DNA from: Prochlorococcus sp. MIT 1223
GTDB lineage: Bacteria; Cyanobacteriota; Cyanobacteriia; PCC-6307; Cyanobiaceae
Reading direction: 5' to 3'
Assembly (NCBI RefSeq): GCF_034092465.1
Contig: NZ_CP139303.1
Location: 1,454,865 to 1,518,864 of the forward strand
Length of the DNA stretch: 64,000 nucleotides
Below the pieces are notes generated by a model. The model was given only the letters and a program-made list of their open reading frames with translations, had not been told where the DNA came from and ran no database searches. Positions 1-64,000 of the stretch are shown here, in pieces (the first letter of the stretch is position 1; every line of letters starts with the position of its first letter). The position numbers and the translations under genes are program-made.

Positions 1-862
1 AATTGGGATTCTCTTGTATGAGATTTAGAGCAGCTAATGCGGCTGCACACATTGGAGGAGCAAGGGCAGTTGTATATCTAAATGCACCACTGGTTTGTAG
101 AAGATGTTCTTGAATTTCTTTATTGCAAGCAATAAAGGAGCCTCCACATCCAAAAGATTTGCCAAAAGTTCCGGTGATAATAGTCACAGGAGATTGAATC
201 CCATAGCATAAACCTTTTCCACTTTTACCTAATACCCCAAGTGCATGAGCTTCATCAACTAATAGTCTTGCTTTATATTTTTCACAAAGCTTTGCTAGTT
301 CGCTAATATTTGGACTTGTTCCTGCCATGCTAAATAAACTCTCTGTAATAACTAGAGGAGACTTATTTACATATTTTTCCTGAAAAATCTTTAAATATTT
401 TTCAAGGTCGAGAAGATTATTATGAGAGTAACGTTGAAGCTTGGCGCCACTAGCTTTTATTCCTACTAAAAGAGAATGGTGAATAAGTTTATCTGCAAGA
501 ACAGGAGTATGCCTATCTGCTAAGGCTATAACGGCACCAATATTTGCTTGAAAACCACTTGGGAATAGTAAGACTTTTTCTCTCCCTAGCCATTCTCCCA
601 AAGCTTCTTCAAGTTTCTTGTGAATAGGACGACTTCCTGTGACAAGCCTAGAGCCTCCAGCTCCTACACCTTCCACATGCATAATTTCATTGGCAGCGGC
701 AATTAGTTGGGGATGCCGGCTCAGTCCTAAATAGTCATTGCTTGCAAGGTCAAGTATATCTTGGGAACTTTTGTCAGCATTAAATGCCTGAAACGATGCT
801 GGCGTCTTACCAGGTATCCATGTCCTTACTCTTCGAATTTGGTCTTGAGCAAGCTGTTTCAT
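1..862 (-). CDS. bioF: 8-amino-7-oxononanoate synthase, 3' part cut by window edge
   Basis: Biotin-pathway enzyme that condenses pimeloyl thioester with alanine using pyridoxal phosphate. The visible 287 residues start at ATG 862 and run off the left edge, so roughly the last 90 residues expected for the family are missing. The fold-type I aminotransferase signature is clear: LVDEAHALGVLG near residues 201-212, and GTFGKSFGCGG with the expected PLP lysine at about residue 235. KBL (2-amino-3-ketobutyrate ligase) is a close relative and cannot be fully excluded, but cyanobacterial single copies of this type are normally BioF. It is transcribed away from the helicase gene, with 173 bp between the two starts. 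Confidence 0.85.
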   Translation of the reverse strand, partial: MKQLAQDQIRRVRTWIPGKTPASFQAFNADKSSQDILDLASNDYLGLSRHPQLIAAANEIMHVEGVGAGGSRLVTGSRPIHKKLEEALGEWLGREKVLLFPSGFQANIGAVIALADRHTPVLADKLIHHSLLVGIKASGAKLQRYSHNNLLDLEKYLKIFQEKYVNKSPLVITESLFSMAGTSPNISELAKLCEKYKARLLVDEAHALGVLGKSGKGLCYGIQSPVTIITGTFGKSFGCGGSFIACNKEIQEHLLQTSGAFRYTTALAPPMCAAALAALNLIQENPN

Positions 863-1035
863 TCCTTGAATCCTATACTTAATACGAATTTTCTGTTCAA
901 TACATACCAACTATAATCTTCCATATCTTTGTCACTCTGTACATATTTGATGAGATAAATTGCTTTGGTCGATAAAATTTGGATATGCACTCTGCGGCGT
1001 GAGTTACGACATCAATAGATCTCTTCAATTCTTCA

Positions 1036-3768
1036 TTGAATCCAAAGGACATTTTCCCTTTCCCACTTGATGATTTTCAGCTTCAGGCGATTGATTCTTT
1101 AAATCAAGGTCATTCTGTTGTGGTTAGCGCCCCAACTGGGTCTGGGAAAACATTAATTGGCGAGTATGCAATTTATAGAGCAATATCTCATGGCCAAAAG
1201 GTTTTTTATACAACGCCATTAAAGGCCCTCTCAAATCAGAAATTAAGAGATTTCAGAGATCATTTTGGTCCCGAAAATGTTGGTCTCTTGACTGGTGATA
1301 TGAGCTTGAATAGAGAAGCTTCAATAGTTGTTATGACTACTGAGATCTTTCGCAATATGTTGTATGCAGAAGCTGATGAATTAGATGACCCTCTTGCTGG
1401 TGTTGAAGCTGTTGTTCTTGATGAGTGCCATTACATGAATGATGTCCAGAGGGGGACAGTTTGGGAGGAATCGATAATTTATTGTCCGTCTTCAGTGCAG
1501 TTCGTTGCTTTATCTGCAACTGTAGCCAATGCTGGGCAGTTGACTGATTGGATAGAAAATGTTCATGGACCAACGGATTTGATATTTAGTAATTTTCGTC
1601 CAGTCCCATTGAGGTTCAGTTTTTGTAGTGCAAAAGGGTTGCACCCTTTACTTAATGATAAGGGTAATAAGTTACATCCAAATAATAAAATTTGGAGAGC
1701 TCCAAAAGGTCAGAAAAGAAAAGCGCGTTCTTCTCGGCCACTACAACCAGTCTCTCCATCAATTGGCTTTGTCATCTCACAGATGGCTGAGAGAGGTATG
1801 TTGCCAGGCATATACTTTATTTTTAGTCGTCGAGGCTGTGATCGAGCCGTTCGAGATCTAGGACATCAAACTTTAGTTACAAAAGAAGAGAAGAAGATAA
1901 TTCGTGCATGCCTTAGGGCATATACAGAGCGAAATCCTGAAGGGATCAGAGATGGATTGCATGCTGACGCTTTACTTAGAGGCATTGCTGCTCATCATGC
2001 TGGAGTTCTTCCAGCCTGGAAGGAATTAATAGAAGAATTATTTCAGCAGGGGTTAATTAAAGTAGTTTTTGCTACTGAGACATTGGCTGCTGGGGTCAAT
2101 ATGCCAGCTCGGAGCACTGTAATTTCAGCACTATCTAAACGTACTGAAAATGGACATCGACAACTTATGGGTAGTGAATTTCTTCAGATGGCTGGGAGAG
2201 CAGGTCGACGTGGCTTGGATTCTGAAGGTTTTGTAGTAACTGTTCAGAGCCGGTTTGAGGGTGTTCAAGAAGCTGGTGAATTAGCTCTTAGTTCAGCGGA
2301 TCCTTTAATGAGTCAATTTACTCCAAGTTATGGAATGGTTCTTAACCTTTTACAACGCTATGATTTAGAGAGATCCAAGCAATTAATTGAAAGAAGTTTT
2401 GGGCGTTATTTAACCAGTTTAGATCTCGTTGAAGAAGAAAAGCTTATTGAAGAATTGAAACTTCAATTACAGTTTCTCCAAGGTTCATTATCGGATGTTT
2501 CTTGGGATGATTTCGAAGCTTATGAGAAAGGAAGGAATCGTCTGAAGGAACAACGAAGATTACTGCGCATTCTGCAAAAGCAATCTGCTGACAAATTAGC
2601 TAATGAACTGACCTCCGCCTTACAGTTTTCTAGTATTGGGACTCTTATAACGTTGAAGGCTCCTCAGCTTCAAGGACGCATAACTCCTGGAGTAATTGTT
2701 GATAAAATCTTTAGTTCAGGCCAGTTCCCTTTGCTTTTATGTCTTACAGATCAAAATCTCTGGCTGTTAGCTCCATCTCAATCAGTAGTTAGTCTACATG
2801 CTGATTTAACTTGCTTATCAGTTGATAACTACGAAACGCCAACCCTTACACGTTCAGGTGAATTAAGGCATGGTGATGATAAAAGCATGCAATTGTCCTT
2901 ACTTGTTAGAGACATGTCAAAACGATATGACATGATGACACCTCAATATGATCTTGCTGCTGAAGTTTTATCTCAGGTGAAATTAGTTCAAACTCTTGAA
3001 GCTCAATTAGAACAAGAACCAGCTCATCGTTGGATTAATCTCAAAAAATTAAAGAAGCATCGTCATAGGATGGAAGAATTAGATGATGAAATCCAAAACC
3101 GTCAAAAGATATTGCATCACAGGGCTAATCATCATTGGGATGACTTTTTATCTTTAATGGAGATACTTCAGTATTTTGGTTGTTTGCAGGATATAAATCC
3201 TACGGAAATCGGAAGGACAGTTGCTGGCTTGAGAGGTGATAACGAATTATGGCTAGGATTAAGCTTAATGAGTGGTCATTTAGATGAATTACCACCTTCT
3301 GCGTTAGCGGGTGTTATTGAAAGTATTTGTACAGAAATTAATCGTCCTGATCTTTGGAGTGGATTTGCTCCATCAGCTATTGCAGAAGAGGCTTTTCAAA
3401 ATCTTTCTGGAATACGAAGTAATCTTTTAAGAACACAAGAAAGGTATGGCATTAAAATCCCAGTTTGGTGGAATCTTGAATTAATTGGTTTAGTTGAGGC
3501 TTGGGCAAATGGTGCTCTATGGAGTGATCTTATTGCGAACACTTCACTTGATGAGGGAGATATAGTCCGTATTCTGCGAAGAACTATTGATTTATTGTCT
3601 CAAGTCCCCTACTGCGAGGCTGTAAGCGAACAGCTCAGAGTTAATGCTAGAAGAGCTTATAAGTCTATTAACCGTTTCCCAGTTTGCGAGTCAGACGATC
3701 TTGAGAAGTTAGTTATAAATGAGAAGGAGGGAAGTAACCCTGCTACAAAAAGGTCTTATAAAGATTAA
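1036..3768 (+). CDS. Ski2/Mtr4-like superfamily II RNA helicase
   Basis: ATP-dependent RNA helicase of 910 residues. Residues 1-450 hold the two RecA-like domains: Walker A APTGSGKT at about 32-39, the DECH box in VVLDECHYMND, motif III SATV, and motif VI QMAGRAGRRGLD. The C-terminal half has the helical DSHCT-type region of the Ski2/Mtr4/Dob1 group. The start is TTG at 1036; the frame has a stop at 1000-1002 and no ATG between. The family takes part in RNA turnover in eukaryotes. The substrate in cyanobacteria is not known to me, so the role in RNA processing is inferred. It ends 15 bp before the convergent fumC. Confidence 0.9.
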   Translation: MNPKDIFPFPLDDFQLQAIDSLNQGHSVVVSAPTGSGKTLIGEYAIYRAISHGQKVFYTTPLKALSNQKLRDFRDHFGPENVGLLTGDMSLNREASIVVMTTEIFRNMLYAEADELDDPLAGVEAVVLDECHYMNDVQRGTVWEESIIYCPSSVQFVALSATVANAGQLTDWIENVHGPTDLIFSNFRPVPLRFSFCSAKGLHPLLNDKGNKLHPNNKIWRAPKGQKRKARSSRPLQPVSPSIGFVISQMAERGMLPGIYFIFSRRGCDRAVRDLGHQTLVTKEEKKIIRACLRAYTERNPEGIRDGLHADALLRGIAAHHAGVLPAWKELIEELFQQGLIKVVFATETLAAGVNMPARSTVISALSKRTENGHRQLMGSEFLQMAGRAGRRGLDSEGFVVTVQSRFEGVQEAGELALSSADPLMSQFTPSYGMVLNLLQRYDLERSKQLIERSFGRYLTSLDLVEEEKLIEELKLQLQFLQGSLSDVSWDDFEAYEKGRNRLKEQRRLLRILQKQSADKLANELTSALQFSSIGTLITLKAPQLQGRITPGVIVDKIFSSGQFPLLLCLTDQNLWLLAPSQSVVSLHADLTCLSVDNYETPTLTRSGELRHGDDKSMQLSLLVRDMSKRYDMMTPQYDLAAEVLSQVKLVQTLEAQLEQEPAHRWINLKKLKKHRHRMEELDDEIQNRQKILHHRANHHWDDFLSLMEILQYFGCLQDINPTEIGRTVAGLRGDNELWLGLSLMSGHLDELPPSALAGVIESICTEINRPDLWSGFAPSAIAEEAFQNLSGIRSNLLRTQERYGIKIPVWWNLELIGLVEAWANGALWSDLIANTSLDEGDIVRILRRTIDLLSQVPYCEAVSEQLRVNARRAYKSINRFPVCESDDLEKLVINEKEGSNPATKRSYKD

Positions 3769-3783
3769 AACAGGCTTTCCCCT

Positions 3784-5178
3784 TTAATCAAAACTTGTCA
3801 TTGATATTGGATCCACAAGTTTATCAAAATCAGCTTCTGTCAAATAACCAAGTTTACTGACGGCTTGCCGAAGACTAATATTTTCATTGTGAGCTAGTTG
3901 AGCAATGTTGCATGCTTTTTCATAGCCAATGGTAGGAGTTAGCGCAGTTACTAACATCAACGATTGATCTAGATCATGCTTTATCTTTTTCTCATTAGGT
4001 TTGATCCCCTCAATCATCGAGACTCTGCAGCTTAAGCATGCATCATGCAATAACTCAATACTTTTCAGAATATTGAATGCTATCTGAGGTTTGTATGCGT
4101 TCATCTGCAGATGACCACCACTACCAGCCATCCCAACGGCGACATCGAGTGCAATTACTTGTGTACAAACCATTGCCATTGCTTCGCACTGTGTTGGATT
4201 TATTTTCCCTGGCATAATTGAACTGCCAGGCTCATTTGCAGGTAGTTCTAGCTCTGCAATGCCTGCTCTTGGACCTGATGATAATAGTCGGATATCATTG
4301 ACAATTTTCAAAAGAGATATTGCTAACATTTTTAAATTAGTCATTAAATTTACGAGGCCATCATGACTAGCCATAAGAGCAAATTTATTTTTAGCTGTTA
4401 TAAAAGGTAAACCTGTTATGACAGATATTTCCTTGGCAATCTCATAGTCAAATCCACTTGGTGCATTTAAACCTGTTCCTACTGCTGTACCTCCTAAGGG
4501 AAGATGGTAAAGTTCTTTTAGACTTTCTTTAATTCTCTCGCTACCAGTTAAAAGCTGATCTCTCCATGCAGATACTTCTTGTCCAAGAGTAAGAGGTACT
4601 GCATCTTGAAGATGTGTTCTCCCGATTTTTATGATATTGCGCCATTCATTACTTTTTTGAGTAAATGCTCCTATTAGTAGACTTAATTCTGGTAGAAGTC
4701 TACTATTAATTTCTTTAGCCGTTGAGATCTGAATGGAAGCAGGAAAAACATCATTCGTTGATTGTGATCGATTTACATGATCATTTGGATGTAATGGCTG
4801 ATGACTACCTAAAGGCATACTTTGAGAATGAGATGCAATATTAGCAATCACTTCATTGATGTTCATATTTGTTTGAGTTCCACTCCCGGTTTGCCAAACT
4901 TTTAGCGGAAATTGCCGGTCATGTACGCCGTTTAGTATTTCTTGAGTGGCTAATAGGATTAAATTTTTTTTCTTATCATCAATTAAACCAAATTTATTAT
5001 TTACGATGGCTGCAGCATTTTTTATTGTGGCTAAGGCATATATAACTTTTATAGGCATTAGATCTGTACCTATTGAGAAATTACCTAAGGATCTTTGAGT
5101 TTGAGCTCCCCAAAGAGCACTTGTGGGGACTTCTATCCCCCCAAGGCTGTCGTATTCAACTCGTACTTTTTTGTCCAT
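3784..5178 (-). CDS. fumC: Class II fumarate hydratase
   Basis: Interconverts fumarate and malate in the cytoplasm. Length 464 residues is typical for class II fumarases. The superfamily signature GSSIMPGKINP lies near residues 316-326, with the upstream SGSGTQTNMN and RTHLQDAVP motifs that build the active site. The nearest relative, aspartase, shares these motifs; the overall pattern and usual cyanobacterial gene content favour fumarase. The gene follows purB on the same strand after a 124-bp gap, and both belong to the same lyase superfamily, an adjacency common in picocyanobacteria. Confidence 0.93.
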   Translation of the reverse strand: MDKKVRVEYDSLGGIEVPTSALWGAQTQRSLGNFSIGTDLMPIKVIYALATIKNAAAIVNNKFGLIDDKKKNLILLATQEILNGVHDRQFPLKVWQTGSGTQTNMNINEVIANIASHSQSMPLGSHQPLHPNDHVNRSQSTNDVFPASIQISTAKEINSRLLPELSLLIGAFTQKSNEWRNIIKIGRTHLQDAVPLTLGQEVSAWRDQLLTGSERIKESLKELYHLPLGGTAVGTGLNAPSGFDYEIAKEISVITGLPFITAKNKFALMASHDGLVNLMTNLKMLAISLLKIVNDIRLLSSGPRAGIAELELPANEPGSSIMPGKINPTQCEAMAMVCTQVIALDVAVGMAGSGGHLQMNAYKPQIAFNILKSIELLHDACLSCRVSMIEGIKPNEKKIKHDLDQSLMLVTALTPTIGYEKACNIAQLAHNENISLRQAVSKLGYLTEADFDKLVDPISMTSFD

Positions 5179-5302
5179 TTATTTTTTATAATATTGTTTA
5201 TCTTCTCATGTCCGAGAGATAGTGTATCGCTTGGTTTGCAAGCTTGATAAAACAACGAAGTTTCTTGACTCTTTTAGCTTTAATAAATATATTTTGCAAT
5301 AT

Positions 5303-6598
5303 TTAAAGCTTTAGCCTTTTCCAAATAACATCCAAATTACTTTGATGTATTTCAGTAGAGAAACAATTTTCTAGTTGAGTTGGATTTAAAATTTTCCCAA
5401 TCTCTATATCTGATTCTAAGTTGGCTTTAAAATTACCATCCTCTTTGTTCCAGGCTGCATGAGCATGTTTTTGTACTATTTGATAGGCCTCTTCTCGGCT
5501 CATTCCATGCTCTACTAGTGCTAACAACACTCGCTGACTAAAAACAACTCCTCCATAAACATTCATATTTCTCACCATATTTTTTGGATAGACTCCTAAG
5601 CCTTTAATGACTTCTGTCATTTCTATAATCATGAAATGCAAAGTTATAGACGTATCAGGAAGCATCATTCGTTCTATTGAACTGTGACTGATATCTCTTT
5701 CATGCCATAACGCAACGTTCTCTAATGCTGCGACTACATAACTACGCAGCACTCTTGCAAGACCGCTTATTCTTTCACTCCTTATTGGATTACGTTTATG
5801 AGGCATGGCAGAACTTCCTTTTTGACCTTTAGCAAAACTTTCCTCTACTTCTAAAACATCAGTTCTTTGAAGGTTTCTGATTTCAGTGGCAAATCTATCT
5901 AATGAGGATCCAATTAAAGCGAGTGTTTGAACATAACTAGCATGGCGATCTCTTGAGATAACTTGTGTACTTGCGGTATCAGGTATTAAGCCAAGGATAT
6001 TGCATGCGATTTCTTCAACTTGCGGGTCAGTATTAGCATAAGTGCCCATAGCACCGCTTATTTGGCCAATTGATATATCTTTTTCTAAAAGTTGCAGTCT
6101 TTCAGAGTTCCTTATTGTTTCAGCTAACCATCCTGCGAGTTTAAAGCCAAAAGTAATGGGCTCACCATGTATGGCATGAGATCGCCCAATCATAACGGTT
6201 TTTTTATGTTCCTTAGCAAGTTCTCTTATTGCTACCTTTAATTCATTTAGTTCTTTAATCAGTAACTTAGTAGATGCTTTCAGTTGCAAAGCTAATCCAG
6301 TATCAAGGACATCACTACTTGTCATTCCTACATGAATAAAGCGCCCAGGATCCCCGACATTCTCATTTAAGTTTGTTAGAAAAGCTATGACATCATGTCT
6401 TACTTCTGCTTCGATTTCTAAAATTCTTTTCGGAGAAAAAGTTGCTTGAGTTCGGATTTTTTGGATTGCTTCATCAGGGATCTTCCCTAATCTCCAATTG
6501 GCCTCACAGGCTGCAATTTCAACGTCAAGCCAACTTTGATACTTTGCTTGCTCTGTCCATATTTGGCCCATTTCGGGCATTGTGTAGCGATCAATCAA
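5303..6598 (-). CDS. purB: Adenylosuccinate lyase
   Basis: Catalyses two steps of purine synthesis, releasing fumarate from SAICAR and from adenylosuccinate. At 431 residues it matches the bacterial PurB length. The N-terminal MIDRYTMPEMGQIWTEQAKY and the signature SSAMPHKRNPI near residue 263, with HERDISHSS further on, are diagnostic. Fumarate produced here can be used by the adjacent fumC product. It starts 43 bp downstream of the end of the small gene at 6642-6902. Confidence 0.95.
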   Translation of the reverse strand: MIDRYTMPEMGQIWTEQAKYQSWLDVEIAACEANWRLGKIPDEAIQKIRTQATFSPKRILEIEAEVRHDVIAFLTNLNENVGDPGRFIHVGMTSSDVLDTGLALQLKASTKLLIKELNELKVAIRELAKEHKKTVMIGRSHAIHGEPITFGFKLAGWLAETIRNSERLQLLEKDISIGQISGAMGTYANTDPQVEEIACNILGLIPDTASTQVISRDRHASYVQTLALIGSSLDRFATEIRNLQRTDVLEVEESFAKGQKGSSAMPHKRNPIRSERISGLARVLRSYVVAALENVALWHERDISHSSIERMMLPDTSITLHFMIIEMTEVIKGLGVYPKNMVRNMNVYGGVVFSQRVLLALVEHGMSREEAYQIVQKHAHAAWNKEDGNFKANLESDIEIGKILNPTQLENCFSTEIHQSNLDVIWKRLKL

Positions 6599-6641
6599 AA
6601 TGTCGCAGTAAATAAGTGATAGTTCAATCTAAAGCTTTATC

Positions 6642-6902
6642 TCAAGCTGACTTCAAACGATTGTGAGGAACTTCCCAATGAACATATCTTCCCCATGATT
6701 GCTGGCGAACCCAACATCTTCCTCCTTTGCAACTAATCACTTGAAAAGGAGGTAAGTCATTGGGTTGGTTTTCAATTGTTGCAAAACTTCCAGGTGGAAG
6801 AAGAGCAAGGATATTTTGAGGATCTACCATTGAGGCCAAACCATGAGATTTATTTTGTGAGATCTCATTTGGATCGATAGACTTTGTGAGATTTTTCGAC
6901 AC
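6642..6902 (-). CDS. Conserved small cyanobacterial protein, unknown function
   Basis: 86 residues. The first 25 are polar and low in order; the rest (LALLPPGSFATIE through GRYVHWEVPHNRLKS) looks like a small folded beta domain with several tryptophans. No catalytic motif is visible. The ORF lies upstream of purB on the same strand and is divergent from tlyA across a 97-bp promoter region. I do not recognise a named function. Confidence 0.7.
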   Translation of the reverse strand: MSKNLTKSIDPNEISQNKSHGLASMVDPQNILALLPPGSFATIENQPNDLPPFQVISCKGGRCWVRQQSWGRYVHWEVPHNRLKSA

Positions 6903-6999
6903 GACCTTTCGGGCGAGTTCTATAGATTGTCCCCGAACTTTTACTGATTTACTAAGTTCAGCGGTTTTTATTCGGTTTCATGTTGCTTTTTATAAATAA

Positions 7000-8180
<1,181 letters not shown>

Positions 8181-8411
8181 TTAAAAGATACCTGTTTTTG
8201 AAGAAATAACAGGGAAGCAATTTAAAATTAGACCTGCCTCTTGAGCATCTAAAGAAAGATCTTTTGCATCTGCTGTAGGGATTCGTACTTCATTATTAGA
8301 TATTGCTTCCCAATGTTGTTCCTCAAAATGGGTTTGAAGCCATAGTATTCCATGAATACTTTTGGGCCTAATCTCAATTCCTTCTTGAGTATTAATTAAA
8401 CAGATGTCCAT
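8181..8411 (-). CDS. Conserved hypothetical protein
   Basis: 76 residues, mildly acidic, with no membrane segment or known motif. It lies 42 bp upstream of glnB on the same strand and could be co-transcribed with it. The start ATG at 8411 faces queF across a 91-bp intergenic region. Function not recognised. Confidence 0.6.
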   Translation of the reverse strand: MDICLINTQEGIEIRPKSIHGILWLQTHFEEQHWEAISNNEVRIPTADAKDLSLDAQEAGLILNCFPVISSKTGIF

Positions 8412-8502
8412 AAATAGATCTCTTTGCTTTCCCCATTAACTAGGTTATAGATGTTCTTTGATGTAATCGTTGCTACTAATTTGATTTTTGGAGGTCTTTT
8501 AA

Positions 8503-8913
8503 TTGACTATTCATGAGCAATCGGAGACTCAGTCTCCTTTGTATGGAGAAAGAGCAATAGCAGGTTCAGAATTGATTTGCTTTGAAAATCCAAATCAACA
8601 AAGGTCTTATGAAATCTCAATCGACTTACCTGAATTTACCTGCCAATGCCCTTTTTCCGGATATCCCGATTTTGCAGTATTGCGTCTGCTTTATCAGCCA
8701 GGGCCAAAGGTTCTTGAATTAAAATCAATTAAGCTTTATATAAATAGCTATAGAAATAAAAAAATTTCTCACGAAGAGGTTGCTAATAGGATTCTGGATG
8801 ATTTAGTTAATGCTTGTAATCCTAACTGGATGCAATTAGAAGCTGATTTTAACCCTAGAGGGAATGTTCATATGTTGGTAAAAGTTAGTCATGGCAATAG
8901 AAGGGAGTATTGA
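8503..8913 (+). CDS. queF: NADPH-dependent 7-cyano-7-deazaguanine reductase (preQ0 reductase)
   Basis: Reduces preQ0 to preQ1 in queuosine synthesis for tRNA modification. The 136 residues match the short, unimodular QueF type. The catalytic cysteine is Cys49 in [10 protein letters not shown], followed by the PDFA block with the conserved aspartate, then the [15 protein letters not shown] tunnel-fold motif. The start is TTG at 8503, supported by a strong GGAGG ribosome site at 8490-8494, unusual in this genome where most genes lack one. It ends flush against the convergent ccsB. Confidence 0.93.
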
Positions 8914-10209
8914 TTAGTTATTATTTAATACTCTATCTATGATGCTTGGCATATCTTTATTTGCAAAACCAGATAAGTTTCTATTGCACAATCCTCCTAT
9001 ATATATATTATTTTGCTCCTTCCCAATTACAGCCCATATCTGACGTGTTGCAATTAAGCTAAGCAATCCTCCTATCATTGTGACCGCAAAGCCTGAATAA
9101 ACAATAGGGACACCAGGATCGCGTTTTAGTAACAAACCACTGCTTGGGATGACATTAGTTGCTTTTATAGATGCACCTAAGATGTTTTTAGGTATACCAT
9201 CAATGTTTAAAGACTCGAGGTATGTGCCTTGTTCATCGAATACTTTAATTGGACCTAATTCATTATCTATAGTCATTAATATTGGATTTTCTCCTTCTGT
9301 ATTAGTAGGTATCACCACACCCCAAACTTCTTCGCCAAGTTCTGGAATAGTCTTTAAAGGAAGTTGGATTTTTGGACTATTTTCAATTTGGATAGTTATC
9401 GCAGCAAGAGACCAATCAGCTTGATAAATTGTTATTCCTTTAAAACGTATAGGATGATTTACACTTACTTCTTTTAAAAAGATAGCTTGATTAATAATAT
9501 CTTTAATTTCGATTTTTGAATGAAATTGTGAGGGGCGGCCTACAGGATCTCTATCAATTTGAAATTCTTTTAATTTAACAGAAAGTTGATTATCTCCATT
9601 AGAAGTAATAAGATCTAGTGATCTATCAGGGGCGAGAAAACGTTCAACTTTTTGTCCATTTAAAACACCAAAAATTGAACCAATCATTAATAAAATTAGT
9701 CCTAGGTGAACTAATAAAGGGCCAACTCTTCCAATTACACCTTTTCTAGCTGCAATCCGATTATCTTTTTGATTTACATCCCATCCCTCTTCTTTAAGTA
9801 TTTTAGATAATTTATCAAGGTTATTTGTAGACCCTATTGATGGAATTGTTTGAGAAACAGCTAACTTGCTTACCTGCTTAGATGATTTATAATCTACCCA
9901 GCGTAATGCTGATTTAAGCATTGGCCATTGTCTTCTCCAACTACAAGCAATTAGCGCTAAACCAAGCCAGATAAGAAGTATTAGAAACCAATAACTTGAA
10001 TATATATGATCAAATTGAAAGAATAATAATAAATTACCATTAACTATTCCCAATAAAGGATGCTCACCATATATTTCTATATAGCTTTGAGATGACTCTC
10101 CTTGAGGTATTGCTGTACCAATTGCGCTTGCTATTGCAATTACAATTAATAAAATAATTGCAGTTTTTAAATTAGATAGTTTAAGAAGTATTCTTTCTAT
10201 ATTGAACAT
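8914..10209 (-). CDS. ccsB: Cytochrome c biogenesis protein Ccs1/CcsB (ResB-like)
   Basis: Membrane component of System II cytochrome c maturation, which delivers and attaches haem on the lumenal/periplasmic side with CcsA. 431 residues: hydrophobic segments near residues 15-35, 70-90 and 160-180, a large extramembrane domain, and a final segment near 370-390, the usual ResB layout. The upstream ccdA gene ends 4 bp before this start, so the two form an operon for cytochrome c assembly. Confidence 0.9.
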   Translation of the reverse strand: MFNIERILLKLSNLKTAIILLIVIAIASAIGTAIPQGESSQSYIEIYGEHPLLGIVNGNLLLFFQFDHIYSSYWFLILLIWLGLALIACSWRRQWPMLKSALRWVDYKSSKQVSKLAVSQTIPSIGSTNNLDKLSKILKEEGWDVNQKDNRIAARKGVIGRVGPLLVHLGLILLMIGSIFGVLNGQKVERFLAPDRSLDLITSNGDNQLSVKLKEFQIDRDPVGRPSQFHSKIEIKDIINQAIFLKEVSVNHPIRFKGITIYQADWSLAAITIQIENSPKIQLPLKTIPELGEEVWGVVIPTNTEGENPILMTIDNELGPIKVFDEQGTYLESLNIDGIPKNILGASIKATNVIPSSGLLLKRDPGVPIVYSGFAVTMIGGLLSLIATRQIWAVIGKEQNNIYIGGLCNRNLSGFANKDMPSIIDRVLNNN

Positions 10210-10213
10210 TAAT

Positions 10214-10924
10214 TTAAATCCATTCGGATAATAGATTTAAGAATCCAACTATTAATAGTATTGATCCACTTATAGGTGGGATCCACTTACCTATTGGCCT
10301 TAGATATAAAAGGTTTGGAATGCTTGCAGCGGCTGTTCCTGCAAGGATTAAAGGTATAACTTGACCTAGACCAAAGCAACTAAGTAATACAACACCTGTA
10401 ATTGGATTTGCTGTTTTAGCAATCCATGCAAGAAGTACAGCTAAAACTGGAGTTGTACATGGTGATGAAGCCAACCCAAATGCCAATCCTGCCGAAATTG
10501 GTGCAAGTTTTTTGGGTACTTTATTTTTCCAAATATTTGGGTCAGGTCCTTCGGGTAATTGAATCGTGAAAATACCAAGCAAATTTAACCCCATAAAAAT
10601 AGCTAAAATTGCAACTATTTTCGGAAAAAATAATGGAACTTGTCCAAAAACCTTACCGACCAAGCCACTCAAACTTCCTAGGATTACTAATGCAAGAATT
10701 ATTCCTGTGCAGAAGCTTGTACTTCGAATTAAAGGACTTTGATCATCTTTAAAACCTGCTAAATAGGCAACCGTTATTGGTAAAAGAGATAGCGAGCAAG
10801 GTCCAAGACTCGTTAATAATCCTCCACTAAAAACAAGAATCAAAGTCAAAGGACCTGGTTCATTTAAACCATTGTTTAGTAATTGCTCACTATTTCTTGC
10901 TAGATCAGAAAGAGTTAAATCCAA
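10214..10924 (-). CDS. ccdA: Cytochrome c biogenesis thiol transporter CcdA
   Basis: Six-helix membrane protein (236 residues) that passes reducing equivalents across the membrane to keep apocytochrome c thiols reduced. The two functional cysteines are visible in LTSLGPCSLSLLP (first helix) and GLASSPCTTPVLAV (fourth helix). It lies directly upstream of ccsB with a 4-bp gap, and ftsW lies further upstream on the same strand (46-bp gap), suggesting one transcript. Confidence 0.92.
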   Translation of the reverse strand: MDLTLSDLARNSEQLLNNGLNEPGPLTLILVFSGGLLTSLGPCSLSLLPITVAYLAGFKDDQSPLIRSTSFCTGIILALVILGSLSGLVGKVFGQVPLFFPKIVAILAIFMGLNLLGIFTIQLPEGPDPNIWKNKVPKKLAPISAGLAFGLASSPCTTPVLAVLLAWIAKTANPITGVVLLSCFGLGQVIPLILAGTAAASIPNLLYLRPIGKWIPPISGSILLIVGFLNLLSEWI

Positions 10925-10970
10925 GAAAAAGACAGATGTCGTTGAATTGGCTGATTAAACCAATTTTATT

Positions 10971-12215
10971 TTATCTATATTTGAATCTTTTTTTGATTGT
11001 TACCACACTAGTTAATTCATATGACTCAAGCGCACAGCGTATTAATAGTGCGGAAATTAAAATACTTGAAATCAGTGAGTTCCCCCCGTAACTCATTAAT
11101 GGCATTGGCAACCCAGTCGTTGGCATTGCCCCGGAGGTAACTGCTATATGCATTATTGATTGCCCTACAAGCATTGCGCTGCATCCTATTGCTATTAATT
11201 TGGAATAATTATTTTTACATCTAAGAGAAATCTTTAATCCAATAAATGCTATTAATAACAAGAAAAATAGTAACATTGCTGATCCTATGAACCCAAATTC
11301 TTCAGCAAAAACTGCATAGATAAAGTCTGTACTTTGAATAGGAAGATATTGTAATTTCTGGGTTGATAAACCATATCCTTCGCCAAACCATCCTCCCGAA
11401 CCAATTGCAAGAAGGCTTTGAATAAGTTGATATCCATTCCCTTCTGGATCTTGCCAAGGGTTAAGGAAAGACATAACTCGAAGTCTTTGGTATTCATTAA
11501 TAGAGATACTTATTATGCCTAATCCTGCTCCTAGCAATGCTGTAAAAAAAAGACTATCGAAAGTTACTCCTGCTGCAAGTGCAATAATCCAAATCAATAT
11601 CCCATTAAGAGCTGCAGTACTAAGGTTTGGTTGTCTTACAATTAATAGTATTAGAGTTCCAAATATTCCTAACCAGAAAATCTTTTTCCTATTACTTATA
11701 CGATTCCAATAACCAAATAAATTCGCTGCTTGAAGAATAACAAATGGCTTTATAAGTTCTGATGGTTGAATTTGAATTTGTCCAATAATCAACCAACGAG
11801 TAGAACCATTAATAGTGCTTCCAAATATTGTTGTCGCGCCAACCATTAATAGCCCAATAATTAATATTGGACCAGCTATTTTGATCCATACTCTTAATTT
11901 CGTTGATATTGCAAGAAATCCTAGGCTTGAACTTGCTAGTAACCATATTAATTGTCTTTTGATGTAATAGGCCCCATCTCCCATCTCTCTTATCGCGACC
12001 CACCAACTTGAAGAACCTAGAACAAATATCCCTGTAATACTCCAAAAGGCAATTAAGCCTAAAAGTAATCTTGCCTCAATCGGCCACGTTTTCCATGGAA
12101 GAGGTAAAAAGTTGTCCAAACTTGAGCTATTGCGCCTGTCTCTTAAGTCATTTTGAATAGATTTTCTATACCTGGTTTGACGATTGTCAATGTTTTTTAA
12201 AAAATCACTCCTCAA
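10971..12215 (-). CDS. ftsW: FtsW/RodA/SpoVE-family peptidoglycan polymerase
   Basis: SEDS-family glycosyltransferase of 414 residues with about ten membrane segments and a 50-residue polar N-terminal tail. Family blocks include WLIIGQIQIQPSELIKPF, VFAEEFGFIGSAML and LPLMSYGGNSLIS. FtsW (septal) and RodA (lateral) are hard to separate by eye; FtsW is preferred from the AEE-GFIG and SYGG contexts. It is the first gene of the ftsW-ccdA-ccsB run. Confidence 0.88.
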   Translation of the reverse strand: MRSDFLKNIDNRQTRYRKSIQNDLRDRRNSSSLDNFLPLPWKTWPIEARLLLGLIAFWSITGIFVLGSSSWWVAIREMGDGAYYIKRQLIWLLASSSLGFLAISTKLRVWIKIAGPILIIGLLMVGATTIFGSTINGSTRWLIIGQIQIQPSELIKPFVILQAANLFGYWNRISNRKKIFWLGIFGTLILLIVRQPNLSTAALNGILIWIIALAAGVTFDSLFFTALLGAGLGIISISINEYQRLRVMSFLNPWQDPEGNGYQLIQSLLAIGSGGWFGEGYGLSTQKLQYLPIQSTDFIYAVFAEEFGFIGSAMLLFFLLLIAFIGLKISLRCKNNYSKLIAIGCSAMLVGQSIMHIAVTSGAMPTTGLPMPLMSYGGNSLISSILISALLIRCALESYELTSVVTIKKRFKYR

Positions 12216-12504
12216 TTACTTGCATACAATATTTACTTCTATTGAGCCGCTGAAAATAGTCTTTGCCAAGTCTTTTAAAAATATAATTAATTTTTGATAT
12301 TGATTTGAATATAATCCTTATTATTTTTATGCTGATATTTTCTGGCTTGAAAAAGCTCTAGGATTCCAATCAATTAATACTTATATATTAATTTTCACTT
12401 GGCTTCGATTAATATTTGAGTCCATTTAAGACAATTTGGGGATGGCGAGGGATTCCAAAATCGAAATTAAATTTTAGGAATCCCTATACATGAATTCCTA
12501 GTGC
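12216..12504. promoter_or_regulatory. Divergent intergenic region with ATP synthase operon leader hairpin
   Basis: 289 bp between ftsW and the first ATP synthase gene. The most notable element is a long hairpin: AGGGATTCCAAAAT at 12448-12461 pairs with 12471-12485 (9 perfect pairs plus four more across a one-base bulge, 9-nt loop). It ends 19 bp before the ATG at 12505, so it would form in the 5' leader of the operon mRNA. No other gene or RNA is seen here. Confidence 0.6.
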
Positions 12505-13047
12505 ATGATAGATTTCGCGGGCCTTTCGAGAAGCTTGGAGCCTTTGCTCGCCTTTCCAAAGCTGAAATCAACAAATTTTCCTTCTGAGAAGGGAGATATT
12601 GAGGTATCAGCAATAGAAACTGCTAGCTCTGATTCCAAGTCAAATACGAATCTTGAATCTTCGGACAATACGCCTGAAGATTTTAATGCTGAATATTTGC
12701 GGCTTCAACTGAGCATCTACAGAGTGGCTTTATTTATTACTGCTTTTGCGGTTTTACTATCTGCCATTTTCCTTGATTCTCGTTCTGCTGTAAGTCTTTT
12801 GGTAGGTGCTTTTTCTGGAATCTTTTATTTACGCTTGCTTGCAAGAGGAATAGGGAAACTTGGAAAAACTTCTATGTCAGTAACCAAGGTTCAGTTGCTT
12901 GTTCCAGTCTTACTCTTCTTTTTGGTCTCAAGACTTCCACAGCTTGAATTATGGCCATCTTTGGTTGGATTTCTGTTGTACAAGCCTTCTCTGATAGTTC
13001 AATTCCTTCTTGAGCATTCAGCTAAAGCAGGGAATTTACAAAAATAG
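12505..13047 (+). CDS. atp1: ATP synthase protein I
   Basis: 180-residue membrane protein leading the ATP synthase operon. A polar acidic N-terminal stretch of about 75 residues is followed by four hydrophobic segments. The family (Atp1/UncI) assists assembly of the c-ring and is not part of the final enzyme. The ATG at 12505 lies just after the leader hairpin. A 56-bp gap leads to the subunit a gene. Confidence 0.85.
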   Translation: MIDFAGLSRSLEPLLAFPKLKSTNFPSEKGDIEVSAIETASSDSKSNTNLESSDNTPEDFNAEYLRLQLSIYRVALFITAFAVLLSAIFLDSRSAVSLLVGAFSGIFYLRLLARGIGKLGKTSMSVTKVQLLVPVLLFFLVSRLPQLELWPSLVGFLLYKPSLIVQFLLEHSAKAGNLQK

Positions 13048-13103
13048 CTTAATTAAAGGCTTTTAAAATTTTGTCGGATAGCCGACTCTTTATTTGATTC
13101 TCA

Positions 13104-13829
13104 ATGGGCTCACTTCCATTTTTATTTCCATTTGCTGAACTTGAGGTTGGACAACACCTTTATTGGCAGATAGGGAACCTAAAGATTCATGGTCAGGTTT
13201 TTTTAACTTCATGGATTGTAATTGGTGCATTACTAACACTTGTAGTAATAGGCACAAAGAAGATGGAGCGAGACCCCAAAGGTGTGCAAAACCTTTTGGA
13301 ATTTCTTTGGGATTACATCCGAGATCTAGCAAGAACTCAAATTGGAGAAAAGGTTTATAGAGATTGGATGCCTTTTATCGGAACACTATTCCTATTTATT
13401 TTTGTAAGTAACTGGGGAGGAGCACTTGTCCCTTGGAGATTAATAAAATTACCAAGCGGAGAGTTAGGTGCTCCAACTGCAGACATAAACACCACAGTTG
13501 CTTTGGCTTTATTAGTTTCACTTTCTTACTTTTATGCAGGTTTGAGTAATAAAGGCTTGAGGTATTTCGAGTATTACGTCCATCCAACGCCAATAATGTT
13601 GCCTTTCAAGATTGTTGAAGATTTCACTAAGCCTTTGTCACTCTCTTTCCGTTTATTTGGAAATATTTTGGCTGATGAATTAGTTGTTGCGGTTCTTGTT
13701 TTTCTAGTTCCTTTAGTACTGCCTGTCCCTGTAATGTTTCTTGGACTTTTCACAAGTGCTATACAGGCTTTGATTTTCGCTACTCTTGCCGCTTATTACA
13801 TAGGCGAGGCAGTCGAAGAGCACCACTAA
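13104..13829 (+). CDS. atpB: ATP synthase F0 subunit a
   Basis: Membrane subunit (241 residues; AtpI in cyanobacterial naming) that forms the proton half-channels with the c-ring. The essential arginine lies in [15 protein letters not shown], and about five to six hydrophobic helices are evident. The C-terminal block [17 protein letters not shown] is typical. It is followed by an unusually structured 168-bp intercistronic region before the c-subunit gene. Confidence 0.96.
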
Positions 13830-13875
13830 AGGCATCTTTTTGTCATTAGACAAACCATCGTCTGTCAAAATCTTT

Positions 13876-14246
<371 letters not shown>

Positions 14247-14251
14247 TTAAC

Positions 14252-14308
14252 GCAAGGTCGCTTTGACGATCGTTGCCTTTCCATTTCTTTTAAGCCAATT
14301 TTTGGCTT
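14252..14308 (+). promoter_or_regulatory. Hairpins between subunits c and b'
   Basis: Two hairpins follow the c-subunit stop. One is an imperfect stem at 14252-14276 (GCAA..TCG with CGA..TTGC). The other is a clean stem AAGCCAA-TTT-TTGGCTT at 14292-14308. Neither has a run of T after it, so they resemble 3'-end stabilisers or processing sites more than full terminators. Confidence 0.45.
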
Positions 14309-14335
14309 CCTTCAATGTTCATGCACCTCTGCTAA

Positions 14336-14797
14336 ATGACAAGTTTGTTTCTACTTGGAGCTGCTGAGGGAGGTCTATTTGACTTCGATGCAACTTTGCC
14401 TCTTATGGCGGTTCAAGTTGTAGCCCTCACCTTTATTCTAAATTCTCTTTTCTTTAAACCTGTAGGTAAGGTTGTTGAAGAGAGAGAAGGCTATGTATCC
14501 ACTAGCCGTGCTCAAGCAAAAGAAAAACTTGCGCAAGTGCAAAAGCTTGAGGAGGATTTAAAAAATCAGCTTAAGGATGCACGACAAGCGGCTCAAAAAT
14601 TAATTAACGAAGCTGAAGAAGATTCAGACAATCTTTATAAGGAAGCTTTGGCATTGGCTAATGCTGAAGCCAACGCTTCTCGAGAAGAAGCAAGAAAAGA
14701 AATTGATTCTCAAAGAGCCTCAGCTTTAAATGAACTTAAAGATGAAGCAGATCAACTTGGGGAATTAATTGTATCCCGATTACTAGAAGCAAAATGA
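14336..14797 (+). CDS. atpF2: ATP synthase F0 subunit b'
   Basis: Peripheral-stalk subunit found with b as a heterodimer in photosynthetic organisms (153 residues; AtpG in cyanobacterial naming). One N-terminal membrane segment near residues 22-43 is followed by a long charged alpha-helical, coiled-coil-like region rich in E, K, A and Q. The stop codon overlaps the next gene's start by 4 bp, consistent with translational coupling to subunit b. Confidence 0.92.
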
Positions 14798-15309
14798 TTT
14801 TCTCACTTACTTTTGCTACCGGCGGTTTTGGTCTCAACTTTGATTTGTTTGAAACCAACATTCTTAATTTGGCAGTAGTTATTTTTGGGCTTTATAAATT
14901 TCTTCCTAGTTTTTTAGGAGGGATTTTAGAAAGGCGCAGATCAGCTATCCTTACAGATCTTAAAGATGCGGAAGATCGCCTTAACGAAGCAACAGATGCA
15001 CTCTCAGAGGCAAAAAAGGAGCTTGCTTCTGCTGAGGAGAAAGCATTACAAATTCGTAAGGATTGTAAGGCTCGTGCTGAAGCAATTCGTTTAGAAAGCG
15101 AAAAGAAAACAGTTGAAGAAATGGCTCGAATTAAGCAAGGCGCTGCATCTGATTTAACTTCTGAAGCGGCCAGAGTAAGTGCTCAACTTCGAAGGGAAGC
15201 TGCACAAATGGCCATTGACAAAGCATTAGCGGCTTTGCCTTCAAGACTTAATAAAAAAACTCAAGATGAGTTTTTAAATCAGTCCATAAACAAGATAGGG
15301 AATAACTAA
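14794..15309 (+). CDS. atpF: ATP synthase F0 subunit b
   Basis: 171 residues. It has one membrane segment near residues 26-45 and then a long amphipathic helix ([19 protein letters not shown]) that dimerises with b' and reaches the F1 head. It overlaps b' by 4 bp at its start and the delta gene by 1 bp at its end, in the fixed order a-c-b'-b-delta-alpha-gamma. Confidence 0.93.
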
Positions 15310-15857
15310 TGCCTCTTTTAAATGCAATTACCACTCCTTACGCTGAAGCTTTTTTGCAAGTAGCAGAGAGTCGTAATGAAGTTGATGAAGTTATTGATCA
15401 ATCTAAATCTATTTTGGATCTTTGGAATGCATCGCCAGAGTTTCGAGAAGCTATGGGTTCTCCAGTTTTAGAGGTTGATGCTAAAAAAGCGGCTTTGGAG
15501 AAAATGTTTTCCAAAGACTTGTCCCCATCTTTTCTTAACTTATTAAAATTATTAGCTGATCGAAATAGGATTGGTTTTTTGGATTCAGTGCTTGAGCGAT
15601 TGCTTGAGCTTTACAGACAGCAGCGAAATATCGCTTTGGCAACTGTTACTTCTGCTTCTGAATTGACCGAAGATCAACAAAATGAACTTCTTAAAAAGAT
15701 TCAACTCATAGCAGGAACAGAGAATCTAGAAATCAATTTGAAAATTGATTCTTCTTTAATAGGCGGTTTTATTGTCAACGTTGGCTCTAAGGTCATAGAC
15801 GCAAGTCTTTCTGGTCAAGTAAGGAGGTTAGGACTTTCGCTTGCCAAAGTAAGCTAA
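15309..15857 (+). CDS. atpH: ATP synthase F1 subunit delta
   Basis: 182 residues, called AtpD in cyanobacterial naming. It joins the peripheral stalk to the top of the alpha3beta3 head. The N-terminal helical domain begins ITTPYAEAFLQVAE, and the C-terminal signature IDSSLIGGFIVNVGSKVIDASL is a hallmark of the OSCP/delta family. It overlaps subunit b by one base. Confidence 0.95.
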   Translation: MPLLNAITTPYAEAFLQVAESRNEVDEVIDQSKSILDLWNASPEFREAMGSPVLEVDAKKAALEKMFSKDLSPSFLNLLKLLADRNRIGFLDSVLERLLELYRQQRNIALATVTSASELTEDQQNELLKKIQLIAGTENLEINLKIDSSLIGGFIVNVGSKVIDASLSGQVRRLGLSLAKVS

Positions 15858-15903
15858 CTCTCAATTAATCCTTCTCTTTTTTTAAACTCACTTTATTACT
15901 TCC

Positions 15904-17421
15904 ATGGTTTCCATACGCCCCGACGAGATTAGTTCGATCCTCAAACAGCAAATTGCTGATTATGACAAGTCGGTTTCCGTCACTAATGTTGGTACCGTTT
16001 TGCAAATCGGAGACGGCATTGCTCGTGTATACGGGCTTGAGAAAGTTATGGCTGGTGAATTGGTTGAATTTGAAGATGGGACAGAAGGAATTGCGTTAAA
16101 CCTAGAAGATGACAATGTTGGCGTTGTTTTAATGGGTGAAGGAATAGGTGTTCAAGAGGGAAGCACGGTTAAAGCTACAGGAAAAATTGCTTCGGTCCCT
16201 GTAGGAGAGGCAATGTTGGGTCGTGTGGTTAGCCCCCTTGGAGTTGCCGTGGATGGTAAAGGAGATATTGCCACAAGTGATTCTAGACTCATTGAATCAA
16301 TTGCTCCAGGCATCATTAAACGTAAATCGGTTTGCGAGCCTATGCAAACTGGTATTACTTCTATCGATGCGATGATTCCTATCGGTAGAGGGCAAAGAGA
16401 ATTAATTATTGGTGACCGCCAAACAGGTAAGTCTGCTATCGCAATAGATACTATTATCAATCAAAAAGGTCAGGACGTAGTTTGTGTATATGTTGCTGTT
16501 GGTCAGAAATCTGCTTCGGTAGCAAATGTTGTTGAGGTTTTAAGAGAAAAAGGAGCTCTTGAATACACAATAGTGGTTAGTGCCAGTGCTTCTGAAGCAG
16601 CTGCATTGCAATATTTGGCTCCTTATACAGGTGCTGCAATAGCAGAACATTTTATGTATCAAGGAAAGGCTACTCTTGTTATTTATGACGATTTAACTAA
16701 ACAGGCTCAGGCTTATAGGCAAATGTCTTTGCTTTTGAGACGTCCACCTGGACGTGAAGCATACCCTGGAGATGTTTTTTATTGTCATAGTCGCTTGCTT
16801 GAAAGGGCCGCAAAACTATCTGATGCTATGGGTGGAGGTTCAATGACAGCATTACCTATTATTGAGACCCAAGCTGGGGATGTCTCGGCTTATATCCCAA
16901 CCAATGTGATTTCAATCACTGATGGTCAGATTTTCCTAAGCTCTGATCTTTTCAACTCTGGATTGAGACCAGCTATTAATGTTGGTATCTCCGTTAGCCG
17001 AGTCGGGGGAGCAGCTCAGACAAAGGCGATTAAAAAAATCGCGGGTACATTGAAACTAGAGCTTGCTCAGTTCGATGAACTTGCTGCTTTCTCTCAGTTT
17101 GCTTCAGATTTGGATGAAGCAACTCAAAAGCAACTTGGACGTGGAAAACGATTAAGAGAGTTGCTGAAACAAGCACAGTTTGAGCCTCTTAATCTTGCTG
17201 AGCAAGTTGCAATTGTTTATTCCGGAGTTAAGGGGTTGATAGATGATGTCCCTGAAGAAGATGTGACGAAATTTGCAAGAGAATTACGAGAATATTTAAA
17301 AACAAATAAGTCTGAATTTATCACTAAAGTACTTTCAGATAAGGTGCTTAGTGAAGATTCGGAAGCAATGCTTAAGGAGTCAATTAAGGAGGTAACCTCC
17401 TCAATGTTGGCAACTGCCTGA
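15904..17421 (+). CDS. atpA: ATP synthase F1 subunit alpha
   Basis: 505-residue regulatory nucleotide-binding subunit of F1. The P-loop [13 protein letters not shown] lies near residues 170-182, and the family signature [14 protein letters not shown] is near 358-371. Each head holds three alpha and three beta subunits; the beta gene is at a separate locus here (30007-31467). A 46-bp gap precedes the start and 30 bp follow before gamma. Confidence 0.98.
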
Positions 17422-17451
17422 CTTTTAAGGATATCTAGGAGACAATTATCT

Positions 17452-18402
17452 ATGGCAAATCTAAAGGAAATCAGAGACAGAATTGTTTCTGTTAAAAACA
17501 CTAGAAAGATCACTGAGGCTATGCGCCTTGTGGCTGCGGCAAAGGTTCGCAGGGCCCAGGCGCAGGTTTTACAGAGTAGACCTTTTGCTGATCGATTAGC
17601 GCGTGTTTTAGAAAATATTCAATCTAGGATGCAGTTTGAGGCTGCAGATGCGCCATTGTTGAAAAAACGAGATGTATCAACAATTACTCTTGTTTCAGTA
17701 ACAGCCGACAGAGGACTATGTGGTGGATACAACGCAAATATTATCAAACGAACTGAACAAAGATATGCAGAGTTGAAGCGTCAAGGTTTTTCTCCTGACC
17801 TTGTACTTATTGGTAAAAAAGCAATTACATATTTTCAGAATAGAGCAAGTCAGTACACAATTAGAACTACGTTTAAAGAGTTAGAGCAAGTTCCTACTTC
17901 CAAGGATGCTGGATCTGTTACTAGTGAGGTTTTATCTGAGTTCCTATCTGAGAGTACTGATCGAGTAGAGGTTATATATACAAAATTTATTAGCTTAGTT
18001 AGTTGTAATCCTGTTGTCCAAACCTTATTGCCCCTTGATCCACAAGGTATAGCTGAAGCTAATGATGAGATTTTTAGATTGACTACTAAAGATAGTCGAT
18101 TAGTGGTTGAGAAAGGTTCTTCCTTGTCAAATGAGCAGCCTAAGTTGCCTTCTGACATAGTTTTTGAACAAAGTCCAGAGCAATTGTTAAATGCATTGTT
18201 ACCTCTTTACTTGCAAAATCAGCTTTTAAGAGCATTACAGGAGTCTGCAGCATCTGAGTTGGCAAGTAGGATGACAGCAATGAATAATGCGAGTGATAAT
18301 GCTAAAGAGCTAGCAAAAACATTAACTCTTGATTACAACAAAGCTCGCCAGGCTGCCATAACTCAAGAGATATTGGAGGTTGTTGGAGGTGCAGCTGCTT
18401 AA
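17452..18402 (+). CDS. atpG: ATP synthase F1 subunit gamma
   Basis: Central-shaft subunit, 316 residues (AtpC in cyanobacterial naming). The N-terminal [21 protein letters not shown] and C-terminal [14 protein letters not shown] helices form the rotating coiled coil. The length is close to other cyanobacterial gamma subunits, which carry an extra central insertion compared with E. coli. No chloroplast-type redox cysteine pair is seen in the insertion. A purine-rich GGAGA stretch precedes the ATG. Confidence 0.96.
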
Positions 18403-18435
18403 TATTTAAGGCTAAATTAATTTTTATCATTATCA

Positions 18436-18615
18436 GTGAAATTAGAAATCATAGATATTTCTCTTGCAAAACCCAAGGGGTTATCTATTTCAGATTTGAG
18501 AGGTTTTATCCTAGAAAATTTAAAGGAATATGGTGATCCGTTAAGATGGGCTATTACCCAGTCAAGTGAAACTCACTTAAAAGTAGAGGCAATTATTATT
18601 ATTCAAACAACATAG
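18436..18615 (+). CDS. Small conserved-type hypothetical protein (GTG start)
   Basis: A 59-residue ORF with a GTG start at 18436, beginning VKLEIIDISLAKPKGLS and ending EAIIIIQTT. It fills the gap between the gamma gene and the DUF3326 gene on the same strand. Its composition is protein-like (alternating hydrophobic and charged residues, a terminal beta-strand of isoleucines). Function not recognised; it may be a passenger of the ATP synthase transcript. Confidence 0.6.
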   Translation: MKLEIIDISLAKPKGLSISDLRGFILENLKEYGDPLRWAITQSSETHLKVEAIIIIQTT

Positions 18616-18649
18616 GCTTATAAAATATTCTGATTTTATTTAATTTCTC

Positions 18650-19795
18650 GTGAGTACACTTCCTATCCCTATCTTGATGATTGTTCCTACGGGAATAGGC
18701 TGCTCTATCGGTGGTTACGCTGGAGACGCGATACCATCTGCGAGATTACTGGCTGCGGCAAGTGGATGTTTGATAACTCATCCAAATGTTATGAATGCCG
18801 CTGTACTTACTTGGAATGATCCTCGTATTCAATATGTTGAAGGTTATTCGATTGATCGTTTTGCCTCCGGCACCTTATCCTTAAGACCTGTTCGACAACA
18901 GAAGATAGGGTTACTATTGGATGCAGGGTTAGAACCTGATTTATATCAACGACATTTACAAGTTGCAGATGCTTGCAAAGCAAGTTTAGGCCTTAATATC
19001 GGTCCTGTTGTACAAACAGAATTCCCCTTAGATATTGACTTGAACTTATCTTCAAGTGGAACAAGTGGGGGGATTATTCAGAATCCAGACGTATTACTAG
19101 CAGCAGGGGAAAAATTAAAGGCATTAGGTTCTACAGCTATAGCGGTTGTCTCAAGATTTCCTGATGACTCTGAAACAGAGTCTTTTAAGAAATATCGTTT
19201 AGGTAAAGGTGTAGATGTTTTGTCTGGAGCTGAAGCTGTGATTAGTCATCTTTTGGTTAAGCACTTGATGCTTCCCAGTGCTCATGCACCGGCATTAGCT
19301 TCATTGCCAGTTGATTCTAATTTGGATCCTCGTGCTGCAGCTGAAGATCTCGGCCACACTTTTCTACCAAGTGTTTTAATTGGGTTAAGTCGCTCCCCTG
19401 ATCTGGTAGAAGTCAGTGATTGCAGAAAAGATGAAAGTTTTCATCTTTCTTCAAGCTTAATTTCAGTAGAGAAATTGGGTGCAATCATTGCTCCACAAGA
19501 GGCTCTTGGAGGAGAGGCGGTTTTAGCTTGCTTAGAAAAAAAGATACCTTTGATTGCTGTTTCTAACCCTGGAGTCTTACGAGTAGATCTAGATTCCTTA
19601 GGAATTATAAACAATGAGAAATTAAAATATGATGAAGACGTGATCTTTGCAGACAATTACTTGGAAGCGGCAGGAATAGTTCTTGCATTAAGAGAAGGGA
19701 TTGCTATCTCTTCTCTTCGAAGACCTATTGAGGCTGTTTCAATGAGTTCAAGAACGACGACAAATAGTCTTCAAGTTAATTTAGACAAGCCATAG
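18650..19795 (+). CDS. DUF3326-type conserved protein
   Basis: 381 residues with a GTG start at 18650. The N-terminus IPILMIVPTGIGCSIGGYAGDA is glycine-rich and resembles a nucleotide- or cofactor-binding loop. The sequence is similar to cyanobacterial/plant proteins grouped as DUF3326 as I remember them; no enzymatic activity is established to my knowledge. No signal peptide or membrane helix is evident. Its last 20 bp overlap the 3' end of the convergent alanine dehydrogenase gene. Confidence 0.75.
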   Translation: MSTLPIPILMIVPTGIGCSIGGYAGDAIPSARLLAAASGCLITHPNVMNAAVLTWNDPRIQYVEGYSIDRFASGTLSLRPVRQQKIGLLLDAGLEPDLYQRHLQVADACKASLGLNIGPVVQTEFPLDIDLNLSSSGTSGGIIQNPDVLLAAGEKLKALGSTAIAVVSRFPDDSETESFKKYRLGKGVDVLSGAEAVISHLLVKHLMLPSAHAPALASLPVDSNLDPRAAAEDLGHTFLPSVLIGLSRSPDLVEVSDCRKDESFHLSSSLISVEKLGAIIAPQEALGGEAVLACLEKKIPLIAVSNPGVLRVDLDSLGIINNEKLKYDEDVIFADNYLEAAGIVLALREGIAISSLRRPIEAVSMSSRTTTNSLQVNLDKP

Positions 19796-20915
19796 GATGT
19801 CTTGGAGGTATATCTAGTGCTTTTGCTACTCCTGGATGACATATAGATCCTCTAATTGTATTAAGCCCAGATAATAATTCCGGACGTTCTGTGATAGCCG
19901 CCTCAAGACCTCTACCAGCAATACCAAGAATATAAGGAAGTGTGACACTGACTAACGCTTCAGTAGACGTAAAAGGTACAGCTCCAGGCATGTTCCCTAC
20001 AGCATAATGTTGAACACCATGAACATTCACTGTTGGATGTGTATGTGTAGTTTCAACACTTGTTTCAACACAACCACCTTGATCAATAGCTACGTCAACT
20101 ATGACAGAGTTTGGTTTCATCTGTTTAACCATTTCTTCATCGACAAGTGTCGGGGCTCTATCTCCTGGTGAAAGGACTGCACCAATTAATAGATCAGCGG
20201 AAGGGATTAGTCTTTCAATCAGTCCCCGACTACTGACGACACTCATTAATCGTCCTTTGCGATCAGCTTCGAGATTTCTTAATCGTTCAGGTGACCTGTC
20301 AAGAAGCATGACCTCTGCATCCATTGCGGAGGCCAGCCTTGCTGCATTCCACCCAACAGTGCCTGCGCCTAGAACAATGACTCTTGCAGGCCTTACTCCA
20401 GTACACCCTCCAATAAGTACACCCCTTCCACCTTGAGGCCTTTCCAATAAATGTGCCCCAACTTGTGCAGCTAACCGACCTGCTATTTCACTCATTGGAG
20501 CAAGTAAGGGAAGGCTTCCATTCTCTAGTTGAACTGTTTCATAGGCCAGAGCCGTTGCTTTACTCTTTAAAAGAGCTTCTGCAACTTTCGGATACGCAGC
20601 TAGGTGCAGATATGTAAATAGCAACATATCTTCTCTAAGAAATTGAAACTCTTCTTCTTGTGGCTCCTTTACTTTTACTATCAAATGAGCACTCCAAGCT
20701 CTTTCACGAGAAACTATTTGTGCACCTGCTATTGCAAACGCTTCATCATTAATACCTGCACCATATCCAGCACCTTCTTGTACAAGAACTTCAAGACCTT
20801 GAGTTACGAGTTCTTTTGCTCCATCAGGAGTTAGGGCAACCCTCAATTCATCAGGTTTAATTTCTGCGGGCACGCCAATACTCGACATTGGTGCAGAGAG
20901 AACAGAAGAGGACAT
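19776..20915 (-). CDS. ald: Alanine dehydrogenase
   Basis: NAD-dependent enzyme interconverting alanine with pyruvate and ammonium, 379 residues. Conserved blocks are IGVPAEIKPDELRVALTP (N-terminal domain), the Rossmann motif VIVLGAGTVGWNAARLA near 182-198, and DVAIDQGGCVETS. It belongs to the AlaDH/PNT family; the length and lack of membrane domains separate it from transhydrogenase. It overlaps the DUF3326 gene tail to tail by 20 bp. Confidence 0.93.
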   Translation of the reverse strand: MSSSVLSAPMSSIGVPAEIKPDELRVALTPDGAKELVTQGLEVLVQEGAGYGAGINDEAFAIAGAQIVSRERAWSAHLIVKVKEPQEEEFQFLREDMLLFTYLHLAAYPKVAEALLKSKATALAYETVQLENGSLPLLAPMSEIAGRLAAQVGAHLLERPQGGRGVLIGGCTGVRPARVIVLGAGTVGWNAARLASAMDAEVMLLDRSPERLRNLEADRKGRLMSVVSSRGLIERLIPSADLLIGAVLSPGDRAPTLVDEEMVKQMKPNSVIVDVAIDQGGCVETSVETTHTHPTVNVHGVQHYAVGNMPGAVPFTSTEALVSVTLPYILGIAGRGLEAAITERPELLSGLNTIRGSICHPGVAKALDIPPRHPMACLN

Positions 20916-20977
20916 AAGCAGAGATGACTTCTATTGAATTGCCAATTTCAGGCGTAAATGGCTAGCAAGTGTGTGGA

Positions 20978-22669
20978 TTATTTGGATGCTATTGGAACTC
21001 GCCAACCACTCCCAAACGCTTGATTACTTATTTTAAGTAAAGGAGGTGCCTGTCTCCTTTTGAATTCTGATTTTTTTAACAGAGACTGTATTTTCTGAAT
21101 TAAATCTTTGTCATAACCTTTCTTTATTAGTTTATCTTGACTTTGACGCTCTTCAATTAGTCCTTTTAGTATTGGATCAAGTATTTCATACGGGGGTAAT
21201 GAATCAGTATCAAGCTGATCTGGTCGAAGCTCTGCACTCGGCGGCTTTGTTCGAATGATCTCCCCAATGAGTTCTCCTTTCGCAAAAAGCCCTAACTTTT
21301 TGCGAGCATTAGCAGATTCATTACTGTCTAACCATTCACAAACTTTAAAAACAGAAGTTTTATATAGATCGCCGATAACAGATAAACCACCATTCATGTC
21401 ACCGTATAAGGTGCAATATCCCATGGCTAATTCTGATTTATTACCTGTAGATAAAAGTAGATGATTATTTTGATTGGCAATTGCCATAAGAATAGTACCT
21501 CTTATCCTTGATTGTAGATTTTCTGAGGCTAAAGCTTTTAGCCTTTCCCCTAGAGGTATGGCAAGTGTGGAATCGTAACAATCCATTAAAGTATTGATTG
21601 GAATAGTTTTTGTTTGAATTGCCAGCCTTTTAGAAAGGGCGAGAGCATCATCAATAGAGCCTGAGGAGCTCCAAGGTGAAGGCATCAATATAGAAGTTAT
21701 ATTTCGCGAACCTAATGCAGCAGTAGCGATTGTTGCTACTAAGGCTGAATCTATGCCACCACTCAATCCAAGGAGAGCTGAATTAAATCCACATTTAGCA
21801 CAGTAGTCTTTAACCCCTAGGACAAGAGCTCTGAAAATATACTCTTGATTATTTGCGTGAGATAACTTTGATTGTGTTTGTCTGGAAGTATCCCATACTC
21901 CAATAGTTTCTTTGTAGCTTGGGAGACTGTAAACAACTTTGCTTGATGAATTCATTACAAAGCTTGCTCCATCAAAGACTAATTCATCATTACCTCCTAC
22001 TTGGTTGAGATAAATTACTGGACATTTTAGATTAGTACTAGCTTTAGCGGCTAAATTTTGCCTTAAGGATTTCTTGGATTGACTAAAGGGAGAAGCAGAT
22101 AAGTTGATTAAGATATCGACTTTGCTTTCTTTTAGTTGCTCTATTGGGTTGGCTCCTTGTAAACGTTGACCTTGTAGATTTTCTTCTACCCAAAGATCTT
22201 CACAAATTGTTAGTCCTAATTTCCAGTTACGCTTTAATGTTTTGATATTAATAGTACTACTGTGACTGAAAGGCCGGAAGTATCTTTTCTCATCAAAAAC
22301 GTCATATGTAGGTAGTAATTGTTTCCGTGCAACTATCTCCCATTTCCCATTAGCTACTAAAACAAGAGAGTTAAATAAATTGGGCAATAGCCTATCTAAG
22401 GATTGCTCTGCAATACCTACTATGAGTGAACAATCAGGAGCATCTATACGAATTTTGTCAGCCATATAATTTAAAATTTCTTTTTGCTCCTTCAATCGGT
22501 GTGTGTCAAACAAAAGATCTCTAGGAGGATAACCCCATAGAGATAACTCTGGAGTTAGTATTAGATCCACACCCTCTTCATTCGCTTGTTGATAACTAGC
22601 TATAATTTTCTCACTATTTCCTGCGAGATCTCCTACTAAGGGATTCAGCTGTAGTAATAAAACTTTCAT
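20978..22669 (-). CDS. nadE: Glutamine-dependent NAD+ synthetase
   Basis: Final step of NAD synthesis: amidates nicotinic acid adenine dinucleotide. 563 residues in two domains: an N-terminal nitrilase-like glutaminase (residues 1-260, with TPELSLWGYPPRDLL, RKQLLPTYDVFDEKRYF and LTICEDLW holding the Glu-Lys-Cys triad) and a C-terminal ATP pyrophosphatase synthetase (LGLSGGIDSALVATIA near 300). The upstream nadD gene ends 3 bp before this start, giving a two-step NAD operon. Confidence 0.95.
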   Translation of the reverse strand: MKVLLLQLNPLVGDLAGNSEKIIASYQQANEEGVDLILTPELSLWGYPPRDLLFDTHRLKEQKEILNYMADKIRIDAPDCSLIVGIAEQSLDRLLPNLFNSLVLVANGKWEIVARKQLLPTYDVFDEKRYFRPFSHSSTINIKTLKRNWKLGLTICEDLWVEENLQGQRLQGANPIEQLKESKVDILINLSASPFSQSKKSLRQNLAAKASTNLKCPVIYLNQVGGNDELVFDGASFVMNSSSKVVYSLPSYKETIGVWDTSRQTQSKLSHANNQEYIFRALVLGVKDYCAKCGFNSALLGLSGGIDSALVATIATAALGSRNITSILMPSPWSSSGSIDDALALSKRLAIQTKTIPINTLMDCYDSTLAIPLGERLKALASENLQSRIRGTILMAIANQNNHLLLSTGNKSELAMGYCTLYGDMNGGLSVIGDLYKTSVFKVCEWLDSNESANARKKLGLFAKGELIGEIIRTKPPSAELRPDQLDTDSLPPYEILDPILKGLIEERQSQDKLIKKGYDKDLIQKIQSLLKKSEFKRRQAPPLLKISNQAFGSGWRVPIASK

Positions 22670-22672
22670 AGG

Positions 22673-23254
22673 CTATTTATTCTTAATATCATATAAATTT
22701 TGATTCATTAGCAATGGTAAAATCACTTTAGGAATTTGTGCAAGCTTAAATCTTTTACGAAATGTTGAACTAGAGGAATCAGGAATATCTAGAGGGAGGA
22801 GATCAATTACGCCTCCAAGGCCTTTAATCGTTTGCAATTGATTTTCTTGAATGGGCCAACCCTCTCGTTTGGCTACTCCAATTCTTGCTTTGTTTAATAC
22901 GTCCTTAACCCTAAGCCAACTGGGGAGTTGCTCCATTAAATCACTACCTATGATGAAAATCATATTAGAGCTAGGCCACAGTTCATTTGCCTTTTCAAGA
23001 GTCTTTATTGTCCATGGACTACTTAGTTTTTGGTTGATTTCCAAGTGAGGGTTTTGAATATCCTCAACTAGTAATTTTAAGAGCTCATATCGTTTTTGAA
23101 GAGGGATAGAATGATTTTTTAGTGGATTATCACTTGCCCAAGTGACAACTTTTGGAAAGATATTTAATAAACCTTTCAGAAGAGCTTCATGACCGCATGT
23201 AGGTGGGTCTGCACTCGTCCCGAATAATGCGATTGAATCATGTTGAGTGTTCAC
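22673..23254 (-). CDS. nadD: Nicotinate-nucleotide adenylyltransferase
   Basis: Transfers AMP from ATP to nicotinate mononucleotide, the step before NadE. 193 residues. The nucleotidyltransferase motif is slightly altered (FGTSADPPTCGHEALL where GGTFDPxHxGH is usual), but the GH pair remains. The second ATP-binding motif SSSTFRKR is near residue 162. Its start overlaps the stop of the upstream GTPase gene by 4 bp. Confidence 0.87.
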   Translation of the reverse strand: MNTQHDSIALFGTSADPPTCGHEALLKGLLNIFPKVVTWASDNPLKNHSIPLQKRYELLKLLVEDIQNPHLEINQKLSSPWTIKTLEKANELWPSSNMIFIIGSDLMEQLPSWLRVKDVLNKARIGVAKREGWPIQENQLQTIKGLGGVIDLLPLDIPDSSSSTFRKRFKLAQIPKVILPLLMNQNLYDIKNK

Positions 23255-24579
23255 GGAAGAAGAGATTGAAAAGATCTATATTTAAGAGGAGTGATTATTG
23301 ACGATGGCCATTGATTTAATAACATCTTGACCTCTGGCTCTTTGCGAGCCAATCTATATAGCAATAAACATGGTTGGCAATTTTTTTTATTACCTCCTTG
23401 TAAAAATTCCTTTGCAGCAAGACGACCTGTGAGTTTTGTTGTATGAATAGCAAGGGCAGCTTGTGCTAGAGCGATGGGCAAAGCTGGTGTAAGACTTATT
23501 CCTCCAGTTAAAGGTGCGGCAAGTAGGAAAATCTGTCGGAGAAGTCCCAATACAATTTGAATACTGAATTGTGCGCCACCAAGCAAACTATTGTATAAAG
23601 ACAGGCGCTTCAATAATTCTCTAGCTGCAGGGCCTTGTAATTGTAATCCATATAATTTACTCAATTCGATAACAAGTGCGGTATCACACGCTAATCCTGC
23701 GGTTAAATCAAGTATTAATAATGGACTAGCTGCTACTCCAGAAGCCTTTAGTGCAGCAAATTTACCTATGAGACTTTGAGCGGCTAATTTTCCTCTTTTC
23801 AATCTCCCACTTTTTATGAGGCTATAAAACTTATCTGCTACTCTTAAAGAGTTTAACACTAAAAATAACTCACCTTCTTTCTCAAGAATGTCTATGAGTG
23901 AATCGCGAAGTAATTCAATAGTTGGTTCACCTGCAACACTCCTTACTTTTCCATTATCTAAAAGCTGAGACTTTCTAGGAGCTGATGCTACGGCTACTAA
24001 TAATATATTTTTAGCTATAGGAGGTAGACGGTTTTTAATACTTAATTGAAGTTGCTTTAATTCATGAGATTTCCATTGGTCGCAGCGATTTATAACGAGT
24101 AAAACTGGTTTGCCAATTTTAATAAATAATTCTAAGGCTTCAATTTCTATTCGAGTGAGATCACTATCAATGACGAATAAAATAAAGTCTGATTCAGAGT
24201 GAGTATGAGCAGTTTCTTTTTTTCGTTTTTGTTCGGAAACTTCGTCAATTCCAGGTGTGTCAACTAATTCAATAGTCTTCAGCTTCTTGAACGATTGATT
24301 CCATCTCTCAACCTTATCTTGATATGTACTTCCATGGTATACATTTGTATTGAAAGCTTGTTTGTCTAATAAAGCATTTAGCAGACTTGACTTCCCCACA
24401 CCTACTCTACCAAAAACTGATATACGAAGCCTCCTTTCTTTTAATCTATCTAATTGCTCATCCAATATTTCTAACTCTCCTCGTAATTGTTCTTTTTCAA
24501 AACATGTTAAATCTAAAGAGTGTTTCCACTCTTTGAGCAGCAAACAAGACCTTTCAGCTATAGAAGGAGCATTACTCAT
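23251..24579 (-). CDS. Dynamin/Era-like GTPase with DUF697 membrane domain
   Basis: 442 residues. The N-terminal G domain has Walker A GRVGVGKSSLLNAL (about 57-70), the switch DTPGID and the base-specificity motif NRCDQW. A hydrophobic C-terminal half (about 260-400) matches the DUF697-type membrane-associated region. Family members are linked to envelope or stress functions, but the role in picocyanobacteria is not established. It overlaps nadD by 4 bp. Confidence 0.82.
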   Translation of the reverse strand: MSNAPSIAERSCLLLKEWKHSLDLTCFEKEQLRGELEILDEQLDRLKERRLRISVFGRVGVGKSSLLNALLDKQAFNTNVYHGSTYQDKVERWNQSFKKLKTIELVDTPGIDEVSEQKRKKETAHTHSESDFILFVIDSDLTRIEIEALELFIKIGKPVLLVINRCDQWKSHELKQLQLSIKNRLPPIAKNILLVAVASAPRKSQLLDNGKVRSVAGEPTIELLRDSLIDILEKEGELFLVLNSLRVADKFYSLIKSGRLKRGKLAAQSLIGKFAALKASGVAASPLLILDLTAGLACDTALVIELSKLYGLQLQGPAARELLKRLSLYNSLLGGAQFSIQIVLGLLRQIFLLAAPLTGGISLTPALPIALAQAALAIHTTKLTGRLAAKEFLQGGNKKNCQPCLLLYRLARKEPEVKMLLNQWPSSIITPLKYRSFQSLLP

Positions 24580-24945
24580 GGGTTTGCCCCTTGCCGTATA
24601 AAGGTAAATAGGATATGACCACTCGCAAGTGATTAGAAGTCTTTGTTGTGTTTTCTATTGATTTCAAAACAATAAAAAAGCTCTGATTTAAATTTCAGGA
24701 CCAGCAAAAATTGCTTATTCAATAGCAACTTTACCTAAATATGCCACCTCCTACACCTATGTCATCCTTAAATTTTAAACTAGTTCGAAAAATTAGTATT
24801 TTACTTTAAGTCTAAGCTTGGCGCATCACCAAAATATCGGCTGCTTTGGAAGAATTTTGTATTCAACAAAGTAATTCTTGAAAAGAGAATTTAAAAAATT
24901 TTATGACCTCAACTAACTGATAATAAAAGATTATTTGATTTTATA
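24580..24945. other. Gene-free AT-rich stretch
   Basis: 366 bp upstream of the GTPase gene. I see no convincing ORF, tRNA or strong hairpin here; it probably holds the promoter of the GTPase-nadD-nadE operon. Confidence 0.4.
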
Positions 24946-25131
24946 TTAGTCTAGATAATACTTTTTGTTTTGCATTGCTGCAGCTGTCTGACGTTTAATT
25001 TGATCTAGATACTTCTTCTGCTTACTTCCTGCCTTATTACACTCCCAACCAATCAACATCTTAGAATCAATTTCGCTAAAAAGATTTGATTTCTGTTTCT
25101 TAATTATGACTTTAGTATAATTTATTTTCAT
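24946..25131 (-). CDS. Possible small basic protein
   Basis: A 61-residue lysine-rich ORF (starts MKINYTKVIIKKQK) in an otherwise gene-poor AT-rich region. No motif is recognised. The ORF could be real or could be a chance reading frame in AT-rich DNA; there is no operon partner. Confidence 0.35.
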   Translation of the reverse strand: MKINYTKVIIKKQKSNLFSEIDSKMLIGWECNKAGSKQKKYLDQIKRQTAAAMQNKKYYLD

Positions 25132-25252
25132 GCCTTTAGAAATTTTATAAATAATGAGTTACTTAAGAATACTTTCATTAAAATAAACAATCAAAGAAGA
25201 GCATAAGTACCTATGAGTGCTTAATGATCTCTCGGACTGTTAAATTTATACT

Positions 25253-25292
25253 TAATTATATTTATAGCTAAAAAACTCTATAAATATAATTA
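25253..25292. repeat. 15-bp perfect inverted repeat
   Basis: TAATTATATTTATAG at 25253-25267 is the exact reverse complement of 25278-25292, with a 10-nt loop. It is entirely AT-rich and ends 22 bp before the start of the 71-residue gene. It could be an RNA hairpin (leader or terminator of either strand) or an operator. Confidence 0.6.
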
Positions 25293-25314
25293 GATTATAT
25301 TTGCATACTGTTCC

Positions 25315-25530
25315 ATGCTATTTACTGGAAGTCTTGGCCTTGATTATCTTTTACCCTCAGCGCCTTTAGGCTTACTCCTTTTAGCTGCAGGAATCATATT
25401 TTCATGTCTAATAGTATATATTTTGTATATTTCAGCAACAGACAAGCCATCATTGCATGATATTAGATCTGAAACCAAAAGAAAAGCGAGACAAGAAACA
25501 GAGATTGCAAAGCTATATCCAAAGCTTTAA
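25315..25530 (+). CDS. Small single-helix membrane protein
   Basis: 71 residues. One or two hydrophobic segments (about residues 14-42) are followed by a charged tail SETKRKARQETEIAKLYPKL. The pattern suggests a membrane-anchored protein with a cytoplasmic helix. No family is recognised. The inverted repeat at 25253-25292 sits just upstream. Confidence 0.55.
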   Translation: MLFTGSLGLDYLLPSAPLGLLLLAAGIIFSCLIVYILYISATDKPSLHDIRSETKRKARQETEIAKLYPKL

Positions 25531-25668
25531 ATTAATATCTCGAATCAGCCTAAAAATCCTTATTTATTAATGTACAATTTTTGATGATGGCTGAAGAGAT
25601 TGTCCCCTTTGAAATAAAATCTATTATTGAAATTTTCTAGCTTTCTATAGTTGCGATTCATTAGAATT

Positions 25669-26643
25669 TTAATTTTCCCATCCAGCCAAGACAGCTAAGA
25701 CAGCTTCTGCTCCAATTACTCCAACAAATCCGCCAAATTCATCAACCACAACTCTGACCCCACTTTTGTCTTTGCTAAAGGATGTAAGTAGTCGATCAAT
25801 GCGTATCATCTCGGGCACATATTCAACCGATTCACTTAGTTCAGCTGGTGTAATTTCAGACTTACCTTCAAGTAATGCTGTTAATAGTTTTTCTCGACTA
25901 ATTACTCCGATTATCTTGTCGACCTCTTCTCCAAGTATTACCCACCAATGATTATCATTGCTCATAAGCGTGGGGAGAAGATTCTTAAGAGTTGTTCCTC
26001 CATTAATTGTTGGTGCAGCAACTCTCGGAGTCATAAGATCTCTTGCTGTAAGATCATTTAATTGAAATACTTTGGATATCATTGCAGCTTCATCTGCTTC
26101 TATTTGCCCTTTTTGAGAGCCTAATGTTGCCATCTGACGAATTTCTTCTTCATCTGTTGTGATTTCGCTTTCAGTAGTAATAACAGGCAATAATTTTTCA
26201 AGAAGGATAACTATCGGTTTCATTAAGATTCCTAATATATGAAGTGTAGGAGCACTTGCTAATGAAATTTTTAGAGCAAGTTTAGTCCCAATAGATTTGG
26301 GAAGAATTTCACCTAAAAGTAAAACTAAAATTGTCAGAATTATTGAGAATAATGGTAAAGCGATTCCTTTCTTGAATACAAAGGCTGCATAGCTTCCGAG
26401 CATTAAACTTCCAAAAATATTAAATCCGTTGTTTGCGATTGTTATAACTGTCAGAGTTCGAGCCAGTCTTTGACGAAGCCTGGCCAGTCTGCGTGCTCCT
26501 GGTACAGGTTTACTTTTAGCTGCCAACTCATGGACTCTTAATGGATTGACGGCTAATAGCGCTGCTTCTACTCCTGAGCAGATTGCAGAACCTGTCAATA
26601 CGATAAGCACGAGAATTCCTAGTAAGGTAATGTTTTGACTCAT
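25669..26643 (-). CDS. CNNM/CorC-type membrane protein with CBS domains
   Basis: 324 residues. The N-terminal DUF21/CNNM transmembrane region (residues 1-150, three to four helices, with VEAALLAVNPLRVHELA) is followed by a CBS-domain pair (about 185-320, LTARDLMTPRVAAPTI and IGVISREKLLTALLEG). The family is associated with magnesium or other cation export; older annotations call it hemolysin-like. The usual C-terminal CorC_HlyC domain is absent, making this a short form. Confidence 0.83.
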   Translation of the reverse strand: MSQNITLLGILVLIVLTGSAICSGVEAALLAVNPLRVHELAAKSKPVPGARRLARLRQRLARTLTVITIANNGFNIFGSLMLGSYAAFVFKKGIALPLFSIILTILVLLLGEILPKSIGTKLALKISLASAPTLHILGILMKPIVILLEKLLPVITTESEITTDEEEIRQMATLGSQKGQIEADEAAMISKVFQLNDLTARDLMTPRVAAPTINGGTTLKNLLPTLMSNDNHWWVILGEEVDKIIGVISREKLLTALLEGKSEITPAELSESVEYVPEMIRIDRLLTSFSKDKSGVRVVVDEFGGFVGVIGAEAVLAVLAGWEN

Positions 26644-26744
26644 GCTTTAGTAAGCTTTCACTTTAATTAGGTGTTCTTGAGTCTTATTTTTCCATTAAGT
26701 TTGAACTCTTGCCATCCTTCATTAAATAGAAGCAGTGATTAATT

Positions 26745-28067
26745 GTGAAAGACTTTGAAATTTTCAAATCCCGCCGTGAGCGATTTCTTTCTAAATTAGG
26801 CGGTAAAGCGGCAATTATTCCGGCTGCTTCATTGGTAACTCATCACTCTGATTGCGAATATCCTTTTAGGCAAAATAGTGATTTTTGGTATTTGACCGGA
26901 TTTGATGAGCCTGATGCAGTAGCTATTTTTTTACCTTTTCGTCCGAGAGGAGAACAGTATGTGCTTTTTGTTCAACCCAGTGACTCAGCAATGGAGGTTT
27001 GGACAGGTTTTCGTTGGGGGGAGAAAAGAGTTGTTGAACAATTTGGAGTAGATATTGCACATTCTTTAGATCAGTTACCACAACTGTTGGCCCATTATTT
27101 AGCCGGAGCTGATGGAATAGCTTTTCGTATAGGCAAGGACTCTTCGTTGGACACTCTAGTCTTCAAAACATGGTCTTTGCAATTGGATAAAGCGCAACGA
27201 GGAGAGTCTTGTCCTTTGTCCCTTGTCCCTCCATGCTCGATATTGCATAACATGAGGCTATATAAAGATGATTATGAAGTGCAGAGAATTCGTGAGGCTA
27301 CAAGGATCTCTGCTGAGGCACATGAGTTAGTTCGAGATATTGCTCGACCTGGTATGAATGAACGTCAACTTCAAGGAGTTATTGAAGAATATTTTTTACA
27401 GCAAGGTGCAAGAGGGCCTGCCTATGGTTCTATTGTAGCCGGAGGAGATAATGCATGTGTTCTTCACTACACTTCTAATAGATCAATTCTGAGGGATGGA
27501 GAATTGGTATTAATAGATGCTGGTTGTTCTTTATATGACTATTACAATGGAGATATTACAAGAACATTCCCTATTAATGGGAAGTTTTCTGGGGAGCAAA
27601 AGGCTCTTTATGAAATAGTCTTAGCCTCCCAATTAAAAGCTATTGCTGCGGTGATACCCGGTCAGGATGCTGAGGCTGTTCATTTTGCTGCTTTACAAGT
27701 TCTTGTGGAAGGACTAGTAGAACTTGGCTTACTTGTAGGAAATGTTGAATCTATAATTAATGAAGGAGCATATCGGCATATCTACATGCATAAAACTGGT
27801 CATTGGTTAGGATTAGACGTTCACGATGTGGGCGCATATCGATTAGGTGAATACCCTGTTGAGTTAACTCCTGGAATGGTCTTAACAGTTGAGCCTGGCC
27901 TTTATATAAGTGATCGATTGGAAGTACCGAAAGGCCAGCCAGAAATACATCCAAGGTGGAAAGGGATTGGAATAAGAATAGAAGATGACATTTTGGTCAC
28001 AGAAAAAAATCCTGAGATCCTTTCTAAGGATGCTTTGAAATCAGTTGACTCTATGCAAAATTCTTAA
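26745..28067 (+). CDS. pepP: Xaa-Pro aminopeptidase
   Basis: Dinuclear-metal peptidase removing N-terminal residues preceding proline, 440 residues, with a GTG start at 26745. The N-terminal domain (residues 1-170) includes FRQNSDFWYLTGFDEPDA. The pita-bread catalytic domain shows the five metal ligands in DAGCSLYDYYNGDITRTFP, HKTGHWLGLDVHDVG, TVEPGLYI and GIRIEDDILVT. Confidence 0.94.
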   Translation: MKDFEIFKSRRERFLSKLGGKAAIIPAASLVTHHSDCEYPFRQNSDFWYLTGFDEPDAVAIFLPFRPRGEQYVLFVQPSDSAMEVWTGFRWGEKRVVEQFGVDIAHSLDQLPQLLAHYLAGADGIAFRIGKDSSLDTLVFKTWSLQLDKAQRGESCPLSLVPPCSILHNMRLYKDDYEVQRIREATRISAEAHELVRDIARPGMNERQLQGVIEEYFLQQGARGPAYGSIVAGGDNACVLHYTSNRSILRDGELVLIDAGCSLYDYYNGDITRTFPINGKFSGEQKALYEIVLASQLKAIAAVIPGQDAEAVHFAALQVLVEGLVELGLLVGNVESIINEGAYRHIYMHKTGHWLGLDVHDVGAYRLGEYPVELTPGMVLTVEPGLYISDRLEVPKGQPEIHPRWKGIGIRIEDDILVTEKNPEILSKDALKSVDSMQNS

Positions 28068-28106
28068 TTCAATGATGATTAAATAAAAACTTAATGCTAA
28101 AGAGAC

Positions 28107-28895
28107 TTATAACCATTCTTTTGCCTCAGTGATAATTTCTGAAATGTTTAAGATAACTTTATCTGCTCCTGCTTTTTTGAGATTTTCTTCGTAAATAGAC
28201 CTTTCTTTTATTGTCCCTTTTTTGTGAAGATGAGGAGGACTTATAGCAAAGCTTATAAATTTTTGACTTGGAACTTTTAATTGAGCATTCTTAATTGTTA
28301 ATACATCAGCAACTGTGTCTCCTAGATATATAACTGGAGGTACACCATCCCCTAACTCAGTACCCGCCAATTCTTGTGCGATTTTAATTAAGCCAGTTGG
28401 ATCAGGTTTGTCGGGAGCATCTTCCATGGCGATTAAATATGGTTGTTTTATCTTCAGTCGAGTTTCTAAGACATACTTTGCTGAAATAGATTCAGCTCCA
28501 CTGACGAATCCCCATGACAAATTTAGCTTTGTAAGAGTATCAAAAAACTCTTTGTTAACTAGTAATTGTTCATTTTGGATAAAACCATCCCATTGTTCTG
28601 GATTGCTATTGGGATTATTTCCAAAGTAGTACGTATTAAAAACTTTTATCAAACTTTTAATACTTGGAATTTCCAGAAATTTGCGCTGTTTTTTGTTATG
28701 ACGATTTATTAATTCTAAAGATGCATGCCAGTCATTATTCCATTTCCCTTCTGCTTTGAGGTTGTCTATATCATTGATTGAAGGCTTCCAATTGCAAAAA
28801 TGAATTACGGTCTCTTGGATTGCAAGACGGTAACTTTTGGAGACATCACGAATAACTCCATCGATGTCAAAAAGTAGGAATCCAATTGGGTTCAA
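28107..28895 (-). CDS. HAD-superfamily hydrolase, subfamily IA
   Basis: 262 residues. Motif I is LLFDIDGVIRDV at the N-terminus; the acidic motif IV is in YLGDTVADVL. A cap domain of about 120 residues lies between. The family is a cyanobacterial type of unknown substrate. It is convergent with pepP and divergent from the PSRP-3 gene. Confidence 0.8.
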   Translation of the reverse strand: MNPIGFLLFDIDGVIRDVSKSYRLAIQETVIHFCNWKPSINDIDNLKAEGKWNNDWHASLELINRHNKKQRKFLEIPSIKSLIKVFNTYYFGNNPNSNPEQWDGFIQNEQLLVNKEFFDTLTKLNLSWGFVSGAESISAKYVLETRLKIKQPYLIAMEDAPDKPDPTGLIKIAQELAGTELGDGVPPVIYLGDTVADVLTIKNAQLKVPSQKFISFAISPPHLHKKGTIKERSIYEENLKKAGADKVILNISEIITEAKEWL

Positions 28896-28961
28896 TGAAT
28901 TTGATGCATTTATGGTCTGATGACTGGTAGGTTAGTTGCTTGTTAGTTAGTTGAAGACTAA

Positions 28962-29468
<507 letters not shown>

Positions 29469-29518
29469 TGGCTTTAGGTCATATGAGGTAAATATATTTT
29501 TTCTAATTGAAGCTAAAA

Positions 29519-29926
29519 TTACTGATCTTTTGTTGCTTGGAATCTTGCTCTTGCTCGGTTTAGAGATTCTTGGGCCTGTAACTTTTCAGGAGAATTTGGT
29601 TCCCCTTCTAATTGATTAAATTTATTTTTTGCTTCTTCTAAGTCGGCTTCTGCATTAGTTGAATTAATTGAAGAGCCTAGTTCAGCTCCATTTACAAGCA
29701 CCGTAACTTCATTAGATTCAACTTCTGCAAATCCACCCATAAGAGCAATTGAATCCCACTTCCCTTTGTTTAAGACTCTAAGTACACCAGTATCGATGGC
29801 TGTAACCATTGATATGTGGCCGGGCAATATGCCCAGTAATCCAGTTGTGCTTGGGAGAATTATTTCTTCGGCATTCCCATCAAATACGCTCTTGTCTGGT
29901 GCAAGCACTCGTAGTGTTAGAGACAT
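29519..29926 (-). CDS. atpC: ATP synthase F1 subunit epsilon
   Basis: 135-residue rotor subunit (AtpE in cyanobacterial naming) that couples gamma to the c-ring and can inhibit ATP hydrolysis. The beta-sandwich N-terminal domain (SLTLRVLAPDKSVFDG, LPSTTGLLGILPGH) and the C-terminal helices are both present. It follows the beta gene after 80 bp, the usual separate beta-epsilon locus of cyanobacteria. Confidence 0.95.
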   Translation of the reverse strand: MSLTLRVLAPDKSVFDGNAEEIILPSTTGLLGILPGHISMVTAIDTGVLRVLNKGKWDSIALMGGFAEVESNEVTVLVNGAELGSSINSTNAEADLEEAKNKFNQLEGEPNSPEKLQAQESLNRARARFQATKDQ

Positions 29927-30006
29927 TTTGAGAGTCTTTAGGTGAGTTAATTAATTTGAATCAGAGCCCTTTATATAGAGCTCCGATTAGTTTGTAGAAG
30001 TTTTTT

Positions 30007-31467
<1,461 letters not shown>

Positions 31468-31693
31468 TTAGATTAAAGAGAAACTGTGAAAAGAACACAC
31501 AAACCAGCATGTTCTTGAGTAGCCGGGCAACAATACCATTTCGTTGGTTTACTTTGCATCTGGGTTCGGTCAACCGCACAGTCAGATAGTGGTCGTCCAA
31601 GTGGTTAGACGAATAAGTTGTTCTCGGTTATGAGTAATAAAACTCTTTCCATTTGCGGCGCTTTGCGCCCTGTTCTTGCCTCTGCATTTATCC
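31468..31693. promoter_or_regulatory. Divergent promoter region between ATP synthase beta and groES
   Basis: 226 bp without a gene. I do not see the CIRCE inverted repeat that controls groE in many bacteria. A compact hairpin GGCGC-TTT-GCGCC at 31657-31669 lies 24 bp before the groES ATG and would form in its mRNA leader. Confidence 0.5.
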
Positions 31694-32005
31694 ATGGCAG
31701 CTGTTTCTTTAAGTGTTTCCACAGTTCAACCATTAGGTGACCGTGTGTTTGTAAAAGTCTCTGAATCAGAAGAGAAAACGGCGGGAGGGATTTTGCTCCC
31801 TGATACCGCTAAAGAAAAACCTCAAGTAGGTGAAGTTGCCCAGGTAGGACCTGGAAAACGTAATGATGATGGATCTCGTCAGTCCCCAGAAGTGGGCGTA
31901 GGTGACAAGGTCTTATACAGCAAATATGCCGGTACTGATATCAAAATCGGTGGTGATGAATACGTGCTGTTGTCTGAAAAAGACATCCTTGCGGTCGTTA
32001 ATTGA
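31694..32005 (+). CDS. groES: Co-chaperonin GroES
   Basis: 103-residue heptameric lid of the GroEL folding chamber. I place the start at ATG 31694 ([20 protein letters not shown]), which fits the family length; an in-frame TTG at 31676 would add six residues without support. The mobile loop [20 protein letters not shown] is intact. It is followed by groEL after 74 bp. Confidence 0.95.
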
Positions 32006-32046
32006 CCTATTTAGCTTTTTATAAGCTTGAACTTCTAACTCTTTAA

Positions 32047-33717
<1,671 letters not shown>

Positions 33718-33744
33718 TGAAAATTCATCAATAATAGATGTCTA

Positions 33745-33784
33745 AAAAATAGGGATTAGTTTAATACTAATCCCTATTTTTTTT
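33745..33784 (+). terminator. Rho-independent terminator after groESL
   Basis: A perfect 12-bp stem, ATAGGGATTAGT (33749-33760) with its complement at 33766-33777, loop TTAAT, followed by a run of T. An A-tract precedes the stem, so it may also act on the minus strand, toward which secG is not directed. Confidence 0.9.
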
Positions 33785-33931
33785 GTTCATTTTTTAACTT
33801 TAAATAATAATTGATTAATTAGATTTTATAACTTTGAATTATGGACGATATCTTTTTTAATTATCTACTTCAACCAGTAAATCTAATCCTGTCTATAAAC
33901 TCTTAACCTTATTCCTTTTGAGAATATTCTT

Positions 33932-34162
33932 CTAATTTAGCCATCCAGCACTTAAAACTATTGCAAGAACTATAAATATAGTCAAGCAAATCCAAGTAGC
34001 TTTATTGAGTGTAGATTCTGCACTACTTGCACTTGTAAACATAGAGCTTCCACTAGCGGCTATACCACCCATTCCGTCTCCTTTTGGACTATGTAAAAGA
34101 ACTAGAAGTATTAATAACAATCCTATTGAAATCCAAACCCAAGAAAGAATTGAAATAAGCAT
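33932..34162 (-). CDS. secG: Preprotein translocase subunit SecG
   Basis: 76-residue accessory subunit of the SecYEG channel. Two hydrophobic helices (about residues 5-22 and 54-73) flank the conserved loop HSPKGDGMGGIAASGSSMF. It starts 14 bp downstream of gpmI on the same strand, so the two are probably co-transcribed. Confidence 0.92.
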   Translation of the reverse strand: MLISILSWVWISIGLLLILLVLLHSPKGDGMGGIAASGSSMFTSASSAESTLNKATWICLTIFIVLAIVLSAGWLN

Positions 34163-34176
34163 GATTTGCGGATGTT

Positions 34177-35799
34177 TTATACGTGCTGAGGAACTCTATT
34201 TGAAAAGGCTGGTGTTTCGGCAGGTTCAATTAAAGATGAACCTGTCATTGCATCAGGCTTAGGTAGATTTAATAGATGAAGCAAAGTAGGAGCCAAATCA
34301 GAAAGACCACCCCCTTCTCTTAATCGTATGTCATTGCCATAACCATTTAATTTAATTTTTTCACCTTCTATAAGAATTACTGGAACCGGATTCGTTGTAT
34401 GAGCTGTCCATGGTTCTCCGTCAGCTCCTTGCATTAATTCGGCATTCCCATGATCTGCTGTGATTAATAAAGTGCCGCCCATTTTTCCAATAGAATCAAG
34501 GATGAGCCCAACAGATTCATCAACTTTTTCAATTGCTTTTATAGCTGCTTTGAGATCACCAGTATGGCCAACCATATCTGGATTTGCATAGTTGATTACT
34601 ACTAAAGAATAAATACCTTTTTCAATAGCGTTCTTGCATGTTCTAGTTAATTCATCTGCTGACATTTCTGGTTGAAGATCATATGTTGCAACTCTGGGGG
34701 AAGGTACTAAGTGTCTGTCTTCTCCAGTTAAGGGTTTTTCAATACCGCCATTCAAAAAGTATGTGACATGAGGGTACTTTTCTGTTTCAGCAGTTCTGTA
34801 TTGGCGTAGACCATGTTCAGAAACTACTTGGCCAAGAAGATCATTTAAAGATTCAGGAGGAAAAGCAATTTCTACAGGTAGGTTTGCTTCGTATTGGGTA
34901 AAAGTAACAGTGTGAATCTTGGGCGAATTCTTACGCTCAAATTCATTAAATTCAGGAAGAGTCAGTGCTTTAATTAACTGCCGAGCCCTATCAGGCCGAA
35001 AGTTAAACATAATTAATCCATCACCATCTTTTATATAAGAAGGAGTTAGTCGAACAGGTTCTAAAAATTCGTCAGTAATTCCTTTGGAATAACTTTCTTC
35101 AAGGATTTTTGAGGTGGGTAAGGTTGAAATTTGTATTTCTGGATTGGTCAATAATTCATATGCTTTGGAAGTCCTTTCCCATCTATTATCTCTATCCATA
35201 GCCCAATAGCGACCACATAAACTTGCCAGTTCTCCTACCCCAGCAGACTTGAAGGAATCTTCAATAATTTCCAGATATTTTGAGGAGCTTTTTGCAGGAG
35301 TATCCCTGCCATCTGTAATTGCATGTAAGGAGAGTTTTGCAAGTCCATTTTCCGCTGCCCATTCAATTAAGCCATTCAGATGATTTACGTGACTGTGCAC
35401 CCCTCCATCTGAGCAAAGGCCAATTACATGAAGAGTGCCTTTGCTTGTCTTTAAAAAACTACTAATGTCCTTCAGAGCTTTTATTTGATCAAGCAATCTC
35501 ATACGAACTGTGTTGCTAATTCTTACTAACTCTTGTTGAAATATCCGACCTGCTCCAATTGTCAGATGGCCTACTTCAGAATTACCCATTTGATCATCAG
35601 GTAACCCTACGTGTGATCCGCTCGCTTCAATAAAAGTATGCGGATAGGCTTGCCATAGCGCATCCATTACAGGAGTATTTGCAGCCTTTACGGCATTATT
35701 AGCTAGTTCTTCTCTATGTCCCCATCCATCAAGTATTGCCAAAACGACTGGCGCAACGGGTTTGGTGTTTATTGGAATAGCCGAATTACTCTCTGCCAT
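34177..35799 (-). CDS. gpmI: 2,3-bisphosphoglycerate-independent phosphoglycerate mutase
   Basis: Manganese-dependent enzyme of glycolysis, 540 residues. The alkaline-phosphatase-like metal motifs are [10 protein letters not shown] at the N-terminus, the phosphoserine loop [27 protein letters not shown], and ITADHGNAE near residue 451. Length is slightly above the 510-residue norm because of short tails at both ends. Confidence 0.96.
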
Positions 35800-35961
35800 T
35801 AAAGAGACTGATTCCTTAAAAAAAACTATTAAATATCAAATTACTTCTTCTTTGCCAATGAGGCTATCTATAAGAAGATCCGTTAGCTTTTGCGAATGAA
35901 ATTTATTGTGTTTCTCAGTTATTCTCGGTTCAGGGTGAAATCCATTTTGTAATTATTTGAG

Positions 35962-36516
35962 ATGATTAATCCTGATAAACAGAGCAGGGTTGAAATCCTT
36001 TCAGAGCAAGAGGTCGAACTTGCTCTCAATAGGCTTGCTTCACAAGTTCTTGAAAACATATCTGATATAAACAATGTATTACTTTTGGGGATTCCCACTA
36101 GAGGCGTTCAACTGGCTATTGTTTTAGCGAAAGAACTAAACAAAATTACTGGTAAAAATGTCTCTCAAGGTATTTTAGATCCTACTTTTCATAGAGATGA
36201 TTTAGTTCGAGTTGGTACTCGCATTGCTCAATCAACAGATATACCTTCAAGTGTTGAAGAAAGAGAAGTTGTTTTAGTTGATGATGTGATTTTTACAGGG
36301 CGAACGATTAGGGCTTCTCTAGAGGCTTTGCAATCGTGGGGAAGAGCAAAAAAAGTTATGTTATTAACTATGATTGATAGAGGCCATAGAGAAGTTCCTA
36401 TTCAACCTGATTTTTGTGGGCGAATTGTTCCCACTAGTCGTAGTGAATCTATTGAATTGAGACTAAGAGAAGTAGATGGTGAGGGAGGGGTCTTTTTACG
36501 TAAAATTATTGAATAA
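35962..36516 (+). CDS. pyrR: PyrR-type uracil phosphoribosyltransferase/regulator
   Basis: 184 residues. The PRPP-binding loop VVLVDDVIFTGRTIRA is near residues 109-124, and ILDPTFHRDDL and GIPTRGVQLA are also typical. In Gram-positive bacteria PyrR attenuates pyr mRNA; in cyanobacteria only the phosphoribosyltransferase activity can be assumed. Confidence 0.92.
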   Translation: MINPDKQSRVEILSEQEVELALNRLASQVLENISDINNVLLLGIPTRGVQLAIVLAKELNKITGKNVSQGILDPTFHRDDLVRVGTRIAQSTDIPSSVEEREVVLVDDVIFTGRTIRASLEALQSWGRAKKVMLLTMIDRGHREVPIQPDFCGRIVPTSRSESIELRLREVDGEGGVFLRKIIE

Positions 36517-36518
36517 TT

Positions 36519-36546
36519 CTTTGATCTTTGATCTTTGATCTTTGAT
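36519..36546. repeat. Four tandem copies of a heptamer
   Basis: CTTTGAT is repeated four times without a break directly after the pyrR stop codon and ends 10 bp before the 3' end of the convergent Hsp70-like gene. It is a microsatellite-like array, likely variable between strains. Confidence 0.85.
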
Positions 36547-36555
36547 TGTTAAACT

Positions 36556-38157
36556 TTATCTAATTGAACCAAGAGTCTTCAAGCCTATTTCTTGATTATT
36601 TCGAAGGTCAAGACCATGAAGAGTTAACTCGCAGTTTTCATTAATATTGAATTTTAATTTGAGACAGTCTTCACCAGGTTGAGCAGGAGAATCTAACTTA
36701 ATAGAAGTATTTACTTCTTTTGATGATGTAATAGTGGGTTTTATTGGACCATCTTTAATTGTAGGTATTCCATTTACATATATAATTTCATTCACTCCTT
36801 CAAAATTTGGCTCACCAGTCTTGATCTCAATTTCTTGTTGGTTTTTATTGCTTGCCCCAAGAACGATTTCCAGAGGCTTTGATGTAGGCCAAGGTTGACC
36901 TGCAAGAAATAGAGGATGCCAGATATGAATTTTGTTTTTTTGATCCCAACATCGAATTGATATTCCTTTTTGAAGTACATCTCTAACTCTTACTCCAGGC
37001 GTCAGGCTGAGAGCTCCTATCGCAATAGCTTCAATTGAAGGTGGCATAAGTAATTCAATAGGCATACATTTGTCTTTCAACCATCTTTGAATGATTGGTA
37101 TTCGTGAACCTCCTCCAACTAAGACAACTTTATCCAAATCCTCAAGATTACATCCATTCTTTTTGCTGCTACTCAATGTGTGATCAAAGAGGGCTTCTAG
37201 AATTTTTATTAAACCTTTGCTTTGTAAAAGCTCTTCTAAAATTACTTTGCTCATGCCTAGCTGAAGAGAGTCTTCCTTTAATGAACTTTGTTCTTTCTCA
37301 AAAAGGATTTTTGTGTCTTTAAGAAAAGGATCACTAAGTCTGCATTTCAGTCTTTCTGCCGCATTAAGCGTGGATTGGTTGAGTGATGAGTTTGGGAACA
37401 AATGATTTGCTATCCATCTATCTATATCTCTTCCTCCTATTCTCTGTCCTGCTTTCCCAAGAACCTTTGCGCAACGTAGAACTTGATTGCTTTTTTGTTC
37501 AAGGTCTTGGCCTCCAAATCGAAGTAGTTGAGCCACTGGTTGTGCTTTACCTTCTCCTCCTTCAAGGGCAACGATTGACATGTCTATTGTGCTACCACCA
37601 ATATCGACAACTAATAACTTGGAACCTGGTTCTAAGCCTGCTCCCATAGCGGCAGCAGTAGGTTCATCTACTAACGCAATTTCATTTACTTTTAGTTCAC
37701 TACACACTTTGAATAGCCAAGCTCTATATTTTTGATAAGTTTCTACTGGTGCAGTTAAAACAAGTCTTTTTACTTTGTATGTTTTAGGAATTCTCTTCCA
37801 GATTTCATTAATTAAAACTTCTCCAGCTTTTTCAGGGGTTAGACATGTCCCTTCAAAGTTTGATTGATCAGATGCACCTATCCATCTTTTAAAATCACTG
37901 CAAATATTGTTGTTGTCTTGTAATCCTAATTTGGATACTTCATTGCCAACGGCTAGAAAAGGTTCTTGTGCTTTGCAAGACCAAACAAGGCTAGGAATTT
38001 CTCCTGGAGTTCTTGTTATGTCAGCTAAGTCAAGTAGTTTTATCTCTGAATTTAATTCACCTTGAAAGGCTACAACTGTATTTGAATTCCCTAGATCAAT
38101 AGCTAATGTGCCTACTTCTTCATTAGTCCCGTTAGGTTTGATTTGTTCTGATTCCAC
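36556..38157 (-). CDS. Hsp70-like protein with shortened C-terminal domain
   Basis: 533 residues against about 630 for DnaK. The actin-like ATPase is complete: AIDLGNSNTVVAF (phosphate 1), VVDIGGSTIDMSIV (phosphate 2) and VVLVGGGSRIPIIQRW (adenosine). The remaining 130 residues hold a beta-rich substrate-like domain, but the alpha-helical lid is missing. Likely a specialised or client-restricted chaperone; a housekeeping DnaK should lie elsewhere. It is convergent with pyrR. Confidence 0.85.
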   Translation of the reverse strand: MESEQIKPNGTNEEVGTLAIDLGNSNTVVAFQGELNSEIKLLDLADITRTPGEIPSLVWSCKAQEPFLAVGNEVSKLGLQDNNNICSDFKRWIGASDQSNFEGTCLTPEKAGEVLINEIWKRIPKTYKVKRLVLTAPVETYQKYRAWLFKVCSELKVNEIALVDEPTAAAMGAGLEPGSKLLVVDIGGSTIDMSIVALEGGEGKAQPVAQLLRFGGQDLEQKSNQVLRCAKVLGKAGQRIGGRDIDRWIANHLFPNSSLNQSTLNAAERLKCRLSDPFLKDTKILFEKEQSSLKEDSLQLGMSKVILEELLQSKGLIKILEALFDHTLSSSKKNGCNLEDLDKVVLVGGGSRIPIIQRWLKDKCMPIELLMPPSIEAIAIGALSLTPGVRVRDVLQKGISIRCWDQKNKIHIWHPLFLAGQPWPTSKPLEIVLGASNKNQQEIEIKTGEPNFEGVNEIIYVNGIPTIKDGPIKPTITSSKEVNTSIKLDSPAQPGEDCLKLKFNINENCELTLHGLDLRNNQEIGLKTLGSIR

Positions 38158-38321
38158 TCTAAAGATGCCTTAATTTGAAGTTGGAAAAATATTTATTAGA
38201 AAATGTATAAAATAAATGATTCATAAATTGGATATATTTTTTAATTTCTTAAAGGAATCATTCTTTGAAGTGATTTTCGATTGCTCAGAAAATAGCTCAA
38301 TGTGACAGATCTTGATTTATT

Positions 38322-38570
38322 ATGAATGAAAATTTTAAGAACGTGATCTCAACAGGTACCAATTCTAAAGATCTTGCACAACGAGGAGAGAGCCTTATTC
38401 GTCAAGCCAGTAATCGCTATCTAACTACTGTTAGAATTGCATTTCGAGCTAAACAGAGAAGATTTGATGATTTTGATGGGTTGCTAGAAGAGTCAACTGT
38501 TAAACCAGTACAAAGAGCAATAATTGAATTAAGTGATGAGCAAGATCAACCAGATTTGTTGCCAGGATAA
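38322..38570 (+). CDS. rpoZ: RNA polymerase omega subunit
   Basis: 82 residues, stabilises the RNA polymerase core. The omega motif [17 protein letters not shown] is conserved, followed by the acidic C-terminal tail seen in cyanobacteria. The next gene begins 4 bp later. Confidence 0.88.
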
Positions 38571-38573
38571 ATT

Positions 38574-38954
38574 TTGATAAGAAATGAAGGAATAGGTTGG
38601 AGACTGGCTATTGATGATTCAAGAAAAGATTTTGTTGTCCTTCTAGGAGGGGATAATTGGGCTAGCGAATTAACAAAAGAAGAATGGAACTCCTTGGTTC
38701 CGCTTGTATTGGAATTAGTTAATCAACATGAAACCTATAAAGACAAACTAGTTAGTGATGAATCAATTAGCTTTGAGCTCGAAAGATCTCCTTGGTGGGC
38801 TTGTTTAGATGGAAATAAAAGATTTTGGAGCTTAAAGCTAATTCTGTCGAGCGAACAACTTTCATCTTCTAGAGGCTTGGAGATGTATTGGCCTATACCC
38901 ACTGCACAAGCTTTTGTCTTAGCAATGAGATCAATGTGGGATTCCAGTCAATAA
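38574..38954 (+). CDS. DUF1818-type conserved cyanobacterial protein
   Basis: 126 residues with an apparent TTG start 4 bp after rpoZ. Tryptophan-rich (LLGGDNWASELTKEEWNSL, SPWWACLDGNKRFWSLK). The rpoZ-DUF1818 pairing is common in cyanobacteria as I remember it. Function unknown. Confidence 0.75.
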   Translation: MIRNEGIGWRLAIDDSRKDFVVLLGGDNWASELTKEEWNSLVPLVLELVNQHETYKDKLVSDESISFELERSPWWACLDGNKRFWSLKLILSSEQLSSSRGLEMYWPIPTAQAFVLAMRSMWDSSQ

Positions 38955-39258
38955 AGTTTATCTTTTCTCGCAAAGATTTGTTTCGCTCTTCCCAACTTTG
39001 CTATTGGTATTGCACAGGTTTTCCACAGACTTAAATCTTTTTCCTATTGATATATAACGACTATGTGGAAAAACATTCTTTTGTATTTTTTTTTATCAAA
39101 ATCAAGCAGTTTTTTTAACAAGAAATCCATGTTTCTCGAGATCTCTTGGTGTGACAGGCGTCTTTATTTGGGATTACGCGAGATCAAGGAATCATAACTA
39201 AGGTGACTCCTGCCTGAATTTGTGGTGAACTAGATCTCAAGTCACGAATTTACTTTTG
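38955..39258. other. Intergenic region with inverted pair of DnaA-box-like sites
   Basis: About 300 bp without a gene. It holds TTTTCCACA at 39019-39027 and its inverse TGTGGAAAA at 39064-39072, separated by 36 bp. TTTTCCACA matches the DnaA box reported for cyanobacteria. T- and A-rich tracts follow. The replication origin is normally beside dnaN, which is not in this window. Confidence 0.5.
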
Positions 39259-39543
39259 ATGGAGTTGTGCAATTTAGAGGCTTTAAAAAGCAATACTTGT
39301 TCATTAGAAGATGAGTCAACTCAGGGATCCGAAAGCATTGTTAGTTTTCATGCAAAAGTTCCTGTCCAGCTTCAACTGGCAATGAATAGTTTTATAGAAC
39401 GTTATCCTAATTGGGATCAATATAGGTTGATACAGGCAGCTCTGGCAGGATTTCTTGTTCAGCAAGGTTTTCAATCAAGATCTGTGACACGTTTATATGT
39501 TGGTAATATGTTTAGTCTGAATACCTTTAGAAGTAATGGGTAA
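39259..39543 (+). CDS. DUF2811-like small protein
   Basis: 94 residues from ATG 39259; an in-frame TTG at 39256 would add one. The conserved part, FHAKVPVQLQLAMNSFIERY through LAGFLVQQGFQSRSVTRLY, looks like a small helical domain of the cyanobacterial DUF2811 group. Function unknown. It ends 11 bp before the convergent EVE gene. Confidence 0.7.
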   Translation: MELCNLEALKSNTCSLEDESTQGSESIVSFHAKVPVQLQLAMNSFIERYPNWDQYRLIQAALAGFLVQQGFQSRSVTRLYVGNMFSLNTFRSNG

Positions 39544-39554
39544 ATTGCTGAGTA

Positions 39555-40031
39555 TTAAATATACTTTCCTAGTATATTTAATAAGTTTAAAGCAGTTTTT
39601 TCATTAACTGGAATTATAGAAAGTCTATTTCCTTTTTGAACTAATTTTAATTCCTCTGGTTTATATAAATCTTTGATTTTATTTAGTGAGAGTTTTTCTT
39701 GAAACATGCCTAAATATTTTACTTTTACACAATCCCACGTTGGCTTTTCAATTAAAGACTTTGGATCAAAATATTTTGACTTTGAATCAAATTGTGTTGG
39801 ATCTACTACCTCTGTATCAATTACTTCCATAAGTCCAACAATACCTGGAGGCTTGCAATTGGAATGATAAAAGAACGCTTTCTCTCCTACTTTCATTGAT
39901 CTCATATAATTTCTAGCCTGATAGTTTCTTATCCCATCCCATAATGTGGTTTTTTCTGTCGCAAGATCGTTGATACTATAAGCATTAGGCTCGCTTTTCA
40001 TAAGCCAGTAGTTAGGTTCCTGTTGTGCCAT
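39555..40031 (-). CDS. EVE-domain (PUA-like) protein; anchor of the cassette array
   Basis: 158 residues, essentially a single EVE domain. It opens NYWLMKSEPNAYSINDL and continues LWDGIRNYQARNYMRSM and GEKAFFYHSNC, the family's aromatic-cage region. EVE domains belong to the PUA-like superfamily and bind modified bases in DNA or RNA; the target here is unknown. Nine truncated copies of the first few codons and the upstream sequence lie in the next 22 kb, all in the same orientation. The gene's 5' end is therefore the likely target of repeated integration, and the intact copy is the one beside the core genome. Confidence 0.9.
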   Translation of the reverse strand: MAQQEPNYWLMKSEPNAYSINDLATEKTTLWDGIRNYQARNYMRSMKVGEKAFFYHSNCKPPGIVGLMEVIDTEVVDPTQFDSKSKYFDPKSLIEKPTWDCVKVKYLGMFQEKLSLNKIKDLYKPEELKLVQKGNRLSIIPVNEKTALNLLNILGKYI

Positions 40032-40115
40032 GGGATCTCAGCGATATTCCGATGTGTGGATGGTGTGTGGATGGCTTAACATTCTCACCCTCATTTCTTT
40101 ATTCTATTTCAACCA
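39999..40115 (-). repeat. EVE 5'-end repeat R1 (intact gene copy)
   Basis: Reference copy of the family. Core CATAAGCCAGTAGTTA at 39999-40014 encodes the NYWLM codons on the minus strand. Then come the start codon (complement of 40029-40031), the GGGATCTCAGCG block, an 11-bp word pair (GTGTGGATGGT/GTGTGGATGGC) at 40054-40075 and a pyrimidine-rich tract to about 40115. Confidence 0.85.
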
Positions 40116-40173
40116 GGTTTTGATTACTAATACCAACAGATCGCAACTGGCTGAAATGTTTATATTCCTTGGC

Positions 40174-40482
40174 CTATTCCCTTGGCTTTCCCTCTAGAAC
40201 CCATTTGTTCCACAACGTATTAATTTCTTTTTTATAGAAAGAAACTTTCTTGGTGATTGGTAGACAATTAACAATTAAGCCAAATGGAAATTTCATATAC
40301 CAAGAATGGCAATTATCGATTAGGAACATTTCAATAAATTTGGGCTTTGTAGGAATAGCTAAACTTTTCCTCTGAGCCCATGCAATGCATGGCTTTATTT
40401 GTTCCTCAATTTCTTTATGCTTCTTTTTATATCTGGTGAATAGAAACCAGATAATGCCTACATAGATGAGTGGGATAAACAA
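40174..40482 (-). CDS. Small membrane-anchored hypothetical protein
   Basis: 102 residues. One N-terminal membrane helix (IPLIYVGIIWFLF) is followed by a basic segment and a cytoplasmic or lumenal domain with several tryptophans and two cysteines. No family recognised. It is the first gene of the cassette next to the EVE gene and is followed upstream by the SHOCT-like mini-protein on the same strand, with a 20-bp gap. Confidence 0.6.
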   Translation of the reverse strand: MFIPLIYVGIIWFLFTRYKKKHKEIEEQIKPCIAWAQRKSLAIPTKPKFIEMFLIDNCHSWYMKFPFGLIVNCLPITKKVSFYKKEINTLWNKWVLEGKPRE

Positions 40483-40502
40483 TGGTTTTCACTAAATCAG
40501 TT

Positions 40503-40682
40503 TTATGCATCAAGGACTATTTTTCTACGAACTGATTGATACTCCTCTTCAGTGATCACATTTCGATCACGTAAATCTCTCGCTTTAGCTATCCTCTGTT
40601 CAATATTTCTAGTTTCTTGTTTCCCGAATACATAACCTGTATAACCAATCAAAATTATCCCAAAAATTATATAGAAAACCAT
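40503..40682 (-). CDS. Mini membrane protein with SHOCT-like motif
   Basis: 59 residues from ATG at 40682. A membrane helix (VFYIIFGIILIGYTGYVFG) is followed by IAKARDLRDRNVITEEEY, which matches the short C-terminal SHOCT pattern (LxxLxxxGxITxEEY). SHOCT motifs occur on many small membrane or oligomerising proteins. It lies 20 bp upstream of the 102-residue membrane gene. Confidence 0.6.
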   Translation of the reverse strand: MVFYIIFGIILIGYTGYVFGKQETRNIEQRIAKARDLRDRNVITEEEYQSVRRKIVLDA

Positions 40683-40830
40683 TCTCGATGTTCAATTGAT
40701 ACTATTCTAGTGCAGAGTAGATCTCAGACAATTTCTAGTTTCATTAAGTGAAACTTGGTCTACTTTTGTTGAGAAAGCTAGTAACGGCAACAGATCTGAG
40801 TTATTCCAATTTTTACTATCCACACCGTTT

Positions 40831-40971
40831 TTAAAACCTATCCACACATCGCTCATTGATGGAGTGATGCCAAGGTGGTACGCGTTTCAGCTCAGAGTAT
40901 TCAGGTCGCTTCTCTGCGACTTCAAGGATCGATTCCAAGACTTTGGGAATCAGTTCGATGAACCAATCCAT
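40831..40971 (-). CDS. Possible 46-residue protein in a GC-richer patch
   Basis: Minus-strand ORF starting MDWFIELIPKVLESILEVAE, with protein-like composition and an amphipathic helix. The local base composition is visibly richer in GC than its surroundings, hinting at foreign origin or a decayed longer gene (an in-frame stop directly precedes the ATG). A plus-strand ORF covers the same stretch but has a less convincing composition. Confidence 0.3.
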   Translation of the reverse strand: MDWFIELIPKVLESILEVAEKRPEYSELKRVPPWHHSINERCVDRF

Positions 40972-41127
40972 TCATCCTCATGCCTTCTTTTGGGAAGGGC
41001 GTATGGGGGTGATGGGAGTCCTTGCTACATCGTTAAACCACTTCTCAAATTTGTGCAGTTTTTGTAAGGCCCCTTTTACCGCCTGGGAAAATTAAACCAT
41101 TATTATTAGAGGAGCTAGAAGAACTAG

Positions 41128-41790
41128 ATGAAACTCAGAAATACAGCGATTGCTTTAGGAGTTGTTGTTGCTACTGCTGTGGTGTTTCTTGTTGCTAATG
41201 AGTCAAAAGCAGAAAGTGCCAAGTTTTATTCGAGGCAAGCAGAATCTAAATATAAAAAAGGTGACTATAAAGGAGCAGTATCTGATTTCTATAAAGCAAT
41301 TGAGATTGATCCGAACTATGTAAGTGCTTATGGTTCTCTTTGTGGGATGTTAGTCAACCTCTATATGGATAAGGAGGCAATAATTTTTTGCGATAAAGCG
41401 CTAGATATAAAAGAAAAGAATCCATCAGTTACTCTTACTAAAGTTAATAAAGGAATTATCTATAGTAATCTTTGTGGTGCAAGATATAACCTCGAGGAAT
41501 ACAAACAAGGTTTACCAGACTGTGAAAAAGCAATTAAGATTAATCCCAATAATGATATTGCATATTACAATCTTGCGAACATAAAAAGTACATATTTACG
41601 TGACAATAAGGGAGCAATCTCTGATCTTGATAAGGCAATAAGAATTAACAATAGAAATCCACTCTACTTTGCTAATCGTGGGATTTTAAAGGAGCAATTA
41701 GGTAACAACAAAGGTGCATGTTCTGACTGGAGAAAAGCATCCTCCTTAGGGGATAAGGAGAGTAGCGAATGGGTAAGCAAGCAATGCTAA
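41128..41790 (+). CDS. Exported TPR-repeat protein
   Basis: 220 residues. An N-terminal hydrophobic segment (IALGVVVATAVVFLVANES) acts as signal peptide or anchor. About four tetratricopeptide repeats follow, with the typical YxxAIEIDPN-type turns (KAIEIDPNYVSAY, KAIKINPNNDIAYYN, KAIRINNRNPLYF). TPRs mediate protein binding. It precedes the protease gene on the same strand within the same cassette. Confidence 0.82.
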   Translation: MKLRNTAIALGVVVATAVVFLVANESKAESAKFYSRQAESKYKKGDYKGAVSDFYKAIEIDPNYVSAYGSLCGMLVNLYMDKEAIIFCDKALDIKEKNPSVTLTKVNKGIIYSNLCGARYNLEEYKQGLPDCEKAIKINPNNDIAYYNLANIKSTYLRDNKGAISDLDKAIRINNRNPLYFANRGILKEQLGNNKGACSDWRKASSLGDKESSEWVSKQC

Positions 41791-41912
41791 AAAATCTCCA
41801 CAATGCTTATTTCATTTGGAGTGCGTGTTACCTTCTAGATTAGTTGAGACCTGAAGTATGATCTAGAGTCTCCACGAAATCTATAGCTCTTTATTTCTTT
41901 GCAGAGGACTTT

Positions 41913-43214
41913 ATGAAAAGGGTATTGATAATGGCGGCTGTCCTTGGTTTAGCTAGTGCGTTAGGTGATATTCAGAAAGTAAAAGCATCTGAAGGGGATA
42001 AGGATCTTGATGTAGTTGAAATAGAGAATGCTGATCAATGGGATGTAAGTCCTAGGAAGATCCCTTACGGCCGAATAACCAAAATAAAATCTTCTTTCAG
42101 TGGAGAAGCTGAATATGCAGTCTTTGATAGGAATTACCTTAAGAGAGGAGGCAGTGAACAGTCTGTTTATACAAAATGGACATCAGATTATGTAAGAGGA
42201 GTTTATGAGCTAAGAGCGGGCTGTGGATGGGCAAGTTGTTCATTGGGATATGTGATAGATAGCGGAGATTTACCTTCTCCATTGGAAATTAAATATGGAA
42301 GTGAAAAATATACAATTTATGGTGACGATGGTAAATTCTATTTACCTAACTCTCTAGTTGAAAATATAAAGAAGAATAATAAGAGCAGTCTCTCAATTAG
42401 GTTTAAGAAAAAGGTTGTCCCAATGGGAAAAGGTACGGTAGAAACTCTTTCTAAAATGTATAATAATGTGATTAAAAAAACATGGAAGATTCCACCTGTA
42501 AAAATTTCTGCTCAGAAAGTTGGAAAGAATTTGAGTGTCGAAAAGCTATCAGCTCAATCATTGCCAAGTGTGGTTACTATTAAGAGCGGAGCTGGCCAGG
42601 GAACGGGCTTTTTTATTGATGATAATGGCATCCTTATAACTAATCGCCATGTTATTGGAGGTGGTTCTGCAAAACAAGTCAAAATTGAAACTGTTGCTGG
42701 CCCTGACTTAAAGGGTGATGTTATTTATGTAAGTAGAAAAGATGATTTTGCGTTGATAAAAGTGTCTGAAGGTAAGCTTCCTAAACCGCTTCCTCTTTGT
42801 TACGCAAGCTATCCCATTACAGGTCAGAGTGTTGTCGCATTAGGATCACCTTTAGGTTTAGCAAATACTGTTACAACAGGAATTGTTAGTGCTGTTAGAC
42901 GATCTGGTAAGGATTTTAAATCAGTTGCTACTGAAGGTGCATCAATTATTCAGACCGATGCTTCTATTAATCCAGGTAATAGTGGAGGTCCTTTGCTTAA
43001 CCAAAATGCCGAAGTTATTGGGATAAATACTTTTGGAAAGACTTCTAGTGAAGGATTGAATTTTGCAGTCTCAATCGTAGATATTTTGGAGCAACTTGAG
43101 GTGAAGAAACCTGAAGTAGAGACTTCTTGGTTCAGGAAGTTGAACAAATGTGGAAATTTTGATTCTTCCAACCCTCTTTTGAATTTCTTCGACAGGAAGA
43201 CATCTGGAAGTTAA
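41913..43214 (+). CDS. Trypsin-like S1C serine protease, no PDZ
   Basis: 433 residues with an N-terminal export signal (VLIMAAVLGLASALG). A 190-residue unassigned N-terminal region precedes a DegP/HtrA-type protease domain (about 210-395). The triad is visible: His246 (ITNRHVIGGG), Asp278 (KDDFALIKV) and Ser357 (NPGNSGGPLLN). No PDZ domain follows, so it is not a canonical HtrA. It ends 2 bp before the 11-bp word pair of repeat R2, at the cassette edge. Confidence 0.88.
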   Translation: MKRVLIMAAVLGLASALGDIQKVKASEGDKDLDVVEIENADQWDVSPRKIPYGRITKIKSSFSGEAEYAVFDRNYLKRGGSEQSVYTKWTSDYVRGVYELRAGCGWASCSLGYVIDSGDLPSPLEIKYGSEKYTIYGDDGKFYLPNSLVENIKKNNKSSLSIRFKKKVVPMGKGTVETLSKMYNNVIKKTWKIPPVKISAQKVGKNLSVEKLSAQSLPSVVTIKSGAGQGTGFFIDDNGILITNRHVIGGGSAKQVKIETVAGPDLKGDVIYVSRKDDFALIKVSEGKLPKPLPLCYASYPITGQSVVALGSPLGLANTVTTGIVSAVRRSGKDFKSVATEGASIIQTDASINPGNSGGPLLNQNAEVIGINTFGKTSSEGLNFAVSIVDILEQLEVKKPEVETSWFRKLNKCGNFDSSNPLLNFFDRKTSGS

Positions 43215-43216
43215 TT

Positions 43217-43450
43217 GTGTGAATATTGTGTGAATGGATTTTTTAGATTTCTTCTAATCCCTTGGTATCACTTCTGGTTATCTTTTCATTGGCCAGTACC
43301 TAATTTCTTCAGTCATAGCCATAGGATCTCAGCTTTTAATTGTGATACTTAGAGGTTGTTCTCGGTGTTGAAACCTAAGAATTGCCTGCATTCTCTTTTC
43401 TATTCTTACTCAAATCGAAGAGACTTTCAAAAACAGCTAGAAAGGGGAAT
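43217..43450 (-). repeat. EVE 5'-end repeat R2
   Basis: Word pair GTGTGAATATT/GTGTGAATGGA at 43217-43238, then 48 bp to a degenerate core (CATTGGCCAGTACCTA, 43287-43302). The minus strand reads MTEEIRYWPMKR then stop. The block GGATCTCAGC and a pyrimidine-rich tail follow, shared with R4 and R9. Confidence 0.8.
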
Positions 43451-43580
43451 AGAAAAGCCTTGCTTTTTCTTGGTATAGGTTTTGGCGAGTATATAAAAAC
43501 CGTAAAGCTCAAGGCTTAGATGAGGAGTGATTAATAACTTGTCAAAACAGAGGAAGTTCGAATAAGACTATGAAGTATGT

Positions 43581-43721
43581 CTAATTTTCATCCTTTTCTT
43601 CTAAGACTTTAGGTATCTTTGAATGGTTCAAAAGACCTTCATATGGGTCTAAGTATTCGGAATATAAGATCTCTTCGTAAAGATGAGGACTTTTCCCATG
43701 AATGTCTTGATTGTCATCCAT
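43581..43721 (-). CDS. 46-residue acidic mini-protein, copy A
   Basis: ATG at 43721; begins MDDNQDIHGKSPHLYEEIL and is strongly acidic and polar. It starts 3 bp after the stop of the 50-residue ORF on the same strand, as in an operon. An identical copy is at 61393-61533. Unknown function; the exact duplication offers no conservation test. Confidence 0.45.
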   Translation of the reverse strand: MDDNQDIHGKSPHLYEEILYSEYLDPYEGLLNHSKIPKVLEEKDEN

Positions 43722-43724
43722 TGT

Positions 43725-43877
43725 TTAAAGAGATTTCTTAAGGATTGATTGATTGACTTTTAGGTAAGGCTGAAAAGTATTCATTTGAAAGGTAATTGCA
43801 GATGGCTTGGCTTCTTTAAATTTTCTAATAATTGCTTTTCTTATTGAATTTTGCTTCTTCAGACTTATAGCTTCCAT
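43725..43877 (-). CDS. 50-residue basic mini-protein, copy A
   Basis: ATG at 43877; begins MEAISLKKQNSIRKAIIRKF, a basic amphipathic helix. It is followed 3 bp later by the acidic 46-residue ORF, an arrangement that could give a charge-complementary pair. The identical copy is at 61537-61689. Function unknown. Confidence 0.42.
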   Translation of the reverse strand: MEAISLKKQNSIRKAIIRKFKEAKPSAITFQMNTFQPYLKVNQSILKKSL

Positions 43878-44135
43878 GGTGTTACTTTTAGGTTGAAATA
43901 AATATAATAATCTATTTTTTTGAAGATGTATCTAATGCAACAAAATTATATTATGGAAAGTATTTGTCCTTAAAGACTGACATCTTTGTGATGAATTATG
44001 TAGGGAGAGATACTAAATAGGATATTCATATTTGGATTTTTTCGCTGTTAATAAACAAGAGCATCAATAGCTACAGATATGTTCTCTGTAACTTTGTTAA
44101 CTTAATTAGTGTTTAAGACTTATTAGCTTAGAACC

Positions 44136-44228
44136 ATGTCTTTCTCTAATCTTAGAAAAGCTGAAATCTTTAATGGCAGATTGGCTATGATTGGAGTTTC
44201 TATATTAACTTTGACATCTTTCCTATAG
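44136..44228 (+). CDS. 30-residue Hlip-like mini-protein, copy A
   Basis: MSFSNLRKAEIFNGRLAMIG carries the chlorophyll-binding motif of high-light-inducible and CAB proteins (ExxNGRxAMxG). The following helix is short (VSILTLTSFL) and the frame stops at residue 30; Hlips are normally 40 residues or more. Either a minimal Hlip or a truncated remnant. The identical copy is at 61948-62040. Confidence 0.6.
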   Translation: MSFSNLRKAEIFNGRLAMIGVSILTLTSFL

Positions 44229-44260
44229 CTTTATTTATTAAATATTTTTCTTCAAGTTGA

Positions 44261-44458
44261 GTGCTTAAGCTAATGCTATACGAACCAGGAACTAGAGAGT
44301 GCCATGCTTTAATCGAATCAAAGAATCGAATTGAAAGGATTATTTTTGACTTAAATGGGATTGAAAATATTGATCATATTAGTGCTCAATTGTTAGCTAT
44401 TTATAATCAGTTAGAAGGTATACATCAATTATATAGAAGTAAGAGGAAGTTCGAATAA
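44261..44458 (+). CDS. 65-residue hypothetical protein, copy A
   Basis: GTG start at 44261 (or ATG 44273). Sequence MLKLMLYEPGTRECHALIES then a mixed helical region. The stop codon lies inside the 11-bp word pair of repeat R3, so the gene ends exactly at the cassette boundary. It follows the Hlip-like ORF by 32 bp. Identical copy at 62073-62270. Confidence 0.5.
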   Translation: MLKLMLYEPGTRECHALIESKNRIERIIFDLNGIENIDHISAQLLAIYNQLEGIHQLYRSKRKFE

Positions 44459-44560
44459 AGTTCGAATAAATTTTCCTCAAAAAGAGAGATCCCTTGGTAT
44501 CGCTCAAAGCTCACTCTTCATTAGCCAGTAGGAAATATCTTTTTCAGCCATTACGAGGGA
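44449..44560 (-). repeat. EVE 5'-end repeat R3
   Basis: Word pair GTTCGAATAAA twice at 44449-44470, 48 bp, then core CATTAGCCAGTAGGAA at 44519-44534. The minus strand reads MAEKDISYWLMKSEL then stop. The left inverted-repeat arm GAGATCCCTTGG is present; the right side is degenerate. Confidence 0.85.
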
Positions 44561-44594
44561 AGAAGTTAGGGATATTTTAGACGTTTTTAGGCTT

Positions 44595-44823
44595 GCTAGA
44601 ATTTTGCTAGAATAGATTTTCACGAATCGCCGAGATCCATTGGTATAACTATCGGCTCGCCTTTCATTAGCCACCAGTTAATATTTTCAGTTATAGCAAG
44701 GGATCTCAGCTTTTAATTGTGATACTTAGAGGCTATTCTCGGCGTTAAAACCTAAGAATTGCCTGCATTCTCTTCCCTATTCTTACTCAATTTGAAGAGA
44801 CTTTCAAAAACCGCTAGCTAGGG
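44595..44823 (-). repeat. EVE 5'-end repeat R4
   Basis: Word pair GCTAGAATTTT/GCTAGAATAGA at 44595-44616, 48 bp, core CATTAGCCACCAGTTA at 44665-44680. The minus strand reads TENINWWLMKGEP in frame, with the start codon changed to ATA. The distal 125 bp (44700-44823) are about 90% identical to those of R2/R9. Only 146 bp separate the R3 and R4 cores. Confidence 0.82.
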
Positions 44824-44868
44824 GGTATGAAACGCTTACTTTCTGAAGCGAAGAAAAAAGAATAATCT

Positions 44869-45576
44869 TTAAACGCTAAGAAACTTCTCGACTACAGATT
44901 TACTTAATTCACTTGTTGGCCCATTAGCCACTATGCCTCCACGTTGCATTGCGTAATAACGATCTGCTTGCTTAACAAAATGGAGATGTTGCTCTACCAA
45001 TAAAACAGCAATACCAGTTTCATCAATTATCCTTCTAACTGCCGACTCAATAGCTTGAACGATATTGGGCTGTATTCCTTCAGTTGGTTCATCAAGTAAC
45101 AGTAACTTCGGTTTACCCAATAATGCACGTGCAATTGCGAGTTGTTGTTGTTGTCCACCGCTTAAGTCTCCTCCCCTTCGGGATAAAAACTGTTTAAGAA
45201 CCGGGAACAATTCAAAGATAAGTTCGTCAATCTTTTTATGCTTCGCAACCCCTCCAGGTAAAGCTTCCATTCCAAGTTGAAGATTCTCCTCAACAGAGAG
45301 ATAAGGTATTATCTCTCTACCCTGAGGAACATAAGCGATACCTGCACGAGCCCTTTGATGAGGAGGCTTTCTATTGATCAAATCTCCGTTGAAAGTAATC
45401 TCGCCACTACGAGGAGTTAATAAGCCTATTAATGATTTTAGAAATGTAGTCTTACCCACACCATTTCTACCTATAAGACATACCATCTCACCTGAGTTGA
45501 TATTTATATCAACATTTCGAAGTATATGACTCTCGCCATAGTAAGTATTCAAACCATTTGTCTTAAGAAGGGTCAT
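44869..45576 (-). CDS. urtE: Urea ABC transporter ATP-binding protein UrtE
   Basis: 235-residue ATPase of the high-affinity urea importer. Walker A GRNGVGKTTFLKSL near residues 37-50, ABC signature LSGGQQQQLAIARALL, Walker B LLLLDEPTEGIQP. It resembles LivF, but the adjacent UrtA-D and urease genes fix its role. Its start overlaps the urtD stop by one base. Confidence 0.95.
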   Translation of the reverse strand: MTLLKTNGLNTYYGESHILRNVDININSGEMVCLIGRNGVGKTTFLKSLIGLLTPRSGEITFNGDLINRKPPHQRARAGIAYVPQGREIIPYLSVEENLQLGMEALPGGVAKHKKIDELIFELFPVLKQFLSRRGGDLSGGQQQQLAIARALLGKPKLLLLDEPTEGIQPNIVQAIESAVRRIIDETGIAVLLVEQHLHFVKQADRYYAMQRGGIVANGPTSELSKSVVEKFLSV

Positions 45577-46328
45577 TAAACTTCCTCCTCAGACTGTCCT
45601 AAATAAATCTCTATTACTAAAGGGTCTTTTTCTATTTGGCTCATAGACCCCTCTTTCAATATATGTCCTTGATGTAAAACACTAACTGGACAATCAAGTC
45701 TACGAATAAATTCCATGTCATGATCAATAACTAAGATAGTATGATCACCAGCTAAAGATTTAAGAAGATCAGCCGTTAAATCTGTTTCTTCATCTGTTAA
45801 GCCTGCGACAGGTTCATCGACCAATAATAGATCTGGATCTTGTCCAACTAACATTGCAATTTCTAGCCATTGTTTTTGACCGTGAGATAAAGCTCCAGCC
45901 TTGATATTTGATTTGGATTGGAGATTGACAATACTCATTAAGTGTTGGATTTTATCTAATTGTTTAACCTTTAAACTATTGATTAATAATGAAAATGGAG
46001 TTTTAGGTCTGCTAACTGATAGAGCTAGATTTTCTTGTACAGATAAATTTTTAAATATTCTAGGACTTTGAAATTTCCTACCAATCCCTTTACGAGCTAT
46101 ACGATATTCTTTTTGCCCAATCAATGATTTATCTTTGAAAATCACATCACCTTTTGTTGGTACTACTTTTCCGGTAATAACATCTAAAAAGGTAGTTTTA
46201 CCTGCGCCATTTGGACCGATAACTGCTCTAAGATCACCTTCATTCATAACTAGATTAAGATCATTAAGAGCAAGGTATCCATCAAAACTAACTGAAATTT
46301 GTTTTATCTCTAGCAATGGAGAATTCAT
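45576..46328 (-). CDS. urtD: Urea ABC transporter ATP-binding protein UrtD
   Basis: 250 residues, LivG-like. Walker A GPNGAGKTTFLDVI near 37-50, the family's unusual signature LSHGQKQWLEIAMLV, and Walker B LLLVDEPVAGLTDEE. Together with UrtE it powers the UrtBC permease. It overlaps urtC by 4 bp and urtE by 1 bp. Confidence 0.95.
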   Translation of the reverse strand: MNSPLLEIKQISVSFDGYLALNDLNLVMNEGDLRAVIGPNGAGKTTFLDVITGKVVPTKGDVIFKDKSLIGQKEYRIARKGIGRKFQSPRIFKNLSVQENLALSVSRPKTPFSLLINSLKVKQLDKIQHLMSIVNLQSKSNIKAGALSHGQKQWLEIAMLVGQDPDLLLVDEPVAGLTDEETDLTADLLKSLAGDHTILVIDHDMEFIRRLDCPVSVLHQGHILKEGSMSQIEKDPLVIEIYLGQSEEEV

Positions 46329-47452
46329 GATTTCACCTCACCTTGTTCATTGACTTCAAGACTTGGATATGTTTTTATCTTTTTATTAATGCCTATCAAA
46401 TAAAGTAATTCCTTTATTCCACCTCTTCTTATCCAGCCTAAAATACCTTCGGGGAGTGCTGTTACAACAAAAATAAATAACCCGCCTTGTATAAACATCC
46501 AGCTAGCTGGTAGTGCTTCACTAACTAAACTTTTTGCATAATTGATGAAAACAGCTCCTAAAATTGCACCAAGTAAAGTTCCTCTTCCTCCAACCGCAAC
46601 CCAAATAACCATTTCAATAGAAAAAGGAACAGTCATAAACTGAGGTGAAACTATACCGGATTGAACTGTATATAAAGCTCCTGAAATTCCTGCTAATCCA
46701 CCTGCTATTGAAAAAATTATGGTTTTAAAAACAACTGGATTGTAACCAGTAAAGCGGACTCTAGATTCATCATCTCTAATTCCAATCAAGATGTCTCCAA
46801 ACCTATCGCGAACAATCCAACGTGAAAAAAGCCATGCAAATATAACTAAAATTGCAGTTAACCAAAAGAACCCTCTTTGCATTATTTCTGAACCTACCAT
46901 TTGTCCAAAAAGTTCCGTCACGTCTGTTTTTAAACCATTTGTTCCATTTATTAGTTTCTGTTGACCATTGAAGAAATTGAAGAAAACAAGAAGAGCTGCT
47001 TGTGTAAGGATTGAAAAATAAACACCTTTAATTCTATTTCTAAAAACTAAATAACCAAGAAGAGCAGCAATTATTGCCGGTAGCAACCAAATAGAAATAA
47101 GAGTAAAAATTGAATTTTTAAAAGGTTCCCAGAAAAATGGAAGTTTTTCTATGCCATATAAACCAAAAAATTCTGGGATAGCATTGGGAAATCCTTCTGA
47201 ACTATTCAATTGAAGAAACATTGCGGCGCAATAGCCACCTAAAGCAAAGAAAATTCCTTGACCTAAGCTCAACATTCCAGTAAATCCCCAAATCAAATCA
47301 ACTCCAAGTGCAACAATTGCAAGGGATAGGTACCTACCTAAGAGATTCAATCTGAAAACCGGAAGAAAAGTTGGTGCAGCAATAATTAAGGCAATAATTA
47401 CAACCCAGATAGTAAGGTTGATCCAATTATTTTTTGTAGAAATAATTGACAT
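46325..47452 (-). CDS. urtC: Urea ABC transporter permease UrtC
   Basis: 375-residue LivM-like membrane subunit with about ten hydrophobic helices. Typical blocks are GFTGMLSLGQGIFFALGGY and IVWVAVGGRGTLLGAILGA-like text (VIWVAVGGRGTLLGAILG). It sits 3 bp from urtB and overlaps urtD by 4 bp, a tight translational unit. Confidence 0.95.
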   Translation of the reverse strand: MSIISTKNNWINLTIWVVIIALIIAAPTFLPVFRLNLLGRYLSLAIVALGVDLIWGFTGMLSLGQGIFFALGGYCAAMFLQLNSSEGFPNAIPEFFGLYGIEKLPFFWEPFKNSIFTLISIWLLPAIIAALLGYLVFRNRIKGVYFSILTQAALLVFFNFFNGQQKLINGTNGLKTDVTELFGQMVGSEIMQRGFFWLTAILVIFAWLFSRWIVRDRFGDILIGIRDDESRVRFTGYNPVVFKTIIFSIAGGLAGISGALYTVQSGIVSPQFMTVPFSIEMVIWVAVGGRGTLLGAILGAVFINYAKSLVSEALPASWMFIQGGLFIFVVTALPEGILGWIRRGGIKELLYLIGINKKIKTYPSLEVNEQGEVKS

Positions 47453-47455
47453 AAA

Positions 47456-48613
47456 TTAAGACTCCACCATTCTTCCTTTCTGAGGGAACATCCCTGTTGG
47501 ACTAAATTGCAAAAATAAAACTATTAGGGCAAATATCATTACTCTAGCCATGCTTGTTGTCGCAAAGAAATCTACTGTCGAAGCTAAAGGTGAAGGCATA
47601 TCTGGCCAAATCGTTAGAAGTCTTCCTGCCCCAATCAAATCAGTCATTATCCCAATTGAGAAAGAAGCAAGGATTGTTCCTAATAAATTGCCAACCCCAC
47701 CAAGGACTACAACCATGAAACATCCAACGATATAATTTACGCCAACATTTGGACCAACTGAACCAAGAAGTGATACAGCTACACCTGCAACACCAGCAAT
47801 ACCAGAACCAATTCCAAAAGTGATGATATCTACTTTCTCTGTTGAAATACCTAAACATTCACACATGGATCTATTTTGAGTGACTGCTCTAATCCGAAGC
47901 CCCCAAGCTGTTTTATCAAGAAAGAAAATAACAACAAGAACAGATATTAGTGTAATCAGAATTATTAACAGACGTGTTTTAGGATAAGTGCTTCCCAAAA
48001 AATCAATTCCTCCTCTCATCCAGGAGGGGGCAGTAACATCAACATTTCTTGCACTAGCGCGACCAAGCTTACTTACTAAAGATGATAAAACACCTCCTGT
48101 TGCTACTCCTATTAATGCAGACATGCCCCAAGTGCATGACCTGATTAATCTACCTTTTGCACCATGAAGTAAATTATCTGACAAAAATAGTGGTGTAATT
48201 AAGCCAATAAAAATTGCTATAACCAGCCCACTTCCATAGGCAAGTGGAACGCTCCTGACAAATTGTTGGAGAATTAGACTAACCCCCCATGTCGCTAAAA
48301 GAGTCTCAAGAGGACTTCCATAGAGACGTCTAATAACTGTTCGTTCTAAAAGAATGCCAACTGTTCCACTAACTAAAAAAGCAATTCCAATAGCAACAAT
48401 GACGTAGGAGTCATAGAATGGTTTTAAAAAAGAAACTTGTTTGAAAATTAATTGAGTTATGTAAGTTGAATAAGCTCCAAGCATCATTAACTCACCGTGA
48501 GCAAGATTAATAACACCCATGAGTCCAAAGACAATTGCTAATCCCAGTGCGGCGATAAGCAAAACAGAGCCAATAGCAACGCCATTAAAAAGACTTTCAA
48601 GAATAAGTTGCAC
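47456..48613 (-). CDS. urtB: Urea ABC transporter permease UrtB
   Basis: 385-residue LivH-like permease, with about eight to nine helices. Diagnostic text: FGLMGVINLAHGELMMLGAY and the ATQN-type loop (RAVTQNRSMCECLGI). A hairpin between urtA and urtB (48639-48664) separates this gene from the highly expressed binding protein. Confidence 0.95.
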   Translation of the reverse strand: MQLILESLFNGVAIGSVLLIAALGLAIVFGLMGVINLAHGELMMLGAYSTYITQLIFKQVSFLKPFYDSYVIVAIGIAFLVSGTVGILLERTVIRRLYGSPLETLLATWGVSLILQQFVRSVPLAYGSGLVIAIFIGLITPLFLSDNLLHGAKGRLIRSCTWGMSALIGVATGGVLSSLVSKLGRASARNVDVTAPSWMRGGIDFLGSTYPKTRLLIILITLISVLVVIFFLDKTAWGLRIRAVTQNRSMCECLGISTEKVDIITFGIGSGIAGVAGVAVSLLGSVGPNVGVNYIVGCFMVVVLGGVGNLLGTILASFSIGIMTDLIGAGRLLTIWPDMPSPLASTVDFFATTSMARVMIFALIVLFLQFSPTGMFPQKGRMVES

Positions 48614-48638
48614 TAGATTAGTTTCTATTTTTACAGAA

Positions 48639-48664
48639 AATAAGGAGCCCTAAAGCTCCTTATT
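48639..48664 (-). terminator. Intercistronic hairpin between urtA and urtB
   Basis: Perfect 10-bp stem AATAAGGAGC/GCTCCTTATT with a 6-nt loop, just after the urtA stop. On the coding strand it is followed by only a weak T-run, so partial termination or 3'-end protection of the urtA message is more likely than a full stop. Confidence 0.6.
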
Positions 48665-48691
48665 AGAATCGATTTATAAGTCAAAATTGAA

Positions 48692-49969
48692 TCACATTCT
48701 ATATTTTTCACCTTTCTTAGGATCAGTCCAATCACATGCATAACCTTTTGAACTTGGATGTTTTTGGTTCCACGCTTGTGGTTCAACAACTCCAGTTTCT
48801 TCAAGGATTGTAAATCCACCCTTTGCGTTGATTTTACCAATTCTCACTGTTTGAGATAGGTGATGGTTTGCCATAACCTCCACGGGACCTTGAGGAGCAT
48901 CGAATGTCTGTCCAACCAATGCTTCTCTAACCGCATTGTCATCAAATGTACCGGCAGCTTCAACTGCCTGCTTCCAAAGATAAACCATGTTATAAGCAGA
49001 TTCTTGAGGATCAGCTACAACACGATCACTACCCCATCTCTTCTTAAAGCTCTTAGCAAATTTCTTAGAGGCTGGAGTATCAATAGACATCATGTAGTTC
49101 CAAGCACCATAGTGGCCCTCAAGGAACTCAGGTCCAATTGTGCTAATTTCTTCTTCCGCAATGGAGTAGTTCATTACGTAATAACCGTTGGAAGGAGTGA
49201 TTCCTGCGTCCTGGATTTGTTTGAAGAAAGCTACGTTTTGGTCACCATTCAAGGTGTTAATGATTATTCCACCATCAGGAAGAGCAACTTTTATTTTGGA
49301 TATAATAGGTGCTACCTCTGTGTTACCCAAAGGAAGGTAATCTTCTCCAACAACTTTACCGCCAAGTTGTTTAACTTGAGCTTTAGTAATTGTATTAGAA
49401 GTTCTTGGGAAAACATAATCAGAACCAACTAAGAAGAAATCTCCACCAGCAGCTGGTGAGCGCTTGTACATGAAATCTGTAGCAGGCTCGGATTGCTGAT
49501 TAGGAGTTGCTCCGGTATAGAAGATGTTATTGGAGCACTCTTGGGCTTCATATTGTATTGGGTAATAAAGGAATGCATCTTTAGATTCATAAACCGGAAG
49601 CATTGCCTTACGACTTGCAGATGTCCAGCCACCAAAGACAACGGGTACCCCATCCTGGTCTATTAACTTCTTAGATTTCTCAGCAAAGGTAGGCCAGTCT
49701 GAGGCACCATCTTCAACGATGTACTTGATTTTGTAGCTTTTCCCATCGACTTTTACACCGCCAGCTGCATTGATTTCCTCAATAGCCATTTTCTCTGTAT
49801 CAACAAGAGTTGATTCCGATATTGCCATTGTCCCTGATAGAGAATGGAGAATTCCAACAGTTACTGTGTCATCAAAGTTGCCTGATGAATCTGACCCACC
49901 GCAAGCAGTAACAGTTACCGCTAAAGAGGCAGTAGCTAAACCTGTAAAGATACGCTTTGAAAGATTCAT
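48692..49969 (-). CDS. urtA: Urea-binding lipoprotein UrtA
   Basis: 425-residue periplasmic binding protein that delivers urea to UrtBC. The signal ends in a lipobox VTVTACGGSD, so Cys23 should be lipid-anchored. The Leu/Ile/Val-binding-type fold follows (VTVGILHSLSGTMAISE, VPVVFGGWTSASRKAMLPVY). First gene of urtABCDE; a perfect NtcA-type site lies 127 bp upstream. Confidence 0.95.
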   Translation of the reverse strand: MNLSKRIFTGLATASLAVTVTACGGSDSSGNFDDTVTVGILHSLSGTMAISESTLVDTEKMAIEEINAAGGVKVDGKSYKIKYIVEDGASDWPTFAEKSKKLIDQDGVPVVFGGWTSASRKAMLPVYESKDAFLYYPIQYEAQECSNNIFYTGATPNQQSEPATDFMYKRSPAAGGDFFLVGSDYVFPRTSNTITKAQVKQLGGKVVGEDYLPLGNTEVAPIISKIKVALPDGGIIINTLNGDQNVAFFKQIQDAGITPSNGYYVMNYSIAEEEISTIGPEFLEGHYGAWNYMMSIDTPASKKFAKSFKKRWGSDRVVADPQESAYNMVYLWKQAVEAAGTFDDNAVREALVGQTFDAPQGPVEVMANHHLSQTVRIGKINAKGGFTILEETGVVEPQAWNQKHPSSKGYACDWTDPKKGEKYRM

Positions 49970-50095
49970 GAATTACTAACTAAATTAGTTGATTGCCCAC
50001 TTAGGGGATTCATCGGAATGTATTCAACTGAACAACTATCCTTTTGTAGCTAATAAGACGGTTTAGTTTATTTGTCGAAAAGAAGATAAATTTAC

Positions 50096-50109
50096 GTATC
50101 TGTGAATAC
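50096..50109 (-). promoter_or_regulatory. NtcA-type binding site upstream of urtA
   Basis: GTATCTGTGAATAC fits the GTA-N8-TAC consensus exactly. Reading toward urtA, a TAAACT box lies about 25 bp further on, close to the spacing of NtcA-activated promoters. The site sits just outside the 3' end of ureG, between the two minus-strand blocks. Confidence 0.75.
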
Positions 50110-50112
50110 TCT

Positions 50113-50721
50113 TTATGTAGACAAAGGTATTTGATTACACAAAAAATCTTCAATTCTGTTTATCCCCTCTCCTGTCTTTGTATTTGTGAAGCACCATGGA
50201 AGATCACCCCTCATTAATAAAGTGTCCCTCTCCATTACTTTCAAACTGGCACCCACCATTTCAGCAAGATCAATCTTATTTATAACTAACAAATCAGAAC
50301 GAGTTATTCCTGGTCCACCTTTCCTTGGAATTTTGTCTCCAGCAGCAACATCAATGATATAAACACATATATCTACCAACTCAGGGCTAAAGCTGGCGGC
50401 AAGATTATCTCCACCGCTTTCTACAAATACTAAATCTAAATTTGAAAACCTTTGTTCTAACTCTTCAACCGCAATGCGATTTATAGAACAATCTTCCCTT
50501 ATCGCTGTATGTGGACATCCTCCAGTTTCAACTCCTTTAATACGTTCAGGTGCTAAAGCCTTTGAATTAGTTAAAAATTTTGCATCTTCTTGCGTATAAA
50601 TGTCATTTGTTACTACTGCGATTTCTAATTGATCTTTAAGGTTTTCACATAGTTTTTGAATAATAGCTGTTTTACCAGAACCAACTGGGCCAGCAATTCC
50701 TACTCTTAATTTACTTTCCAT
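50113..50721 (-). CDS. ureG: Urease accessory GTPase UreG
   Basis: 202 residues; hydrolyses GTP while delivering nickel to urease. P-loop [14 protein letters not shown] at the N-terminus, metal-binding motif GCPHTA (the CPH of the family), and the [15 protein letters not shown] block. Its start overlaps the ureF stop by one base. Confidence 0.97.
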
Positions 50722-51392
50722 TAGCTTCTAAATAATCTTGAATAAAGTTCTACATGCGATTGTTGGGCCATGATTGCACCAACATCGCTAATCCAAATTT
50801 CTTTTGGATTTTGCTGTGATAAGTAATTTGCTTGAGACTTAATAATTAATAGAGATTTTTTTTGAAGTTTTTGAGCTTTTGTTGGCCCTAATGACAATAA
50901 CCTTAATGCTGCACTTAATTGATTAGCTACCCAACTATATAAAAATCCCTCCACTAAATCAATTGGGGGGATATTCCAACATACTCCAGCCCAAGACCAA
51001 GCTATCGGCCATATGAACTTCTTTTCATTGTCAGGAAGAGGGTGATCTAGATCAATGAGAAGCTGTAATAAAGATTCACCCATTTGTGTTTGTTGAGATC
51101 TAATATCTGGAGAATCTCTTAATGAACTAAGCCAAGAATTCCACTCTTCAATAACAAATTTATGTTGGATATCTCGATTATTCTTCCAATTAACTAAATC
51201 TTTCATTATATAAGAAATTGAGCTTGCCTCAATTGTTATCTGACCTCTAGAAAGCTCACTTTCAATCCAATTAAAAAGAGTTGTCTCGTTATTTACTTTT
51301 TTATTTTGAACAAGCCACTCCAATCCTTCTGAGTAACTAAAAGCACCAACTGGTAATGATGGACTTAATAATTGTAAAAACTCAAGTTGCAT
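50721..51392 (-). CDS. ureF: Urease accessory protein UreF
   Basis: 223-residue helical scaffold that joins UreD and UreG on apo-urease. N-terminal [19 protein letters not shown] is the family hallmark. It lies between ureE and ureG on the same strand (21 bp and -1 bp). Confidence 0.93.
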
Positions 51393-51413
51393 TAATTGAT
51401 TTTATCAAGAATT

Positions 51414-51854
51414 TTATGTATAAGCACCAATCTCGGGAGAGAAAGCAACTTGAGCAAATTCTATTTCGAATCCTTGTTGTTCTAACATTTTTCTCATGAC
51501 TACATCGTTTAGTAAATATATATCTCTCTCATGAAACTCTATCTCAACATGTCTATTACCTAAATGATATGCAGCTTTTAATAATTTCAATCTATTGTCT
51601 GAACTTACTTTGATTAAATCCTCTTTAGCGGCCTCGATGGTTACATAAAATAATGAATCTTCACTTTTTAAAACCTCTCCAGGAATCAACCTGCCGCCGC
51701 CTCGAGGTAAATTTAAAATAACCTCAATTCCATTTAAGGTGGATCGCTTCCCTCGTAGTTGGCCCCTCTCTTTCGCAGATAAAGATAGTATCAGACAATT
51801 TTCGTTGGCCTGTGTACTTGTTCTCTCTGTGAGATAGATTAATGTCTCTGACAC
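51414..51854 (-). CDS. ureE: Urease accessory protein UreE
   Basis: 146-residue nickel metallochaperone. The C-terminal domain keeps YHLGNRHVEIEF, whose histidine is the dimer-interface nickel ligand. There is no histidine-rich tail; the protein ends FSPEIGAYT, so it is the non-storing type. Divergent from ureD with a 102-bp shared promoter region. Confidence 0.92.
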   Translation of the reverse strand: MSETLIYLTERTSTQANENCLILSLSAKERGQLRGKRSTLNGIEVILNLPRGGGRLIPGEVLKSEDSLFYVTIEAAKEDLIKVSSDNRLKLLKAAYHLGNRHVEIEFHERDIYLLNDVVMRKMLEQQGFEIEFAQVAFSPEIGAYT

Positions 51855-51956
51855 ATTTCAATTAGTTGTGGATTTAGATTTTAACGGTTATATCTACAAG
51901 ATTAGAGAATTCTTATTTCCTCAATATTTTTCTAATTTAAATGATACAACGAATAA

Positions 51957-52877
51957 ATGACTTCTAAATGGCATGGAACTTGTGATCTAAGACTTTTTAA
52001 GAAGCCAGGATCCAGAGACATTGACAATTTAATAACTATCCATCAAGCCAAGTGCAAAGCTCCTCTAAAAATAATGAAAGTGTTCAACAACAAAGAGGAT
52101 GGGAGGTGTGAAGTTCCCATCCTTCACAGTGCAGGAGGGATTGTGGGAGGTGACCAACTAACGATAAATGTAAATGCTGAAGAAAATAGTAGTGCAATAT
52201 GTTCTTCAGTTGCAGCTCAAAAAGTTTATGGAAGTAGAGGTAGATCAAAATTGAATCCAGAAGGGATCTGGTCAAATCAAAATTGTTTTTTTAATATTGA
52301 AAAAAATGCTGACTTTGAATGGATGCCTCAAGAACTAATTATTTATGAAGGGGGGCTTTTTGAACAGAATATGACTGTTAAGTTGGATAACTCATCAAGT
52401 TTCCTATGTGTTGATTTGGTTCGCTTAGGACGAACTGCGATAGGAGAAAAACTTGGATCTGGAGTATGGAGGTCCTCTTTAGAGATCTTTAGAGAGAGTA
52501 GCAAGGGGAAGCAATATGAATTCAGTGACCGACTAGAACTTTCCGGTAATGCGCTTGAATCAATTCATGGTTTAGATGATCAGCCAGTATTTGGATCGTT
52601 AACATGGGTAACACCCAAAAGTACAAACAAACAAGCCTTATCAAAATTATTAGAAGAATGTCGTCAACGAAGAGAAGGGCTTGAAGGATTCATGACTTGC
52701 AGCCTGCTTGATAATGGTATTTCAGCAAGGTATAGAGGTACATCAACGCAATCAGCTCGATTTTGGTTTTATAGAATTTGGAGTCTTACACGAGTTATAA
52801 GGAAATCTACTATTCCTGATTATATGAGGATTTGGCCTATGCAAGAGAATGCATTAACAGATACAGATTGTCCATGA
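51957..52877 (+). CDS. ureD: Urease accessory protein UreD
   Basis: 306 residues, also called UreH; binds apo-urease and forms the nickel tunnel with UreF. Family text HSAGGIVGGDQLTINV and EWMPQELIIYEGG is present. It heads the plus-strand ureDABC unit. ATG at 51957. Confidence 0.92.
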   Translation: MTSKWHGTCDLRLFKKPGSRDIDNLITIHQAKCKAPLKIMKVFNNKEDGRCEVPILHSAGGIVGGDQLTINVNAEENSSAICSSVAAQKVYGSRGRSKLNPEGIWSNQNCFFNIEKNADFEWMPQELIIYEGGLFEQNMTVKLDNSSSFLCVDLVRLGRTAIGEKLGSGVWRSSLEIFRESSKGKQYEFSDRLELSGNALESIHGLDDQPVFGSLTWVTPKSTNKQALSKLLEECRQRREGLEGFMTCSLLDNGISARYRGTSTQSARFWFYRIWSLTRVIRKSTIPDYMRIWPMQENALTDTDCP

Positions 52878-52929
52878 TGAACTTTTCGGGAATTGAATCC
52901 CAGTAAAATGATTTTGTAATAATTAAAAA

Positions 52930-53232
52930 ATGTACTTAAGTCCTCAAGAGAAAGACAAATTACTTGTGGTTACGGCTGCTCTTCTTGCAGAGCGAAGATT
53001 GAAAAGGGGACTTAAATTAAATCATCCAGAAGCTGTTGCTTGGCTTAGCTTTCAAGTACTTGAAGGTGCAAGAGATGGAAAAAATGTCTCAACTTTAATG
53101 ACTGAGGGGACAACATGGCTCACAAAAGAACAAGTTATGGAGGGTGTACCCGAGCTAATCGATGAAGTCCAAATAGAAGCCGTTTTCCCAGATGGAACAA
53201 AACTGGTAACACTTCACAATCCAATTAGTTAA
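52930..53232 (+). CDS. ureA: Urease subunit gamma
   Basis: 100 residues, the standard length. [20 protein letters not shown] and [21 protein letters not shown] are characteristic. It assembles with UreB and UreC into the (abc)3 enzyme that hydrolyses urea to ammonium and carbamate. 8 bp before ureB. Confidence 0.97.
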
Positions 53233-53240
53233 TTAAAATC

Positions 53241-53558
53241 ATGTCAAATGTAATCCCTGGAGAACTTATTCCCGAAGATGGTTTCATCGAATTAAATCAA
53301 GGTAGAGACGTCACAACTCTTAAAGTCGCTAATATTTCCGATCGACCAATTCAAGTAGGTTCTCATTATCATTTCTTTGAATCTAATAACGGCCTGGAAT
53401 TTGATCGTCAACGATCTATTGGTATGCGGTTAGACATCCCAGCTGGTACTGCTATTAGGTTTGAGCCAGGTGATCAGAGAGAGGTTGATCTTGTGCCTTA
53501 CGCAGGAGACCGTAAGGTCTTTGGCTTCAACGGACTTATAAACGATTCACTACATTAA
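53241..53558 (+). CDS. ureB: Urease subunit beta
   Basis: 105 residues. [18 protein letters not shown] and the conserved SHYHFFE segment with [16 protein letters not shown] identify it. 4 bp before ureC, in the fixed ureABC order. Confidence 0.97.
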
Positions 53559-53562
53559 TTAA

Positions 53563-55272
53563 ATGCCTTTCAAAATCTCACGTCAAGCTTATGCCGAGAC
53601 TTATGGCCCTACAAAAGGTGATCGTATTAGACTTGCTGATACAGACTTGATTCTCGAAGTTGAACAAGATCATACTCACTATGGAGACGAAGTTAAATTT
53701 GGTGGAGGCAAAGTTATTCGTGATGGGATGGGACAATCACAACAAACTAGAGATAATGGAGTTGTAGATACAGTTATTACCAATGCACTTATTCTTGATT
53801 GGTGGGGAATTGTTAAAGCTGATATTGGTATTAAAGACGGAAAAATTTCAGGTATCGGAAAAGCTGGGAATCCAGATACTCAAGAAGGTGTCAATATTAT
53901 TGTAGGAGCTAGTACAGAAGCAATAGCAGGAGAAGGAAATATTATTACTGCAGGAGCTATTGATAGTCATATTCATTTTATTTGTCCACAACAAATAGAA
54001 ACTGCTTTAGCTAGTGGGGTTACCACAATGCTCGGAGGAGGGACAGGTCCAGCAACAGGCACCAATGCAACGACATGTACACCAGGAGCATTTCATATCT
54101 CAAGAATGCTGCAATCAGCGGAGGGATTTCCTGTTAATTTGGGATTTTTTGGAAAAGGTAATGCAACGAATAAATCAGCATTAGAAGAACAAGTGAGAGC
54201 GGGTGCTTGTGGATTAAAGCTTCATGAGGACTGGGGAACGACACCGGCTTGTATTGATTCTTGCCTAAGTGTTGCGGATCAGTTAGATGTTCAAGTTTGT
54301 ATTCATACAGATACTTTAAATGAGGCTGGTTTTGTTGAAGATACGATTCGGGCAATAAAAGGAAGAACAATTCATACCTTCCATACAGAAGGAGCTGGAG
54401 GTGGTCATGCTCCTGACATTATCAAGATTTGTGGAGAATCTAATGTTATTCCAAGTAGTACAAATCCGACTAGACCTTTCACTCTAAATACTCTTGAAGA
54501 GCATTTAGATATGTTGATGGTTTGCCATCACTTGGATCCCAAAATTCCTGAGGATGTTGCATTTGCAGAGTCCAGAATACGTAGAGAGACTATTGCTGCT
54601 GAGGACATACTCCACGATTTAGGAGCTTTTTCTATTATTGCTAGTGACTCTCAAGCTATGGGAAGAGTTGGAGAAGTTATTAGTAGAACTTTTCAAACTG
54701 CTCATAAAATGAAAGTTCAAAGAGGTGCTTTACCAGAAGATAATGGCAGAAATGATAATCATCGTATTAAAAGGTACATCTCAAAGGTGACCGTTAACCC
54801 TGCAATAGCGCATGGAATTAGTAGTCATGTTGGTTCTGTTGAAGTTGGAAAACTTGCTGACTTAGTACTTTGGAAACCAGGCTTTTTCGGAATAAAACCA
54901 GATTTGGTAATTAAAGGGGGATCTATTGTATGGGCACAAATGGGCGATGCTAATGCCTCAATACCAACACCTCAACCTGTACATGGCCGACCAATGTTTT
55001 CAGCATTTGGGAAAGCTATAAATTCTAGTTGCCTCACTTTCTTAAGTGAAACTGCTATCAATGCAGGTGTACCAGAACAACTTAAATTAGAACGATCTTA
55101 TGCTGCTGTGAAAAACACAAGAGAGATATCCAAACAATCAATGAAACTCAATAATGCAAGGCCAAAAATAGAAGTTGACCCTCAAACTTATGAAGTTTTT
55201 GCAAATGGTGAACTTTTAACTTGTGAACCAGCTGAATCTTTACCTCTTGCACAGAGATATCTATTACTTTAA
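53563..55272 (+). CDS. ureC: Urease catalytic subunit alpha
   Basis: 569 residues. Nickel ligands are visible in [11 protein letters not shown] (two His), the carbamylated lysine in [12 protein letters not shown], histidines in CIHTDTLNE and [14 protein letters not shown], and the aspartate in ASDSQAMGR. The mobile flap cysteine and histidine are in LMVCHHLD. All active-site residues look intact. Confidence 0.98.
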
Positions 55273-55582
55273 TTGTTAATAGAAAAAATATTCAAAGATT
55301 CTTTTTAAAATCACTATTTTGTTCTATCGACCTTTCTCTTGCATTTTTAAAAGCATTGTGAGTAGTCGTCTTTGATGAATAAGGATAATTCCTAAAATAA
55401 AGAGAAATAAGTAAGAGAAAGTTTGGGTAAAGTTTGGGTAAATTTCTATGTTTCGCTGAGAACGTAGTCTTAGCTTGAAATGAGTGTTTTCATTAGCCAG
55501 TAGTTAATTTCTTTAGACATGTTTGTATCAGAGGGATATCGTGAAAATTAAGAAGTTTGAACAGAGTTTGAACAGACTCCTT
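55273..55582. other. Gene-free stretch holding repeat R5
   Basis: 310 bp between ureC and the exported mini-protein. Its right half is repeat R5; the left 150 bp show no ORF, terminator or operator that I can support. Confidence 0.5.
55421..55576 (-). repeat. EVE 5'-end repeat R5
   Basis: The most divergent copy, with word pairs on both sides: GTTTGGGTAAA twice at 55421-55442 and GTTTGAACAGA twice at 55555-55576. Core CATTAGCCAGTAGTTA at 55491-55506. The minus strand reads MSKEINYWLMKTLISS then stop. The spacer sequence differs from all others but keeps the 48-bp length. Confidence 0.87.
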
Positions 55583-55774
55583 TTACCCTCTACATGTGGT
55601 CATGCTTGAGTCTGTATCGCCAGCCTTCCAGATACAACGTACATAAATGGGATTGTCCAAAGTTCCCTTTCCACCAAATCCAGCCATGGCGACCATTGGG
55701 ATACTAAAGATTGACAATGCAAGTAAGGAAGTGGCTGCAGGCTGAGCAAGTCTTAGGAGAGTTTCTTTGTCCAT
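55583..55774 (-). CDS. 63-residue exported mini-protein
   Basis: A hydrophobic signal segment (TSLLALSIFSIPMVAMAG) with an AMA-G type cleavage site leaves a mature peptide of about 30 residues with two cysteines (VRCIWKAGDTDSSMTTCRG). It is alone in a 362-bp cassette. Its stop lies 6 bp from the word pair of R5. Resembles short secreted peptides of picocyanobacteria; function unknown. Confidence 0.6.
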   Translation of the reverse strand: MDKETLLRLAQPAATSLLALSIFSIPMVAMAGFGGKGTLDNPIYVRCIWKAGDTDSSMTTCRG

Positions 55775-55852
55775 AGCCCAATAGTTTTTTAATTACTATA
55801 AATATAGTTAAATCGCTAGATTCATTAGCCCACAGATATTTGGCTCGCTCTC

Positions 55853-55965
55853 CATTAGCCAGTAGTTAATTTCAGTCATAGTCTGTAATCTTAGCGATAC
55901 TTGATGGTTGGAATGGAGTTGGAATGAAACCTCATTCTTCCATCTCTTTTCTTTACTCTATCTAA
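55853..55965 (-). repeat. EVE 5'-end repeat R6
   Basis: Core CATTAGCCAGTAGTTA at 55853-55868; the minus strand reads MTEINYWLMESEPNICGLMN then LAI and stop. Word pair GTTGGAATGGA/GTTGGAATGAA at 55907-55928 and a pyrimidine tract follow. About 105 bp are nearly identical to R7. No left word pair is recognisable. Confidence 0.85.
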
Positions 55966-56066
55966 TTTGGAGTAGGTGGTCAGCGAAATCGATTAGTCCG
56001 TTCTGTCTTCATTCTGCTAGGAGGTAGGGGTAGTCAAACAGCCATGCATTATCCATACTTGAAAAC

Positions 56067-56085
56067 AATAATGATAATCATTTTA
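56067..56085. promoter_or_regulatory. Fur/Zur-like operator upstream of the CobW-like gene
   Basis: AATAATGATAATCATTTTA closely matches the GATAAT-repeat boxes bound by Fur-family regulators. Zinc is favoured over iron because the downstream genes encode a CobW-like protein and, in the next cassette, a zinc-independent bL36. Confidence 0.65.
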
Positions 56086-56126
56086 ATTTAGGGTGTATAT
56101 TCTTATACAAAGGGTTTTGAAGGAGT

Positions 56127-56906
56127 ATGGGGCAGGCTTGGTTAATTTCAGGATCGCCAGGATGCGGGAAAACTCATTGGATTCTTAATACGTTTAAGAA
56201 TCACAAAGGTTCTTGTGCCTATATTCGTCTAAATGGATATTCAGATATTGATTTAGAACAAGTAAAATTTTCAAAAATTGACTCTGCTTTTCTAAAAGAC
56301 CATCTTCCACATTTAATAGATGTATCCAACTCAAATAAATCATCCATTTCAATTAGAGAGAATACTCTTCTATTGATCGAACTTCCGCAGTTCAAGCTTC
56401 CTAGCCAAAATGGAGTTTCGGGAATAGATCCACGTGTATTACATGAGCTTGAAATATTAAAACTACAACCAAATAGATATCTTCATTTTGGTCGTGATAT
56501 TGAATTGCCAACAAAAGACACACTAGATTTTAAAAAAATTGAATCCAGCAACTTAAATCTTCAAGGATGTATCTGGGATCCTCCTAGTCTCAATACTTTT
56601 TGGTTTGAACTAGTCAATGGAGCTTATGGAGATGTCTACAGAGCAAAAGCATTAATGAACTTGCCTGATGGACGATGTATGTTTTTCAATTGGATTGTTA
56701 GCCAACAAGGATCTCAATATCTACCATTAAATGGAGTTGCTCCCCTCACTGGGAGACCCGAACGACATTCTGAAATTGTTATTCAGGGAAAGAATCTTGA
56801 CTTTGCCTTAATTCAATCGACAATCAATCATTGTCTTCTGGATGACTCAGTTCTGGCATACCATCAAGCTTCTCTTAGAAGTTCAGAACTACAACCTATA
56901 GGTTAA
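56127..56906 (+). CDS. CobW-like (COG0523-related) P-loop protein
   Basis: 259 residues. Walker A GSPGCGKTHW is at residues 8-17. The C-terminal part (YRAKALMNLPDGRCMFFNWI) resembles the CobW C-terminal domain. The canonical GCxCC metal-binding motif of COG0523 GTPases is missing and the G domain is shortened. COG0523 proteins move or insert metals under zinc limitation. Likely first gene of a three-gene operon with the two phosphoesterase-like genes (10-bp gap). Confidence 0.72.
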   Translation: MGQAWLISGSPGCGKTHWILNTFKNHKGSCAYIRLNGYSDIDLEQVKFSKIDSAFLKDHLPHLIDVSNSNKSSISIRENTLLLIELPQFKLPSQNGVSGIDPRVLHELEILKLQPNRYLHFGRDIELPTKDTLDFKKIESSNLNLQGCIWDPPSLNTFWFELVNGAYGDVYRAKALMNLPDGRCMFFNWIVSQQGSQYLPLNGVAPLTGRPERHSEIVIQGKNLDFALIQSTINHCLLDDSVLAYHQASLRSSELQPIG

Positions 56907-56916
56907 AAATAGATCT

Positions 56917-57735
56917 ATGAATCAAGCTGTTATTTCATGTTTACATGCAAATCTCCCAGCATTAGAGGCTGTCTTGAATGACATTGAATATCTTGGGATT
57001 CAAAATATCACCTGCCTAGGAGATCTGGTTGGATATGGCCCCCAACCCAACGAAGTTGTTGAGTTAATTAGAGAAAAAGGTATTCAAACGTGTCAAGGTT
57101 GTTGGGATGAAGATATCATTGACGGATTAGATGCTTGTGATTGTAGTTATCCATCCCAGCTTGCGGAGAAGCGTGGTCATTTTGCACATCAATGGACTAC
57201 AGATAAATTAACTAACGAAAATAAAGAGTTCCTAGCAAGTCTTCCTACGTCAATACGAAAAGATAAATGTCTTTTTGTTCATGGCAGTCCTAATAGTCAA
57301 CATGAGTATCTCCTCCCTGATATGGATGCATTCGCAGCTCTAGAAAGAGTTGAAATGTCTGGAGCAGAAACATTGTTTTGTGGCCATACCCATCAGCCAT
57401 ATATTCGTGAGTTGACAAATGGCTCAATTTCTTTTCGTATACAAAATGCCTCATCTAAAGGTATTCAAGAACAACAAGGAATGGATTTACCAATGAGAAG
57501 AATAGTTAATGCAGGCTCAGTTGGTGAGCCTAGGCATGGGGGCATTAAAGCTACGTATGTGGTTTATAACGACAATACCTGTGAAGTAGAAATTAGAGAA
57601 GTTTCATATGATATTGAACGTACATGTAAGTCAATCATAGACTCAGGTCTCCCTCCTATTTTTGCATGGCGTTTAATAAATGGCTTTGAATTTGCGGAAC
57701 AAGCTGAAGATGCCAGCCACGTTTGTGAAAGATGA
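56917..57735 (+). CDS. Metallophosphoesterase with cysteine-substituted metal sites
   Basis: 272 residues of the calcineurin-like fold. Expected motifs occur in order but two metal ligands are changed: ISCLHANLPALEAVL (usually SD-H), GDLVGYGP (normal), QGCWDED (usually GN-D), VHGSP and CGHTHQP (normal). Cysteines replace Asp and Asn, so zinc- or iron-thiolate binding is possible. It overlaps the following gene by 4 bp. Confidence 0.82.
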   Translation: MNQAVISCLHANLPALEAVLNDIEYLGIQNITCLGDLVGYGPQPNEVVELIREKGIQTCQGCWDEDIIDGLDACDCSYPSQLAEKRGHFAHQWTTDKLTNENKEFLASLPTSIRKDKCLFVHGSPNSQHEYLLPDMDAFAALERVEMSGAETLFCGHTHQPYIRELTNGSISFRIQNASSKGIQEQQGMDLPMRRIVNAGSVGEPRHGGIKATYVVYNDNTCEVEIREVSYDIERTCKSIIDSGLPPIFAWRLINGFEFAEQAEDASHVCER

Positions 57736-58445
57736 TAGAACGTTGGGCACTTGTAAGTGGTCTCAAGGGAGACCTTGAAACTTATGAACTTATTCAAAGA
57801 GATTTAAGGAAGATTCCAGGGGATAAAGCTTTATTTGTCTTAGGAGATATGATTGGTCCAGATAGAAATTGTAATCGACTTTTAAATAGGTTAATAAATC
57901 CTATTAGTAGTGATTTAAAACCTCAATGTATATATGGTTGGTGGGAAGAGCAATTACTTGCGGAAAGTGGTTATCGTGGAAATCAAAAAGCTGAAGCTTT
58001 AAGAATTAACGGAGGGGAACAAGTTGTTAACTCGCTTTTGAGTGCGGTCGATCAAGCATATCTCAGTTGGTTGGCATCACTTGAATTTGGATTTGTTGAA
58101 CTTGATTGTGGATTGATTCATGGTAGTTCAAGAGATGTAGGTGATGAGTTATCAATGACTACTCCCCCCTTAACATTTCTTGATAGACTTACCCGTCTGA
58201 ATGTGAATAGATTATTTACTGCAAGAAGTACTCATCAATTTTATTGGGAATTAACAGAGGCAATTGTTGAATCAGATGTAATGGATTTAAGTGGAAATCG
58301 TAAGCAGCAGCAGAAAATTCCCAAAAAAATAGTAATCGGAATTGGTGCCGGAAAAAATTACACTCTTTATGATGTAGGGAGTGATAATACTCAATTTTTA
58401 CAAGCAGGGTATCAATCTAAAAAAGGAGTTAAAGGCTTTGCTTGA
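57732..58445 (+). CDS. Degenerate metallophosphoesterase paralogue
   Basis: 237 residues. The fold can be traced (VSGLKGDLETYELI, VLGDMIGPDRN, GLIHGSS, ARSTHQFYWE), but most metal ligands of motifs I, III and V are gone; only the GD of motif II and one histidine remain. It looks like a pseudoenzyme partner of the preceding protein, coupled by a 4-bp overlap. Confidence 0.65.
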   Translation: MIERWALVSGLKGDLETYELIQRDLRKIPGDKALFVLGDMIGPDRNCNRLLNRLINPISSDLKPQCIYGWWEEQLLAESGYRGNQKAEALRINGGEQVVNSLLSAVDQAYLSWLASLEFGFVELDCGLIHGSSRDVGDELSMTTPPLTFLDRLTRLNVNRLFTARSTHQFYWELTEAIVESDVMDLSGNRKQQQKIPKKIVIGIGAGKNYTLYDVGSDNTQFLQAGYQSKKGVKGFA

Positions 58446-58455
58446 TCTTTATAAG

Positions 58456-58625
58456 GTTCGAATAGATTTTGATCAAAAGCTGAAATCCATTGTTATCAAA
58501 GCAGGCTCACACTTCATAAGCCAGTAGTTAATTTCAGTCATAGTCTGTAATCTTAGCGATACTCGATGGTTGGAATGGAGTTGGAATGAAACCTCATTCT
58601 TCCATCTCTTTTCTTTACTCTATTC
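58456..58625 (-). repeat. EVE 5'-end repeat R7
   Basis: Starts 10 bp after the stop of the second phosphoesterase-like gene. Only the second left word survives (GTTCGAATAGA at 58456, 59 bp before the core, in register with the other copies). Core CATAAGCCAGTAGTTA at 58515-58530; the minus strand reads MTEINYWLMKCEPALIT. Right pair at 58569-58590. Confidence 0.85.
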
Positions 58626-58687
58626 GCAGGGCTTTTTGTTTTTAGACGCGCATAAAATCAGACAGCTAAATTTAACGTAAATAATAT

Positions 58688-58706
58688 AAAAATGATAATC
58701 ATTCCT
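58688..58706. promoter_or_regulatory. Fur/Zur-like operator upstream of the DsrE-like gene
   Basis: AAAAATGATAATCATTCCT shares the core ATGATAATCATT with the box at 56067-56085. It ends 13 bp before the ATG at 58720, a position suited to repression. Confidence 0.65.
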
Positions 58707-58719
58707 ATTTTAAGCAACC

Positions 58720-59097
58720 ATGAAAGTAGCCTATGTCTTTCGATCTGACATGGCCTCAACTTTTCAGTTGGCCACGATGATTCTTCCTCAACTAGAAGGT
58801 GGATTTCACGGAGTTGAAGTAGTTGGAATGTTCTTCTTCGATGACAATACTTGCTGTATGAGAAAGGGAGATCCAATTGGCGAACGTGTTTCAAAGATTG
58901 CGAAGGAAAAAGGAATGTTGCTAATGCTTTGTGATCAATGTGCTGTGAGAAGAAATCTAGCCGAAGGAACTTTTGAGCAATGTGGGACAGGAGAAGTTGA
59001 GCCAAAAGATACAGTAGAGGGGGTTCAAGTAGGTTGCTTCCCGCAGTTATATAAAGCGTTAAGTGGAAATATGCCTGACCAAGTAATAACTTTATAA
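58720..59097 (+). CDS. Cysteine-rich DsrE/DsrF-like protein
   Basis: 125 residues. An N-terminal beta-alpha segment (MKVAYVFRSDMASTFQLA) and overall length suit the DsrE-like fold. It holds six cysteines in TCCMRKG, MLCDQCAVRR, EQCGTGE and VGCFPQLY, suggesting thiol chemistry or metal binding. Preceded by a Zur-like box, so a role in zinc shortage is inferred. Exact family assignment is uncertain. Confidence 0.6.
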   Translation: MKVAYVFRSDMASTFQLATMILPQLEGGFHGVEVVGMFFFDDNTCCMRKGDPIGERVSKIAKEKGMLLMLCDQCAVRRNLAEGTFEQCGTGEVEPKDTVEGVQVGCFPQLYKALSGNMPDQVITL

Positions 59098-59184
59098 ATC
59101 ACGCTGGTGACCGATTATTTAGTGCGAAAAACAGTCAGAATACTTTGGGAGTACTAGGTCGCTTAAATGTTAAAAGATGCCTTA

Positions 59185-59391
59185 TCAATTTATATCACTA
59201 GTTTGAAATTCATGGGCGATTTCTATGTCTTCAAGATCTTCTCTTGTTAATTCATAGCTTGATCCTTCTCTTTTCAATTTTTCTTCTACCCAGACAATAC
59301 ATTCGTCAAGATTTGGGTAGAAAGGCTTCTTACTGACGATCCAGTCTTGAAGCTGGTTTGATTCATACCAGGTGAATTTAGATTCCATCAA
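59185..59391 (-). CDS. Small acidic hypothetical protein
   Basis: 68 residues, rich in E, D and W (WYESNQLQDWIVSKKPFYPN; LTREDLEDIEIAHEF). Compact helical prediction by eye. It is divergent from the bL36 gene, and the Zur-like box at 59433-59453 lies between the two starts. Function not recognised. Confidence 0.55.
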   Translation of the reverse strand: MMESKFTWYESNQLQDWIVSKKPFYPNLDECIVWVEEKLKREGSSYELTREDLEDIEIAHEFQTSDIN

Positions 59392-59432
59392 CTAAATGCT
59401 TTGCTCAGAATTATGCTAATAACTTTAAACGA

Positions 59433-59453
59433 AAATGGTTATCGTTATCACTT
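59433..59453. promoter_or_regulatory. Fur/Zur-like operator upstream of bL36
   Basis: The minus strand reads GTGATAACGATAACCATTTT, which aligns with the box at 56067 with mainly C/T changes. It lies 42 bp before the bL36 start and 42 bp before the divergent 68-residue gene. Confidence 0.6.
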
Positions 59454-59494
59454 TGTGTATAATTGGGTTTTGACTCCTTTCTCTAAGAAGAATC

Positions 59495-59611
59495 ATGAAA
59501 GTCAGATCCTCAGTTAAAAAAATTGATCCAGACGACCAAATCGTTAAAAGGAGAGGCAGGCTGTACGTAATTAACAAGAAAAAACCACGTAACAAGCAAC
59601 GTCAGGGTTGA
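59495..59611 (+). CDS. rpmJ: Ribosomal protein bL36, cysteine-free (zinc-independent) paralogue
   Basis: 38 residues beginning [20 protein letters not shown] and ending NKQRQG. Normal bL36 carries a Cys-Cys-Cys-His zinc ribbon (VKKICRDCK); here the cysteine positions are Asp, Asp and Asn and the zinc site is lost. Such C-minus paralogues are typically switched on by Zur in zinc shortage to replace the zinc-binding version. The upstream Fur/Zur-like box fits this. Confidence 0.9.
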
Positions 59612-59661
59612 TTCTTTCTTGAAATTGTCGGCCAAAAGTAGAGACAAATAAGTTAAAGAAA

Positions 59662-59797
59662 GTTCGAATAAAGTTCGAATAAATTTACCTCAAAAAGAGA
59701 GATCCCTTGGTATCGCTCAAAGCTCACTCTTCATTAGCCAGTAGTTAGGTTCTTGTTGTGCCATGGGATCTCAGCGATATTGCGATGTGTGGATTGT
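59662..59797 (-). repeat. EVE 5'-end repeat R8
   Basis: Word pair GTTCGAATAAA twice at 59662-59683, 48 bp, core CATTAGCCAGTAGTTA at 59732-59747. The minus strand reads MAQQEPNYWLMKSEL then stop; it shares the first nine residues with the intact EVE gene, and the upstream part is also nearly identical to R1. The right pair is reduced to one word at 59787. The arsJ stop lies just beyond. Confidence 0.87.
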
Positions 59798-59805
59798 GAG
59801 ACTAT

Positions 59806-61065
59806 TTAATTAACACATCCAGAGTTCTTTAGTGAAGGAAGCTGAAGGCTGCTCAACCATGAGCAGAGGATAAATAAGCTGGAACACCACAAACAAATCT
59901 GCATGCCTAAATAAGGAGTATCTCCCAGTACAAACAAAACTCCTGAAAGAAGCGTCCCAAGAAGCCTGCCTGCCGCATTTGCCATGTAATAGAAGCCAAC
60001 GTTGAGGCTTACATTCTCAACATCTGTATAAGCCAAAACCATGAATGAATGGATAGAAGAATTCATTGCGAAAACTATTCCGAACGCAATTAAACCAGCA
60101 GTAATGGCAATGCTTGGATCATTCTGTCTCCATAATGCAATGGCTATTAGTCCAGGTATCCCCATCAGCAAAGCACTCCAGAACTGAACCGTTGAAACTC
60201 CTGGGCTCGACTTCTTCCCCCAAAGATTTCTTAAAGTTGGGACCAATGCTTGTACAAAACCGTAGCCAATAATCCATAGGCCTAGGAAAGCTCCAATCTC
60301 AGAGAAGTTCCAATTAAGTGATGTCTCGAGGAAAACAGGTAATGCGACTACGAACCACACATCTCTAGCTCCGAAGAGAAAGAAACGTGCAGTCGAGAGA
60401 GTGTTAATTCCTTTTGATTTTGAGAAAAGGTCCTTAAATATTGGTTTTTCCTTCATCCGTCCAATATCACCCGGCAAGATCAATGTCATAAGAAATGACA
60501 ACGCCAAGCCAATCGCCATTACCCCAACCGCTTTATTAAAACCAAAGCCAGTTAGTAATGCTCCACCTAGGAAAAACCCAACACCCTTTAGTGCATTCTT
60601 TGATCCTGTTAAAACAGCAACCCATTTGAACAACTTCCTTTTCCCTTTTTGTTCTTCTTCAGGGGTTTCAGGTACGACTGTTTTGATAGCACTCTTTGCA
60701 CTCATTTTGTTGAGGTCTTTAGCAATACCACTAATTGCTTGCGCAACCATGACATAACTAACGCTTAGAAATTTCGGCCAACTTGCAGCAACAGGAACCA
60801 GCATCAAAAGAGCACTGATTTGAAGAAGTGTGCCTGCCCAGAGAGTTAGTCGTAGGCCATATCGAGCACCAATCCAGCCGCCATAGAGATTAGTAATGAC
60901 CCCAAAGAACTCATAAAACAAAAAAAGAAATGCAATCTCTAAAGCTGTATAGCCAAGTTGATGAAAATGAAAAACCACCAACATGCGAAGTGCGCCATCT
61001 GTCAGAGTGAACGCCCAATAATTTGTAGTAACGATCCCGTATTGCTGAAGAGATGATAATTTCAT
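59806..61065 (-). CDS. arsJ: ArsJ-type major facilitator efflux protein
   Basis: 419 residues with about 12 hydrophobic helices. The segments NYWAFTLTDGALRMLVV, FLFYEFFGVITNLYGGW and QAISGIAKDLNKMSAKS match what I remember of ArsJ. ArsJ exports 1-arseno-3-phosphoglycerate made by a partner GAPDH. No GAPDH gene lies beside it here, so it must use the housekeeping enzyme or a distant copy. It fills its own cassette between R8 and R9. Confidence 0.85.
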   Translation of the reverse strand: MKLSSLQQYGIVTTNYWAFTLTDGALRMLVVFHFHQLGYTALEIAFLFLFYEFFGVITNLYGGWIGARYGLRLTLWAGTLLQISALLMLVPVAASWPKFLSVSYVMVAQAISGIAKDLNKMSAKSAIKTVVPETPEEEQKGKRKLFKWVAVLTGSKNALKGVGFFLGGALLTGFGFNKAVGVMAIGLALSFLMTLILPGDIGRMKEKPIFKDLFSKSKGINTLSTARFFLFGARDVWFVVALPVFLETSLNWNFSEIGAFLGLWIIGYGFVQALVPTLRNLWGKKSSPGVSTVQFWSALLMGIPGLIAIALWRQNDPSIAITAGLIAFGIVFAMNSSIHSFMVLAYTDVENVSLNVGFYYMANAAGRLLGTLLSGVLFVLGDTPYLGMQICLWCSSLFILCSWLSSLQLPSLKNSGCVN

Positions 61066-61101
61066 TATTCAAGTGCTTGCTATTACTCAAGGCTCACACT
61101 T

Positions 61102-61260
61102 CATTAGCCAGTAGTTACATTCCTGTTGTGCCATAGGATCTCAGCTTTTAATTGTGATACTTAGAGGTTGTTCTCGGTGTTGAAACCTAAGAATTGCCTG
61201 CATTCTCTTTTCTATTCTTACTCAAATCGAAGAGACTTTCAAAAACAGCTAGAAAGGGGA
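61102..61260 (-). repeat. EVE 5'-end repeat R9
   Basis: Core CATTAGCCAGTAGTTA at 61102-61117; the minus strand reads MAQQECNYWLMKCEP then stop. From 61130 on it is identical to R2. No left word pair is present because the arsJ start occupies that position. Confidence 0.85.
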
Positions 61261-61392
61261 ATAGAAAAGCCTTGCTTTTTCTTGGTATAGGTTTTGGCGA
61301 GTATATAAAAACCGTAAAGCTCAAGGCTTAGATGAGGAGTGATTAATAACTTGTCAAAACAGAGGAAGTTCGAATAAGACTATGAAGTATGT

Positions 61393-61533
61393 CTAATTTT
61401 CATCCTTTTCTTCTAAGACTTTAGGTATCTTTGAATGGTTCAAAAGACCTTCATATGGGTCTAAGTATTCGGAATATAAGATCTCTTCGTAAAGATGAGG
61501 ACTTTTCCCATGAATGTCTTGATTGTCATCCAT
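61393..61533 (-). CDS. 46-residue acidic mini-protein, copy B
   Basis: Identical to the ORF at 43581-43721 (MDDNQDIHGKSPHLYEEIL...). It follows the 50-residue basic ORF by 3 bp. Confidence 0.45.
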   Translation of the reverse strand: MDDNQDIHGKSPHLYEEILYSEYLDPYEGLLNHSKIPKVLEEKDEN

Positions 61534-61536
61534 TGT

Positions 61537-61689
61537 TTAAAGAGATTTCTTAAGGATTGATTGATTGACTTTTAGGTAAGGCTGAAAAGTATTCATTTGA
61601 AAGGTAATTGCAGATGGCTTGGCTTCTTTAAATTTTCTAATAATTGCTTTTCTTATTGAATTTTGCTTCTTCAGACTTATAGCTTCCAT
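61537..61689 (-). CDS. 50-residue basic mini-protein, copy B
   Basis: Identical to the ORF at 43725-43877 (MEAISLKKQNSIRKAIIRKF...). Confidence 0.42.
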   Translation of the reverse strand: MEAISLKKQNSIRKAIIRKFKEAKPSAITFQMNTFQPYLKVNQSILKKSL

Positions 61690-61947
61690 GGTGTTACTTT
61701 TAGGTTGAAATAAATATAATAATCTATTTTTTTGAAGATGTATCTAATGCAACAAAATTATATTATGGAAAGTATTTGTCCTTAAAGACTGACATCTTTG
61801 TGATGAATTATGTAGGGAGAGATACTAAATAGGATATTCATATTTGGATTTTTTCGCTGTTAATAAACAAGAGCATCAATAGCTACAGATATGTTCTCTG
61901 TAACTTTGTTAACTTAATTAGTGTTTAAGACTTATTAGCTTAGAACC

Positions 61948-62040
61948 ATGTCTTTCTCTAATCTTAGAAAAGCTGAAATCTTTAATGGCAGATTGGCTAT
62001 GATTGGAGTTTCTATATTAACTTTGACATCTTTCCTATAG
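61948..62040 (+). CDS. 30-residue Hlip-like mini-protein, copy B
   Basis: Identical to the ORF at 44136-44228; carries the chlorophyll-binding motif AEIFNGRLAMIG and stops after a short helix. Confidence 0.6.
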   Translation: MSFSNLRKAEIFNGRLAMIGVSILTLTSFL

Positions 62041-62072
62041 CTTTATTTATTAAATATTTTTCTTCAAGTTGA

Positions 62073-62270
62073 GTGCTTAAGCTAATGCTATACGAACCAG
62101 GAACTAGAGAGTGCCATGCTTTAATCGAATCAAAGAATCGAATTGAAAGGATTATTTTTGACTTAAATGGGATTGAAAATATTGATCATATTAGTGCTCA
62201 ATTGTTAGCTATTTATAATCAGTTAGAAGGTATACATCAATTATATAGAAGTAAGAGGAAGTTCGAATAA
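62073..62270 (+). CDS. 65-residue hypothetical protein, copy B
   Basis: Identical to the ORF at 44261-44458. The stop again falls in the 11-bp word pair, here of repeat R10. Confidence 0.5.
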   Translation: MLKLMLYEPGTRECHALIESKNRIERIIFDLNGIENIDHISAQLLAIYNQLEGIHQLYRSKRKFE

Positions 62271-62375
62271 AGTTCGAATAAATTTTCCTCAAAAAGAGAG
62301 ATCCCTTGGTATCGCTCAAAGCTCACTCTTCATTAGCCAGTAGTTAACTTCAGTCATATCAAGGGATCTCAGCGA
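62261..62375 (-). repeat. EVE 5'-end repeat R10
   Basis: Word pair GTTCGAATAAA twice at 62261-62282, 48 bp, core CATTAGCCAGTAGTTA at 62331-62346. The minus strand reads MTEVNYWLMKSEL then stop. It has the cleanest inverted repeat of the family: GAGATCCCTTG at 62298-62308 and CAAGGGATCTC at 62360-62370, centred on the core. Confidence 0.88.
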
Positions 62376-62474
62376 AAATTGTTGCTAGTATGAGCCTTCC
62401 TGGAGTGTTTTACTCAAGCGGAAAGCCTACAGTGATTTTAATTGTAAGAATAGATAGATATAACTATTTCAGCC

Positions 62475-63950
62475 TTGAAGATTTTTAGATTAAAAAAAGG
62501 TGCATTGCTCGCTGGCGTTTGTAGTGGTCTTGGGGGGGCATTGGGCGGTAATGCTTATCTCTGGAGAATTGGTTTTGTTATTGGGACTGTAATTTTCCCT
62601 TTGTCGTTAGTGATCTATGCTTTGTTGGCCATTTTTCTCCCTATTAAAAGTATTAAGGATGATGGTGGCTTAGTTGAATTATCTGATATTGATTTACCTG
62701 AAATAGATCAAAGCCTTGCTAGAAAGGAACGTTGGGAAATAATCAAGAAGTCAGGGATCCCTTTAGGTAGCGGGTCAGATTTATATAAAGGTTCTATTAC
62801 ACCTTCTGACTCGATGTTGGCAGATTGGGAAAGACTTATTTTGTTAAGAGGAGCGCAGAATGATCAGGTTGAATATAAAAGTGTTAGTTCAACTGAATAT
62901 CTACAAAAGTATAGTGGGAAAACTTGGGGTGAGATTCTTGGTGAATTAACTGGGGGAGCAACTCTTCTTGATGGCAAGCAAACTTGGCAAATAATCGACG
63001 ACAAAGAGGCGAAGCAAGACTTAGGGAAAATGCTTGCTTGCTGTCAGGCAGAGTTGGCGGGAATGTATGCGACTGGAAACGTTCCTGCTCCAGCTTATTT
63101 TGAGAGAGCAGCAATACTTTTTAGAAAAGACAAGTTATATGAAAAAGAAATTCAGGTTTGTGAGTTTTATATCGATTTAATTACTCAATATTGTGAAATA
63201 TCTAAAAAGCTTGGATGTTCAAAAGGAATTAGAAACTGGGATCGAGCGAGAGAAGGATATGTTGACAAGTTTCGTGTTCGTATAGATAAATCTAGAGTTC
63301 TGCTTGAAAAGCAAAGTCAGAAAAAGCTTCAGCCAAAAACAACTAATTCTAAAAAAAAGAAACTAAATCAATCTAAAACTCAATCTTCCATAGAAATAAT
63401 CACTCCTCCAAAAAATTGGCAGATCAATTTAACTTCTGGAGAGTTAATACTAGATGGAGATTGGCAATTTATTCTTGAGGCAAAATCAGAGAAAGATTAC
63501 GAGATCTATATTTATGAGGTTAAAGACTTCCCCAGACTTTTGAAGATTGGCATCGCAAAAGATTCTTTAAAAAGGAAAGAGTCCTATTACGGTGAATTAC
63601 TTTGGAGAAAAACAATGATTAGACGCAATGCAACTTTAGTTGAATACCTATTTATGCATGCTACTTATCACTTGGCTCATAAGTCTCCTCCTAAATGGAA
63701 TGTAGGGAACTTCCAAGAAGATAATGCGCTGGAAGAATTAACGGATTTCTACTCAAAGGTGGGTATGCAGGCAAAAGGTATAACAGAAGTCCGAAAGATT
63801 TCATTGGATGCTGCCATCTCAACAATTGAAAATATTGAGAATCAATTAACCTCAAAGTTTTTAAGAGATGTAATTCAGAATTTTGCAATTTCCACCTGGT
63901 TAGAAGGAGGTAGGTCAACAGTAAGCGTGACGAAAGATCAGAAGTGGTAA
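62475..63950 (+). CDS. PspC-domain protein fused to a GIY-YIG/T5orf172-like domain
   Basis: 491 residues with a TTG start at 62475. Residues 1-60 are a PspC-type segment (LKKGALLAGVCSGLGGALGG plus a hydrophobic helix). A 230-residue middle part is helical and unassigned, followed by a lysine-rich linker near 285-310. The C-terminal part (about 342-410) reads YIYEVKDFPRLLKIGIAKDS ... NATLVEYLFMHA, which resembles the Y..KIGi..R...E pattern of GIY-YIG-superfamily domains. A membrane-linked nucleic-acid or signalling role is only a guess. Confidence 0.6.
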   Translation: MKIFRLKKGALLAGVCSGLGGALGGNAYLWRIGFVIGTVIFPLSLVIYALLAIFLPIKSIKDDGGLVELSDIDLPEIDQSLARKERWEIIKKSGIPLGSGSDLYKGSITPSDSMLADWERLILLRGAQNDQVEYKSVSSTEYLQKYSGKTWGEILGELTGGATLLDGKQTWQIIDDKEAKQDLGKMLACCQAELAGMYATGNVPAPAYFERAAILFRKDKLYEKEIQVCEFYIDLITQYCEISKKLGCSKGIRNWDRAREGYVDKFRVRIDKSRVLLEKQSQKKLQPKTTNSKKKKLNQSKTQSSIEIITPPKNWQINLTSGELILDGDWQFILEAKSEKDYEIYIYEVKDFPRLLKIGIAKDSLKRKESYYGELLWRKTMIRRNATLVEYLFMHATYHLAHKSPPKWNVGNFQEDNALEELTDFYSKVGMQAKGITEVRKISLDAAISTIENIENQLTSKFLRDVIQNFAISTWLEGGRSTVSVTKDQKW

Positions 63951-64000
63951 TTGGGAATCCAGCTTGAGTTGTAAGAAGCCCACTTCACTTTGCTGGTATT

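What the first reader, a model, noticed from the sequence alone, without database searches (positions are those of the whole stretch)
56917..58445. Phosphoesterase pair with cysteine-swapped ligands and a pseudoenzyme partner
In the first protein the motif I Asp and the motif III Asn are both Cys (SCLHAN, GCWDED) while the histidine motifs are intact. The overlapping second protein has lost most ligands. Two thiolates would change metal preference toward zinc or iron, and the pair may act as a heterodimer metal sensor or buffer rather than a phosphatase.
Basis: partly seen in the sequence, partly recalled or inferred. Interest (0 to 1): 0.58.

Follow-up and report, generated by a model that had tools for sequence, protein, structure and literature searches.

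The report
Zinc-starvation phosphoesterase with cysteine metal site
Cyanobacteria, from ocean Prochlorococcus to freshwater species, share a three-gene set that looks switched on when zinc is scarce, and its central protein is a phosphatase relative in which two of the normal metal-gripping residues are always cysteine, which suggests it handles metal or does redox chemistry rather than ordinary phosphate cleavage.

Summary
The 272-aa protein (B, 56917-57735) is a calcineurin-like phosphoesterase with Cys at the motif I Asp (C8) and motif III Asn (C62); the other five metal ligands are intact. The overlapping protein (C, 57732-58445) keeps two of seven. The cysteines are not noise: all 170 cyanobacterial sequences inspected have both (including 20 held-out). 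(1) An invariant C74-x-C76 at the position where Car1, a phosphoesterase that became an arsenate reductase, has its two essential redox cysteines. The nearest non-cyanobacterial relatives lie in ars operons and keep C-x-C with canonical Asp/Asn, so C8/C62 look like a cyanobacterial addition. (2) A conserved upstream gene A, a P-loop protein with a CobW_C-like tail. (3) Zur-type boxes upstream of A, and zinc-starvation genes (folE, hemB, thrS, hisI, znuABC) around the cassette in other cyanobacteria. Published data show the gene matching A is Zur-repressed in PCC 7002, where I find B deleted. Best reading: a zinc-starvation cassette built on a thiolate-ligated, redox-capable phosphoesterase. 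Metal, substrate and the B-C complex are untested. New variant of a known kind.

The parts
56070..56082 (.). AATGATAATCATT, Zur/Fur-type palindrome 44 nt before the A start codon
   Evidence: Exact AATGATWATCATT occurs at four sites in the 1.80 Mb genome: here, before the SaoD-like gene, at the start of a znuA, and one inside a coding region; a TGAKAATNATTMTCA-type box precedes A in 24 of 44 and 13 of 25 loci and 11 of 19 held-out loci
56127..56906 (+). A: 259-aa P-loop protein with CobW_C-like C-terminal region
   Evidence: Pfam CobW_C 20.6 bits in the window (cut-off 22), 25.6 bits in relative L109; Walker A GSPGCGKT in the window, conserved; A beside B in 39 of 40 class-wide loci and 19 of 20 held-out loci
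56917..57735 (+). B: Cys-substituted calcineurin-like phosphoesterase
   Evidence: Pfam Metallophos_2 70.8 bits; 3rqz relative; invariant residues in 51 representatives
56938..56940 (+). codon of C8 (motif I Asp position)
57100..57102 (+). codon of C62 (motif III Asn position)
57136..57144 (+). codons of C74-D-C76, the C-x-C pair at Car1 numbering
   Evidence: invariant in 51 of 51 and 20 of 20; Car1 Cys74/Cys76 stated essential in PMC12124457 (passages)
57732..58445 (+). C: degenerate phosphoesterase partner, 4-nt overlap with B
   Evidence: B queries find C of relatives at up to E 4e-28; ligand positions G/x/D/W/H/R/x; B-C distance -4 in 90 and -7 in 12 of 102 picocyanobacterial loci counted
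58691..58703 (.). second exact AATGATAATCATT box, upstream of the SaoD/DsrE-family gene
58720..59097 (+). SaoD/DsrE-family protein with the same box; possible member of the same regulon
   Evidence: NF040913 210.7 bits, cut-off 152

Best explanation
A-B-C is a cassette of the cyanobacterial zinc-starvation (Zur) regulon. B is a calcineurin-like phosphoesterase of the kind that, in ars operons, carries a redox C-x-C loop (Car1 type). In the cyanobacterial lineage two ligands of its dinuclear site, the motif I Asp and motif III Asn, became Cys, giving a predicted Cys2-His4-Asp site next to a C74-x-C76 dithiol. Most likely working: when zinc falls, Zur lets go, A-B-C are made, B holds zinc or another soft or borderline metal (Zn2+, Fe2+, Co2+) at the thiolate site, the dithiol makes ligand exchange redox-dependent, the P-loop protein A drives loading or release, and dead homologue C acts as a structural partner. 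Shown here: conservation, ligand pattern, gene order, box, neighbourhoods. Taken from print: Zur repression of the gene matching A in PCC 7002, and the role of Cys74/Cys76 in Car1. Inferred: metal identity, chaperone-like role, A-B-C complex.
For: Conservation: C8, H10, D36, C62, C74, C76, H122, H157, H159 plus H91, H129, C155, H207, C237, C270 invariant in 51 of 51 class-wide representatives; all 16 positions checked hold in 20 of 20 held-out genomes except C237 in one. Spread: 151 of 388 class genomes, 75 of 156 genera. Box: at least 12 of 14 matches within 300 bp before A in 24 of 44 and 13 of 25 loci against shuffle fractions 0.006 and 0.004, beside 8 of 30 ZnuA-family loci and 0 of 15 flavodoxin loci; 11 of 19 held-out. 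Neighbours in 40 loci: folE paralog 16, His-rich COG0523 GTPase 16, FAD-dependent oxidoreductase 13, hemB 10, thrS 9, znuC-like 9, znuA, znuB and hisI 6 each; annotated records agree. Print: PCC 7002 G0131 up in the zur mutant and under TPEN (PMC4628125, passages); by order G0131 is a truncated A and B is missing there. Cys74/Cys76 essential in Car1 (PMC12124457, passages); C-x-C with Asp/Asn in ars-operon relatives.
Against: No metal, activity or interaction data. The B model has mean pLDDT 69 with residues 63-82 (the C-x-C loop) under 50, so closeness of C74/C76 to the metal site is inferred from Car1, not seen. Boxes are missing before A in 20 of 44, 12 of 25 and 8 of 19 loci; at least one of these lies downstream of co-directional zinc genes (L144). 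The box consensus was set after seeing part of the data; only one search is independent. The Zur regulon of Synechococcus WH8102 as described lists no phosphoesterase (PMC9337993, passages); whether WH8102 has the cassette was not tested. Near-total conservation of the active-site shell suggests catalysis as much as metal carriage.
Confidence: 0.5

Rival explanations
1. B is a Car1-like oxyanion (arsenate-type) reductase whose metal site was retuned so that it works without competing for zinc; it was placed under Zur because it is needed, or spares zinc, in low-zinc cells.
For: C74-x-C76 at the numbers reported essential in Car1; ars-operon context of the nearest non-cyanobacterial relatives: eight annotated plasmid records; ArsJ within about 5 kb of B in 14 of 80 picocyanobacterial loci and 2.1 kb from B in this genome.
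Against: Car1-type relatives keep Asp and Asn; B never does. ArsJ is close (10 kb or less) in only 4 of 18 genomes with both on one contig, and is present with or without B (24 of 25 vs 16 of 20), so proximity looks like a shared island. In other cyanobacteria the neighbours are zinc genes, not ars genes.
Confidence: 0.2
2. B is a hydrolase (for example of dinucleoside polyphosphates, as its structural relative SapH) that uses a non-zinc or very tightly held metal, a low-zinc enzyme by analogy with HemB2, FolE2 and ThrRS2.
For: All four His ligands and D36 intact; fold closest to 3rqz and to the Ap4A hydrolase SapH; zinc-economy paralogs are the usual company.
Against: Only one match to B in this genome, so no partner enzyme to replace; loss of the motif III Asn, held important for phosphate-ester chemistry in this superfamily (recalled), and an invariant C-x-C not needed for hydrolysis.
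Confidence: 0.2
3. B-C is a heterodimeric metal sensor or buffer.
For: 4-nt overlap and near-constant pairing; C has lost most ligands; thiolates could bind zinc.
Against: No DNA-binding or signalling domain found; on the box evidence Zur already senses zinc for this cassette. A near-invariant enzyme-like pocket is more than a buffer needs. B-C are not always adjacent outside picocyanobacteria (gaps over 900 nt in 3 of 41 loci).
Confidence: 0.08
4. The cysteines are sequence error or strain-specific drift.
For: None found.
Against: 170 of 170 sequences hold both.
Confidence: 0.01

Closest known systems
Car1, arsenate reductase of Rufibacter tibetensis (a metallophosphoesterase; Shen et al. 2024, not held; seen through passages of PMC12124457) and its ars-operon relatives
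   Same: Phosphoesterase fold, C-x-C at 74/76, tandem phosphoesterase genes in some ars operons (Pedobacter, Mucilaginibacter)
   Different: Relatives have canonical Asp/Asn in the dinuclear site and ars company; no CobW-like neighbour seen in the stretches fetched. Car1's own sequence was not compared.
Metallophosphoesterase 3rqz (Sphaerobacter thermophilus) and SapH Ap4A hydrolase 3qfm
   Same: Fold and His motifs; 3rqz 112 bits with a B profile, Z 20.3
   Different: 3rqz has Asp and Asn where B has C8 and C62, and its aligned stretch lacks the C-x-C
COG0523 / CobW GTPases of Zur regulons
   Same: A has a Walker A and a CobW_C-like tail; same genomic company
   Different: A is about 260 aa and lacks the CxCC and NKxD motifs (motif names recalled; absence read)
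Cyanobacterial Zur regulon (Anabaena PCC 7120, Synechococcus PCC 7002)
   Same: Box type, znuABC, hemB, folE, thrS, COG0523 company
   Different: I found no description of the Cys phosphoesterase or its partner in the passages read

Membership tests
Calcineurin-like metallophosphoesterase (catalytic) | Fold / family profile | tested here: met
   Metallophos_2 70.8 bits vs cut-off 27; Z 20.3 to 3rqz
Calcineurin-like metallophosphoesterase (catalytic) | Motif I Asp and motif III Asn metal ligands | tested here: not met
   Cys at both in 170 of 170
Calcineurin-like metallophosphoesterase (catalytic) | Bridging Asp of motif II and His ligands | tested here: met
   D36, H10, H122, H157, H159 invariant
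Calcineurin-like metallophosphoesterase (catalytic) | Metal-dependent phosphoester hydrolysis | not testable with these tools
   needs protein
Car1-type arsenate reductase | Cys74 and Cys76 | tested here: met
Car1-type arsenate reductase | Canonical Asp/Asn dinuclear site, as in the ars-operon relatives | tested here: not met
Car1-type arsenate reductase | Sequence relationship to Car1 itself | not tested
   Car1 sequence not at hand; ars-operon relatives about 34-36% identical
Car1-type arsenate reductase | As(V) reduction | not testable with these tools
   needs protein
Zur regulon member | Zur-type operator at the promoter | tested here: met
   absent in a large minority of loci
Zur regulon member | Zinc/Zur-dependent expression | not testable with these tools
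   Reported for PCC 7002 G0131, matched to truncated A by gene order; not for B or for this strain
COG0523/G3E GTPase (protein A) | Walker A | tested here: met
COG0523/G3E GTPase (protein A) | CxCC and NKxD motifs | tested here: not met
   read
COG0523/G3E GTPase (protein A) | CobW_C domain | tested here: inconclusive
   20.6 bits vs 22 in the window; over the cut-off in 1 of 4 relatives scanned; fold model too weak (pTM 0.47; no hit at E 0.001)
Pseudoenzyme (protein C) | Homology to B with loss of most metal ligands | tested here: met

The most novel reading that the evidence does not exclude
A redox phosphoesterase of the arsenate-reductase kind was turned, once, at the base of the cyanobacterial family, into a zinc-thiolate protein: a C-x-C dithiol gates a Cys2-His4-Asp dinuclear site, and with a dead homologue and a CobW-like P-loop protein it forms a redox-controlled zinc capture and delivery machine used when zinc runs out.
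Probability: 0.28. Interest if true: 0.78.

Novelty: new variant of a known kind. Interest (0 to 1): 0.6.

Why it matters
How zinc-starved cells move their last zinc to the right proteins is open, above all for ocean picocyanobacteria that live at very low zinc. This cassette is present in about two fifths of the sampled cyanobacterial genomes, looks wired to zinc starvation, and has a metal site of a type I found no report of in the searches made. If it carries metal it would be a new class of intracellular zinc-handling protein; if it is a redox enzyme it would show that the phosphoesterase fold can trade hard ligands for thiolates. Both are testable with one purified protein and a knock-out.

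Tried and rejected
Strain-specific noise: rejected (170 of 170). Iron (Fur) control: considered because the box resembles a Fur box; set aside because the same box sits at znuA and not at 15 flavodoxin loci, but Fur cross-talk is not excluded. Arsenic function inferred from ArsJ beside the cassette: weakened by genome-wide distances and by ArsJ being present with or without B. The apparent counter-evidence that PCC 7002 'phosphoesterase' G0129 does not respond to Zur was set aside because that ORF is a remnant of C, G0130 is an unrelated insert, and B is gone.

Led nowhere: PHROGs scan, solved-structure profile searches for A and C, fold of A (pTM 0.47), Rfam at the cassette (no match; one 5_ureB_sRNA match upstream), viral homologues (one distant phage protein), tRNA scan (none). 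Ten literature searches, restricted to the open library, listed no paper that I could recognise as describing a Cys-substituted cyanobacterial phosphoesterase; Napolitano 2012 and Shen 2024 were not held, so an earlier description there or elsewhere is not excluded.

Rows dropped or short: C sequences of L016, L110 and L124 had internal stops and were left out; L074 gave no C, L115 and L135 gave no C; L113 has no A and is missing from the box count (44 of 45). Neighbour families were named by reading the sequences; searches confirm folE, hemB, thrS, hisI, znu and precorrin-8X methylmutase by annotation. The 271 of 386 mixes in ordinary phosphoesterases and is not used as a prevalence. Of the 68 plasmid records, six are cyanobacterial; of the other 62 I opened 13, two of them without annotation. 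Nine of the 11 annotated ones lie beside ars genes (one only beside arsA, and without C-x-C); Haloplanus and Rhodobacter do not. The ars link is thus for the closest ones, not for all.

Full report
WHAT IS THERE. The window lies in a 1.80 Mb single-contig genome nearly identical at this locus to Prochlorococcus sp. AG-409-D09 (B 99.6% identical). A modest AlphaFold2 model (pLDDT 69, pTM 0.75) matches 3rqz at VIA-align Z 20.3 and the Ap4A hydrolase SapH at 19.1 (Foldseek). C has no Pfam match but B queries find the C proteins of relatives.

THE TWO CYSTEINES. Aligned with 3rqz and with plasmid-borne relatives, C8 takes the place of the motif I Asp and C62 that of the motif III Asn; H10, D36, H122, H157 and H159 are unchanged. 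The 170 include the window's own genome and some strains present twice. In 51 class-wide representatives C74, C76, H91, H129, C155, H207, C237 and C270 are also invariant; one held-out sequence has Ser at 237. The family is present in 151 of 388 sampled class genomes, 75 of 156 genera.

PROTEIN C. At the seven ligand positions C has Gly, a variable residue, Asp36, Trp (Ala or Leu in single cases), His122, Arg and a variable residue in all 13 sequences aligned. It is therefore very unlikely to bind two metals in the usual way. Its own invariant residues are few (16 of 237 columns in 47 sequences). In picocyanobacteria the B-C distance is -4 nt in 90 and -7 nt in 12 of 102 loci counted; in other families it is a gap, usually short, over 900 nt in 3 of 41.

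PROTEIN A. A keeps a Walker A motif and a C-terminal stretch that resembles CobW_C: 20.6 bits in the window against a cut-off of 22, 25.6 bits in one of four relatives scanned. It lacks CxCC and NKxD (recalled as COG0523 hallmarks; absence read). Its model is too poor to settle the fold (pTM 0.47; no Foldseek match at E 0.001). A accompanies B in 39 of 40 class-wide loci and 19 of 20 held-out loci, the exception being cut off by the contig end.

WHERE B COMES FROM. Outside cyanobacteria, the nearest plasmid-borne relatives (about 34-36% identical) sit in arsenic operons: Rubrobacter (two records), Pedobacter, Adhaeribacter, Paraclostridium, Hymenobacter, Mucilaginibacter and Pontibacter. Those have Asp at 8 and Asn at 62 and, except for the second gene of the two tandem pairs, a C-x-C at 74/76; the more distant relatives examined lack the C-x-C. 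A paper whose passages I read (PMC12124457) reports that a Paraclostridium ars-operon phosphoesterase is about 40% identical to Car1, an arsenate reductase of Rufibacter tibetensis, and carries the Cys74 and Cys76 essential to its reductase activity. The Car1 paper itself was not held. So the C-x-C is shared with a redox phosphoesterase, whereas C8 and C62 were seen only in cyanobacteria, in a limited outside sample (13 of 62 non-cyanobacterial plasmid records opened). A 44-row tree separates B, the ars group with its distant relatives, and C; it is rooted only at the midpoint, so a single origin of C-x-C is parsimonious rather than proven.

ZINC. The exact palindrome AATGATWATCATT occurs at four places in this genome: 44 nt before A, before the neighbouring SaoD/DsrE-family gene, at the start of a znuA gene, and once inside a coding region. 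Across cyanobacteria a TGAKAATNATTMTCA-type box (at least 12 of 14 positions) lies within 300 bp before A in 24 of 44 and 13 of 25 loci; the same score is reached by 0.6% and 0.4% of dinucleotide shuffles, by 8 of 30 ZnuA-family loci, and by 0 of 15 flavodoxin loci, which served as iron-type controls. The consensus was drawn after a first look; the independent held-out set gives 11 of 19. Within about 6 kb of B in 40 loci I find folE (16), a His-rich COG0523 GTPase (16), an FAD-dependent oxidoreductase (13), hemB (10), thrS (9), a znuC-like ATPase (9), and znuA, znuB and hisI (6 each). Annotated plasmids of Picosynechococcus PCC 7117, Trichormus variabilis and Dolichospermum show the same company by name. 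This is the zinc-starvation regulon known from Anabaena and PCC 7002 (PMC6103462 and PMC4628125, passages).

A LITERATURE PUZZLE EXPLAINED. Ludwig et al. 2015 (PMC4628125, passages) report in PCC 7002 that hemB-II, folE-II, G0131 and G0132 rise in a zur mutant and under TPEN, while 'phosphoesterase' G0129 and G0130 between them do not. The pAQ7 record shows why: the cassette is a ruin there. The three ORFs between folE and the FAD gene are the last part of C, an unrelated insert, and the first 147 residues of A with a foreign tail; B is absent. Matching by order, G0131 is the truncated A, so the promoter upstream of A is Zur-repressed in that strain, and the silence of G0129/G0130 says nothing about B.

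ARSENIC. ArsJ lies near B in this window and within about 5 kb in 14 of 80 picocyanobacterial loci, in varying orientation. But ArsJ is present in 24 of 25 B-bearing and 16 of 20 B-lacking genomes tested, and within 10 kb of B in only 4 of 18 genomes with both on one contig. I read this as a shared gene island rather than a functional tie.

HOW IT MOST LIKELY WORKS. When zinc falls, Zur releases the promoter and A, B and C are made. B offers a dinuclear site with one thiolate per metal; thiolates favour Zn2+, Fe2+ or Co2+ (established coordination chemistry). The C-x-C, essential for arsenate reduction in Car1, could here exchange ligands with the metals or serve another substrate. A would supply nucleotide-driven switching and C a scaffold. 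The regulatory placement is well supported; thiolate ligation is a sound inference; the zinc-handling role is a choice among rivals, chiefly an oxyanion reductase and a low-zinc hydrolase. The C-x-C loop of the model is below pLDDT 50, so the geometry is not shown.

VERDICT. It is filed as a new variant of a known kind. It is not filed as a catalytic metallophosphoesterase or as Car1, since defining ligands of both were tested and not met.

Noticed in passing
window 55842-55961 and 58504-58623; third copy at G000:C1:1519707-1519815: A 120-nt direct repeat (96% identical) flanks the A-B-C cassette; a third copy lies just beyond the window end and short pieces lie at 55481, 59722 and G000:C1:1518927. 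All matches found in the genome lie in this 9 kb stretch, which suggests a modular gene island built by recombination between repeats.
   Followed up: partly
window 58720-59097: SaoD/DsrE-family protein (NF040913, 210.7 bits) with its own exact AATGATAATCATT box; it may belong to the same zinc regulon, although no copy was found within the 80 picocyanobacterial loci held.
   Followed up: partly
window 59806-61065: ArsJ organoarsenical efflux transporter (570 bits) on the opposite strand, 2.1 kb from B.
   Followed up: yes
G000:C1:1230284-1230313 (L173): Two adjacent one-mismatch copies of the box between an AztA-like zinc ABC ATPase (170 bits, under the cut-off of 220) and a small ORF: likely another zinc-regulated promoter.
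   Followed up: partly
L245 (NC_010474) 28717-30488: In Picosynechococcus PCC 7002 plasmid pAQ7 the cassette is broken: B is lost, A and C are truncated around an unrelated ORF, while close relative PCC 7117 is intact.
   Followed up: yes
window 53718-54004: Rfam 5_ureB_sRNA match (79.9 bits) on the minus strand inside the ORF at 53563-55272, which reads as the urease alpha subunit.
   Followed up: no
L113 (G184:C1): In this genome znuA sits directly upstream of B where A usually is.
   Followed up: no
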